In this document: in pieces, positions 1 to 64,000 of the stretch | Layout: the number at the start of each line of letters is the position of its first letter | How positions within the stretch are numbered: position 1 is the first letter of the stretch | DNA from: Cloeon dipterum | Lineage: Eukaryota; Arthropoda; Insecta; Ephemeroptera; Baetidae | Reading direction: 5' to 3' | NCBI RefSeq assembly: GCF_949628265.1 | Contig: NC_088786.1 | Span: forward strand, 11,842,001-11,906,000 | DNA: 64,000 nucleotides | The notes under the pieces: generated by a model | What the model saw: the letters and a program-made list of their open reading frames with translations, nothing else | Database searches by the model: none | What the model was told of the DNA's origin: nothing | Program-made: the position numbers and the translations under genes

Positions 1-854
1 AAGTTTATAAACTGCCTACGGGATGTACCATATTCATTGTAAAATCAATTAAGTAATTTATATTAGTTGAGAAATTTGTTAATATTAGGTTCGGAGCATA
101 AATTTGACTATATATAGTATCAATTTTTACGCTCTTCAGGGAGTATAATAGTGGGATTGAGTTAATCACCCTTGCAAAGCCTTTTTTTGGCAAAAAGCAT
201 AATTATGAAGCTACTTTGACCTCACAGACACAATTATATTATTACATACATGTTATTCTGGTTATTTCATTTTAGGTTGCGAAATTTAGTGGATTATGTT
301 AAAAAGCCACGCAAATCTACACAAGGTAAGAGAAAAAACAGGATTGGGGAAAAGGAAGTGTCAGGAGACAAAATTATTGAAATAATTTTTTTTTCTTTTA
401 TCGATTGTCGTGTTTATGGCAAGTCAATTCAAATTAATCGAGATCACATGAACATGGAAATTCTTAGATAAAATTTCAGATCAAGAAAACATCGCCTAAA
501 TTAATTTTCCCACAGCTATTAATTAAATAATTATTAAATTTCAATTATATATTTCTTATGTATATGACAGTGTCATGAACCAATTTTAAGATATAAGTCT
601 AGAATAATAATTATGGATATTGGTCAAATCCGGCGAAATCAGAGCGCAGAGAATCCGCGCGGCATGCAATAAAAGCGGCGCAGTGGCTTTCAATGTCAAT
701 GACATGCTCACATAAAATCACTCTCACTTGGCTGAGTTGATACCTTAGGACCTGTCCGGCAGGTTGGATCTTCTCTTACTTCGCTGGTGGACGGACACGC
801 AGGCGGAGGTTCACGCCGCTCAGTCAGTTTAGCTAATCGCGCCGAGCCGACGAG
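1..854. other. Intergenic region upstream of the chitin deacetylase
   Basis: No convincing gene is seen. The first 600 bases are AT-rich. A 50-nt block at 276-325 is flanked by an acceptor-like tract ending TTTTAG and a donor-like AAG|GTAAGAG, with one open frame across it, so it could be a small exon of a gene lying to the left; no product is recognised. From about 640 to 854 the sequence becomes more GC-rich and probably holds the promoter and 5' UTR of the deacetylase, but no clear TATA box is visible. Confidence 0.4.
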
Positions 855-3800
855 ATGCATGCCACGCTGCTTTCTCCGGCTTGCTACTTTAGCCTCTTCG
901 TCTTACTATTCGTCGCACACAACGTAAACTCGTTCGAAATCACCAAAAGTGAGTACTCTCTGATCATATTTGTTTAAATGTGACACACATTAATAACTAA
1001 ATATTTTTATTCCCGATTTTGCGTATTTTAATATTAATAATTATACTATAATATCCACCACATTCTGAAAATGTTTCGCTTGTATAAAGTAATTTTGCTG
1101 TTTGTTCGAGGAAAAAGGTTCATTTGTTTTGTAACGGAATCAAGTTTAAAAAAAACTAGGTTAACGCCTCAAGCCAGGAAGGGTTAGTCGCACAAAAAGA
1201 AGTCGCAGCAAGTTTTCGTTAAGAGATGTCGAGAGGAATGTCTTCACGGTATACTCCAAATATAATTGACAAAATATATACAATTAAAATGTGTGAAGAC
1301 CGCCTCTCTGATTTACAAATTATAATAAGTTGTGGCTGTATCATGGTGAAAATCGAAAATACATTAAAAAATACTATTTTAATCACGTGCGAGGATGAAA
1401 GTCTTTATTGCTGATAACCGTGAATTTTCTCGAATCAAAAGCTGCATATTAACCGTAGAAAGTGCAGAACGGAGAGCTAATCGCACAATGAAAAGTGGAA
1501 AATTATGAAGCTTTTCCTTTCAGTAAAGCGAGGTGTGGACTGCTTGGAGGATGGCCGCTTCTATCGAAATCCTGAAAGAAATATGAACCAAGCATGGACG
1601 AACCACGAGTGTTCCAAATACTACCTGTGCCTAGGTGAGTCTATCGAAATATGCTGGATCAAAACAGGGATATCAAATTCGATTTTGAAAAGGATTATAT
1701 GATTAGTGAGAAAGGAGAAAGAAAAGTATAAGTGCCTGCGGGAGCAATAAACTTTAAGTACTTGGCGCAAGTGAGAAGTAATCATGCTCCGAGAAGTGTA
1801 TAATAAAAGTTCATAACACAGAGGACGCAATGGCAATATAACAAAGGCGTAATTGCAGCATCGAAAAACTCGGCCACCGCAGAGCAAAACAATGCAGGCA
1901 TTGTAAAAATCAGTCACGTTTCACAGCAGAAACAAAATTTCTCGCCAAATCCGAATAATTAGCTGTGGCGGAGTACTTTCTTTCTCAACGAAAGGTTGTT
2001 TCCGAACGCACACAGCGTAAGAGGCGTGTGTCGTGAGGAAAAGTAGTTGATTTCGTTTTTTGATTTTTATCACTCTCCGCTATAATATTGGGTCGATTGA
2101 GAAACGCACACGAATGATCTCTTTCCCCAGACGAAGAGGTATTCGAGTTTCGCTGCTCGGAAGGGCTATTGTTCGACGTGACAAGACAAATCTGCGACTT
2201 CCGGGCAAAAGTGTCCGACTGTGACTTGCACGCGGCCGAACCGAGACCACCAAAGCCGCTGCTCGAGGCGGCCGGCTGTGGCAACGGACTCCTCGGCTGT
2301 GCAGACGCCACCTGCCTTCCCAGAGACCTTTTCTGCGACGGCACAGTCGACTGCATCGATTCTTCTGACGAGGGATGGTGCGGTAAGACACAAAAATTTA
2401 CTGTTCTAAGTAACACAAAAAAAATTTCCTTTTGGTTGATGAGCTACGTTTTTTTTATTTTAATGCTTCAAATTATAATACAGTTAATTATTGCAGCGAT
2501 TTTATTTAATGATCTCTGATAGACTCTTTGTTTGATTGAAATGTGAACCATCTGTAAATCAAATTTATTTCAACAATTTTCAAGAGTGGTTTAGGCCGGA
2601 CAAAGAAAGTTAGAGAGTTCACCTTTTAATTAATTCCCGCAGACGTCGAGAACGATCCAAACGCGGCTCCAGTGTGCAACACAGCCGCCTGTCGGTTACC
2701 AGAATGCTTCTGCTCTCGCGACGGAACCATTATTCCGGGATTCCTCGACCCAAAAGAAGTATTTATACTAACAATATATTGGACAAATTAAATTTCAATC
2801 CGAATTGTACAGACTCCGCAGATGCTGATTATCACCTTTGACGACGCTGTCAACCCAGACAACATGTTCATGTACACAGATATGCTGTTTCCGAAAAACA
2901 AGACCAATCCGAACGGTTGCCCCTGGCGCGCAACTTTCTTCCTCTCGCACGAGTACACGCACTATCAGCAGGTGCAGCAGCTGTGGAACCTTGGCCACGA
3001 GATCGCCGTGCACTCGATAACGTGAGAAACTTTTCAATGGCACCGTTTTCACAAGGGTTCCCATGATTTTTCGGAATAATTCAAAATCTTTCCTACGCAA
3101 TTTCTGTTGCAACCTTTTGGTCCAAATTAATGCATGACGCAAGCGATTGAGCAAAACTTCTACCATTTTAACTCGATTATCCCGGACGAGAAGATTGATT
3201 GTAGTTTGCATAACTTGAACCTGCCGCTCCATCAATCTTCTACAAAATGCGTTGTTATGAAAACTTGCATAATGTAGTAATGCTAATATAGCATTACTTG
3301 CTTCTATACGAAATTGCATGCAACCCTGAAAGTTGACAAAACAAAAGAATGAATAAAAACCTTTATCTAAAAAATTAAATTAAAATGTACTCTACGCGTC
3401 ACATACGAATTAATTTTAATCAAATTGAGACGAATTAAATTTCAGACACCGAGGCCCTGAGAATTGGTGGTCGCGAAATGCAACCATCGAGGACTGGTTT
3501 GACGAAATGGTGGGTCAGGCGAACGTGGTCAACAAATTCGGCGGGGTCAGACTGGAGGAGGTGAGAGGTCTGCGTTCTCCCTTCCTCAGGTCTGGTGGAA
3601 ACAGACAATTCGCCATGATGCGCGAGTTCGGCTTTTTGTATGACGCGTCACTCGTGGCGCCGATCTCCGATCCGCCCCTGTGGCCCTACACCCTCGACTA
3701 CAGGATCCCACACAGATGCTCAGGAAACAATCAAAACTGTCCTTCCAGGTCCTTCCCTGGGGTCTGGGAGATGGTCATAAACCAACTCCAGTATGAGGTG

Positions 3801-4420
3801 AGTGTTGCCGAGTGTGGAAATGAGCTCCAAATGAAAGGGTCGCATTATTTCAGGGCTATACATGCGGCATGGTGGACAGTTGCCCGCCAAACCTGAACGG
3901 CGAGGATATTTACAGAATGCTGCGGCATAACTTTTACAGACATTACAATACTAACAGGGCTCCGTTGGGACTCTATTTCCACTCGACTTGGTTCAAAAAA
4001 GAAGAGTACCTTCAAGCTTTCCAGGTGAATTGACCGTTTCTTAATAGTTTCAAAGGCTAATGTGCGGAACTCAGAGATTTTTGAGTGAGGTGACTGCCCA
4101 CCCTGAAGTGTGGGTGGTGACTAACAACCAAGCGATTCAGTGGATGAAGAAGCCAAGGCCTGTTTCTCAGCTTCTCAATTTCGCCGATTGGAAATGCGAC
4201 AGAAAAGTAGGCATTTTTTAACCCAATACCTCCACCTCCAGATAAAGCATTGTAAAACGTTTGATATTTTCAGTTTGACCCGGAAGAAATGGCGTGCAAT
4301 TTTCCAAAGAACTGCAGATTACAGTCTCGCCCGCATAAGTCTGAACGCTACCTCTACACGTGTGCTGAATGCCCAAAGCAGTATCCGTGGTTACGTAATG
4401 AGTTTGGAGTAGACTTTTAA
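855..4420 (+). CDS. Chitin deacetylase (CBM14 + LDLa + polysaccharide deacetylase)
   Basis: Secreted enzyme that removes acetyl groups from chitin in cuticle or tracheal matrix. Exons: 855-948, 1524-1634, 2131-2382, 2643-2758, 2813-3021, 3446-3797, 3854-4024, 4075-4206, 4274-4420; all phases agree and give 527 aa, the usual size for insect group I/II enzymes. A signal peptide covers about residues 1-26. A chitin-binding peritrophin domain (cysteines at about 38-99) and an LDL-receptor class A domain (about 118-152) follow. The deacetylase domain has the expected motifs: TFDDA (metal-binding Asp at about 201-202), H258-x3-H262, RSPF at about 304-307, DASLVAP, and GLYFHSTW near the end of exon 7. 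All catalytic motifs are intact, so it should be active. CBM14 plus LDLa places it with CDA1/2/3-type rather than CDA4/5-type enzymes; I cannot choose between CDA1, 2 and 3. Confidence 0.95.
3040..3325 (-). other. Antisense exon-like ORF inside deacetylase intron 5
   Basis: On the minus strand a typical acceptor (pyrimidine tract ending TTTCAG) sits just above 3325. A frame opens exactly there (G-C-M-Q-F-R-I-E-A) and stays open for about 95 codons through the intron, and on to 2795 across the opposite strand of exon 5. The intronic part reads like a helical-repeat protein, with many Leu, Arg and Lys residues and segments such as NLLVRDNRVKMVEVLLNRL. No family is recognised, no partner exon is seen nearby and no strong donor closes it. 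It may be a nested exon, a displaced exon copy or a chance frame. The boundary at 3040 is approximate. Confidence 0.3.
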
Positions 4421-5499
4421 TTTTAGCCAAAAGCTGAATGAATGAGACTAGTTTCGTTAGCTCTTATTTAAAATTTGGTTGGCCACTAAGAGATCAAAAT
4501 AAAACTATTTATTTTTAGCATTGCGCACGAGTAGTTATGTAACAAACATTTGATAGCAATCTTTGACCTCAACCTCTTAGTCACCTTTGCTCTGTTAATC
4601 AAATGCATGTAATAAAATCTGACCATATATTGTGCATATCCCTTAAACCGTGAAATACATTTTTGAGGGTAATGCTGCAAATCGTTGCGAAACGTCTGGA
4701 AAATATAAGCGATATTCTGAGATTGACCTTATAAATATTACCATATCAGAGTAGAAGGGAGATGGAAGTAGAGCACAAGCGCAGGAGAGAGGCAGAGGAA
4801 TATTCATTAAGAGTATAGGGACTTGGTGGTAGGGGCCAAAGTATTTCAGTAAATTGATTTTTAACTATATTTGTACCACGGAATTTGCTATTTGTGTGTG
4901 TAAGCGATTGATGCGACTTTTTTGGTTGTAATATTACATGTTGTGATTAAATTAGGAATACATAGATTCATTTAAACTATTTGTAGTTTTTTTCTCAACA
5001 TTTTGTATTATTTCCATATCTATTTACATGGTCTAACAATTTTACAACGGATCTTGTATTTTTAAGACACTACAAGACAAGTCTTGCATGTCACGTGAAC
5101 CATTTGCAGCTTCCAACTAAAACTGGTTAATAAACACTTGCAGTGATCAATGGGATTAAGTTCAAAATCGACTAACAAAGGCTGGATTTTTATGCTATCC
5201 AATGGCAAGTGATGCTAATATACTAAAAATTAGCGTTGACTTTTCATTTTTTCACTGTTTGTTCGATCACAACAAGAATAATAACAAAGGACCTTCAGGA
5301 CTTCAAATGGTATAAAGATTAACCAATCGTTCCCATGACTGCAATTGGGGGTTGTTTGAAAATAAATAATCGGCCCAATGACAGAAATTCCACCCCACAG
5401 TCTGACTGATGTTGCCGTTAAGTGACACTAAAAATGCGTCTTTGAGTGTAATGATAAGTTAAACAATGGCTTAGAAAGGACAACAAATAAGGTCAAACC
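4421..5499. other. Convergent 3' region between deacetylase and DLAT
   Basis: This region holds the two 3' UTRs, which face each other. No ORF, repeat or RNA gene is supported. No canonical AATAAA was found on the minus strand close to the DLAT stop, so its 3' end is not defined. Confidence 0.5.
4498..4503 (+). terminator. Poly(A) signal of the chitin deacetylase
   Basis: AATAAA lies 78 nt after the stop codon, the only canonical hexamer close to the end of this gene. Confidence 0.6.
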
Positions 5500-8231
5500 T
5501 TAGAGCAGCATTGAGGTGGGGTTTTCAAGGTAGCCCTTGAATGCTGCTAACCACTGTGCACCGACAGCACCGTCGACAGTCCTGTGGTCACAGCTCAAAG
5601 TAACACTCATATAGTCTGCCGAAGAGTAGCTGGAATCATTAAAATTTTGAGTAAATTTTACATACACAAACATCATCTTAATCAGCTCAGTTCTAATTTG
5701 TTGAGTCAAATTATTTTGAGATTTTATAGAAAAATCCTGTAATTACTACAAGTTACACCAAGACTTGACCACAAATCTTAAAACTCTTTAAAGCTTACCC
5801 AGATTGCGTGCTGCTGTCAGGAACAAGCCTTGCTTCTGTTGTGCCAACAGCTAAAATGCAAGACTGTGGAGGATTGATGATTGCACAGAAATTTTTGACT
5901 CCGAACATCCCCAAATTTGAGATGGAGATAGTGCCACCCTAGAAGTAATTATTTGTAATTATGGACGACTTTTGGACTGATATTATTTACCTGGAACTCA
6001 TGGGGCTGCAACTTTCCTTCTCTCGCTCTGCCGGCTAATTCTTTCACTTCCTTAGAAATTTCGACCAGGCCCTTTGTTTCCGCAGCGAAAACAATCGGGG
6101 TAATCAGACCCTTGTCAGTGCTGACCGCAACACTGACATCACAAGCCGTGTACCTGACAGAGTAATTATTATTTAACTTGGTTTTGAAAAATGTGTGGAA
6201 GTTTCTTACTGTCTTATCACTGAATCCAGCCAAGAAGAGTTTGCCTCAGGAACCTTTTTGCACGCCAAGGCAGTCGCTTTAATGATGAAGTCGTTAACAC
6301 TTAATTTCACGCCTTCGCCCTTGAGTTGATCGTTGAACTGCTTCCGAAGAGACAATATTTTGCCTACATTGATGTCTACGCTCAGGTAGTAATGTGGAAT
6401 AGTCTGTTTTGACTGCAGCAATCGCTTCGCAATAACGCCTAGAAAGTTATAACAAAATTGTTGGTAAAAATAATTTCGCAGGTTTCAAAAGATACATATC
6501 ATGCAAATAGAAGTAAAATTAAAACTCTGAACGTGAATTGTCACACAACATCAAAGCCAAAATCTACACGATTGTTTTTTGCAAAACATCTTTGATATTC
6601 ATTTAAATAATTACAAATTATTTTATGAACACACAGCTTAATTTAGGTGTTAATTATAATTTTTTTTTAATGGTTGGAGTTTTTAACCAAACAACAATAT
6701 TTTTACTTATTTTCTTAAAAAATGTCACATATGTTCAATTTAATAAATGTATTGAGCAACGATAAATTAATGGAGCAAAATACTTAAGCAAAAAAAAGTG
6801 TGCATACCTCGAATATTCGACACAGGAATATCGACAAACGGAGCGCCAGCAGACACTGGAGCAGCAGCATATGATGGCGCTGCAGCTGATGCCCGGTCAA
6901 GATCAGCAACCGTGACTGAACCAAAGACTCCAGAACCTTGTCCTATTGACTGAGTTAAAAAGAAATTAGGAATAAAACACATTAATTAACTTGAATATTA
7001 CGTTGATGTCAAGTCCCCTTTCAAGAGCGAGTCGTTGAGCCAGAGGGCTAGCGAACACTTTGCCTGTGGCAGCAACGGCGGCTGCAACTGGAGCCGCAGA
7101 GATAGGCGCTGCGCTTGGAGGCGGTGGTGGTGGAGGAGCGGCAGCGACAGGGGCCGCAGCGGCTGCAGGAGGTGCGGCACGAACGGCAGAGCCGTCGTCA
7201 ACAAAGTCTTTGAAGGCGGCCACGTCGTCTTGCGACTCAACGATGATGCAAACCAGCTGGAAAAATTTTATTGCTAGAGAATTTAACAAGCAGTTGTTGA
7301 ACATTTTGTACTTTGCCAATGGGAACGTCTTTAGTGCCGCCGGGAATAAGAATTTTGGCAAGATAGCCCTCCTCAGGGGTTTCGAAGCCCATGGTTGCCT
7401 TGTCTGTTTCAATTTCGGCAAGCAGGTCACCCTCGTTCAGCTGGTCTCCTGTGGGACAAACTCAAGATGTTAACACTGGATGAAAATAGACCAGCAGTTT
7501 AAAGACGACCTTCTTTCTTTTCCCAGCTAATGATGGTACCCGATTCCATGGTTGGCGAAAGGGCCGGCAGCAAAACCTTTTTGTGGCTTGGCAGGTTTCC
7601 TGAGCTGAAGAACCTGACACATCTAGCCTGCTCCAAATATTGCAAAACGGGTCTTTGAAACTGGCGTGGGCTGAAAAATTGAGGACATGCGTTTATGTAC
7701 GAGTTACATGATCGAAAAGGAAATAAATTTTAACATCAAAATCGATGAGTATATATTATGTAAAATGCATCATACAACTATAGCTTAAAAATATTAGCAG
7801 ACACAAATGATTAAAATCACAAATTAACCTTTCTCCTACTTGCACTTAAACAGCAAATTAAAGCATCGTATCAAGCGTTAAAATTTGAATCAAATACACA
7901 AAGTCAAACGTCAGCGGAATATTTTATATTTTCGTTTTTCTGTGGGTAATATTTATGAAGTCATATATATAAAAATTTACAAAAACAAGATCAGGAATCC
8001 AGAAATTTTGAAAAGTTTTGATCTAATTTAATAGCAATTTAATTTTAAATAACGTCATCGAAACGACCTAAAAATGCTTCACAATCAGTTGCAAAAATAA
8101 GTGGCTCACCAATTTTGTAGGCGCTGTTTGGCCACTTGAGTGACACAACACCGGACAGTATTTCCTTGAAAGAATCTCTTTGCGGACAATTTCGCCAATT
8201 CGTGCCGCAACTCACACGTCGTTCGCAGCAT
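5500..8231 (-). CDS. DLAT: Dihydrolipoamide acetyltransferase, pyruvate dehydrogenase E2
   Basis: Mitochondrial matrix core subunit of pyruvate dehydrogenase; it moves the acetyl group from the lipoyl arm to CoA. Minus-strand exons in order: 8231-8110, 7670-7510, 7448-7312, 7256-7002, 6949-6808, 6438-6210, 6153-5991, 5938-5799, 5629-5500; phases agree and give 492 aa. Residues 1 to about 65 are Arg-rich with few acidic residues, as in a transit peptide. One lipoyl domain follows (about 70-150) with the modified lysine in ETDKA (K111). Next come an Ala/Pro linker, a peripheral-subunit-binding domain starting [12 protein letters not shown] (about 206-245), and the catalytic domain ending in [12 protein letters not shown] (catalytic H465 and D469). 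A single lipoyl domain matches insect DLAT rather than the two of mammals. [10 protein letters not shown] favours pyruvate over branched-chain or oxoglutarate E2. Confidence 0.97.
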
Positions 8232-8849
8232 TTTGCTGATGTAAAGTGACCTAAAATTTAAAAACTGACAACTTTTTCGGTGTAAAAGATGTCCTTCAGC
8301 TTCAGGTCACCGATGGTCTGCAGTCTGCAACACTGTTGCCAACTGCGCGAAATTACATTCCCGAAAACTGATGTTTCAACTTGTTTGTTTGGCACAATCT
8401 CTTTCCTCCCTGCACCCTCTTTTCTCTGTCCAATAAGAATTAGGCAGCATGCGGCAGCAGGGGCAAGGTCCAGCGGATGGCGGGCAGCGGCCAATGGTTC
8501 AGATTTATGAATGTATGCATGTACATATTCCCATTTCGTACATGGTTCCCTCTTTGCTGACTGTCAATAATGTAATAATTATTATTAACAATTATTATTT
8601 TGTTAGATGTCTATACCCTATGCCACTAACTATATATCATATGTACACAGTCAAAAGCATCGGTGTTTTGCATGCACGTCCCAGCTCCCAGCATCGTTGG
8701 TTTCAAGCAGAAGGACTCTGAATTTCTGTAGACCATGCGCTGACAGTGAGGCAGTTTCCACGTATGTATTAATTTTTTTTAATCGAGGGTTAATACACGG
8801 AAAGATAATGTTTTAATAATAGTTTTTTATTTCGAAAATAATAACAATT
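8232..8849. other. Gap between DLAT 5' end and the hydrolase cluster
   Basis: The segment holds the presumed DLAT promoter at its left side and the 3' end of the last hydrolase exon at its right. Short frames on both strands show no splice context or family resemblance, so no gene is called. Confidence 0.4.
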
Positions 8850-9691
8850 TTACGCAATATCATCACAAAAAATATCCTTAACAATATCTACAACATTTTC
8901 AGGCGTGTTTAAATGTGTATGGTGGGTTCCATCAACTTCAAAGTATTGCATTGCCTTAGCAACTTTTTTCAGTACTTCTATTGTCTGTTTATAGTGGGAT
9001 TTTTTCTCGTAGTACATTCCTCCTTTGGCTTTGATATTGTACACCTCACAACGAATCCGTGAAGCCAGCTCAATGAGATACTCATGTGGAAGATTGTGTA
9101 AAAATGTGACCTTAAGTCTGACATCTCTTCGTAGCCCAATCAGACCTGGCTTGCTCTTAGATTGGTAAGCACCACGTTCCATGAGAATGCGAGACGACTC
9201 GACCGATATGGACTTTTTAGAACCTTCGTGTTGGCGCTTAGCGAAGTCCTCCAAAGTGGACTCAGGAGGCTCCCTTGTGTTCTGAATGGTTTCTATATAT
9301 TTGTCGATATAATTTCCTCCATTCTTTGCGTAAAACTCAGCGGTCATTTCAAAAGGCCGGAGGATATCTAGTCCCACAAGTTTGTTTACTTCTTTTGGAT
9401 AAATCGCGGAGTAGATAAAAGCGTAGGTGCTGCCCATTGAATGGCACAAAAAGGACACTTTCTGCCAGCCAAAGTGCTTGATAATTCTTCTCAGGCTTAC
9501 TATATCTTCAGTTAGGTGGTGTGGTATACCAGCAGGATAGTGTGATGACAGTCCGTGGCCAGGGAGGTCCAACGAGAGCAGAGAGAAGTTGGAAGGCATG
9601 AGTTTCATGAGAGGGTCGAAGCTGTTCGCGTTGTCTAGCCAGCCATGCATAGCCAGTACAGGTTGCTTGTTTTTCGGGCCCCACCATTTAC
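8850..9691 (-). CDS. Serine-hydrolase-like terminal exon, third (distal) paralogue
   Basis: Alpha/beta hydrolase of the SERHL/kraken type, substrate unknown. The exon starts behind an acceptor (TTCACTCTAG) in phase 1, giving GKWWGP, and runs 280 codons to TAA. Visible features are the oxyanion loop HGWLDN, DLPGHG, the nucleophile elbow CHSMG and the terminal GTHHTHLN histidine motif. The elbow has Cys in place of the usual first Gly of GxSxG (at 9432-9446); Ser and His remain. An ATG at 9725 would allow an unspliced start, but it reads through the acceptor tract, so I prefer splicing from an upstream exon. No intact 5' exon is found locally; a possible one ending at the donor at 9941 (phase-compatible, residues DPAQSG) lacks an ATG. 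It may be spliced from the exons at 12425-12674, or the 5' end may be lost. Confidence 0.85.
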
Positions 9692-10245
9692 CTAGAGTGA
9701 ATACAAGCCTAATAATTTGGAGCATAGAACACTTTTTAGTGAAGAATATTTGGGGGGTAGGAGGTGGAAATTAAACCTTGCGGGATTTTCAACGAATTCT
9801 TCTGTTTATAAACGTCAGTCACTTGGCGACTTAGTCTAACAGTTTACAAGGACCTTTAAACAAAATTGATACACGACTTAGAATTGACAATTTAAAGAGA
9901 TTTGTCTTGAAGAACAATTTAAAATTAGAAAAGAATTTACCCGATTGAGCCGGGTCCTTCACAATTAAACGCTCGGAACTCTTAAGATGCGACTTGTTGG
10001 CTCGTGTGTCCGGCGAAAACTAATTTAAATTAAAAATCTCTCTCTCTGTTGCATTAACGAATTTCTAACAATCATGAATAACAATACCCTAGGCTAAAAA
10101 TGAAAAAGGAATGGGAGCTCGGCTCCGCAACCACTACAAATATTTAAAAAAAAAATACTTGAAAATATAATATAAATTTATACTAGTATTGAAAGTTAAA
10201 GAGGTAGAAACAAAAAAATCTTAACAGAGGCAAGAAAAACAGTAA
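9692..10245. other. Spacer between hydrolase paralogues
   Basis: Apart from the relic first exon at 10058-10075 and a possible exon ending at donor 9941-9939 on the minus strand, nothing is supported. No segment like the conserved PVPWGHIAG coding block of the intact gene is present. Confidence 0.4.
10058..10075 (-). pseudogene. Relic copy of the hydrolase first exon
   Basis: The 18 nt here read ATG ATT GTT AGA AAT TCG. They match the 18-nt first coding exon at 12657-12674 (ATG ATT GTT AGA CAT TTG) except at two bases, and the two bases upstream also match. In the intact gene the exon is followed by donor GTAAGT; here the same place reads TTAATG, so the donor is lost and the frame ends after ten more codons. 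Location upstream of the 8850-9691 paralogue fits a duplication that carried the whole gene, followed by decay of the 5' end. Confidence 0.5.
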
Positions 10246-11084
10246 CTAGATAGTTTTCAAAAAATTGCCCACTATTGGCGCAACATTTTCTGGATTATTC
10301 AAATGTCCATGATGTGTGCCCTCGACTTCATGGTACTCAAAATATTTGGAATTTTTCTTGATGATTTCTACGATTTCATCCACTTTTCTCTTGTCTTCGT
10401 AGTATTTAGCTCCTTTAAATTTGATGTACAAAACCTCACATCTGAGACGACTAGCCATTTCTCTTATGTGCTCCTGAGGTAGGCGAGAGTGCACGGATAC
10501 CATTTGTCGAATATCTCTGCGGAAACCAAAATAGCCTTCCTTCTTTGCTGACTTGTATGCACCTCTCTGAAGTAATAGTTTTGTCGATTCTATTGTCATG
10601 GAATCCATTGAACCTTTCTTCTGTCTTTCGACAATTACGTCCCAGGTGTATTCAGGACGATAATCAGGATTTTCCATGAATTTTAGGAATCTATCAATTT
10701 CGAGGCCTGACTGGCGAACAAATTTGTCATTATCATTCGCGGTGATCTTGATATTGTCGAAACCAATGTACTTATTCACTTCATTGGGAAAGAGTGATGA
10801 GTATACAAATGAGTAAATGCTTCCAAGCGAGTGACCCATCAGGTTTAACTTTTCTTTCCATTGGAAGTGCTTGACTACTCTTCGCAATGCCACGATATCT
10901 TCAGTGGAGTGGTGGAAAATTCCGACTGGGTACATAGAGGAAAGGCCGTGTCCAGGAAGGTCGATGGCTAAAATAGGCAGGTTGGCGGGGAGCATCGCGA
11001 TGAGGGGGTCGAAGGTGTTCGAGTTGTCCAGCCAACCGTGGATGGCGAGCACTGGCTGGCGGTCGCGTGGACCCCACCATTTTC
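10246..11084 (-). CDS. Serine-hydrolase-like terminal exon, second (middle) paralogue
   Basis: Alpha/beta hydrolase of the SERHL/kraken type. The exon starts at 11084 behind an acceptor (TTGTGCGCAG) in phase 1 (G|GA AAA TGG) and runs 279 codons to a stop at 10246. It keeps HGWLDN, DLPGHG, an orthodox nucleophile elbow GHSLG and the GTHHGHLN histidine motif, so it appears catalytically competent. There is no ATG between the acceptor and the catalytic core, and the 391 bp up to the next paralogue contains no first exon or PVPWGH-like block. The exon therefore needs an upstream exon; the phase fits the donor at 12425. It could be an alternative terminal exon of the gene at 11476-12674. Confidence 0.88.
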
Positions 11085-11475
11085 CTGCGCACAAGGCAAA
11101 TTAACTCTCTTTAATCAATTAACATACTAATGATAAAATAGATTAGGCATCAAATTTGCTCTTGTTTGCTGGTGTCCCACTTTTGTTGCTAAACAGCACA
11201 AGTTTCGCAACACGCAACTTAAATATCATTCCCAAGCGTTATCTTTTATAACGAAAAAAGCTCAGCCATTCAAATCAATTTATTATAGTTTTGAAATATT
11301 AAACAGATAATACACCTCTATCTTTCACTGTGCGCGCGTGAAACTCTGAGAACATTCTTTGTCAAGCACCAAAACTACGGCCTTTTGTAAATTGCCTTTG
11401 TAATTAATAAGTTTTTAACTAGACTTCAGACAGTCAACCACAATTATCCTTAAAATATTCTTCAAATAATCGACC
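11085..11475. other. Spacer between middle and intact hydrolase paralogues
   Basis: I searched the minus strand for an ATG-bearing first exon, a PVPWGH-like block and strong donors and found none. The region is AT-rich and otherwise featureless. Confidence 0.45.
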
Positions 11476-12674
11476 TTAGGAGAGCATGAAATTGTTAATT
11501 AGTGGTGCCACTCGTTCAGGGTTGTTAAGGTGCACATGATGACTGCCCTGGACGACTTCACACTCTAATCTGGAGGTAGATTCCTTGAGGATTTCTACAG
11601 ACTCTTCATACTCTTTTTCAAGCTTGACCTGCATCCCCGGGTCAGCATGTATGTTTAGCACATGACACTTGATCTGCTTGCCAATGGCCATCAACATGTC
11701 TGGCGTAAAACGTTTGAATGAGTCTAATCTAATTCTTGGGTCATAGGTGAAGACGAATTTTTCCGGGTTGGTAGTTGAAAGTCTTGACCCTCTCTTAAGC
11801 AAAATGTTAGTTGACTTGATGCTGGGACTCATAAAGGCGCCCTTCTGCTGCCGTTCAACTAGCTCTGAATAAGTGAACTCCGGCGGCTGCTGTTGGATGA
11901 GTTTCTTCTCCACGTTGAGCAAGCTGTCTATGGTTTCGCCCCAGTCGTCAGCCAAGTCTTTGGGGTGGCTCAAAATTCGCGCTCGACCGCACTCAATGCT
12001 CACATACTTGTGCACAGCTTCTGGATATAAGCCAGCGTAGGCGTAGCCAATAGAACTGCCCAGAGAGTGGCCCAAAATGGAAATTTTGTTGAAGCCATAG
12101 TGCTTGACAATTTGCCGCAACGCCACAATAGTGTCGGGGTAGTGGGCGTTAACTCCAATTGGAATGTGAGAGGACAATCCGTGGCCCGGCAGGTCAATAG
12201 CGAGGAAATTGAATTTGAGCAGAGGGGCTAATGTGTCAAAGGTTCCCGCATTATCGCGCCATCCGTGAATCGCAATCACTGGAATTTCTTCTGGCTCGCC
12301 CCATTTTTTGCCTGAAAAATTAAAACTCATGGAAAGAACCCCCAAAAATATTGTGTGCCAACAGTGGGAACATTTATGAGGGATAAATTTTAAATAAAGC
12401 GTCAATGCATAAATAAATATTCACCTGCAATATGTCCCCAAGGCACTGGAATTCTAACTTCTTCGTACTTTCTCTCTTCATTTCTTGTTTGATCTAGACT
12501 AGAGCAATTTCTCCTTGTTTGATTTCCCTGCAAAGGAACCGTTTTCCAGCTTTTACTCCACCTGCCAAGTATTTGGCCTCCTTTACACACGCTCTAGAAA
12601 AATAAATAAAATTTTTACCTCAATATTTTGATTAGTCGCTACGGTGTTGTACTTACCAAATGTCTAACAATCAT
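11476..12674 (-). CDS. Serine hydrolase-like protein (SERHL/kraken family), intact paralogue
   Basis: Minus-strand exons 12674-12657, 12593-12425 and 12311-11476 join in phase to give 340 aa. The N-terminus (MIVRHLSVCKGG, then many Arg, Lys and Ser with few acidic residues) looks like a mitochondrial targeting peptide. The family signature VRIPVPWGHIAG ends exon 2. Exon 3 carries the alpha/beta hydrolase fold: HGWRDN, DLPGHG, nucleophile elbow GHSLG with S145, and GSHHVHLN near the C-terminus. Substrate is not known for this family. Kept under half identical to its two neighbours by eye (for instance KKWGEPEE against KWWGP), it seems the oldest branch. Its first two exons may also serve the two downstream paralogues. 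Confidence 0.92.
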
Positions 12675-13268
12675 GACTGCCTGATTTGAATTAATCCAAT
12701 CGCACTGGCCTTAATATCTCGTGCTGAAACTAGACTGTGCTCATGAGCTGCAATTGCAGTGTCACTAAAAATAGCAAGTCAAGCTGTTATTGTCTAGAGG
12801 AGTCCACTGAGCCGACCTGATTTTCAGAACATGCATGAAATCTAAAAAAATAACAACAGTATTTTTTAATATTTTAGAGAAATAATCGAACTAAAAATTA
12901 AAAATCGAAATAGTGAAAAAATCGAAAAAATCATCCAGGGATAGCATACCTTGCTATATAATAATGTTTGGTCATCGGCTGCAATTTGACGAGCAAATTG
13001 ATACCTCGTGGTAATCGTGGTTTTTAATCCTGCAGCAGATAAGAATGAATGGAAGTTGGAAAAAATAAACCTCCTAGCAATTTTATAGCTATCAAATGGT
13101 ACTCACAGAGGTCACTGCTGTTCTTGCTCTGCTATTCATTCTTTTATAAATTTAAGTCTTTTGTCGTTTACTCTATATACCGCAGCACCGTCGTCTGTGC
13201 AGTGCACTCTACAATCGATCGACCAATGAAACTGAGAAGCGGGAGTCTGCATGGGGATGGTCTAGTAC

Positions 13269-13358
13269 TAGTGGTTAATGGTAATGGGCGTAATGGTTGT
13301 TAAATACTCGCTACTCGCCTTCCTGCGGTGTAATGGTATATATAGCGAGTTCGATCCC
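13269..13358 (+). repeat. Possible tRNA-derived (pol III promoter-like) element
   Basis: TAGTGGTTAATGG at 13269-13281 resembles a tRNA A box, and AGTTCGATCCC at 13348-13358 resembles a B box. They are about 80 nt apart, more than in an ordinary tRNA, and no cloverleaf is apparent, so a SINE head or a tRNA relic is the most that can be said. Confidence 0.22.
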
Positions 13359-15459
13359 ACTTTTCCAACGTAGAATGCGGCCAAAGAGGGCTTAAAACGT
13401 CATGACCGACTGCTGCTTGGAATTTGAATTATTGTGTGAATGTATGTGGTTTCCAGGGAGAAGTTACAAATATGTTGAAAAATGAGCGCTTGTGTTTTGC
13501 TAGTTAACATGGAATATGTACTTTCGTAATGAGGACAAAATGTAACTTTCTTGCATAAAGGGCTCATGTTGGGGCGTGTTTGCTAGAAACAATAAACTCT
13601 AATAAAGTCAAGTGAAATTCTGAATTGTTATTAAAAGTTACACACAGTCAAATCGCAAAGGAAATTTGTTTGCATTGCAATATATTATTCTCATCACAGC
13701 TTTAACAAGTAAAAATGGTTGGATGTTTACGCATGGATTAAGTGATATTATTCTGTCATAATAATTACTACTCATAATTTATTCGTTAAACCCGCCTAGA
13801 CTGTATTGTGTGACTTACTATTAATTGCCCTATAGTATCAGCAATATGATATTAAGCATCATTGATTATTAATAAACTCGATAATTGCTCTAGTGGTCAC
13901 ATATTCATGTCATCGGCACTATTCGGTATTACTAATATTAGAGCGACCATGAGTTAGGCAGCCCTGTCAGAAACATAAAAGCCGCTCACGCGAGATTAAA
14001 ACTGAACATAATCTTTGTTGCAGAAAGTCTGTTAATATCCTCTCACAACTAGTTTCAGCTCAACTAGTTTGTTAAGCCAAAACTAATAATATAAGATGGA
14101 AAGATATTAAATCTGACTTTCTGCACAAGGAAAATTTATCGTTTGAACCACGCAGTTAAACGTACCTCGAGTGGGACATTGATATAGGATTTCAAAAATA
14201 ATATCTTTTGGGAGTTTTTCTAACAAATGATATTGAACTCATTTTGCCAATTTCTTTCTGAAGGACAATTTTTGTGGTGCTTTGCTCTTGAAGTATTATA
14301 GTTTGCCTCCCGAAAAAATATCTCATAATCCACAGGTGCAAGGAGCTAAATCCATTTGGAAAGACTGACGACGCTGTTGGAGCTTATACTTTGATGCAGA
14401 ATTAACCGAGAGCTCTTAAAAACTCTTTTTAAACACACATTGTGCTTGGCATGTTGCGGGGTACGGTTGGGTCTTAAAAGCCTCTCTGTAAGCCACACAC
14501 TGCGATATAGAGAGGCGACGATAGCAGCATTCCAACAGCGTAGCCTGACTGCGATGAGAGCCTATTAGGTTACAGGGCGGATGAGCTGAACAGGTCTGGG
14601 AAATTGGTCTGAGGTTCTGAGGTGGGCCTATTAACAGGGGAATTATCGTGCGACCGTTCCATTAAGCTCGGCCGTGTGTTCCTGCACATCACCTCTGAAA
14701 TCATGATAAAAATCTGTGATACGAGAGAAATAAAACTAGCCTGTACTGCTGCGCTGCCAAAGAAGACTATGAATGAACAATGAGGCGCGCACGAGTCTCA
14801 AAAAGCAGCGAAATATACAGTAGTTGCCAAATGAGTCGACGTGCGGTGGAGATAAAAAAAGCGGCAGTGGCCTTTGTTGGAAAAGGCGCCTGGTGAAAGT
14901 ATGGTTCCACAAACGGAGAAAAGCAAAAGCGAGTAAAAGCAAATGAGGGAAAAAGGAAGGGAAAACAACTGCCGAAAAGCGCTCACGGTTTGCATCTGAG
15001 AGAACGCGCACCCATATGCCATAGCGTGCATGAAAGAGAATAGTGTGTGCGGTCGAGGCTGTCTAAGTAAGAGCGGTTTTTTGTTCATCGTGTGGTCAAA
15101 GTTTTTAGGTTCCTCTGTGGTGCATTGGTAAGAAACTATTTTTTTCTACAAACTGATTATAATTTGGTGATCTTGTCGGGTAAAGTTGATTTGATACAAG
15201 GAATTTTAAGACCATGTTGAAACATTTCCGCTTCTACTTCCGTAAGTCTTCCATTACATTTTTGGTCATTTAATAAGTTAAATTGTTAGCAAAAGATGAA
15301 TTTTAAAGTTCACCAGGCAAAGCGGAAAACAGAAATGAAGTAAATTTTCCCAAAACTGTCTCTAGTTCCGGAAAAATAATCCCTATCCTTCGTGAGCTTC
15401 CTGACGAGTCAAGGACATTATTCCTGTTTTTAATTTACGATTCTTGTCCTGCATCGCTT

Positions 15460-15786
15460 GTTGAGTACGAAGGGACCGGGAAGGAGGGGGGTTGGTTGGT
15501 TGGTTTGTGCGACAAGTGCGACGCCGGGGAAGCAGCGTGCGCTACTTGGGCCGCGGCGCGCGTTCTCCTTCCCACCGCCGGCGCGATCCCTCTACTTGGC
15601 TGCTGCTGGGGCTGCTGCAGCTGATGCTGTTCAATTGGCTGGCTCGCCAAGTGAGTCCGCGAGTCCAGTCGGTCGCTAGTGGCTTGGCGAGCACGGCCAA
15701 CACAGCTCGCTCGCGCCTCGCTCACGCGTGTCCTTCACTCTGAATTGGCCGCTCGTCGAAAAGACCGGTTCTCGCGCAACGCCCAG
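15460..15786 (+). promoter_or_regulatory. GC-rich island, candidate promoter and 5' non-coding exon
   Basis: This segment is far richer in G+C and CpG than its surroundings and ends at a good donor, CAG|GTAAAC (15786/15787). No long coding frame with family resemblance is present. It could be the distal first exon of the GPCR, which would give an intron of about 16 kb. No transcript evidence is available. Confidence 0.3.
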
Positions 15787-18700
15787 GTAAACTATTCTTC
15801 TTCGTTCTGTCTTTTGCGTGCCTTCCGACTTTTCCGGAAGAGCGGACACGTGTTTTGGTCGGGCCGAACACGAGTCGAAATAGTTGTCAGCGCGGCACAT
15901 GACGTGTGTTGGCCGCGTGCTTTGTTGTGAATTCGTCGGCTTGCTAATGTGGGACGCGAATTCTCTCTCTTGCTCTCTCATCTCCTCGCCACCTTGATAA
16001 ACAGCTGCAGAAGGGGCAAGTCGCGAAACTCACTCGCGGAAAGCGTTACAAGATTTATATCTCGAGTGTAGAAGTGAGGCGGCTCGCTGCTCGCCAGCAC
16101 GCGATAACTGGAGTCCGGCGCTTCTTCTGGCAAAATAATATTAGCTTCATTGTGCCTAGAGAGGCAAATTGAGCAAGATCCAAGGTAAAGGCGTGTGGTG
16201 ATCGAAGCATTTATTCTCATGACGAAGCTTTCCGCTAGTGGTAACGTGACTGGTGTCTGCGAAAACTAATTCAAGTATTGATAAAAAAGCACTGCGCGTA
16301 CATGCCAGCGGAACAAATTGAATTTTTTCATCCCCCGCACTTGAAGCCGCTGTAACTTCAATGCCAGCCACCATAAAAAGTATTTTCTTTTTATGCCAAT
16401 ATAAATAGTTCTAAATGTTTCACTCATTGGAACTAAAGTTGAGTTAAATGTTTAACTCACGTCTTGCTAATTCCCTTTTAATTTACTATCTAAAAATGTG
16501 CTGTATACGATATAGCAATTAATAAATTGTAAAACACCCAAATTTTCAGTGTCCTATTGATTGTTGCCCTTTTCTTGCAACAGAGAAATTCGCGTTTCGT
16601 TGTTGAAAGTTGCGCAATTTTTCCGCTATACCAGCACAAAATTGAAAATTTAAACTGAAATAAATAATTAAAAAGTTTATTTTGCAAATCAAGTATATCC
16701 CGTTCAGTAAAACTCACAAAATATTTATGATAGAAGGAGTTGTTGTTTCCACAACACTATCATAGGCTTAAAAATTATGCGGAGAAAATAAAAACAAAAT
16801 CGAATATAATTTCCGGCAACCCATGAAATAAATTATATATCATTTTGGTTAGTTATAACAGAATTTCGCAACCTTGACAGGCGCTATAGACTGATGCATA
16901 CTTTATATTCTGTGATATTTAGCATTTTGCCTTTAGCAAAGAGTTCTATAACTCGCACTCGACGCTTCAAAAATTTTTGATCGACCACCAGTATTGAATC
17001 GGAAAATTAGTCTCGCCCGATATTCGCACGTGTTTGTGTGTGGGATGAAAATGCTTTGGAAGCTGGCAGCAGAGCGGGCACAAGTATTCGAAGCAGTCCA
17101 AGTACGCGAATATTATATTTGCGTGCTAGTCGAGATGAGGCCGTCGCGCTTCAGCTCGCATTGTTCGGCGTTTTCAGTTGAGAGCGGGGTGAAAAATTCA
17201 GGAACCACCGCGCGCGCGTTCAGGCCCGGCGGACAGGTGTCGTATATGTATTTCATTGCCATTTCCGCCTGCAGTGTGTTTATATTATACGTGTGAGCAC
17301 GTAAAATTCCTTAAACAAAATTCAACCGGTTTGACGCACGCCCAACGCGCCACCCTTTCCATGAAGAGCAGGCAGATATGAAAAATGGAGGAGCTCCAAC
17401 AGCGACATAAACAAGCTAAATAAATAACGAATTTCGACACTGACTCATTCTAAACAAAACGAAATGCCAGTGAATCTTTAAATCTGAAGGAAGGATTCGT
17501 TCTATTTATACATATAATATTCGTCTGTCATCAAAAGAACTTGACATTGGCTTTTAAAGAGTGGTTTATTTTTTAATAAATTTCTTAATTTCTCTATAGT
17601 CCCGCAACATTGACGTAGGGTTGTTCTTGAAAGTGTGTCACGCATAATGGCCTTAAGAGCCGGATTAATTTAACTACTAAACCTAGCCCTCGACACTGAT
17701 GACGATTTGCTAGTTTACTAACGTGGCTAACACAACAAATAAGTTAACATCAGTAGCAACATGCGGGTCATCGCAGACAGAAAAACTGCAGGAAATGTGT
17801 ATAAATGCGAATGTCGCAATTCACCTTGATGATGATTATTTATAACTCACTCTCCTTTCGTCTGGCAGTGACAACTGTTCAGCGGCCGGGAAAAATATGC
17901 TCGGCGCTTTCAAACCCATGCACACACAATGGACGGGCGTAAAATTTTTTATTCAATACCCTGTTTTCCCGTTTCTCTCTTTTACAATGACAATATAGAA
18001 AGCATATAAAGTGGGAATGCTTGAATGCTTCTCCCCGCGATGACAATATCGGCCCACATCTGCTATTGAAACGTAACTTGGCTTTTTCACATTCGGCAAC
18101 AAGGCAAAAAGCTTTAGAGAGAGACGTCATATAAATACCAGAAAAAGAGAGGCAATCTAGCGCGAGCGACTGTTTTTCTCTTCGCTCCATGTGCTCCCAA
18201 GACGACCTCGGAAAGCGTCTTCAGCTGACGCTAACGAAGGCCCCACCAAATTACTGCCAACTTAATTTTACGAAGTGCAAAGCCGTTGGCCAACCACAAT
18301 GAGCCGACATAATTAAATAGGCACGCACCGAATGCTTAATCGCACGCTATTATTTTGAATGGCTGCTTTTTACTTTGGCAGAATCTCTCTGCATTTGAAT
18401 ATATAGTTACTCCCCTCTTTGTGAGAGTTTCAAGTTGTCTGACTGTGTTTACTGTGCAAACACGTTCAACTTTTAGAAATTAATCTCATTCGTTTAACTT
18501 TGAAAGAGGGCTCTCTTCATTCATATTCAAAAAGATAAATTGCGATTTATATGCCACAATATCTCTCAAAATATCGCAATAGATTCGTTTCTTAATTATT
18601 GCTGTAAGTAAGAAAAGCATTGTGTGTTCCTTCCAAAGTGATATTTATTTAATTATCTGCTCATGGACAATGGACAAGGCTACTCTTTTCGAAATTATCT

Positions 18701-19118
18701 TGATTAAATGAAGAAGCTACGATAATTCATGGCTCTTGGACACCTTCTAGAAATGTGATAGCGTCATTTATCTTTGCAAGGGACGAAAAGCAAATTATCC
18801 CTTTAGAATTTGATGACGCTTTAATAAAATAGCCCGAAATAAAACTCCAAAACTGACATTTTAAGTTGGCTTTTAGCCACGCTAAAGAACCGTTTGATAT
18901 TTCGCTTTAATTGAAATGGAAGGCGTACTTAACAGTGGTTATAATCCGAATCAGGGAAATGTTTAAATATTTCTTGATTATTATTAAAGTTGCGTATCTG
19001 AAAAATTACACCCATGCACTTCAGATAAGTGCGTAAAATTTAAGAATTAGCTCGTTCCCCTCAATCCGTGGTTTCTGTGACTGGTCTTTGACTCTAATTA
19101 AGTTTGAACTGTGTTGCC

Positions 19119-19138
19119 TATTTATTTATTTATTTATT
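19119..19138. repeat. (TTTA)n microsatellite
   Basis: Five tandem TATT/TTTA units form a perfect short tandem repeat in the non-coding region. Confidence 0.9.
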
Positions 19139-19517
19139 CAACTGGACTCATTACTCAAAGTAAAGTAGGTTCAAATATCTTAATATTCAGCGTGTAATTG
19201 GTTGCGAAAAACTTGTTTGTTTTACTTACTCGCGCTAAAAACGCAGCATTAGTTCACGAGGGCAGTAAGTAAATCGCGCACTCATTAGAGCACTCTTGAG
19301 CGACGCGCAAACGATCAGTTGACAGAATTAACTCTCTCTGTTGACTGGTCTGTCGCACTTGGTTAAAGGACAACAGGGGCCAAACGCGCCGCTAGCCGGG
19401 TCAATTAATCGGTCAAGGTGCTCGCGCGATAAGAGGACTGTGTTATTTTTGGGTCAACCCTAGCTCTGAGATTTCCATCCATCGGATGCTGGTGGGTGGT
19501 GGCAGGCTGCCTGACTG

Positions 19518-19538
19518 GCCGGCCGGCCGGCGCGCGCG
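19518..19538. repeat. GGCC/CG simple repeat
   Basis: Three and a half GGCC units run directly into a (CG)4 tract, giving a very CpG-dense 21-base core inside a GC-rich island. Confidence 0.85.
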
Positions 19539-22019
19539 ATTCTCTTGTGCACCGACCAGACCAGCATCATCACATCGTGTGTCAACAGCTGCCGCTGTTC
19601 CGATGATTTGATTGCCTGTGCGACCAAAGCGTGCAGATGTTGAAACCCCTCATTCTTTCATTTCCGTGTGGTCGCCAAACAAGTGCATAAAACCGATTGT
19701 CCAAATTAAAAGAGGAAAGATGAAGGCTCGCCTGTTTTGAAAGAACGAGCAATCACAGCAGTCCTTTGTTTCTCACTCTTGATTGTTTCTTAGTTGTGTA
19801 GGAGGAAGCGCTGACTGAATGCAAATGATTTTACTCTAGTGGACAACAATAGGTTGATAATTGTGCTCGAGAAACGCACACAGCAACTATTTTACTGAAC
19901 AATTAACGGGGAAAGTTTATAAACTCGGATTGTGAAGTTCCAATATGCTGGATGAAATTCTCTTTAGCCTACAGAGAAAATTAGCTTAGAAGTTTGATGA
20001 ATAGAACTCAATGCAAAAATAAATTATGTACCAGTTGTTTTTATTGGTATCATAAAAATGATTTAATGATTTTGAAAAATAGTAAAGTTGTGCCGACAAC
20101 CTGACTTTTTTTACTGTGTCAGTCCTTCCGATTTGTTTTCTCTATTTCTTTTCGTGATCTTGCATACACACTTCATGGAACTTTTTATTTAACGGCGATG
20201 ATAATTAAGCAAGTCACTAAGAGAATCCAAAGAAAACTTCCGTTGATGGACATAATTAGAGCTTGTTTATTGTTCTTCGATCGTGATCGTTTTTCATTCA
20301 CCCTTTTACCTCTATCCGTCTATTACCGCTACCCTTGTGCTGTCGGCTGCTAAATTTGAGCATGCCATTACACAACCACTGCCTTAATCCGCCAAATCCA
20401 ATCCGTCGGTGCTGTGACAAATTAAATCTTCTGAACGTGATAAAAGTTTCATTCGTTTTCTTCCGCTTTTCCGCAGGCGTCTGCAGAAAGAGCAAACTTT
20501 GTGTGTTATCAACTGATTGGAGTTGGATTGATGTTGAGCGGCGGAAACTTTTATACTAATACACGTGTTTCTCTCTTCACGCTCCGCGGATAAGCAATCG
20601 GAAGCGGAAACTTTCGCGATTGACGATTTCCAATTCGTTTTTCTTCCGCCGATTTGTGATTCCATCAGCATCTCCCCCGACGCGCGGTATGCCGGCCGCT
20701 TTCTGATGGCTCTAGGAATCCCGCAAATTGCTGCCAATTTTCGAAATTGAATGGAAGCCTTATGAAAATGAGCAAGGGCGACTTGTTGCCATTGCTATAA
20801 TGATTTTGCGGCTCAAACTAGGTCGCATGGGCGTATGGCACAGCAGTTTCATCCAGATCCAACTTTTCCCTGCCGGCTCTATTTGGAAAAAAACCCATCC
20901 ACATAAAAAGTTATCACTGCGCTGTGATAAAAGTATATCCGTCGCCGAGAATGTGAAAATAAAAGCTCCATTTAATGAGAAGTTTTATTCCAACACTCAA
21001 CTAAACGTTCGCACTCATTAATCAACAAAGAATATATGTTTTAAGCTAAATGCGATTAGACTCAAGCGAGTAATTCACGCTGGTTTGATTTAAACTGCGC
21101 CGCAGCACTGCCGTTAATTTCTCGTAAAGCTCCCGTTGGTTGCCAGGCGCGGGAACGATATAGGGTAAAATATTCGAACTGACAGGCAAGGTGAGCGAGT
21201 TTTATCTTCCGGATTTAGGTAAAGCTTTAGAGTGGGGATACCACTTTTATCGGGTGAATTGAATTCGAGCGAAAAATTAAATTAAATTATCTAGCAATAC
21301 GTTATTGCAGCACACCTGTCCTGTTTTGGCAATGACACGACCATCAAATTTAATGTATGGCGCAGCTGCCTCTCTTGTGAAAATCGGAACACGTTTTGGG
21401 GTGCTGCAGGGTATAACGCATGCCCTAACAAAGTTTCATCGGGATGTGGCTTCACTTTGCCATCACTTATGCTTTTGTTAGTCGGATGTTCCTAATGGTA
21501 TTCTAATTGTACGTGCCTTTTGATAACATACACAATACATGCAAATCCAATTGAAATCCAGCGAAACGAGAAGAGACGCGCCCCAACACGAGTTAGGTGG
21601 GAAAAGATATTCTCCACTAAAGACTGCTCATCCTCCATGTGAGATTGGTATAATACAGTAGAAATGTAATTTGGCTTTCTCAATGAAAGTTTGGAACATT
21701 TCCAAGTATTTGTGAGAAATATGATAATTAGGTTCAGAACTCTAACCCTCTTACTAGTTCTTCACACCATTATTTTCATTCAAATTATTTATCTTTGGAT
21801 AGAGTTGTTGGTAGAGCTATGGTTATGAATATTTTTCGTTATCAATATTAATTTTCAAGTCACATCAAATGCGTCCATGAAACGCCGAAATTTATTTCGA
21901 TTTCGTGACCAAAATATTTACTCAAAAAGTTTGCCTCAAAAATAGCAAGCAGTAAATCAGAGTCCAAGCAGTTTATTATTTTGGTCCATAAAAGCGACCA
22001 GGTTCAGTTATGGAACACT

Positions 22020-22450
22020 GCGTGCGAACATTTCAGCAGGTGCCCGCCCGGGCGCTAAAGTGAGTAAAAGCCGAGCGCAATCACGCAGACACACAACGAG
22101 CGGCGCGCAATAACAGAGGAGAGTGAAGCAGCCGCGACTGCGGAGGAGCAACTTTTTAAAAATTGCCGAGCAATCTTTGGCGAGCAGGCTTTTGTGAGGT
22201 TGCCCACTTTGTGGATTGCTCGATTCTGCCAGCCCGCGCTCTCATCGTCGCCGCGCTGAGACAAAGAGCGGATTATGGATTAAACCGGCGGCGGGCCGCG
22301 GATATAGCTGGCGGGCGGCAAGGCGTGCACTGACTGACTGTGCAGCCAGAGCAAAACTCACACAGCCTCACACGCTCCCTTGGGCTCGGCGTGCACAGTC
22401 CGCTCCCCCCGCCGTGCCGGGATGATGTCCCAACCGCGCAGCCCAAGTCG
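22020..22450. promoter_or_regulatory. GC-rich island, possible promoter
   Basis: A CpG-dense block of about 430 bp contrasts with AT-rich flanks. A donor-like AAA|GTGAGT occurs on the plus strand at 22059/22060. Open frames on both strands look compositional rather than coding. Confidence 0.25.
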
Positions 22451-25400
22451 TGGGAGGGTTGAATTAATTATTCAATCTGTTCTGTTCTGTTCACTCGCGC
22501 ATCTCTTGTCTGTTGGTATATCTATTACACCGACAAACGTCTGCGTGTTTCCCGCTGCATGCATTCAATTACTCAAGGGCTTAAGAATTTAATCGCCAGC
22601 TAGACGGCTTCCCGTTACTGCTCTGCGCTTTTTTAAGTGTTCTCTTTAATGATTTTATATTTAAACGACGAGAAAAATTGGTCCATCAGCTTAAAATCGT
22701 GCAAATAGAATATTTCCACGAATTAATTAAAATATTGGGGTTTAGATTTTATGCGTTGGCATTTTGTATTAAAATTTTAAAGAAATTGCTTCTTGAAAAC
22801 TGAAGTTAACTCCCACTAAGCCTTTAAATTCAAGTAACACAAAAACACTTCTCATTCCTAAGTTTTTAAACAAAGGTTTCTTCGAAGTTTGCAGAATTTG
22901 TGTGTTAGTGCGGAAAGTAGATAGTTTGCACATGTGAAAATGTGATAATATAAGAGATGTTTTAGTTTTTGCAAAAACCGCTGCAACATAAAAACCAGTA
23001 TTACTGCTCCACTGGTGAATATGTGCGCAAAACATTTTTAAAATTCACGGCGCAATGTGCTTCTGCTATATGGTGGGAAATTGAGAGTCGCGTGTTGCAG
23101 TGTCTTACAAGACTGGTGGCGAATTCGTTCCAGCAAAATCGCTCCAGCCATGCACGGCTCTTGCCCGGGGGTAGCAGCAGTGAACGTGTTTTCCATAAAT
23201 TCGGTAAATTACTGTATACAAAATTGCGCGCGTGAATATTCGTCGTAACTCATTTGGTTGTCTCTTTTTCCTACGTGTATAATTTGTTGCGACCAAATTA
23301 AATTATTGCTGAACTCATTCTTTTTTTTTAATTTCGCTTGATGATGAGGAAATTTACTGTTGTTTGTACTATGCCTCGTTGTCATTTTAGTACACCTGAA
23401 CAAGATCTCATGAAAACAAATGGCGAAAAGTCCAATAAAAACGGTAATGGCACGCCTAATTGTAAGACAAGGAGCTAAGTAAGACGAAGCCCCGCAGCTC
23501 CCGGAGAGAAGAACTCTTCTCGCAAGGTTATCAATCTTTATTCGCTTGACACAGGACGCGCAAGTATATAATATGTTTCGAAACTCGTGCCCACGCTGCA
23601 AAAACAACAACTTCCAGACTGATTAATCTACATGCGCCGTCGATGATGGCACGAACTTGGTTTTTGCCCCGGCAATCCAATTTCGCTCCACTTTTACGAG
23701 ATCAAAAATGATTAGGTGCAATTTTACGCATCAGGTGCGTTTGCTCGGTGAGATACAGAAAGTTATCAATGTGCTGCAAAAAACTTTATGGCGAGAACCG
23801 CGGAAGCTGAGAAACGAGGAGTGCAGATTGCCAAGCAGCCAATTTGAATACAATCTGTGCAGCGACCCACCCACGGCTAGTGATCAAAGGCTCGAAAATT
23901 TGATTGTAGCAAAGAGCGGAAGGCGTGCACTTGACCTTCGAGCCTTCGACGCACAAGCCATGATATAAGGCGGCTGGTTTGTTATGCCTCCATAATGCCA
24001 TATCATAGAGTAAGTCACGTGCGCCTCGCACATAAATTTTCGGATTCACTGAATTAGCCCACACCGCCCAATTGTTTAAAAGCGATTTTGATAAAAGCTT
24101 ACCGAATTTACCACGAATCATTTGTTTATCTCTCACTTATTGTGCGCATACGCGCGTTTTTCTGCACAATAACACGTTTGCCGATTCATTAGTATTCAGC
24201 TAACGGCCGGCTTAATTTCGATTTGATGCTCGCAGCACTGGCGTGATTGAAACGGACCTTATGGCCACCACATCAATAAGCCCAAACGCGACGTGGGACG
24301 AGCAGACAAATATTTTGACAGCAACGTGCCGAAATTGCCTTTTTTATTCACGTCGCCAGCGGCCCTTATTGTCAGCTGATCCGACTCTCGAAATGAAATT
24401 GGCTTGCGAAACAGGAAGGTACTCTGGTTGAGCGCGATGGAGTTTGCGGAGAAATGAAGTCCGCCCGATATTTACATATTGTAATTTGCCCGAGCGGAAC
24501 TTTGTACCGAAATATCTGTGAATTTGAATTGCAGACACGCTCGCTTCATGAGGCGAGCGAAGAAAAAGTTGCGGTACCAAATTAGGGCTTTTAAGTAATG
24601 CTGAACGGAGATGACGTGCTTCGGCGCCAAAACAATTTTCAGCTTGATAGCTTTTTTAATTAGGCTGGCATGTCACCCGCCGCAGCCGAGGAATATGCAT
24701 ATCGGGCCAAAGTCAATATATATGCGCCGAGTGCTGGGTATGGGTAAGGCTGCCTCTGATCGCTGTGATCGCCCGCCTCCCCCGCCGCAGCCGTGTGACT
24801 GCGCATAGTAATCGGGGATGCATTGTGTCTGTGCACAGTAATGAAAAATCCGGAGCCTGCTGATTAGAGAGCGCGCGGGTTTAATCGACTGCGTGTCTCA
24901 CTGGCAGCTTTTTCACAGCGAATAACACACACGCCGACTTTTCCGCGCTTATATATGTGTGTGTGTACGGATTTAATTCCTCTTTGTGAGGCGGGGACAC
25001 GGGCATTCAGTGACTTTTCGACTGACACCCGCACCGATGGCGAACTAAATGGAAAATGCTCTATGTCACTTTGCACGCGACTCAAAGAGCTCGTTTTAAT
25101 TATCCTTAGTAACACTCGTATGGTTATAAAACTGGATGAGGTGAAATTATTCAATATGACTCAAAAACAACTCGACGTATTTTATTTAATCTGCAAATAT
25201 TATATGACTTCAACTTCCTTATTATAGTGTTTGAAAAACAAAATGTTCAAATCCCCTTCTTTTGGAAACTAAGACGCTTGTCGTTTTTGAGGCGAATCGT
25301 CTAATTTAATAAAAACTCATCCCTCCTATTCTGAGATAGAGTGAAAACCGTCTAGTGGATCCTTGATATTAATAACAAGACTGTACTTCCTTCTGCTCCT

Positions 25401-26399
25401 TTGACCACATAGTCTAAAAGCTTTTTACTGTAATCTTCAAGTGCAGCTCAAGAAAGTTTTCCTATTCAATGTTTCGTCTGTTCGGTGCACAGACTCTCGT
25501 TTTCTCGCATCTACTCTCAGCCCCCCTACGAGTGTGTACCACCTAATTATTTCTTGTTTCACATTAGCTGGCCCAAATCCAAACTTTGCAGTGCGACCAA
25601 AGCGTGCTTTTCAGGCAGTTGCCAATGAAAGAGGCACATGCACCGAAACTCTCCTTCAGCCTCTTCACTCGAGTGGGAGCTAACTTAAATCCGTGCTCCG
25701 GTTGATTAGAAATGAAGTGTCCTCCTTTAATTTAGCAGCCTCTCTGCTCTCTTACTATAGAAGTTCTAAGTAAACACATTTCTGACTGAACTTATTATTT
25801 TCTCGAAACTGACTGAGTCTAAACATCAACCAGGGTGAAACGTGTCGGAAATTTGGGAGAATTTTCTAGAAGGGATGAAAGTGACAGCTCGCAAATCCGG
25901 GCTTTTTAGGCCACATCAAGACTTAACCTTTTTACTCGTGGGAGTTTTATCCCAGAGTGACGCTTCGCGAAAAAATGCATCTCGTTCCTGTATATACATA
26001 GATGTTTCCATGTGATGAACCGTATTCAACAATTTTAAATGATTGATGATCATTTGAAAGGCAACTCTTTGAATGCATCATTGAGAGAGAGCAGACGTCA
26101 TTAAAAGCTTTAGAGAGTCTCCCTCATCAAAAAGCACGTTAATGGAAATATCGTATGTATACGAGTTGCGGTACCATGTATATAAGAGCTATGAAACCCT
26201 GCGCCAGTCAGTTCCACTATATGAAGGCGAAAAATTTCTGTGCCTTGATTTTTCCACCCTGCTGTGTGTATATGTTCGGAGCGAGGTTTCGAATGTCTAG
26301 CAGCCCCCGTAGTTTGACCATGCCAATCGAATCTTGCTTTCTCGACAAAAGGCGCATTTTCTCTGCGCGATATCAAAAGGCATTATTGCGTCTCGCGCG

Positions 26400-26740
26400 C
26401 CGTTAGTCGCCGAGAGACCTGAGGACGGCGCCCTTGCCGGGTAAGGGCAGGAATTTGCATCGTCTCTTTCGGCATTCAGATGCTTCGCCATATTGATTGC
26501 ACGCCGGCTTGGCTGCTTGCCACACACACAGAGTCTTTCATCTTCCTTGCTCTCCGCTCGCATTCTCTCAATCTTTCCAGCTCGCGCGCGGTGCGGTGTT
26601 TATCTGCCGTCGCCGTGCATTTCGCAAATTACTCTTGCAGCCCGATTCGGAATCACAGCACACATATAAAATTTACGACTGAGCTGGACGAAGGCAAACA
26701 TATTATTTGCTCCTTGCGTTCCAAGTCACGTGCGTCAAGG
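26400..26740 (+). promoter_or_regulatory. GC-rich island ending in a donor-like site
   Basis: The block is GC-rich at its left end and terminates at CAAGG|GTGAGTG (26740/26741), a strong donor match. A 135-codon frame crosses the site but has low-complexity, Ser/Arg-rich composition and no family resemblance. It is listed as a possible alternative first exon only. Confidence 0.22.
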
Positions 26741-29700
26741 GTGAGTGAAAGAGAGATCGCGAAACAATTTAATTATCCGCGCCGAAATTCCACTTCTGCA
26801 GCAAAAAGACGTATTCGGCTGATTAAATTCCAACTGGCTCGGCAGGCTCTCTTTCTCACACAGGGCAAAATGCACTCGTCGCAATAAAAGTGGGACTAGA
26901 AAATTTGAGCAGGGTCGAGCCTCTTCGCACACCATACGCTCATATGGCTCATACATATATAGCGCCCATAAACGCGCGCTGCCTGTCTGTCTTTCCCCCG
27001 AGACGTGTGCGCGGTGGTTGGTATTTTTTCCTTCTCACTTTTGCATTATAAACACCTCAAAAACAGAAGTAGACTGGTTGCTGCGAGCAGAAATAGACGT
27101 GTGAGCAAGATTAATTTAAAATGTCAATGTTTTTGGAAACATTTGACGTTTGTTTAAAGAGCATTTTAGCTGCGTGTTGTAGCATGAAAAACAAAATTGA
27201 TTTCTTACTCAAGCTCTTGAGTAACCAGTCAGCGTTGATAATATATATTTTTTTAAATCACTTCTGGGGATGTGGGGACACAAAATCTGCTCTTCCTCAG
27301 CAAGAAGAGACTCAAACTTTTTGATTGTACTTCAGGCCGTTTCAATTTGTACCAAAGCTCTTGCTGATGGCTAAATCATCGGAGTTTGCAAAGTTTGATA
27401 AAGCGCCGAAAGGAGCAGGGAGTTAGGCAACATCTTAACAGGTGTGCCGCACTTGTTGCCTAATTTTTATGCCATAAATTTTCTGCCTCTCGATGCTTAG
27501 GAAAGGAAAAGAGCTGATCGTGGAATTCACTCGTAGCTCGCTTTCATTTTTCCCTATCGTTGGAAACCTCATTTCCAGGGACGAGGTGACGATTTTTCGT
27601 CCGCGTCCACTTTCATTTTTCCATGGACGATTGCGGAAAGGGAGAAATTGTGGGCGTTCCACTCTCTTATCACACACACTCGTCGCTCCGCCGTTTTGCT
27701 GGACTAACGAGGTACGCCATTGACCGAGCCATATATAAATACGTACAGCAACGTGCGCGCGTGACATTTTCCGCCGCCGCCTGCTGCCTCTGCCGCCGCA
27801 GCTAACAAGACAAGTCTAGCGGCGCTCGCCGCGAAATGGGCCACACAACCGACGCGGAAAGTAAAGAAATCTATTTTATCGCAGACGCTAGCACTCAAGG
27901 ATGCAATCATAGAAATGGAAGCCTGGGTCCTTCGCGAAAGTGTTTTTCTCGAGGAATACATGAACATAAACTCTGATGAATAGTGTGTAGTTGATCTTGA
28001 TCGGCAGTCCCGTCCGAAGTGAGACATAATTAGAAACTCGACCACATCTGGACTTGTCATTGAGAACGATGGAGAACATTTCTCACAGTTTTTAGCATCA
28101 ATAACTAAAATACAAGGTCTTGAGAAAAATATGTAATACAAAGTTCGTCTGCCAAAAATTTAATTTAATTTTAGTCCTACAAAAGCCAATATTGACTGGA
28201 TCCACACTTCTTTATTATTAAATTAATGTAGTTCAATGTCGAAAGATGTTTTATGTTCGGCTCTCCATTCCTTTTTGAAGTTCGCCTCACAGCTAATCAT
28301 GTTAAAAGTTGTGCTACGAGATTTTAGTGACACATTAAGGCCCAGCAGACGGATGGATGCCCAAGCAGGAATGTGGAATGTGTTGCTTTTTGGCTTTGCT
28401 TGTGCCTTCTGGTTTGCACTCTCCTTCTAGCAAAGCTTTTTTCGGAGCTATATAGTGCGTACACGTTGGTCATTAACAAATTCTGGCCGTCGGCAGCATG
28501 TAAAAATTTTAAATAACGTATGAATAAAACGTCCCCCAATGTAGTTTTAATTGACGAACTGCCGCGCCCGCGATCGAACTCATACTCTCAATTCTATTTT
28601 TGATTGGAGTGCGGAACAAAACAAAATGAGAGAGAGAGAACGGATGCTGAGGGAGACACAGAGAGCCAATTCCCCATTCAATATGAACGAAATGGACCGA
28701 GCCTAAATAAATTTTTGCTTCTTCGTGGTGAGTAGTGCCATTACCTAAAAAGCCTCTCCAGGGGGGTGCAACACGCCTTGCCAATACCGTCTACTGCCGA
28801 CAAAGAGGGATCAAATCATCGCTCACAATTCAATTATCTGTATTCGCCCTCATTCGTCCAAGGAGCTAAAAATAAGTGAAAGGCTTACCGGCCGAAGAAA
28901 GAGCATCATAGTCTTTCTTAAAATTGAGTCCCCGTTTGTCACGCCCCTGGGCTCTTTGCTGCTCCTCCGATGTCGACAGCGCGCAATGCATCCACTGGTC
29001 TTCTCTGCGCTCTTCTTTTCACCGGGCGGACGCTGCTCAATCGAATTTTTTCATAAAGAAGTTGCTCGTCGTCGTATCAAAAATCTTTTATATAAACAGA
29101 GTGCCCACAAGGAGACCTATGTTTCAATCGGTCGACTTCTGCGATGCCGCACCCACCGCGGTTTTGCGTTTTGTTTGCTGCTGATCAAGGCAACCGCTCT
29201 TCTTGGCAAAGTAGCTAAATGCTTTCAGGATGGAGAGACGGGCTGACGTGAACGTTCTTTGCACTGCTCACAAGAGTGGCAGAAACAAACAAGGCGACAA
29301 ACGTCAGGCAACGGTTCACAAATTGAAAATGATTGTTGTGATTTGACAAGTGCGCAGGAAAGGCTACTTGCGGCGAATTGAGTGTTAGTTGGTCGCTTTA
29401 TGTACAATCCAAGACTGCAGACAGGGAATTGAAAAACTTTTTTAATCAACAGTCAAGACCGACATTATAATATTCGCTTATCCATCATATATATGAAATG
29501 AGGAAAATTTTATCCTTATACTGAATCTACTGAATGAATTTTATCCGGGTTGTTTCACTTGTCTTGTCTCCGTGAAAGCTAAAACTTTTGTTAACTGCTT
29601 CAAAGTGAAGAGGTTAACGTCGCTTGCTTTTGTCTTAATTGTGTTTTATGTAAATTCGCAATATCTTCCAGTTGAATGACTCTTCAGTTTCCTCCATATA

Positions 29701-32077
29701 CACCTCGTTGGCGATGAAAGTTAAATTTGCATGCACATGGAGAAATATCAAAACCGCCAAATTATCAGGCCCCGAGAGGAGCGTCGTTTAAAAGGTCTAA
29801 ATGGGGTTTTGAATTCATATCGCGTGGTCCTCAGCGATGCGTGAAAAGACTAATAATTACAGCAGCGCGCGTCAAAGGAGAAATTGAACTGGGAATCGGG
29901 TGCGGGTGAAACCGAAAATTTGTTCTTCCTCGGCTTCTAGTGAGCCGTGTCTCGGCGTTGTATTGTAATTATTAATTAGCAGGGCTGGTGAGAGGATAGT
30001 GGCTGGCTGGTCGGGTTGCATGTACATATTAGGCTGCCTTTTTCTTTTACCCATCCGTCCGCCGCTTTGAAGTTTGTCGCGGCGCGCGGCAAAAGCGTTT
30101 CATTATGAGCAAAACGCCCTCGGCCGACTTGTTTGCCCTTTCAAGTTGCTGCATACAAGCAGCGCAGAAGCAGTAATGTGCGAATCTTACAGGGCTGAAC
30201 GCCCTTAACTTTAATTGCGTCCCGGCAGGCATAAAAGATGAACGAATTACGGAGGAGAGATGAAGAGAGAAACATCGTTTATTAACTCTTATTTAACATT
30301 ACCCGGTAACTGTGTGAGCGGGGCAAGTGAATTAGGAAAATCAATAAGTGCTCTGTGAAACTCTCCGTGTAGTCGAATCGCTCACAACAAATGGAACAAT
30401 AGAGTGCTATCGTTTTTCAATAGAAATAACCCATTTTCAATTTTAATTTTTTGTATCTCATTTATTGTTCTGATGATTTCTATCACTTTCAATCAACAAA
30501 CATCCTGAAACAAGAAAAGCTGATTGCTGATTGTTGTTGCATAGCGCATGATTGTACACAAACATGTTCCATTCGATTAATTATGTACTGTGCATTTGCT
30601 TCATTTGCACAAATAATTACTTTGTTAGTCTTGTCGTGTTTACAAACTTCCGTCCCACATACAAAAAGCAATTTCCAATCGCATATGTTGGCTCTTTTGT
30701 TTCGAAATTTTCTGGAAGCTGCTATCAGCTGACCTGCATGTTTTTTAACCATAAAATGTAACACGCATAAGTTACAGTGAATGCTATCATTCCCACAAGT
30801 CTTCAACTGCCAAGGCGCTTGAGGCATATAGTGCGTTTGTGAGTAACAAAGAAGCAAGCGGCTTTTAAGCAACTCTTTTACGTCCTTACTCTCCGCGCCA
30901 CACACTTTTTTCTAAAGTTGGTAGTACTTTTTTAGTGCAAAGAAGATTAATTTTAGCAAGTGAAAAGGTTCACTGTAAAACGTCTAGAGTTTCCTCTTGA
31001 TTGCTTTTAATATGTTTATTGACCTGCTTTCGCGTTTCGTTTGACTGACACAATCAATTAATGACTCTTTGACTTATTGCTGCACGTAACAGGTTTCTAT
31101 AGATTTCTTCCATTCTTTCTCATTAATTATCGTTCATCAAGCGGAAAAGCGCCTTTTGATGGGTGCTAAAAGAGTCACATCAAGTTTTTTGCTGCAATTT
31201 TCCCGTTAGCGCGTGCTTAGGGGTCTGATTTGTATCAAATTCTCGGACAACATGAACATGAGAGCGGCTCTTAATTTGAAGGTACGTTAGAAATTAAATT
31301 GCAAACTTAAGGCAACAAGTTTAGTGCGACTCATCTTTCAAGACGCGTTCCTCACCCACACAGGTCCTTTTATTTCACGTCCCCGTCTCTCCCTACGCTA
31401 AGGTGACTTTATTTTCGCTCGATTTTCGCGCACACGACTCTTGTGAATTTCTTATCATTAGTGTGTTGGTGTGAAACATTTGTTTCTTACATTTTGCTTT
31501 GTAAAAGGGAGTTTCAGATAAGGCGATACAAATATTAAGAAAACAATTTTTTTTAAATGAAAATCAAAAGGCGTTTTTATATGAACATCGAAAATGATTC
31601 TATAATATTAATCCACCTGCTTGTTGGTTAACGTCGTTGAGACATTCCTAGTGTGTCGCAGCGGTGCGGGATATGCGAGAGTTTGGGGGATCTGTTCATT
31701 CTGGCTGTCCATTGTCAAAGATGGCAAAAAATGGTAGTTAGCAAATTTCTCAAACCGATATCAGCGAGACTATGATACTCGCCTATAGCTGGTCTGACAA
31801 CTTTATACTAAGCTCAGGACAAACGTCTGGTGTTTCAATCGGTGAAACAAAAAGTAGACCCAAAAGAAGGGGCCCAAGCTTCTCTGCGGCCACACGGGCC
31901 CCATGTTATTCGCTTGGCGATGTTATTGGGACCCGGAGAGCTCGTAGCCCATAGGAAAAGCTGAGCAGAGGTTCTAGTAAAAAGTCTGATTATAAAAGTT
32001 ATGCTGAATGAAAAATTGCTTGATTTTTCTACCTCATTGTAATCAGTATTTAAACGAAAGTTTTTTTCTATTTTCAG

Positions 32078-32139
32078 ATGGAAATGGGGTAAGGCGCGTC
32101 AGCCTGATGGCTGGTGCATCAGCGACTGGGCCAGTTTGA
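32078..32139 (+). promoter_or_regulatory. Two upstream ORFs in the GPCR leader
   Basis: The exon beginning at 32078 has ATGGAAATGGGGTAA as its first 15 bases (4 codons plus stop), and a second uORF of ten codons plus stop lies at 32107-32139, out of frame with the main ATG at 32156. If the leader is spliced at this acceptor, both precede the receptor start and could reduce its translation. Confidence 0.35.
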
Positions 32140-32155
32140 TTAGCTTTTTACATCG

Positions 32156-35100
32156 ATGAATGATTCGCTGGTGCAAGATGCGGCTCCAACGTCGGTCTAT
32201 CTCGATTTTATGGAAGGGTCGCGTTTTTGGATCCAGAGGGTGCTGGTTCCGATCGTGGTAAGTTGCCGACACAACCTTTGAATAATAGCCCACTTTTCAT
32301 TCTTCATGCGAAAGCACAATTTATCGGGCAAACAAAAGGGTGAGCGTCATTTTTATTATTTCATAAAAAAGATAAAAGAATGTGCTGGCAAGCGGTTTGC
32401 TCCCTACCTTATTGGAAGCCTGCCAAAATACATTACAAATGCCAAGTGGCTTTTGGTGAACCTTGAATCCCCATCAATTGAATGCAATTGTTTTTGCGAT
32501 AAAAGGTGTTCGTCGGCATCCTGGGTAACGTAGTGACGGCGATCGTGTTGACGCGTCGACGTATGCGGAGCTCCACCAACGTCTACCTGACTGCGTTGGC
32601 CGCCTCCGACTTACTCTACCTGCTCTTCCTCTTCTCGCTATCACTCGCGCACTATGGCCTGTCCGGCCTCACAGCCGACGCCTACTGGACCTACTGGCGC
32701 TTCGGACTTTGGCTCACAGACGCTACAAGTGCGTTCAAAACCTTTCGTTTGCTTCCTTACCTTATTTTTGCGGGGATTTAATTGTTTTGAGATTGAATCC
32801 CTCTTGAAATTTTTAATTCACAATGGCATAAAATAATTTATAAGAGTTGGGCAGGACAACTTTTTCCCAAAAATTTTCTTTCTCTAGAAATCATGCACTA
32901 TAAAGAAACAAACCAATGAAAGGAGGAGAAACTCTGGTAACTTGAATGTTCTGATACTAACAAATTCAAATACGTAAAAGTCTCTTGCGTCTATATGCAG
33001 GCTTTGATTTCTTTCTTTAACTCTGAAAATTACATTAATTTTATGCAACAAGTTGAGAAAAATGCACTTTTTGCTGTTCAGATTCAAGCAACCGCTCTTT
33101 AATGACTATGAGTTGGTAAATATCCAACTTTCTCTTCTTCTTGCTCTTCAGTATTGATCGGAAATACATTATTTTTTGTTTCCAGACATTCTTAGCAGAT
33201 TTATTATACAAATGTATTGTTTGTTTTATTTATTATTATTATTATTTTTTTTTTTGAAAGCATTGTCGAGAAAGTTCGCTATGCTTATTTTTAGCCCTCC
33301 ATTTCCAAAGAGAATCGATCCCTGCGCTTCAATTGAAAAACAATCACTGTGAAAGCGAGAGCGTGCCTTTTAACATAGCTGCATGCGTGATATGGGGTGA
33401 CAGATAAAAGTTGATGCGTTCTTTTACAGGCAGCACCTCGATATGGTTGACGGTGTCGTTCACGGTGGAGCGATACATCGCCGTTTGCCACCCGATGCGT
33501 GGCAAAATGCTGTGCACCGAGTCGAGAGCGCGCAAAGTCACGGTGCTCGTTTACGTCCTCTGCTTCCTGAGCACCTTCTCGACGCCGTTTGAGTGGCAGA
33601 CGGTGCGAAAGCCCATCGAACCTGCCGACTTCGACGACGCTATAGGCCCCAACATTACCGTTTCAGAGTTGGTGAGTGACCATTTGACGCTACCGCAATT
33701 TGCCTCGAGGGGCTGGACATTGTTTCTCGCGTTACTTCAAATTAGGCCGTTTTATCTGCAAATCGGAATTTATTTTTCTACTGGGAATTTCCACCAGCGT
33801 CAGCGGGAATTTTAGCCTGGTGAAAATTACATTATTTTGAATTTAAAAATCTTTAACCGTAGCATGGAATTTAATTTTGTTTGTATTTTTTGCTCCAAAC
33901 ACAGTGTGAAACAGTGTGAAAAGTAAATACGAAGCAGCTGGAAAGTTTCCGATGTTTTTGCATCAAAGAACATTATGTGCCTAGTCCAAAGTAGAAAATA
34001 TATGACAGGGAGTAAAATGTAATATCCTGCGGCGACGACTAACAGAGAGCGAATTTTCAGGAGACTCGGGTGACGGTGGAGCTGACAGAGCTGGGCAAAC
34101 TGCACTCGTACCGCACAATCTTCTACTGGTTCTCTAGTCTCGTGTTTGTTATTCTTCCACTCGTACTGCTCGTCGTGTTCAACTCGTTCCTCGTGCTCGC
34201 CGTGCACAAGTCGCAGCGCCAACGCAGGCAACTGACTCAGGTGCGTGAATTATTTATCCAACCTTTTCTTTTCCTGCGCCGTGCGTAGATCTACCCCTTT
34301 AATTGCTCACCGCCGCCTTTAAATCACGTCAACGGAAACACTCCTATTTACTCTCTTTTAAGCCCTTACGGATGCTCTCGATATCCGCTTTTGCTACTTT
34401 CCCACACAATCTCACTGGCCGAACGCCAAACCTAGAAAAAGAATTGCTGTTCTGTGTGCACTATCGCCCTTTTAAATTAATTTATAGGTAAGTTTTATTT
34501 TGAACGTCGTGAACGCAAAATCATGTAAATATTTTATCATTCTTCCTTCCATCGGCTGGTCCTCGTCGTCAGTCCTTTGGTTTAACGGTGATATAGATTT
34601 ACTCGATTTGAACGTGAGAATAAAATGCCGACTGATCTTTTTGCAGTCAGAGCGGCACCGTCCAGCCGACGGCAGCCAGCAGAACAACGCACAGCAGGAG
34701 AACAAGATCACGGTCACCCTGATCGCGGTGGTGGTGCTGTTCCTTATCTGTCAGAGCCCCACGGCGGTCACCCTTATCTACACGTCATTCGCAGACGACC
34801 CGGAGCCCAACTCGAGTCAGGACCATCTGCTGCGAGGGCTCGGCAACATCTTCAACTTGCTGGTCGCTGTCAACGCCGCGTGCAATTTCCTCCTCTATTG
34901 CGCCCTCAGCGACAAGTATCGGCGAACCTTCGCCATGACTTTTCTTCCCCGCAGGTATGCAAACAGATGTTTCAATCAATAATACTGTCAGGACATGACC
35001 CAAGCTTTTTTAAAGTTCAATTTGACATTGCCTTTGGTGCATTTTGGATCGGGCCAAAATTAAAAAAAAACGGATGAATTTTATTATTCGTCATTTACTA

Positions 35101-36805
35101 CATAAAATTACACAAAGGGAATTAAATATACAGCTAAATGTTGTCGTTGTTAAGTACTACTTTTGTTGTTCAGTTGTTACTTGCGTGAAATTTGTCGCAT
35201 AAGTGCAGCCTTTTGTTCTGCAGATAATTTGACTTCCACCGGAAGGAAGTTACAGACACGCCAATCATTGGACCTTGTAATAGCAAGTTCAATGTCAATG
35301 TATTGACAACGCAAACTTTTGCGTCTATAAGATAATTGCACGATTCAAATAGTTTCTTATATATACTTATTTTATTAAATTTATTCCAATGAACAAAACT
35401 GCAACGACTAGAAATAAAGTTTGCATATTATTTTGGTACAAAGGTGCTGGGCCCGGAGAGACCTCAGAAATACAACAGTTATGGGCGCGACGAGCTACAT
35501 CGAATCACCTCGTCGTTTTTCGCGAAGTGCAAGTCTCTACAGGGACAACAGCCCAACAAAGGCGGAGTATTTGCAAGTGCCGCTCAACGGGCGCAGCGGG
35601 GCCGGTCCCACTGGCCCTTGCCTCCGCAGACACCAGTCAGCTTATATACCAAGAGAAAGACAGGTTGGTGTAACGTAATTTGACCAGCAAAGGTAGTTTA
35701 ACGCATGGTGGTTTTGTCTAGTAAATGTTGCATGGATGTTTTTTTTCAGAAGGTTTGAAGATTTGGCTCCTGCTGTGTTTATTATGTCAAATTTCCCATT
35801 TCAAGCACTGCTCTATTTAAATGTTTGTCATCTCACCATGTAAATAATTATAACCTTTCGCGATTATGAATGAAATATTTATTAGACACCACGGGTGAAC
35901 AACAACAGACATACATACAATAATTAAATCACAGGTTCATTGCTAGTTTTTGCTTTGGCGGCTTGGCACAGTGTCAAGCGATTATAAATTTCAATTTTGC
36001 TCTTTCGTTTTTGGGTAGGGTGAACACCATAATTGTTTAAATAAAGTTAGCGGTTGACGTGAAGTGCCCAATTTATTTTGTGCGTAATCTAGTCTAGAAT
36101 GCTAAGTTGGGAAGCCTTGACTGCGGAATGTAAGGCAGAATTACTCTATCATACTAATTTTAAAAGGCGGTATATAACTGGTGGCAGTTGCAGAAATATA
36201 ATTTCGATAAATAAATCGATTTTACCACACTCCCGTGAGCATGCGAGAGAAGCAATTTTCTTTACTTTTCAAAATCATGCATAAAGTTAAAAAATGCTTG
36301 ATTTTATTTGAATAAATAAATTCTTAATTGGCGTATGTGTTTTCCAGATTCTTGATGCATGCAAATTTCTAGGCGATTATCAGAGATTCATCATGTTGAC
36401 TGACAATGAGGTGCTGGTGATAAATAATTTCACACTAACTTTATATCCACTCGTTCCGTTGCTGGAATCTAATTTAGTGTGGTCCATGCGTTGCAGCAAC
36501 AGCAGGCCAGCTCGCCGACGAGCAGTCACGAATCGACGTCGATATTGGGCAGCCTGAACAGGGCGAGCGTGTTTGTCAGCAGCAGCAGGGGCAGCAGCGA
36601 ATGTAAACTGGGCTCTCCCATGGCCGAGAGTTCCAGTCTGCTCTTTGAACTCAAGAATCCCGCAGGGACCGGCCCGGGGGCCGGCACCCCCGCCAAGCTG
36701 CTCTGCTGGAAAATGCCAAAGCGGACAAAGAAAGACGACCTCTTGAGTCAGCAATTGAAAATTACTGTCTCTGACACTGAAGTTCACGCACTAAGTTCGG
36801 TTTAA
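32156..36805 (+). CDS. Class A (rhodopsin-like) peptide-type G protein-coupled receptor
   Basis: Seven-transmembrane plasma-membrane receptor. Coding exons 32156-32257, 32506-32728, 33430-33671, 34061-34240, 34647-34954, 35444-35663, 36497-36805 join in phase to give 527 aa. An in-frame TAG precedes the ATG, and an acceptor at 32077 implies 5' non-coding exons. Visible motifs are GNVV (N1.50 at residue 42), LAASD in TM2, ERY and CHP after TM3, FLICQSP in TM6 in place of CWxP, and NAACNFLLY in TM7, then a Ser-rich cytoplasmic tail of about 175 aa ending KMPKRTKK plus a short acidic end. The pattern WLTVSFTVERYIAVCHP resembles the invertebrate FMRFamide-receptor/GPR139-like group; the ligand is unknown. 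Position 3.25 is Trp and loop 2 has no Cys, so the usual disulfide is absent. Donor CAG|GTTGGT after exon 6 is weak, so the tail is less certain. Confidence 0.9.
33226..33255. repeat. (ATT)n plus poly-T low-complexity tract
   Basis: About six ATT units are followed by a T tract, inside the second coding intron of the GPCR. Confidence 0.85.
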
Positions 36806-38068
36806 TTTTTGCACACAAGTGGAAATCAAGAGCAGTGTGATATGTATTTTAAGTTTTGACTAGAGGACACTCCAAATATTGCGTCATTAATTTTGCGTCT
36901 GCTTTAAGGTGGGTGGTGAATCTGAGGTATTTCTAAGTTTTGAGAATCACTTATTTTGATTTGAGTCGAGTATGTTGGTCTTGTAACTTAATTGTTTAGT
37001 CCCGTTTATCTGGCGCCAAGAGGATACTCAACAACATATTAAGCACATAAAAATACCTGACTAAGAATATACATTTGAAATTTTGTCGAGTTTTCCACTC
37101 GTTGCATTTTTCAGGAGATAATCATCTAAAATAATTGTGTTTCCTGAAGTTTAATCAAATTTTAAATAAAGATTGAAAAACCGAATTCGCCTAGAGTTTA
37201 TTTTAATGGAAAACGTTGAATTCGAAAAAAAAAACAGTTTCACGGATATAAATTTGAATGTGGTGTAACATCTACTGCAAGCTTGCTCAGTGTTATAAAT
37301 GTCGGCTCATACGCACTGAGTTGCCAAAATATTTCAGTGGTTAAACCACCAAACTCTCATTGTCTAAAGCATAAAATATAAAACAACATTATGATAATAT
37401 CCACGGAAACCCTCCTGAATGAGCTTGGACGGCGATCATATTAAATAATTATGCGTAATACTATATTATACGTGTATAGCGTTACATGAATGGAAACTGG
37501 GAAAAAGAAAAAATGAATGTGTCATAAATAAATATAGTCAATGTCCATAATATCTCCATGGTATTTGAATTCTCATCACCCAGAAGCAATTGCGGTCGAA
37601 GTCGCACGAACCTTTTGCCGCTCCACTAAACGCACGGGTGGTATGCCACCCGCACGGAACTAATGTTTGGCGGCACAGTTTCTACTACATTGGCAGGCGT
37701 ACATTGCATTAGTTAAAGTTCAAAGAACAGATAGCAATAATATTAGCTCTGGCTATTTTAGCAAACCAATGGAAACCTTTTAGCCACCCTCTGATTCGAA
37801 ACTTGAATGTGAGACTCAAAGCTTCTTGCCAATGGCATGGCTCGTGTTATTTTTGCAGCAGTTTAAATTTCCCGCCAAAGTTCATGCCTTGCAAAATTCA
37901 TGTGTCTCAACACAGGGAAGGGGTGTGAGAGGTGGGAGTCAGCATGCAGCCTGGCCAGCCTGGTTCTCAGTCTCTGCTTTGTTTTGATTATGTAAAGTGG
38001 CCGTGCAGGTGGTTTCTCGTCCAGTTTTCCGTCATTTAAAGATGAACTGAACCTCTGATTTCACAGGA
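36806..38068. other. GPCR 3' UTR and LRRC40 upstream region
   Basis: No gene is supported. A perfect hairpin with seven-base arms CGGGTGG/CCACCCG and a four-base loop lies at 37635-37652. The last 100 bases are likely the LRRC40 leader; an acceptor-like TTTCACAG at 38066 sits two bases before the ATG, so a non-coding first exon is possible. Confidence 0.45.
37165..37170 (+). terminator. Poly(A) signal of the GPCR
   Basis: AATAAA lies 360 nt after the stop codon with no earlier canonical hexamer noticed. Confidence 0.5.
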
Positions 38069-41000
38069 ATGGCATCTGGGATGAAGAGCAGAATTCCGAG
38101 GGGGCAGCAAGCCACTCCAAAGGGCCCCAGTGGGCGCCTGGGCAAACTTAACCCCATATTTCAGAAACAGACATCAGCTATGGAGGCCTCGCAGCTATCG
38201 CCGTTGATCGTGAAGCAAGCTCGCAAAAGTGGAAAACTCAATCTGTCAGGCAAGAGTCTGACAACAGGTGCGTTTCTAATTAAACTCTTAACATCAAGAA
38301 TGCATATAGCATCGTCAATATGTTTTTAAATCGCTTGGTTAGATTTATTGCGCAACAAATTTATTCGCAATTTCGCACACTTCTGGTTACTACACACAAC
38401 AAATAAAATTTTACCATGAGACCTCAAGGTTGAGGTGTATCTCATATGATTGCTATCGGTAAACGCGGTATGACATACATACTCATCGGTGAAAAAATAT
38501 TTATTTTTCAGTCCCAGAGCGAGTGTGGACGCTGGACAGTCTGGACGAGTTGGAAATAAAGTCGCTAGAAATGCGTATTTCAGATAGCGCTCGTGATGAG
38601 GAAGACTCAAAATGGTGGGACCACGAACCACTGACTAACCTGGACATCAGTAACAACTGCATCACCAGCATTTCTCCAAGTATCAAATATGCAGCAGCGT
38701 TAACCACTTTAATGGTACATCAAATTGCTCTTCCATTATCAAACAAATTTACCAAAACCATTAAAATTGCAGCTTCAGCATAACAGCCTTTGCACTTTGC
38801 CTAATGAAATAGGCCAGCTGCAAAGATTAAAAATACTCAACCTGAGCCACAACAAGCTGACAGATTTGCCTGAGGGAGTTTTTGGCCTGAAAGAGTTGCG
38901 GCAGCTGAATTTGTCTTTTAATCACTTGGAAGATTTGTCTGAATCGATTGGAGATCTCAATATGCTCGAAAAACTGGTGATTATTGAATTATCACTCATT
39001 CTGCCTCAAGATTGCCTCTGGAAAAAAATAATAAAAACTTGTGACATGAATTAATTGGCTGGGTGTCCCATAACTGGCCCCATAATAATATGTCCGTCAA
39101 TATAGTTCATTGATCTTTATTGCAGCTTAAAATTACGGTTGGCTATTTTGCAATCAACTTCCAGCTTCCAGTGATATTATTTAACAAAAATATGTTAATA
39201 ATATATTAATATCTAGCGACTGAAAAGTTCACACATAACTTAGATTTTAAAATATATTTACCACCTCGAAAGCAAATAAATAGGGTTTAGCACATTAAAC
39301 AGAAATGTATACGCTTTCGGTTACTAATTATTGTGAGATAGGACCTGTCACACAATCGACTGACCGTCCTCTCGCCTGGTATTGGTTTCCTAACCCACCT
39401 CACGCACCTAATGGCCACGCACAACCAAATCGCAGATGTGCCTCCTGACGTGGGAAATCTCAGGGGTCAGTACTGTTTAATCAATAAAATTTTTGTAATC
39501 GCCAATCGTGTGTAAGCCTCATGAGTTTTGCAGCACATAGTGTTTTTTTATTTGTTTTCCCTGATATTCTCGTCATTTAATACGTTTTCTAACTTAAATA
39601 TTGGTTCTTTGTGTGATTTTAATGCAATTTATTAGGTTAATATTTTAATTTGATGGAAAAATAATATTTAATTTTCCAATGGTTCTTGTATGCTGTGTGC
39701 GAAACTAACTGATGGTTTTCAATGTGCTTAAAATTTAATATTTATTAGTTTAGAAAGTGCTTAATGTGAATTCATGAAAATTCTACAAATTTCGCTTTCA
39801 TCTTATATCAATTATGTATTTCACTTTCAGTTTTGCGCGAACTCGACTTATCTAACAACGAGATCCCATCTTTGCCACTACTTGGTGAGTTAAGGAAACT
39901 CGAGATTTTCAGAGCGGAACACAACAACATCACTGACTTGCCTGACTTCACGGGTTGTGCCTCCATTCACGAGGTGCACCTTTCTGGAAATTGCATCGCT
40001 GTACGTACTTAAAAATACCACGTAAAATCGCTCTTATGCATCAATGCAGGAGCTGTCGGAAACGGAACTTGAGGCACTGGAGCAAGTTCGAGTGCTGTGC
40101 TTGCGCGACAACAAACTGGAGGTTATTCCAGAGTCTGTCACTTGTCTAAAAAATCTCATTCGACTCGATGTCGGCAACAACGGCATCAAGGAGTGAGCAT
40201 GATTTATTCAAATGGCTGGATTTTTTTAATTGGGCGAGTCTTCAGTTTGCCAGCTTGCTTGTCCTTGTTACCGCACCTGAGCACTCTGACGCTGGATGGC
40301 AATCCTCTGAGGACGATCCGCACGGACGTAATCAAAGGAGGCACAACGCGGGTGCTCAAGGTCCTCCGGGGGCAGCTGAGCAACGACTTGTCGCCTAGCA
40401 TGAATCAAAACTCTGGTTTGCCGGGAATGAATGCTCAGCCATGGCCGAACAAGTAAGTTAAAACGTTAATAAAATTATAAAAAGCGACGTATTAATAGAA
40501 TTCTAACCCCCTCACTTTGAAATAGTCAGAATCAATTTTTTAAATGTCCATATACGTCTGATATTTGTACAGTACAAAAGTGTTACATGTTACATTCAAT
40601 GCACCTTCTGTTCAATGGACCAGGGATTTAAAAAATCTGTACAGTTCTATTTTTTAATTTAGCCTATGACACACCAACGTAATATATTTAGTTTAAATAA
40701 AAACAGATAACAAAGGAAGTATGTACATGCATGCGATTTAATGAAATTTAAACTCTGCTGATTTTACTAAGAAAGGATAGCAAATAACATTTCAAGAGGA
40801 AAAAATAAGTTACATGTTCTCGCACTGTACATCAATTGTTTCAATCCCATAGGTCTCATCGGCAGTACTAATTATCCAAAATCCAAATAACCAAAACAAA
40901 ATTATTACCAAAGAAAATTTTTAATCAGACATCGTTAAAAATGCCAAACTCATTGCTGATTGTGAGTAAAATTAGAGTGAGGAGGAAAACGAGTGATCAA

Positions 41001-42538
41001 ATCTTGACGACTCCTCCATTCGCTGTCCCTTTAATTTACCATTCCCTCTCAAACAATTCACAAGTTCAAGATGCCATCCTTTTTAATGAAAAGCTAACTT
41101 CAAAGAGTGACATTCTGCTCAGGGTTCGCAAAAACCCGCATTTTTCCGGAAAAACCCACTGCATTGCAAAAAACTGTTTTTTTGCGGGTTTTTCTGCAAT
41201 TTTGCGCATTTTTCCGAAACACATGCATTCTTATGGAAAATAAAAAATTTTCATGATGGATGACCAAAAATAGGGATTTTTCAAAATCACCAAAATCAGT
41301 ATTAGAGCCACTGGTTCCTCCAAGAGACTAAAAATTTTAACTCTCTGCATAGTTTTCTGAAATTTCAGACTCTTTTCAAGCGAAAATTGACTATTTTCGG
41401 GTTAAATTCGGAAAAGTGCGGAAAAACCCAAGACTGGTGGGTTTTTCCAGCCGGTTTTTTGCGCAAAAAACCAGTGGTGCATTTTTGCGCATTGCAAAAT
41501 TGGCGAACCCTGATTCTGCTCCTTCTAGCACGAGGAATAAAAACAGCAAAGAGCATTAATGTAAAGTATCTTCAATTTGTAATGTTCCGAGTTTTGCCTC
41601 ATGACTTAAACTAGAGAGAAGGGTAAATGGTCATATTATAATCTTGGCAATTGATAGCAGCTTTTCACTAAACACCATTATATGTATATGATAATATGTT
41701 TCTTAAGAAATAAACTCTGCATAGGTACAACATGAAGTCAAGCAGATCGCTCAACCTGGGAATGCGGCAGATTACCGAAGTGCCTGATGAAGTTTTTGAA
41801 GAGGCAGTACAAGCTGAGGTGTACAATGTGGATCTTTGCAAGAATCTCCTTACGCAAGTTCCATCAGGGTAAAAAAACATCGTTTAAGTCGTTAAAGTGG
41901 CGATTTTGCTCAAGCTGTCTCTAATTTAGCGTGACACTGGTGGCTGAACTGCTTACCGAGCTCAACTTGTCCAACAACAAGCTTACCACACTGCCAACCA
42001 CTCTGACCGCTTGCAAAAGGTTGCAGTACTTGGAGGTCAGCCAAAATTTGCTGACGGATTTGCCACCAAACTTTGACGCGTTTGAGCAGCTGCGCGAGAT
42101 AAATTTCTCCTTTAACAGGCAATTACTTGCACCAGTGCTTAATGGATTGTTTATATATGTTTGTATCGTTTGTTAGGTTTGAAGCAGTGCCAGCATGTTT
42201 GTATGGGTTGCCCAAGCTGGAAATCCTCATGTGCAGAGACAACAAAATTAAGGAAATTGATGCAGTGGGGCTGGGCAGCATTCCTCGGCTGGCCACTCTG
42301 GACCTGAGCAACAACGATATAAGTTCAGTCCCACCTCAGCTTGGTTTGATTCGGCTCCAGTAAGTTTTACTCAAAACTTATGTATTCAATCACATCTGTA
42401 CTGAATGGAATGATAATTGGCGACTCTTACAGCTGCCTAGAGTTGGCAGGGAATTCGTTCAAAGTGCCAAGGCAGAACATCTTGTCGAAGGGAACCCCAT
42501 CGATTCTCTCTTACCTTCGAGACCGACTGCCAAAGTGA
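38069..42538 (+). CDS. LRRC40: Leucine-rich repeat-containing protein 40
   Basis: Intracellular leucine-rich-repeat protein of unknown role, conserved across animals. Exons 38069-38267, 38512-38714, 38773-38976, 39342-39465, 39831-40000, 40050-40192, 40246-40452, 41725-41868, 41930-42118, 42177-42359, 42433-42538 join in phase to 623 aa, close to the vertebrate length of about 600. The N-terminus is basic, then LRRs run nearly to the end, for example LTNLDISNN, LKILNLSHNKL, LRELDLSNN and LATLDLSNND. The linker WWDHEPLTNL and the closing motif KGTPSILSYLRDRLP are typical of this family. The intron after exon 9 is GC-AG (donor CAG|GCAATT). A hAT-type MITE lies in intron 7. An alternative last exon at 43474 is phase-compatible with exon 10. 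Confidence 0.96.
41120..41512. mobile_element. hAT-superfamily MITE
   Basis: A 393-bp element lies in LRRC40 intron 7. It begins CAGGGTTCGC and ends GCGAACCCTG, a perfect 10-bp terminal inverted repeat, with weaker similarity further in. It is flanked by a perfect 8-bp direct repeat, ATTCTGCT, at 41112-41119 and 41513-41520. The 8-bp duplication and CAGGG terminus are hallmarks of hAT elements. The interior has several copies of short subterminal motifs such as GCATTTTTCC and GGGTTTTTCC in both orientations and no transposase frame, so it is non-autonomous. Confidence 0.88.
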
Positions 42539-43611
42539 TATAAGTATATCCATCCCTACTTTTCCTTCTCACATTTAGTGGTGATTTGCAGCTGCGATTT
42601 CAACTTTGTTTAGTACTTGGAAGTTTTTAACCGATTTCGTTCCATTTTCCTGAACTGCTATTTTGTGCTTGTGATGTTAGCTTCAATGCCCTTTGTTGCG
42701 TGGAATGTGAGTGGCACATATGTTGTAAAAATTGTCGTTATATATAGTACAAATTTACCTCGATTTCGATACACGTCACTAGTGATATTTGTGAGATGCC
42801 ATAAAATGAAAGTTTTATTTATTTACATAGTTCCGTGGAGAATAAATGGCGGCTACGTTATTTGTAAGTTTAGTTCCCATTATTTAGTCTGTCACTGAAG
42901 GTGAATCTGAAAGTGTGCTGTGTTATTTCAAGAGATATTGTGTTTTCCCTTTTATATACTCTGTTATTCACAAGTGAGGCTATGATTTTTGTGATTCGTT
43001 AAAAAATGCTCCACAAAATATATATACTGCAAAGCTAACATTGTAACTCGTTTTGATCTAACCACCATTGGTATAACTTTTAAGTTTTCATTCTGTATTG
43101 ATGGAAATGTGGATATTTAAACTCAAGGAGTTTATCTTTTGTTTCTCTTTATTAAGGCTGCATTAAGAATTCTTAAGATTTTGTTGTGTAGCATCTTGTC
43201 CTAACTTTTCTTTCACGGGGAACAAAGCATAATATATAAGATAATTTCTTGGCAAAATTTTATGAACACTTACAAGATGAATTAAATTAATGTCAATTAA
43301 AGTAGCTTGCGATAGAACAGCAAACATTAAATACTGAGATTCTCGTCATGCCTCGCTATTAAGTTTTCTGCAGCCATTAAAAATGAACTGCATATATCAC
43401 ATCTCTCATGAGCATGGTAATTTCAAAATTAATTTTAATTATATGTTATTGTCGATGAATAATACGATTTCAGGCTGCAAGGCAAAAAGCAGCTGCAAAG
43501 GGTTAAAGCTCTCGTTTCCTATCGCCTAACGGGATCTGCGTCCAATACTGTTGAATCCGAAAAAATCGACTAGCATTCCGAGAAAAATGGCAAGAAATAA
43601 TATTAAAGTCT
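42539..43611. other. Region between LRRC40 and SLC35E3 stop codons
   Basis: The two genes converge here. A 93-codon plus-strand frame at 42617-42898 is low-information and is not called. The only notable item is the candidate exon at 43474-43573. No canonical AATAAA was found near the SLC35E3 stop on the minus strand. Confidence 0.4.
43474..43573 (+). CDS. Candidate alternative terminal exon (possibly of LRRC40)
   Basis: A good acceptor (CGATTTCAG) at 43465-43473 is followed by a frame reading LQGKKQLQRVKALVSY, then RLTGSASNTVESEKID and TAG. LRRC40 exon 10 ends in phase 2 (CA), and CA plus the first base G makes Gln and keeps this frame open, so it could replace exon 11 and remove the usual C-terminal LRR cap. 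It overlaps no SLC35E3 coding sequence but lies just past its stop on the other strand. It could instead belong to an unknown small plus-strand gene. Confidence 0.35.
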
Positions 43612-44748
<1,137 letters not shown>

Positions 44749-45892
44749 TCTGACTTTGAACCACCTTCAGGACCAAGTCTCACCCTGCTGCCATCAAAAT
44801 TTCTTGACTGTGCACTTCCGTCAAGCTTAAAGCTGAAAAAGGTATTTGAATATTAATTAGCATTAGCATCATGTCTACATGATTTCTGTTTAAAAATTAC
44901 GGGAAATCGATCCAAATCAATGGGGTTGGCTATTAAAAAGTATAGCCAGTGTCGCACTGGGGCTTAAAATAACTTTCACATTTCGACTGTCAGTCTCACC
45001 AATAAGTATGAAATGATATAATATATCATTCTGGAGAAAGTGCTAATGTTGAAATTGGTCAAACGATAATTATTATGTAATTATTGTATTAGTGTATTTT
45101 CGAAACTTTTGAAGTAAAGGTAATAATTACATCACTAATAATTGCATGGTTGTTAATGTTTTAGCGAGCTGAAATCATTAAGGGAAACATTACAACCGTA
45201 ATAAAAATTAAAAAATGTTGATAATTTAGCATGCAGAAAAATATTAAGACCTTATAGTGTACATGTGTACAGTAAATTTTGTAATCCATTGGAATTTGAT
45301 ATATCATAAAAACGAAAGTGTCAAACATAGTATGAAAACATGTTATGTCAAGTTTTTTCTGAAATAAGCGAAAAAACAACTCTATCAAAAATCCCAATAT
45401 AAATATTTAGATACAAAAATTACAATTATAATTATGTATACCTCTGATTCCTCCAGGTAAGTCAATACATGATTACACACACAACTCCAATGAGCAGTTC
45501 CTCAAATTTCCTTTCTTTAGCAGGGGAATCATGGGATTTGACATGGATTGTGTGTCATGTGTGTGTAGTGTGTTGAATGAGCATGATAATATGTGGGCGT
45601 AACCTATGAATGGCGCTGCTGTATGTATTTCGCAGCAGATTTACGTGCTAATATTAGTTCACAAATCACTCACCGTTTGGATCTGATATGGACAGAGGCG
45701 GCTAAAACCGACAACTCCCGAGTAAATAAACGCAGCACGACCAATCCCGAGGCGCGTTTCTGCATGGTGTTGTGTGTACGTTTTCTTATTTTCAACAATT
45801 TTCACTTCACTGGATGAGACTGATCAGTATCGAAGCCGATCAAGTTGCTGACTTCTTTTTAAGATCGTTTTGTTAATAATTATCCGGTCACA
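44749..45892. other. Divergent upstream region of SLC35E3 and RBM22
   Basis: The segment must contain both promoters. It is AT-rich between 44870 and 45550 and no coding frame is supported. A short hairpin CCAGTG-TCG-CACTGG occurs near 44952. No TATA box is evident near either start. Confidence 0.4.
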
Positions 45893-48140
45893 ATGGCGAT
45901 GTCCAAAACAACCAACACTTACAACCGGCAGAATTGGGAAGAGTCGGTGAGCATCAGCTTTTAGATTTTTGTCTTATGCATCAACTAATGAGGAAAACTT
46001 ACTAACGCAAACATATTTTGCAGGAGTTTCCAGTTTTATGCCAGACGTGCTTGGGAGACAATCCATATATCCGAATGGTAAAAAATTTACGCTATATAAA
46101 TAGGCACACTGACTTGCAATCAGTACTGTACACGCTAACGGTGTCCTGCTCACTACCACAAAAATGCAATACTAACGACTTTTAACCTTTACAGACCAAA
46201 GAGCGTTTCGGAAAAGAGTGTAAAATTTGCAACAGACCATTCACCGTTTTTCGGTGGTGTCCTGGAGCACGGATGCGTTTCAAGAAGACAGAAATTTGCC
46301 AAACCTGCTGCAGGTTGAAGAACGTATGCCAGACCTGTCTTCTTGACCTTGAGTACGGTCTGCCAATTCAGGTGCGCGACCAGGCGCTTAGGATCAAGGA
46401 TGATCTGCCTAAATCTGATGTAAACAAGGAGTACTACATCCAGAACATTGACGCTGAAGTATGATATTGAAGGTTTTACATCTGAGCAAGTTGACTCAAC
46501 TAAATTTTATTAACAGGTTGCCAAAGGAGGAGATGTGTCTCTTCCTGCAGGCTCAGTGGGCAAGGCGGCTGCGCACAGCGATCTTCTGATGAAGCTGGCT
46601 CGCACTAGTCCTTATTACAAGAGAAATCGTCCACACATCTGTTCGTTCTGGGTCAAGGGAGAGTGTAAGCGTGGCGAGGAGTGTCCCTATCGCCATGAGA
46701 AGCCAACCGATCCAGATGATCCTCTTTCTGACCAGAACATTAAGGACAGGTAATTTTAAGCTCTCATGAGCAGTCACTTATTCAGACACAACTCATTTAT
46801 GTTGTTCAGATATGTAATGTGCAGTCATATTTCCTGTTACAAAGTGTTATTTTTAATTTTATGCTTTGCTTTTTCCCCTGTTAATTGGGAAGATATCTTT
46901 GTGTTACTCTTTTTTGCTTACCACTGTTTAAATTTTCAGATATTATGGTGTTAACGACCCTGTGGCTGAAAAGTTGCTGAAACGGGCTGAGGCTATGCCA
47001 AAACTGGAGCCTCCAGAGGACCGCAGTATCACGACCCTTTATGTGGGAAATTTATCTGAAAAGGTTACGGAAATAGAACTAAGGTAAGGTTTTTAATTTT
47101 CTAGTAAATAGTAAAGACCAGTTGCATTATTATTTGTATCATTTCATTAAGAACTGTAGACCTTTTTAAGAAATTGATTTATTCCGTCACTAGAGCCCCT
47201 CGCAATATTTAACCATTTCTTAAAAAATCTCCATAAAAATGTATTAGTGTAAAATTCCAATTGTTGTAATTTAAATTTTTGGTCTAGCTGTAAGCTCCAT
47301 TATATTGTGTGTTTTCAGGGATAACTTCTATCAATATGGCGAAATCCGCAACGTAACGCTGGTGCCGCGTCAGCAGTGCGCGTTTGTGCAGTACACAACA
47401 CGATCAGCGGCCGAGGTTGCTGCTGAACGCACCTTCAACAAGCTGATCCTGCAGGGCAGACGTGTGACTATCAAGTGGGGCCGCTCGCAAGCGCGCCAGA
47501 CCGGCGTGGGCCGCGATGCTGAGGGCAACTTCAGCGAGCTGGAGCCTGTGCCAGGATTGCCGGGCGCGCTGCCTCTTCCCTCGGACGACATGCATAGCAA
47601 TTACTTCAACCTGCAGCAGCCGTACAGCATCGCTCCCTCTGCCATTCCACCTATGCTGATGCCGCCGCCAATCGCTGCCTCGCCAGCCTCATTTTTCTTC
47701 CCCAGCCAAGTGAGTACTCAGTATTAGCAAATAATTTAACTATTTGAAGAGGCCTATACAGATATTAATATAAATTAGGCCAGAGGTTATTAAATCCAAT
47801 TTTCCTCAACTTTATCAAAACTAGTCAGAATTGGCCTACAAGTTTAAAAGCCAATTCATTTATGTTCCTCCCAGTCACATAACATTATGTTTTGAAAGAT
47901 ACTAACATACAACCTTTTGTGAAATTTTAGGTACGGCCAGTGGGAATGCAGGCACCTCCACCTATTCCAGGCTTTGAAGCTCCTCTGCCGAAGGCTACAC
48001 CCTCAAGTTCGGCCAGCTCACCTGCTGCTCTTAGCTCTGCACCCAAGGTGCACTATCCATCTCAAGATCCAGCTCGACTTGGCGCAACGCAGGGTGTCAA
48101 CAAAGCAAAGTGGAGTGAGATGATGCACGAGCCTGAGTAA
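45893..48140 (+). CDS. RBM22: Pre-mRNA-splicing factor RBM22
   Basis: Spliceosome component of the Prp19-related activated complex that contacts U6 snRNA and the pre-mRNA near the catalytic centre, in the nucleus. Exons 45893-45946, 46024-46077, 46195-46458, 46517-46749, 46940-47083, 47319-47709, 47931-48140 give 449 aa in phase, slightly longer than the human 420. The N-terminus [10 protein letters not shown], the cysteine-rich zinc-binding block (LCQTCLG, CKIC, FRWCPG, CQTC) and [12 protein letters not shown] match the family closely. A CCCH zinc finger spans about 166-184, and an RRM at about 225-305 has RNP2 LYVGNL and RNP1 QQCAFVQY. The Pro/Ala/Ser-rich tail is disordered. Confidence 0.98.
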
Positions 48141-48220
48141 TGGACATTTGCAGTGGAAGCGAGCGCTTTTCGCCTCTTATTTGTAACTGATTCATTTAAA
48201 TATAAACATAGCCACAGTAA

Positions 48221-48226
48221 AATAAA
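48221..48226 (+). terminator. Poly(A) signal of RBM22
   Basis: AATAAA lies 81 nt after the stop codon. Confidence 0.65.
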
Positions 48227-48311
48227 AATTTTGATTGAAAAGCCTTCAAATTATAATTTTATAGTAGTTTGTTCAAAAGAGAGAAAGAGCCAAACTAAGT
48301 ATTAGACTTCA

Positions 48312-48317
48312 TTTATT
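48312..48317 (-). terminator. Poly(A) signal of the POLR3G-like/DPH3 transcript
   Basis: On the minus strand AATAAA begins only 9 nt after the TAA of the POLR3G-like ORF. No AATAAA lies between DPH3 and this ORF, so this is the first canonical signal available to both. Confidence 0.6.
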
Positions 48318-48326
48318 GTAAAAATC

Positions 48327-48982
48327 TTATTCGATTCCCTCGCCATCATCATCATCAGAAGGCGCCCCCATGTCGTCGTCATCATCGACATCATGCATTT
48401 GGTTGTAGTCGTTGCCCTCATCCATTTCCTCGTCACTGTCAGAGGCCTGGGAGTTGTCTGAGTCTTTTGCCTCTTCTTCATCTGAACTGGCCTTTGAGCC
48501 TCCACCCTATAAATATGATTTGATGAGCTAAATTATGTATTTAATAATTACCGCAACCTACCCCTTCAGGGTCACTGTCATCAGCATTTTGGTCTTCTAA
48601 TTGGTTCAGTTCATCAAGACGTTTGGTGACGTCTTTCGCACCACCTTTTCTGCGCGATTTCTTCTTCTTTACAGTGTCAAGCTCTGAAGGATATGACAAA
48701 TACGCGGTAAACTTGCCAGACTCCATCCGGCATCTAATACCCTGCAGAGATAAGAACGGGTGTTACAGTTCAAGTTCTGCTACATATGGAGGAAAATACT
48801 TCTTTCATGGAAAGACCGACGTCCAGCATGTTCCTCACAGTGACTGTGATTTTTTCAGGAGGAATAGTTGGTTGGCGTGGTGGGAAATCTTGTGGAGGAT
48901 GATTAATAGCCAACTCATCTGTCAGCTTGCTAAACTTATCAGTCCTGACACTCAGTCCCTGACCGCGGCCTCGGCTGCCCAT
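48327..48982 (-). CDS. RNA polymerase III subunit RPC7-like (POLR3G/POLR3GL-like)
   Basis: Minus-strand exons 48982-48800, 48741-48562 and 48506-48327 give 180 aa, all phase 0, with short introns (about 55-58 bp). The start MGSRGRGQGLS, a HPPQDFPPRQP block, a basic stretch KKKKSRRKGGAKD followed by VTKRLDELNQLE, and a very acidic Asp/Glu/Ser tail are all features of RPC7/Rpc31-type subunits, which link the RPC3/RPC6 subcomplex to the pol III core. The central region resembles known RPC7 poorly and the protein is shorter than the human 223 aa, so identity is moderate. The ATG lies 10 nt after the DPH3 stop within the same exon in an excellent initiation context (CCACCATGG), so it is probably the second cistron of a DPH3 transcript. 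Confidence 0.55.
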
Positions 48983-48992
48983 GGTGGTGGAT

Positions 48993-49596
48993 TTACTCAG
49001 CAACTTTCACTGGTTTATTCTTCACTACCGTGTTCTCATCTGATTCTAGCTTGAACATGTCCTGCACAGAAAAAGGGAAAGATTTAAAATGCTTGATATT
49101 TAAATTCCTTGAACCTCAAACCTTATCATAAACAATTTTCACGACAAGACTGCAGCTAGGGCAGGTTGCTTCTGTTTGTCCTTGCTGAAGGTCCTCCTGT
49201 AATAATGTAGACGAACCATTAGTAATTTTCTTAATTTTAATACTCCAAGGAAAGTATGTATGTATGTACATTATTAAATTGACCAAAATAAGAAAAGAAA
49301 TAATGAGAAAAAATGAAATTAGTATCACACATTAATAATGGTATTGACTCAATAAGCGTCCAGATTCCAAAAGTGGCCAACCCAGTGCTAAAATCCCGTT
49401 CATGCCAAGTTAAACAAATTTTCTTAAGTGGCCACAAAAAAGTATGATATCAGGACGCTGATTCACACTCATACATACTTATTCTTACTTTTGAGACTTC
49501 AAAGCGATCCCCGCATGGACAAGGATAATGGTAAATCTCCCACTCTTCGTCGTATTCAAAATCTTCAATTTCTATTTCGTCGTAGTAAACACTCAT
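48993..49596 (-). CDS. DPH3: Diphthamide biosynthesis protein 3 (CSL zinc finger)
   Basis: Small iron/zinc-binding protein that donates electrons to DPH1/DPH2 in the first step of diphthamide formation on elongation factor 2, and also supports Elongator-dependent tRNA modification. Minus-strand exons 49596-49489, 49196-49122 and 49061-48993 join in phase 0 to give 83 aa, against 82 in human. The start [18 protein letters not shown] is near-identical to the family, and the four metal-ligand cysteines are present as CPCG and CPSC, with CSL after the second pair and a YDKD motif across the last splice. It lies head to head with GCNA across a 403-bp gap. The last exon also contains the start codon of the POLR3G-like ORF. 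Confidence 0.96.
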
Positions 49597-49999
49597 GTCC
49601 TCTAGAGGTCTTGCATTAAATCGATTTTTCTAGCAGAACAAGGTAATTCACTGACTTGCACCGGCAACAAATTAACTAAATCTCAAAACACACGTGTTTG
49701 TGATTGCTTGCCGATGTTGATGACTCTTGCAATGTGAAGATCAGATTTGTTTACGCCCCCTGAATGGAATCGACCAATGAGATTTAGAATAGTTTCATTT
49801 GGCCTACAAAATTGAGCTCAAATAATAACAGGAGGACCGCGCGAAATTTTAAACGACAGAACCGTCAGGATCAGATCGAGAGACGAACAGAAATCAGAAT
49901 GCTTTTTAGCGAATGATGATTAATTTTGATTCTTAAATCTTTCATTTTGTCTCGTTCGTATACATAGATGTATATGTATGTATTACCTTTTTGACTGCA
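49597..49999. promoter_or_regulatory. Shared divergent promoter region of DPH3 and GCNA
   Basis: Only 403 bp separate the two start codons, so both transcripts must begin here and their core promoters are close or shared. No TATA box is obvious. I see no other feature. Confidence 0.5.
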
Positions 50000-52900
50000 A
50001 TGGAGAAGAAAAATCTTGACGCTATTGCTAATTTGTTTACGCCACCAATATCGCGCAGGAGGCCCAAGAAGAAGAAGAAAAAGGACGGGATTGACGCTGT
50101 GATTGGTATGTATCTCTGACTCTCCCATTGTGTATGGTAAATTATATTAAAATCAACATTTTTTAATTGAGATGCTGGAAGGCTGCTCAGTTTAGGAATG
50201 AACAATCCGCGAGACATAAAAAATCCCCTTTTAACATCAGACGAATCTGATGGGGAAGAGGCAGCAGTGATTCAAAATCTGAACGCCTGGTTGACAGACG
50301 ACGAGAGTGAAACCCAGCCGACAAAACCCAAATCAACAACCACCAGCAAAACGTCAAACACTTACGTGACCTGCCTAACCAGCCAGTGCGTGCCAGAAAA
50401 CTTAATTCACTATGAGCTGTCTGAAGAAGAGGATGACGGTGTGGTAGTCATCAGCAAGGGTGTCATGGACGCAGAAATTACCGAGGATGAGGATGAGGTG
50501 AGCGTGGTACAACAACAGGTGGCGACCACCCCTGACGCGGAGGTCAGCAGCTGCGAAAAGGTACAAGTGTGGCTGCAGAGACTGAATACTTCTGGACATG
50601 CTGTCAGGCACCTTCTCATGGAGCCGCCAGCGCTGGAACAGCCAATCTCTCAGGGCACTTCTACAGGATACCCTCTAACTGAAAGATCACAAAACCGGTA
50701 ATTGTCTAAGCTCCCACTTACTACTTATATTTTTCAATTTATAATTTACCTTTTTATTGACAAATTCAGGATAATTCCATTACATAACGTACACAACAGC
50801 CTTGCTATAAACTAACGTGATTCGTTTTTAACAAAGTATGTAGCTCAAAATATAAAAGGAAATACTTCTTGAATAAAACTGTTCCCCTCACTGAGCAATA
50901 GAGCATAACGCTGTAGTTACCCTTCTTTTTCAGCTATCCTAAATATTGAAATTATTTCCCCTGCAGGCATTTTTGCTATGATCATGACTACCTTTTTGTG
51001 ACTCAATTCGTGGACACTCAACAACAGTCTTGGCACGAACGAAATTTTGGCAGGGGGTGGATTCTAATTGAGTCACCACCATATTTCCGCCTTCTTATTT
51101 GGAATGTCCTCTCATCAAATTCCAGGGATTCTTCCTTCTGCGCAACTTCTCGTTTGAATTCGAGCTCTGATTCCTTACCTACGACAGTTCCTGCGTTTCA
51201 TAGCCAAGCCTCTTCCCGATCTTCTTCCTTCTACTTCAGAGACAGAGTCCCTTGGAGCAAAAGCCAGCCGCCTCCACCAAAACAACAAAAGAAACCCACC
51301 AGTGTAAAGAAACTTTCTAATCGATCTGGCCTTACAATTTGGAGTGATGCCAGGTAAATTTATGGAATATTTAAATTTTAATCCTGGTTTTCCTCAAGCA
51401 AACTTTATTTTTCAATTAAATCAAATATGTATATAAATTATCATATTCTCACGTGCTTGATGCTAGTCACTGGGGCCAGCCCTGAGTAGAATCTGTCATT
51501 ATTAATCTCATTATCGATTTTCAAGCGTCTGCCAAAAATATATTTGTTCTCTGTTCGCAACAGAGGTCTCATGTTGCTTAAAATTGAGTTGAGTATACTT
51601 TTCATTTAAATAATAATTATTAAATAGTCTAATAATAGTTTAATCAGTGAACTATTAAAACTGATTATTCCTCTGCCTTGGGAAATTCTAATTAACATTA
51701 TGTTTGCGTCCATCACAACAAATCAAACAATAGAAAGGAATATATTATTTAATATTATTCAATTGATTTGACAGGTCGACGCAGGAATCGTTTCATTTAC
51801 GCATTGAGACGTCAGAGGAAAACCAGGAAAACTCATTCTCTTCAGTAATACCGATTCAAAGGGCAAGTGAGTCGTCAACTCGACAATCTACAACATCAGG
51901 AAGCGGGTCGGATTCGCTTCCAGAGACTGTGGCCAAGATGTCTGATGTGTACGCATCTTCAGAGCAGTGCAAACCTCTCGTTGATCTGACCAACCACTCG
52001 ACATTCAACCCGGTGCTTTCCTCCACGATGAGAGACTCTGTGTTTAGCTTCCCGAGCGGAGACCTGGAGTACAAAAAGTCGCTTGACCGCACCCTGGCAA
52101 AGACTCCGATTGTGAGAAAACAGAGCAAGGAAAAGAGACCAAGCATGCTTGAGCGGAGGTAAGTATTTTTTGGCTTTTATAAAACACTCTGACCAGGAAA
52201 AACTATCAGGGAGGTGATCTTGATATCATCTGATGAGAATTCCAATGGTGAGAGTTCAGACTGCATCTCAGCGTCCAGTGAGGATGAGCGGGAAAAACGC
52301 ACTATAATCACAAAGACACCATTAAAGACTCGCCTTGTTGACGTTATGACGTCTGATTCTGACTCAGAAGAAGAACCAGTCAAGGTACTATCGCAGGTTG
52401 TGCCAGAAACGGACGACGAGAGTGAAAAGTCAACTCAGTTTGATGAGGAGGGTGCTCATTGCTCAAAAGCATCACCTCAGCAGAAGGTGAAATCTCCCAT
52501 GGCAAGGTGAGTTGAATAAGGGATTAAATTTACAGACTTATATAGATTCAAAGTGATTTTATTGTGGATCAGCAGAGCACTATGCTCCTCACCACCCCAC
52601 ATTCAGAACACAACAGATAAAAATAGAAAACATTTTATTTATTACAGAGGGAAATAAAGAAAATCAGTCAGTCAGTTCAGTATTTGTATATACTCATTCT
52701 TCCACAGGGCAAGAGCTATTTCTGAGTCTGAAGACGATGAAGAGCTGGTTGATCAATGTATGTCACACATTTTCCAATTATTTTCATAACTTTGAAAAAT
52801 AAATTGTAAAAGTTAATCAATAATTTTTTATTTGCCAGTTTTCAAGAAGCAGAAGCAGAAAAAAAACGAAGAAATGACTCCCAGGAAGGACCCTGAGGAA

Positions 52901-55538
52901 TATGAAATCGGTGATGACTCGTTCATAGTTGAGGATGACGTGATCTACGTGGATAGTGACGTTTCAGAGGATGAGGAGGAGCAGCAAAAGAATTTCAGTC
53001 CTTCATTTTATCTGCGCGTTCTGAATGACCAGAGAAAGTGGGTTTGATACATATTCTTTGAACCAAGATATAATTCTCGACTTTTCAGGGCTAATGCCTC
53101 TTCTGATGTGACAATCAAGGAGGCAAATTGGACTGAGGCTCGTAAGCTGTTTACCCAGGTTCAAACTCCAAAAGGTACAGGAAAATAAATTTTTGAAACT
53201 CTGAAAGACCAAATTTTTTATTGCAGGTAAAAAGAAAAATGACAGGAAAACGCCTAAGAGAGATAACGATGGTTTTCATCGCCCCACACTTGGCTTCCTC
53301 GCATCATTATCAAGTGAGTTTAAATTTGCCTCTCTATGGTCAATGGTGTTATGTGATTTAATGCTACTGTAAATACAAGTTTAATGATAAACTTTTAATA
53401 ACCTCCATTTTTTTATTGTTTTATAGCAGAGGGGTCCTCAGCACTTTGCCATCCTGACGCAGTTCCTTTCTTGAAGAATTTCAAACCACGCAAAGATGAT
53501 CTCGTGGAAAAGCTTTTTGCGCTTTTCAACAGAACAGTGTTTGATGATAAGGTGAAATTCAACGACTAATTTATATGAAATTTTACAATTGGTTTGCTTT
53601 TTTGCCCCAGCTCGACCCTGAAATGTCTATCACTTGGAATAACAGACTACGCAGCACAGCAGGCTTCTGCTACAATCAAAGGAAAAGAGTTGAGGGTGGT
53701 GGCACCATCAGATTTTCTCGCATTGAGCTCTCTGGCAAGGTAGGTTTCAGTTACATTATTAATTGTATCCGATTTATGTTGTTTAATAAAAAGATAGAAA
53801 ATAATTATAAATGGGTTGTTAAAGAATAGGTGGCTGACAGTGAAAATTTGAAGGAAAAACATTCCTCACGCTCTTGACAACAACTGTTTTGGCCCAATCA
53901 GAAAAGTGAAATACCACAGGAATTAAGAATCAATTGTCATTGAATATAATGAACTTAATTCAAATCTCAACATGATCAAAAAGAGATACATATTACGAAA
54001 TTTTGTGAAACCTTACCACTTACCTTCGTCAATCTTTTTTAACAATGAGAAGCTTAAAATTCCATCCTTTTTTTAGAGTTCGCAAATATTAATATCCTAC
54101 GCCTAGTGACTCAAAAGAAATAATTAAAGCTGTATCTACTATCAAAAAAGAATTTATTGAAAATTGCCATTTCTAAATATGTTCTAATTTTAATGAATGT
54201 GAAATCAAGAGTTATTCGTAAATACAAACGCAGGGTATTAATAAAGAAAAATGAAAACTGCAAATAAATAAAATAATAAAAACTGTTAACTTAATGAATC
54301 TAAATTTAAGCGTAATAGAAACTTTTATTAATTATTTATTAAAATGCCAAATAGTTGTCTCTAAAGATGCTGGTAATAAGATGTGAAAAATAGCTAATAC
54401 CACCTTTTGCCAAATCTGACAATGGAAATGCTCAAATATTTCCTATTACCTTGACAAACAAATACCTTAAAAATACGAGACAATGAGATAACGTTTCTTC
54501 TGACCTCAGATGTGTACCAAGTGCAGTTTTTTAAATTTAATAATATTTAACCAGAATGATGTCAGAAATATTTTTGGAACCTTTTTGAATTTGACGTGTT
54601 AAATTTTATTCACAGATATTGCAAAATGCTGGCCAACTGAGAGACACTTTGATCCACGAAATGTGCCATGCCGCCACCTGGGTGATAGATGAAATGCTTG
54701 GAGGACATGGACCAGTCTGGAAGAAATGGTGTGTGCTCAATTTTAAATTATAATTTGTTCAAAGGTGACCTGACTGGCCTCTTTTATGTAGGCTGTTAGG
54801 CTATCAAGGATCACATAAATTTAAGAAGTTTAATGAGGTAACTCACTTTAAATTTGGATCGCTAGATTTGAGTTTTTCTGCGAAAGCTGGGAAATCTGAA
54901 CAAGACAAAAATTAGGTAGTCTAGCAAACTGACGTCATAAGTTACGCTGATGCAGATATATTTTATACCTCATGCGAAGCTCATGACGTCATTCTACCCA
55001 TATTGCAGCATCAATTTATGTTTCAGTCTCACAATTATTGCTATTTAAAAGCCAGTTTTATATGCATAAATTTTGTTCTTTACGCTCATCTTTCTTATTA
55101 ACTGTGAAATCTTGTGATGTTTTAGGACTAGGAAAGCAAACAGAATTCACCCTGAGCTGCCTGAAATAAAGCGCTGCCACAGCTACCAGATTGAGACTGC
55201 CTACACATATCGGTGCACCAAGTGCCAGTACAGGTTAGTGTTAAAATAAATATTTGGGTGACAGATTTCTCACTTACTTGTGCCTCCTTGTAAACTTTGG
55301 GGATTTTTGTTTCAGTTTTGGAAGGTCCTCCAAATCACTGGACACTGAAAAGAAGGTTTGTGGTTACTGCAAGGGTAAGTTTGAGCTGATAGTGAACAAC
55401 AAAAAAGGCACACCAAGAGAGCCCAAAGGATTTGCATTGTTCGTGAAAGAAAACTACAAAATTGTCAAACAGAAGGACATGAAGCACAAAGATGTGATGC
55501 AGCTGCTCAGCGAGAAGTTCAAATCAACAAAACTGTGA
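50000..55538 (+). CDS. GCNA: Germ cell nuclear acidic protein, SprT-like metalloprotease
   Basis: Nuclear protein that helps clear DNA-protein crosslinks and protects germline genomes. Exons 50000-50105, 50196-50697, 50967-51353, 51775-52158, 52210-52506, 52708-52757, 52839-53037, 53089-53174, 53227-53313, 53427-53551, 53611-53739, 54616-54728, 55126-55233, 55316-55538 give 931 aa in phase. The first 650 or so residues are disordered, Ser/Asp/Glu-rich, with SUMO-interaction-like strings next to acidic runs (VVVIS, VILISSDE, VIYVDSD). The SprT domain starts at about 700 and carries HEMCH (H798, E799, H802) with a third ligand candidate in GGHGPVW. A zinc ribbon (CTKC and CGYC) and a C-terminal HMG-box-like end (EPKGFALFVKENY) complete the architecture expected outside mammals. 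Exon 3 is the least certain part: it is open and in phase but has no recognisable motif. Confidence 0.93.
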
Positions 55539-56061
55539 AATGTTTTGTATACAATGACTGTTTGACTGACTGAGAGCAGAGTGCTCCAAAATAGGATCCA
55601 ACCACAATGCACCTTCAGTTCTTGTGCAAATTGACACTATGCTAATAGTCGCTTCCGGTGTGAGCTGCATTTAAATATTTTACCAAGTTCCAGGTTAAAT
55701 GTTTTTCTGTATTTTATTTTTAATTTTCTTTGAAATCTGAATATATTAATTTGGGAATGTTAAACCCTCTTGCAATACTTAAAACTGTATCGATCGCAAT
55801 CAGCTATTTCTGCCCTTTCTTGAAAAGATTTAAAATTACGTGACCCCTTTCAAGCAGCAGTCAAAAATCTGTGCTGGAAATTTAAGCAATTTTAAATTGT
55901 GGATCAACATAGAATAATACATTTTTAAAGAACAGATATTTCTTTTTTCTGTTTCTTGTATTGATGGATCCGTGTTGTTCTCAGTGACAAAAAATAGTAC
56001 TAATGATTTGAGAAATTATTGAAATATATTTTACTTTCTTGACATGGAGATTGAAAAGAGT

Positions 56062-56067
56062 AATAAA
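56062..56067 (+). terminator. Possible poly(A) signal of GCNA
   Basis: This is the first canonical AATAAA I find after the GCNA stop, 523 nt downstream. A variant hexamer nearer the stop could be used instead. Confidence 0.35.
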
Positions 56068-56339
56068 ATAGCATTTGAAACAATATATCATTACTAGTCA
56101 AAATTCCATAAAACCCAAGATTCTAATTCCTTTCTTCCACATTTTAAAAGCAAGTTAATTTCACTTTTGCTACAAACGCGACGGCACAATGTCAGTGCTG
56201 TGCTAATGGGACGATCGAGTGTGAGACTGAATGAATGAATCACAAAAATTAAAGAATCCGTAACAATGTGGAAAGTAGCGAGATCGTGATTAGCGGTGAG
56301 CAGCTTGTCTTTCCCCTCCCAGGCTGCGGTAGCCGGATG

Positions 56340-56621
56340 AGCTAGCGTGAAAAGCGTTGGGCTGTCCAGCCCCACCATCGGCAGGCAGCCCAAGGAGGAA
56401 AGGCCGAGCCAGCGACTCTCCCAGTGTCGGGCTTGAGTGTCGTCGTGTCGGGGCGCCGAAATGTTTGCGGAGTGAACGTGCCCGGCGTGCGCTTGCAAAT
56501 TCAAAACAACTGACATTTGCGACGGGGCAGCTGCCGTGTGTGCGTGAGTGTCCGTGTTTTCTACGCAGCCAAGTGCAAGCCGCTTTTCCGCGATGAGTCC
56601 GGCTCTCGATCTTATCTCTTG
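56340..56621 (+). promoter_or_regulatory. GC-rich island, candidate promoter/first exon of the last gene
   Basis: The island ends at a donor-like CTTG|GTGAGG (56621/56622) on the plus strand. The next plausible acceptor with coding sequence is at 61208. A short frame from ATG at 56593 would hit a stop right after that join, so the exon, if real, would be leader sequence with a uORF. Long minus-strand frames here are attributed to GC bias. Confidence 0.25.
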
Positions 56622-59600
56622 GTGAGGTTCCAATCTTTTCTCTTTTTGCATGCACGCGCGAAATTATAATGCTGTCGTGTTTGCCCGCTGCTCTCGTCAT
56701 GACGGCGAAGGACAACGGTGGAGATATTTTTATTACACAGCAAGTTCAAGGTTTCCCAGCGCTGGCTAATCCAGGATGTGTGTTAGACGAATTTCAGACA
56801 CGAAACCGCGCGGTCGGTTGAGAAATTGTATTGATTGTCAAGCGTCAACAATGATTATAACCTTGATAACGCCGCAATGTGTGTTTAATGACGAACAGTG
56901 CCGTATTATTGTGTTCCACGACTTCACTCCACTTTATTCCAGCAAGGTGTGTGCACGGGGAATGCGAACGGGCATTAACGTGCAAGTACTGCAGGCAACC
57001 TCAATTCGATCGGATCTGCGCCAGCTAGTCAAACGTGATATCTCGCGTTTCCAATTAGCGTTAACCCGAACAGAACGGAATTTTTAGTCGGTCCTCGGCG
57101 TGCGTTAATTTTTTAGAGGAAATCCTAGCAGCTCTTATTGCTATAGAAAGGATTCTCCGCCTGTCGAACGGCAGGTGGAGGAAAAAGGGGTTACTTATGC
57201 AACCCGCTTGGCATATGCTCCGCAGCAGCCGCTCTGTTTCCCCCGCCGCTCGGAAGGTGTATTAGTCACCGCGTGATTAATTCAGCAAATACCTTGGGTG
57301 AACAAAAAGTGCGAAAGGTGTACATGCGCACCCGTCAGCCTGCATTTTAATGAAGGCTAAAACACGAAAGAATACACAAAATCTGGCTCTTGATGGCTTC
57401 ACGATGACGCTGTTCGATATCGAATTTAAATTGCGACGGTTGAGAAACACTTTGGGTTTTCCGGGAGAATTCAATTTGAGATCAATCGTTTATTTTAGCG
57501 ATAATATATTCTTGAAAATCCAAAGATTTAAAATATTTCAAGGAATAATTAATTATAATTGGCTAAAGCGTGCTGAGCCATCAAAATTGTCGTTGAGATA
57601 ATCATGCGTGCTTCTGCAAGATAAAATTTGAAATTGAAACCAAACCAGAATGTTATTTGTCTTTATCTCTCAAAAGATTTCGGAGAAAATTAACGATTTC
57701 GACTAAATCAAAACAGCTATTCTTATTTTGATAAAAAATATATGTACGTTCATTTTATATATTATTCATATTATTATTTATTAAATGCTGGCGGTATTCA
57801 TTCTAGGACTATGTATTGCTTATATTTTTATTACTTTTTACTTCTATAGACTCATTTCTTTCACTGCAAACTTTGAGCCCATTTTGTCAGTTTTTTTGTA
57901 TTATTATCAGGATTAACAAAGGTCTGGTCGAATTTTTCACGCGAATTTTTTTGACAAAACGTTAAGTAAACACATTCCAGCAAACAAAAAACCTAACCAG
58001 GTGAATCCTTCAAAAACGAATCGTCAGCTAGCTTTCACGCTGAGAACAGCACAGAAAGCTGCTGATAACGCTGCACATTTTACACTTTGTCAACAATTAT
58101 TGGACAGTGTGGCTAAACAAAAAACGCTTCCTTGTGATAAAGATTACTTTTCGTAATCTCATTTTCACTTTAGCCTTCAACTTCTCTGTAAATTGACCTC
58201 GTAGAGAAGGCTGCACTCCGGAGAAAATGCAAACAAAGGAAATTCTGAGCCAACTTTTCAGCTTTTGTCCGCGCCGTTGCGCGGATGATCATCTTTTCAG
58301 GATTCGAAGTGCGGCCGGGAAAGAAAGCTTCCAATAGAAAGTATTGCAAGCTGCACGCGCGGCGCAGCATTTTGTTATTCGGCCGCTAATTTCCTCGCAA
58401 TTATTTGCGGCGGCTTTTCTCTGTATTTGCGTTCGCCACGGCAAAATCGACTTCGAGCTCGCCTGCGCCGTGTAATGGAGTCTAACGTCAGCCTATGGCA
58501 CACAGCTAGTCAGTCGGTTGAACCCAGCCGCGGAGAGAAGCACTTGAAACCGCGTGTAACTGTAAAAAGCCATCTCTCTCTCTCCACTCAATTGGGCCGT
58601 TCCTCTCCATCCTCTCGCTCCCACTTATTATTATTATCTCCCAAGAAAGTACACACACTCGCTGGGAAAATGGGATTTCAGTTATGTAGTGAGAAAAGTG
58701 TAGAGCCGGCAGAGATTGACAGAGAGAAAAAAACGACATGATGATAATAAAATTTTAGTACTTGCACTGAGGAAGTGCATAGAAGCCATAGCGACTAAAA
58801 TAACAAACTTTAATATTGATTCAGCAGCAGACGTGCCGCTTGTTATTTGTTGACAGACACGCGCGGGCAAAGTGAACGCGACAGCGACCAGCTCTTTTGA
58901 TCTTTGTCGCTGCACTCGATTTGCATTTTATCGCATAACAACCTGTATAACAAACTTCAAGTAATAGTTTTCTATTTAAACAACAATGGCTTTTAATAAT
59001 GATGTTGATGACGAATGCGTGCCAAGAACATGAAATCTATTTCATTGTGTTTAGCTCCAATGATTAACTTATAGACTAGCATTGAGAGGCACTTGGCAGC
59101 TTAATCGGTGGTTTTCGATAAGAGCCGCAGCGTCTAAATTCCAACCTTTTGTTCTAGCTATCATTTTGTGTGCCAAATAACTTTAAACGTCGTCGTGTCT
59201 ATATTTGATAATCTTTATCAAAAGCCATTCGCGTTTCAAATGTGAACAGGAAATGTATTGTTCCAAAGTGCGATATATTTATGGATTTAATTGCCAATTA
59301 TAAAGAAGATTTTAAATGAATTATTTATTTTATAAATTATCGGTGTTCTGGCCTTTTTGGCAGCTTTTGAAGACTATACCTAAATACCTATCCTAAATTT
59401 TAAATATTTATTTTTTTTATATAGGAGAATATGAAATTGAAAAATTTATAAAATTATTCAAAACAACATAATCAAAGAAATGTTGAATAGATAAATTAAT
59501 CAGGTCATCGTCTAGTCTACAAAAAACTATTAGAATCCTAAAATGCTCTAAATAAAGCAGTTGAATTTTAAATATTGTATTTTAATGAAACGCCAGACAT

Positions 59601-59640
59601 TTGTCCCAAAAGCTGCTGGAAAGGTGTACAAACCAGTAAG

Positions 59641-59698
59641 TGGCGAGTCGGCGCGAGCGCGACTCCTAGCCCGTTGAGCTATTTGAGAAGTTCGAGTC
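59641..59698 (+). repeat. tRNA-like SINE head or tRNA relic
   Basis: TGGCGAGTCGG at 59641-59651 fits a pol III A box, GTTCGAGTC at 59690-59698 fits a B box, and the spacing (about 40 nt) is tRNA-like. Between them GCGACTCCTAGCC resembles an anticodon stem-loop with CCT, as in some Arg tRNAs and tRNA-derived SINEs. A 3' acceptor strand is not apparent, so it is not a functional tRNA. The GC-rich body stands out from AT-rich flanks. Confidence 0.4.
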
Positions 59699-61231
59699 AC
59701 TTAAATCTTTTGCCATCTCTGACATTGGGCAGCCAGTATTTTAGATCAACGAACTGCTCAAATATCTCCCATTGCTTTAACTAAAGATTTTCCAAACAGA
59801 AAAACAACGGTGAAATATCTTTAGAATGTACTTAACGACATCAAGTCCCTTTAGATTTTTTTACTTTATTCCTATTAGTGACAAGTCCCTCATCGAGAAC
59901 CTACTAACTCAACCTTAACTACGCTAAAACTTCGCGCCCCTGAAAAATATAACCACTCTAAACGCTCATTTTAGCAAGTTAATAATATCATGACTCGTCA
60001 TTTCACAAGATGACAAACAAACCAATCTTATGATACGATTTTGGCATAGGGCCAAACGGATTCATCATTTTATTGCTTCACACTGAAATATAAACCTAAA
60101 TTTTTTGGCGCAGAGTCTATTACACAGACTTTAAATTGGATACTTTCCTCCGTCTATAATTCATTAAAACACCTTTAAAGCAGAGCGAACTTTTTCAAAA
60201 ACGAGTGCGCAGAGAACGAAATCTCTTCTCAAAAATGGATGTATTCGTTGAAACACCAAAATTCAACAACTTGTATTACTCGCTGTGATCGTGACAAGCA
60301 TAATTATACATTGCGGAAAGGTGCATTGGAAGTGGAGTTGAACAATCAATGTATATTATTTTTGGTATTTTTGTTTATTCTTAAACGCTATATTCTCATT
60401 GATTTAGTTTCATATATATAATATAATGATTCTTCCGCGCAACACGTGACTATAGATTTCCACCCCATACTGCCTTATCGAAACCTTTATCAGGATTCTC
60501 AACTATAAGTTGTTTCTTATTTTTATTTACTTTTTTATAGTTCAAAAATATAGTTTTAAAAGAATTCTCTATCAGTAAATTATAACAATATATCCAATAT
60601 TTATTTTTGTACAGAGGACTGTAATAAAAAGTCACTTAATTTTTTAATCGGATATACGTATCGTTTTAATTTTATGCATAATTTATTCTTTAAATCCTTA
60701 TTGTGCATTATTATATCCACACCAGATAGTTTATCAAACCAATACATTTTTCGCTACAAAAAGAATTTTGAATTGAAATAAAGCAACGCGTGTATCTCAC
60801 AGAAACGTAATTGCAAAAATTGATTGATTTTTGTATCAGGAATTTCATTAGCTGGTGAAAATAAATGTTTTGCCAGACTCCCACAAGACAAAAGGGTTGG
60901 TAAACAATGAGCATAACATCGATCATGGAGATGAGGCCCTGACGGAGGTAGTTTTGATTCAATCTATAAAAACTTTTCAACTTTATTATGATTACGATTA
61001 GAAATTTCTGTCCAAATTGACTTAAAACAATTTGATCTTCTATAAGCCGGCAAATGATAAACAAAATAAATTATAAAATCGGGGTTTAACTGCCTATTTG
61101 TGTTTCAACCGTAGAAATGCAAATTTTCATGTATTTCTCCGCTTCGCTTTTTATACTGTCATATTGCACGCAAAAAACATATTTAATTTTTTTTATTTCT
61201 GCTTTTAGAATGAGCGGCCGACGCCGACAGA

Positions 61232-63920
61232 ATGCAGAAGGCTGGCGCCGACAGCGGCAGCAGTTCGCCGACGCGTGCGTCGCCGCGCAAACAGGCGAGC
61301 TTCCGAGTGCGGAGCGGCGCCGCGAGTCGACGTCGCGGTGGCGCCGCTCCAAGGGTTTTGCGCGCCTCGTGCACGGTGTCCGCGCTCGCCTCCAAGTTCA
61401 ACAGCCTCTCGACCGATGAGCCTCGCGTGGCCGTCGTCCGCTCGGCCGCCGCCAGCACCCGCACGGGTTCGACGGCCAAGCGTCGGCCGCCGGTGGCCGC
61501 CGCCGCCGTCCCGCTCGTCGACGAGCTGCGAGTTTGCCACGGTGCCGTCAGCCATACCATCAAAATATTTGAGAAGATTGAAAACAACAAAGTCAATGTT
61601 GTGGTAAGTAAGGCTTTTTTTGAATAATAAGTTATTGACCAAAAAAGGATGTGCTTTTGTTTGCAATTTTCTGCTGATTCCATCAAAGGATCCAAACACT
61701 GATTTAAAAAAAATGAATTGCTAATATGACTTTTCACAGCAAGCACCGCAAAATACTTTTGGTAGGTGCAATTTGTTTTTTTTTTCAATTGTCAAATCAT
61801 TAAAAACCTGTCAATAGTCTCAATCAATTCCCTAAGAGACAAAATTTTTGCTGCCAGAATAAAATCAAATCGTTAGAAATACCATTCTATTTTTTGTTTA
61901 CAATTTTTTTATCTATTGAATATTACCAGACGTGTTGACCAAAGGATTTGGAGAGTTTTGAAATTTTCAGTGCTCAAATCAGTGTGAACAAAAGCTCTGA
62001 TTGGGAAAGGAAATTGTAGGAGGCATTCCAACCAATTAGAACTTACATGTCTATCAAGAATGAGCTCATATTTTTAGTTTATTTTCTCATGTGGTGCAAA
62101 GAGGTTTGTAAGATCTATCAGCTCCGTATGTATTGTATTGCCAATTCGTCTGCAATCCTCATCATTTCATTGCTATCAATGAATCAAAGCCAAAATTTCA
62201 AATCCTAAATTTGGTGAAAAATGCGTCTAAAACGTGACCTTATAATTCAAACATTGTCAATAACCATTTTAGGAACGCATATATTTGGATACTTAATGGT
62301 TTCAGTTAATCGTTAACCATCTGCATTCCTTTTTTCATAGTTACGTTATTGTCGAACTTCCCTTAGAGGGAAACCCAATGCACAATTTTGATAAAAATCC
62401 TTAATTATGTAGCGCTACTCCTGATTCGTAAATTTAAATTTTGTAGAAGATGAATTTATTTGCTCAGCTGGCGTCGTCCCCTCAATGTGCATAAGTGGAG
62501 AAATAAATTAATGAAATAATATTAAACTTCCCATTATTGCTTAGCATTTAAGATCAGCCGTTACTTCTTTTTTTTGGCCAGTTTGTTTGCACTCTGTAAT
62601 TAAATGTTTGTTTTCCAAGCACCAAAGAAGCATTAATTGGCATGTCATGGAGAGGACACCATGCAGACACGTTTCTGCGGTGGCACGCGCGACCTGTGGT
62701 TTTTGCGGCACCGTTATAATGTTTAAAATCCGCAACGAGAAAGGGCCGACATTTCTCGCCGAATACCAGTATGAATGAATTGCACAAAAATACCAACAGG
62801 TTGTTTAAACTTCATCGCAGCTGTGATTTTTCATGCCACTAAATCTTTTCTGCCGACTATATCTTCTCGTAAAAATGTGTCAATTAAGAAGGCCTTTCGT
62901 TCAAGTTAAGAATCGCATTCACCGTTAAAATTCCCATAACCGACATTATAGCCTTTTGTCAACACGTACCATCGGCGTATCGAACGTGTTTTGTGTGTGT
63001 ACTGAGGTATGCTGCGGTGGGTTTCAGGTGCCAAAAGAAAGTGCCAATGGACACTGGTCGGCCAGTCCGAAGCCCAAGGTGATGCTCAAGCCGAGCGCAT
63101 CGTTCATCAGCCGCAAAGCCTCCGAACTGAGGGCAGTCACCAGCCGCAGGTCCAACCAGGTGCGGCCGACCGTCGCCGAACCAGCGTCTAAGGAAGAGAA
63201 TGTGCCGACCAAGAATAAAGAAGAGAAAAGCGACGAGCCCCCGCTGCCTCCGCCCAACAAAACGCCCAAACAAGTGCCAAATTCAACATTCCGCTCATAT
63301 TTACATTCCATAAGCAAAGGTGAGGAGATGCAATTCAATTTATCCAAAATAAGGGGCATTTCAAAAAATTTCCAATGCAAAAACCAAATATATTACGCAT
63401 TTGTTACAAAATTAATTTTCTTAGACACGTGTAAAAATTAGGGCACGCTGTCAATTGTAAAATGCCATAAAAGATTTGAACTATATTTTATGCTTGTTGT
63501 GTAACAGTTTTTCTCTGTTCCAATTTATTTTGATTGATAAATAAATCTCATCACTTTGAAATACGAAGGTTAATTTATGTTCTGAGTATCTTATTTTAAT
63601 TAAAAATAAAATTTGCTTATTTGTAGAAAAGATAATCAAATGTCATAAATTTCGCAGAGAATCTCAACGGATTGCCTCTCGAAAAAGCCGCTTTGCCTCG
63701 TATTGAAGAGACGTCCTCCGCTGTCGACTGCGATTTTAATGAGAGTGATATTGTCCAGAAAAGTGAGGACACATCTTTAGTGGAAGAAGTGTTGAAAGAA
63801 CTCGAGAGCAACAAGTTGATTGCCGAATGCAAGGTGCGACTGGATCAGTTGACAGTGGCACGGGCGCAGCCTAACGTATCATTCCTCTTCAGTAACTCTG
63901 CTGCCCAGCAAACTACGCAG
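61232..63920 (+). CDS. Unidentified protein, N-terminal part (gene continues past the window)
   Basis: Exons 61232-61603, 63028-63319 and 63658-63920 join in phase to 309 aa; the last ends at CAG|GTAATT and the gene runs on. An acceptor at 61208 and an in-frame TGA just before the ATG support this start, with leader exons upstream. The first exon is strikingly GC-rich and encodes an Arg/Ala/Ser-rich disordered segment, then VSALASKFNSLS and a closing VSHTIKIFEKIENNKV. The second exon is Pro/Ser/Lys-rich and includes EPPLPPPNKTPKQ; the third is acidic with a likely helix, SLVEEVLKELESNKLIAECKV. No catalytic domain is visible yet. It looks like the flexible N-terminus of a larger signalling or cytoskeletal regulator, but I do not recognise the family. 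Confidence 0.7.
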
Positions 63921-64000
63921 GTAATTTGTCGGATGTTTATAATCGTTTCAAAATTTTTGTTGCTCAAGTGCTTGAAAAATACCAAGCTTAAAAAAGAAAA

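Follow-up and report, generated by a model that had tools for sequence, protein, structure and literature searches.

A candidate dicistronic transcription unit carrying DPH3 and a second open reading frame 10 nucleotides downstream in an insect genome

Unless stated otherwise, positions refer to the window (the whole 64-kb stretch of DNA that was analysed) and features lie on its minus strand. DPH3 starts in exon 1 (49489..49596, codons 1-36), with the ATG at 49596-49594 in the context gaggacATGA, and continues through intron 1 (49197..49488; 292 bp, phase 0, GTAAGA...TTACAG, 31% GC), exon 2 (49122..49196, codons 37-61), where the CSL zinc ribbon is completed, and intron 2 (49062..49121; 60 bp, phase 0, GTTTGA...CTGTGCAG). 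The following exon is shared by two reading frames: its DPH3 portion (48993..49061) carries codons 62-83 and the stop codon TAA (48995-48993), the intercistronic spacer ATCCACCACC (48983..48992) measures 10 nt, and the second open reading frame (ORF2) begins at 48982 (ATG 48982-48980, context ACCACCATGG) with codons 1-61 (ORF2 exon 1, 48800..48982). ORF2 is completed by exon 2 (48562..48741, 60 codons) and exon 3 (48327..48506), which encodes an acidic tail and ends with TAA (48329-48327); it thus comprises 180 codons in three exons, and its two introns, both GT-AG, measure 58 and 55 bp. Every intron of the DPH3/ORF2 pair, four in all, is in phase 0. The first-pass annotation had described the DPH3 stop, the 10-nt gap, the ATG in strong context, the location of both in the same exon and the 60-bp intron, and each of these elements was confirmed in the sequence.

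The exon structure was assessed with a codon-usage score, for which six other parts of the window served as the training set: the annotated frame ranked first of the six possible frames in all six exons, with a narrow margin for DPH3 exons 2 and 3. With 180 codons, three splice-consistent exons and coding-like codon usage, ORF2 is hardly a chance product. Stop-codon readthrough was rejected as a means of fusing the two proteins: the frame past the DPH3 TAA stops after 17 codons, and ORF2 lies in a different frame. On the plus strand, a convergent gene (about 45900-48140) encodes STL11 N-terminal and RRM domains and was named RBM22-like by us; by our reading, about 190 bp lie between the stop of its last exon and that of ORF2.

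The 83-residue first product was identified as DPH3 by the Pfam CSL zinc ribbon family PF05207 (E 8e-23; 80.4 bits against a gathering score of 29.2), residues 6-60 aligning to the full length of the profile (positions 1-55 of 55). Its best relatives among solved structures are also DPH3 proteins (2jr7, E 2.8e-29; Kti11 1yop, E 5.8e-20). No second DPH3 copy was found in the genome, where the sole other CSL match (L002) lies beside an apparent J-domain, in what we read as a DNAJC24 (DPH4)-like gene. Similarly, no second genomic copy of ORF2 residues 1-118 was detected, the query covering these residues and leaving out 119-180, and no retrocopies of a spliced dicistronic RNA were seen in the genome. 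Searches by tblastn found no relatives of either DPH3 or ORF2 among viral contigs, and none of ORF2 among prokaryote contigs.

ORF2 had initially been labelled POLR3G-like, a name that the profile searches did not bear out. The Pfam family PF11705 scored 9.2 bits on ORF2 (E 1.6), below the gathering cut-off of 30.2 and similar to several unrelated families, while human POLR3G scored 119.1 bits in the same search. A custom profile was prepared from human POLR3G and POLR3GL and yeast Rpc31, and was used with bias correction off. Against this profile, the result for the N-terminal 118 residues of ORF2 was non-significant (58 of 1000 shuffles scored as high), and the whole of ORF2 scored 36.8 bits, a value reached by none of 1000 sequences that were shuffled N-terminally with the tail kept (best 35.7, a small margin). 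The IERYS(D/K) stretch that is common to the yeast and human proteins is absent from ORF2. Since no exact DNA match to D(I/V)ERYSD was found in the genome either, POLR3G may be divergent or split by an intron in this lineage; the pattern itself is blind to an intron-split or slightly altered motif. Genome searches with PF11705 and with human POLR3G residues 1-160, performed without a positive control, found nothing, and no better POLR3G candidate was found elsewhere in the genome. In searches of solved structures, the N-terminal part of ORF2 matched only ribosomal L22 (E 1.5) and the whole protein had no match at E 0.1. By our reading of the alignment, ORF2 and POLR3G have a similar order of features (GRG start, basic middle and acidic NDY tail in ORF2), and it is possible that ORF2 is a very divergent POLR3G. 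Any functional pairing of a translation factor with a Pol III subunit rests on this unproven name.

Upstream of DPH3, about 400 bp (49597-49999) separate its start codon from the start of a divergent plus-strand ORF (MEKKNLDAIANLF...) near 50000, an arrangement that suggests a bidirectional promoter. The candidate promoter region (49597..49990) has a CpG observed/expected ratio (o/e) of 1.18, and matches to an E2F-like site (49846), CACGTG (49691-49696) and ATCGAT (49620-49625) are present within 49597-49999. A TCAGT initiator-like site was located at 49654; the scan covered 900 nt, a length in which chance alone would give about one such 5-mer. Human DPH3 is described as having a bidirectional promoter in common with OXNAD1 (PMC4742151).

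In the simplest reading, DPH3 and ORF2 are probably carried by one transcript. A single promoter upstream of DPH3 (about 49600-49990) would drive the tight tandem pair, and polyadenylation after ORF2 would yield a dicistronic DPH3-ORF2 mRNA. The placement of both reading frames in one exon supports this model, as does the 10-nt gap, which falls within the stop-to-start range of -34 to 319 nt recorded for Drosophila loci with only polycistronic transcripts (PMC4528330).

The position of the promoter was addressed with the CpG profile. In 150-nt bins, CpG o/e is about 0.9-1.7 over the DPH3 upstream region and exon 1 (50175-49426), and falls to about 0.17-0.6 over 49500-48826 (intron 1, DPH3 exons 2-3 and the start of ORF2), before recovering in the second half of ORF2. 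The DPH3/ORF2 body (48826-49488, 663 nt) falls, for CpG, within the bottom 1.3% of 1267 windows of equal size, and is one of 18 low-CpG blocks in the window, 17 others being present. Within it, the segment 49196-48993 contains 2 CpG against 7.67 expected (131 of 20000 mononucleotide shuffles were as low), and a fraction of 0.023 of 5000 uniform synonymous recodings of its coding part were as CpG-poor. Across the window, TpG+CpA rises as CpG falls (r -0.66), which is the pattern expected if methylation erodes CpG, and cytosine methyltransferase-like sequences are encoded in the genome; the TpG+CpA excess of the body 48826-49488 is modest, 14% of windows being as high. An active promoter immediately upstream of ORF2 would be expected to retain its CpGs, so the CpG-poor sequence upstream of ORF2 favours, as indirect support, a single promoter located before DPH3.

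A promoter of ORF2's own within DPH3 (in intron 1, or between exon 2 and exon 3) would make the working ORF2 mRNA monocistronic and the read-through dicistronic RNA a minor source; this reading is realistic, though judged somewhat unlikely. The first-pass annotation had seen little room for such a promoter, which is correct for the 60-bp intron 2 and overlooks the 292 bp of intron 1. The latter is long beside the 55-60 bp of the other three introns, is AT-rich, has an apparent mild CpG deficit (4 CpG, o/e 0.58) and could be the main remaining place for a hidden ORF2 promoter. A TCATTT initiator-like hexamer occurs at 49316, at chance level. In Drosophila, monocistronic 3' transcripts usually come from a downstream or external promoter (PMC4528330), and the lmg locus has an embryonic 5' end that was mapped 107 nt ahead of its second ORF (PMC3372440). 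Against a promoter inside DPH3 stands the CpG depletion over 49500-48826, which contrasts with the DPH3 upstream region. None of 10 promoter-motif patterns matched inside the DPH3 body, and this absence is given little weight because most of the patterns are rare and several had no match anywhere in 48900-50100. A GTRAG donor-like site occurs just once between 50000 and 48983, at the donor of DPH3 intron 1.

Repeated sequences related to cytosine DNA methyltransferases were observed elsewhere in the genome (G000). A block of at least 3.4 kb occurs with a reported identity of 100% at five places on four large contigs (L024, L032-L036; C1:5727499-5730899, C1:37794808-37798208, C2:34365310-34368710, C3:6665357-6668757 and C5:31828940-31832340). 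It matches PF00145 with 83.1 bits, the match being interrupted by stops that may reflect introns or decay, and has the appearance of an element that was moved or copied recently. Tandem satellites border the L024 copy, their spacings being about 173-579 bp on one flank and 327-338 bp on the opposite flank. Further methyltransferase-like copies were located at C2:35.70-36.91 Mb, C5:1.14-1.21 Mb and C4:6.64 Mb, and several further copies have 69-77% DNA identity to the repeated block. The genome contains at least 35 exon-level PF00145 matches, which seems many for an insect. At their starts (L004, L008), contigs C1 and C5 carry degenerate, AT-rich tandem repeats with a spacing of about 50 bp or multiples of it. 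A genome search for TTAGG arrays, of a type that skips simple repeats, found none.

On a shared transcript, the route of ribosomes to ORF2 would depend on the AUGs that precede it. Six AUGs lie between 49780 and the ORF2 AUG: that of an upstream ORF (uORF) at 49616, the DPH3 start, three out-of-frame AUGs and one in-frame AUG at 49058. The uORF ATGCAAGACCTCTAG (49602..49616; MQDL*) has four codons and a start in weak context (T at -3), and its stop codon is located 5 nt upstream of the DPH3 AUG and 267 nt upstream of the ORF2 AUG. The DPH3 AUG has G at -3 and A at +4, the internal in-frame AUG at 49058 also has G at -3, and the ORF2 AUG, with A at -3 and G at +4, has the best context of all. 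Each of the four AUGs outside the DPH3 frame has a pyrimidine at -3 (chance about 0.06 under equal purines and pyrimidines) and opens a frame of only 4-7 codons. The DPH3 coding sequence itself is not depleted of AUGs, with five seen (including the start) against 6.9 expected and 20% of 20000 synonymous recodings being as low. In flies, in-frame AUGs are reported to attenuate the second ORF of stoned and of snapin (as cited in PMC3372440).

With these features, DPH3 would be produced by the first initiation events, and ORF2, less efficiently, by ribosomes that pass the DPH3 AUG through plain leaky scanning. Alternatively, ribosomes that have translated the four-codon uORF would be too close to the DPH3 AUG to reload and would bypass DPH3. 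By either route, they would skip or briefly use the short frames of the internal AUGs and then initiate at the strong ORF2 AUG. After a short uORF, some distance is generally required for initiator tRNA to be reloaded before reinitiation, the efficiency of which falls with uORF length (PMC5972666, PMC2276209); by these usual rules, ribosomes leaving a stop codon 5 nt from the DPH3 AUG would be poorly placed for DPH3 and better placed further on. The bypass step would be weakened by Drosophila DENR-MCT-1, which promotes distance-independent reinitiation after some short uORFs with strong-context starts (PMC5972666), although the start of this uORF is weak. The joint proposal that the shared transcript is the main source of ORF2, and that scanning or bypass forms at least part of the mechanism, is advanced tentatively, its weight being a little short of even. 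Far more speculative, and quite improbable in our estimate, is a regulatory extension in which the uORF diverts ribosomes past DPH3 and the protein ratio depends on the supply of initiator tRNA (stress), which would couple a factor that serves the modification of elongation factor and tRNA to a divergent Pol III subunit.

The same dicistronic mRNA could also deliver ORF2 through direct termination-reinitiation across the 10-nt gap, or through an internal ribosome entry site (IRES), and these routes together are considered unlikely. Direct reinitiation would profit from the short gap and from the strong context of the next AUG, and long uORFs in Drosophila (conserved peptide uORFs average 92 amino acids) may tolerate downstream translation (PMC2276209). 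It is opposed by the same two constraints as above, the reloading distance that is usually needed and the drop in efficiency with the length of the ORF translated beforehand. Regarding an IRES, the 117 nt around the junction gave no RNA structure signal above shuffles (z 0.44; 131 of 200 shuffles folded at least as well), a result that removes one sign only, as an IRES need not be structured. Given a shared transcript, scanning or bypass would be preferred over direct reinitiation or an IRES.

Two poly(A) signals bear on where the transcript would end. The terminal AATAAA (48312..48317) lies after the ORF2 stop and is followed by T-rich sequence. The statement of the first-pass annotation that no signal lies between DPH3 and ORF2, and that the first AATAAA comes after ORF2, is wrong: an internal AATAAA is present at 49014..49019, in the final DPH3 exon and ahead of its stop codon. 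Poly(A) cleavage usually occurs 10-30 nt downstream of the signal. The T content of the 54 nt downstream is 15% after the internal AATAAA against 41% after the terminal one. Because its downstream sequence is T-poor and cleavage would land around the DPH3 stop codon, the internal signal (49019-49014) is probably weak and little used.

The presence of this internal signal would allow DPH3 mRNAs to end there and ORF2 to be expressed on its own, by a route such as trans-splicing of a spliced leader to the 49062 acceptor, a scheme that is scarcely credible. The acceptor is a good polypyrimidine-AG site, and a polypyrimidine-YAG scan of 49620-48983 returned it, as the intron 2 acceptor, as the only match; cleavage near the DPH3 stop codon, in T-poor surroundings, would leave DPH3 with almost no 3' UTR. 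The genome, in which the few receptor matches found number at least five, contains an Orco-like receptor (L014, by our reading) and is thus that of a winged insect, which counts against the spliced-leader variant; we know of no spliced-leader operons in winged insects. As regards a spliced-leader RNA, an Rfam scan of the 64-kb window matched no family; a tRNA scan of the same window found no tRNA.

Equally improbable is a spliced fusion in which the shared exon (49061-48800) is skipped, so that DPH3 codons 1-61 (the whole zinc ribbon) are joined in frame to ORF2 codons 62-180: the phase 0 of all four introns and a joined 180-residue frame open to the ORF2 stop would permit it, but introns often agree in phase by chance, ORF2 would lose its first 61 residues and no such transcript is known.

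The preferred reading, a dicistronic DPH3-ORF2 mRNA, was compared with known systems. FlyBase lists 159 dicistronic pairs in Drosophila melanogaster, 45 of which seem to yield both proteins only from dicistronic RNA (PMC4528330). As dicistronic mRNAs are already known in insects, the DPH3-ORF2 pair is a candidate addition to an established class. Like the Drosophila loci stoned, Snapin, lemmingA/B and Mocs2, it has two ORFs, a short gap and an apparent single transcription unit, and it shares with them the over-representation of small proteins (lemmingA has 85 residues, DPH3 83 here); the two products of the fly loci are mostly unrelated to each other (PMC4528330, PMC3372440). Unlike in the fly loci, the shared mRNA at DPH3-ORF2 is deduced from DNA. 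A close analogue in layout is lemmingA/B, where the first product has 85 residues and the gap measures 92 bp; translation of its second ORF was not detectable in S2 cells, and a 5' end lies 107 nt before that ORF (PMC3372440). A dicistronic layout is therefore no proof of dicistronic translation.

The leaky-scanning bicistrons of green algae resemble the present pair in their short gap (14 nt in a natural case, 10 nt here) and differ in having few AUGs ahead of the second ORF and a weak first-ORF start context (PMC11892635), whereas DPH3 has five AUGs and its own start has G at -3. The proposed bypass is akin to delayed reinitiation of the GCN4/ATF4 type in that the uORF ends too close to the DPH3 AUG for immediate reinitiation. 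In such systems, a short uORF ending near the next AUG directs ribosomes to one further away; in the present model, the AUG passed over would belong to a conserved protein-coding cistron. MOCS1A-MOCS1B is a bicistronic and fused locus. As in that case, phase-compatible introns would permit spliced fusion of the ORFs at DPH3-ORF2, but no fused DPH3-ORF2 transcript is known. Literature searches, in part judged by titles and the openings of abstracts, yielded neither a DPH3-POLR3G pair nor a report of DPH3 as bicistronic in Drosophila.

If DPH3 and ORF2 are indeed carried by one mRNA, the locus would be a further natural case in which to study the access of animal ribosomes to a long second ORF, and its features are unusually clean to mutate: a uORF stop 5 nt from the first AUG, a single in-frame internal AUG, a 10-nt gap and a strong second AUG. 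Should ORF2 prove to be the Pol III subunit, this transcription unit would co-express two components of the machinery for tRNA and translation.
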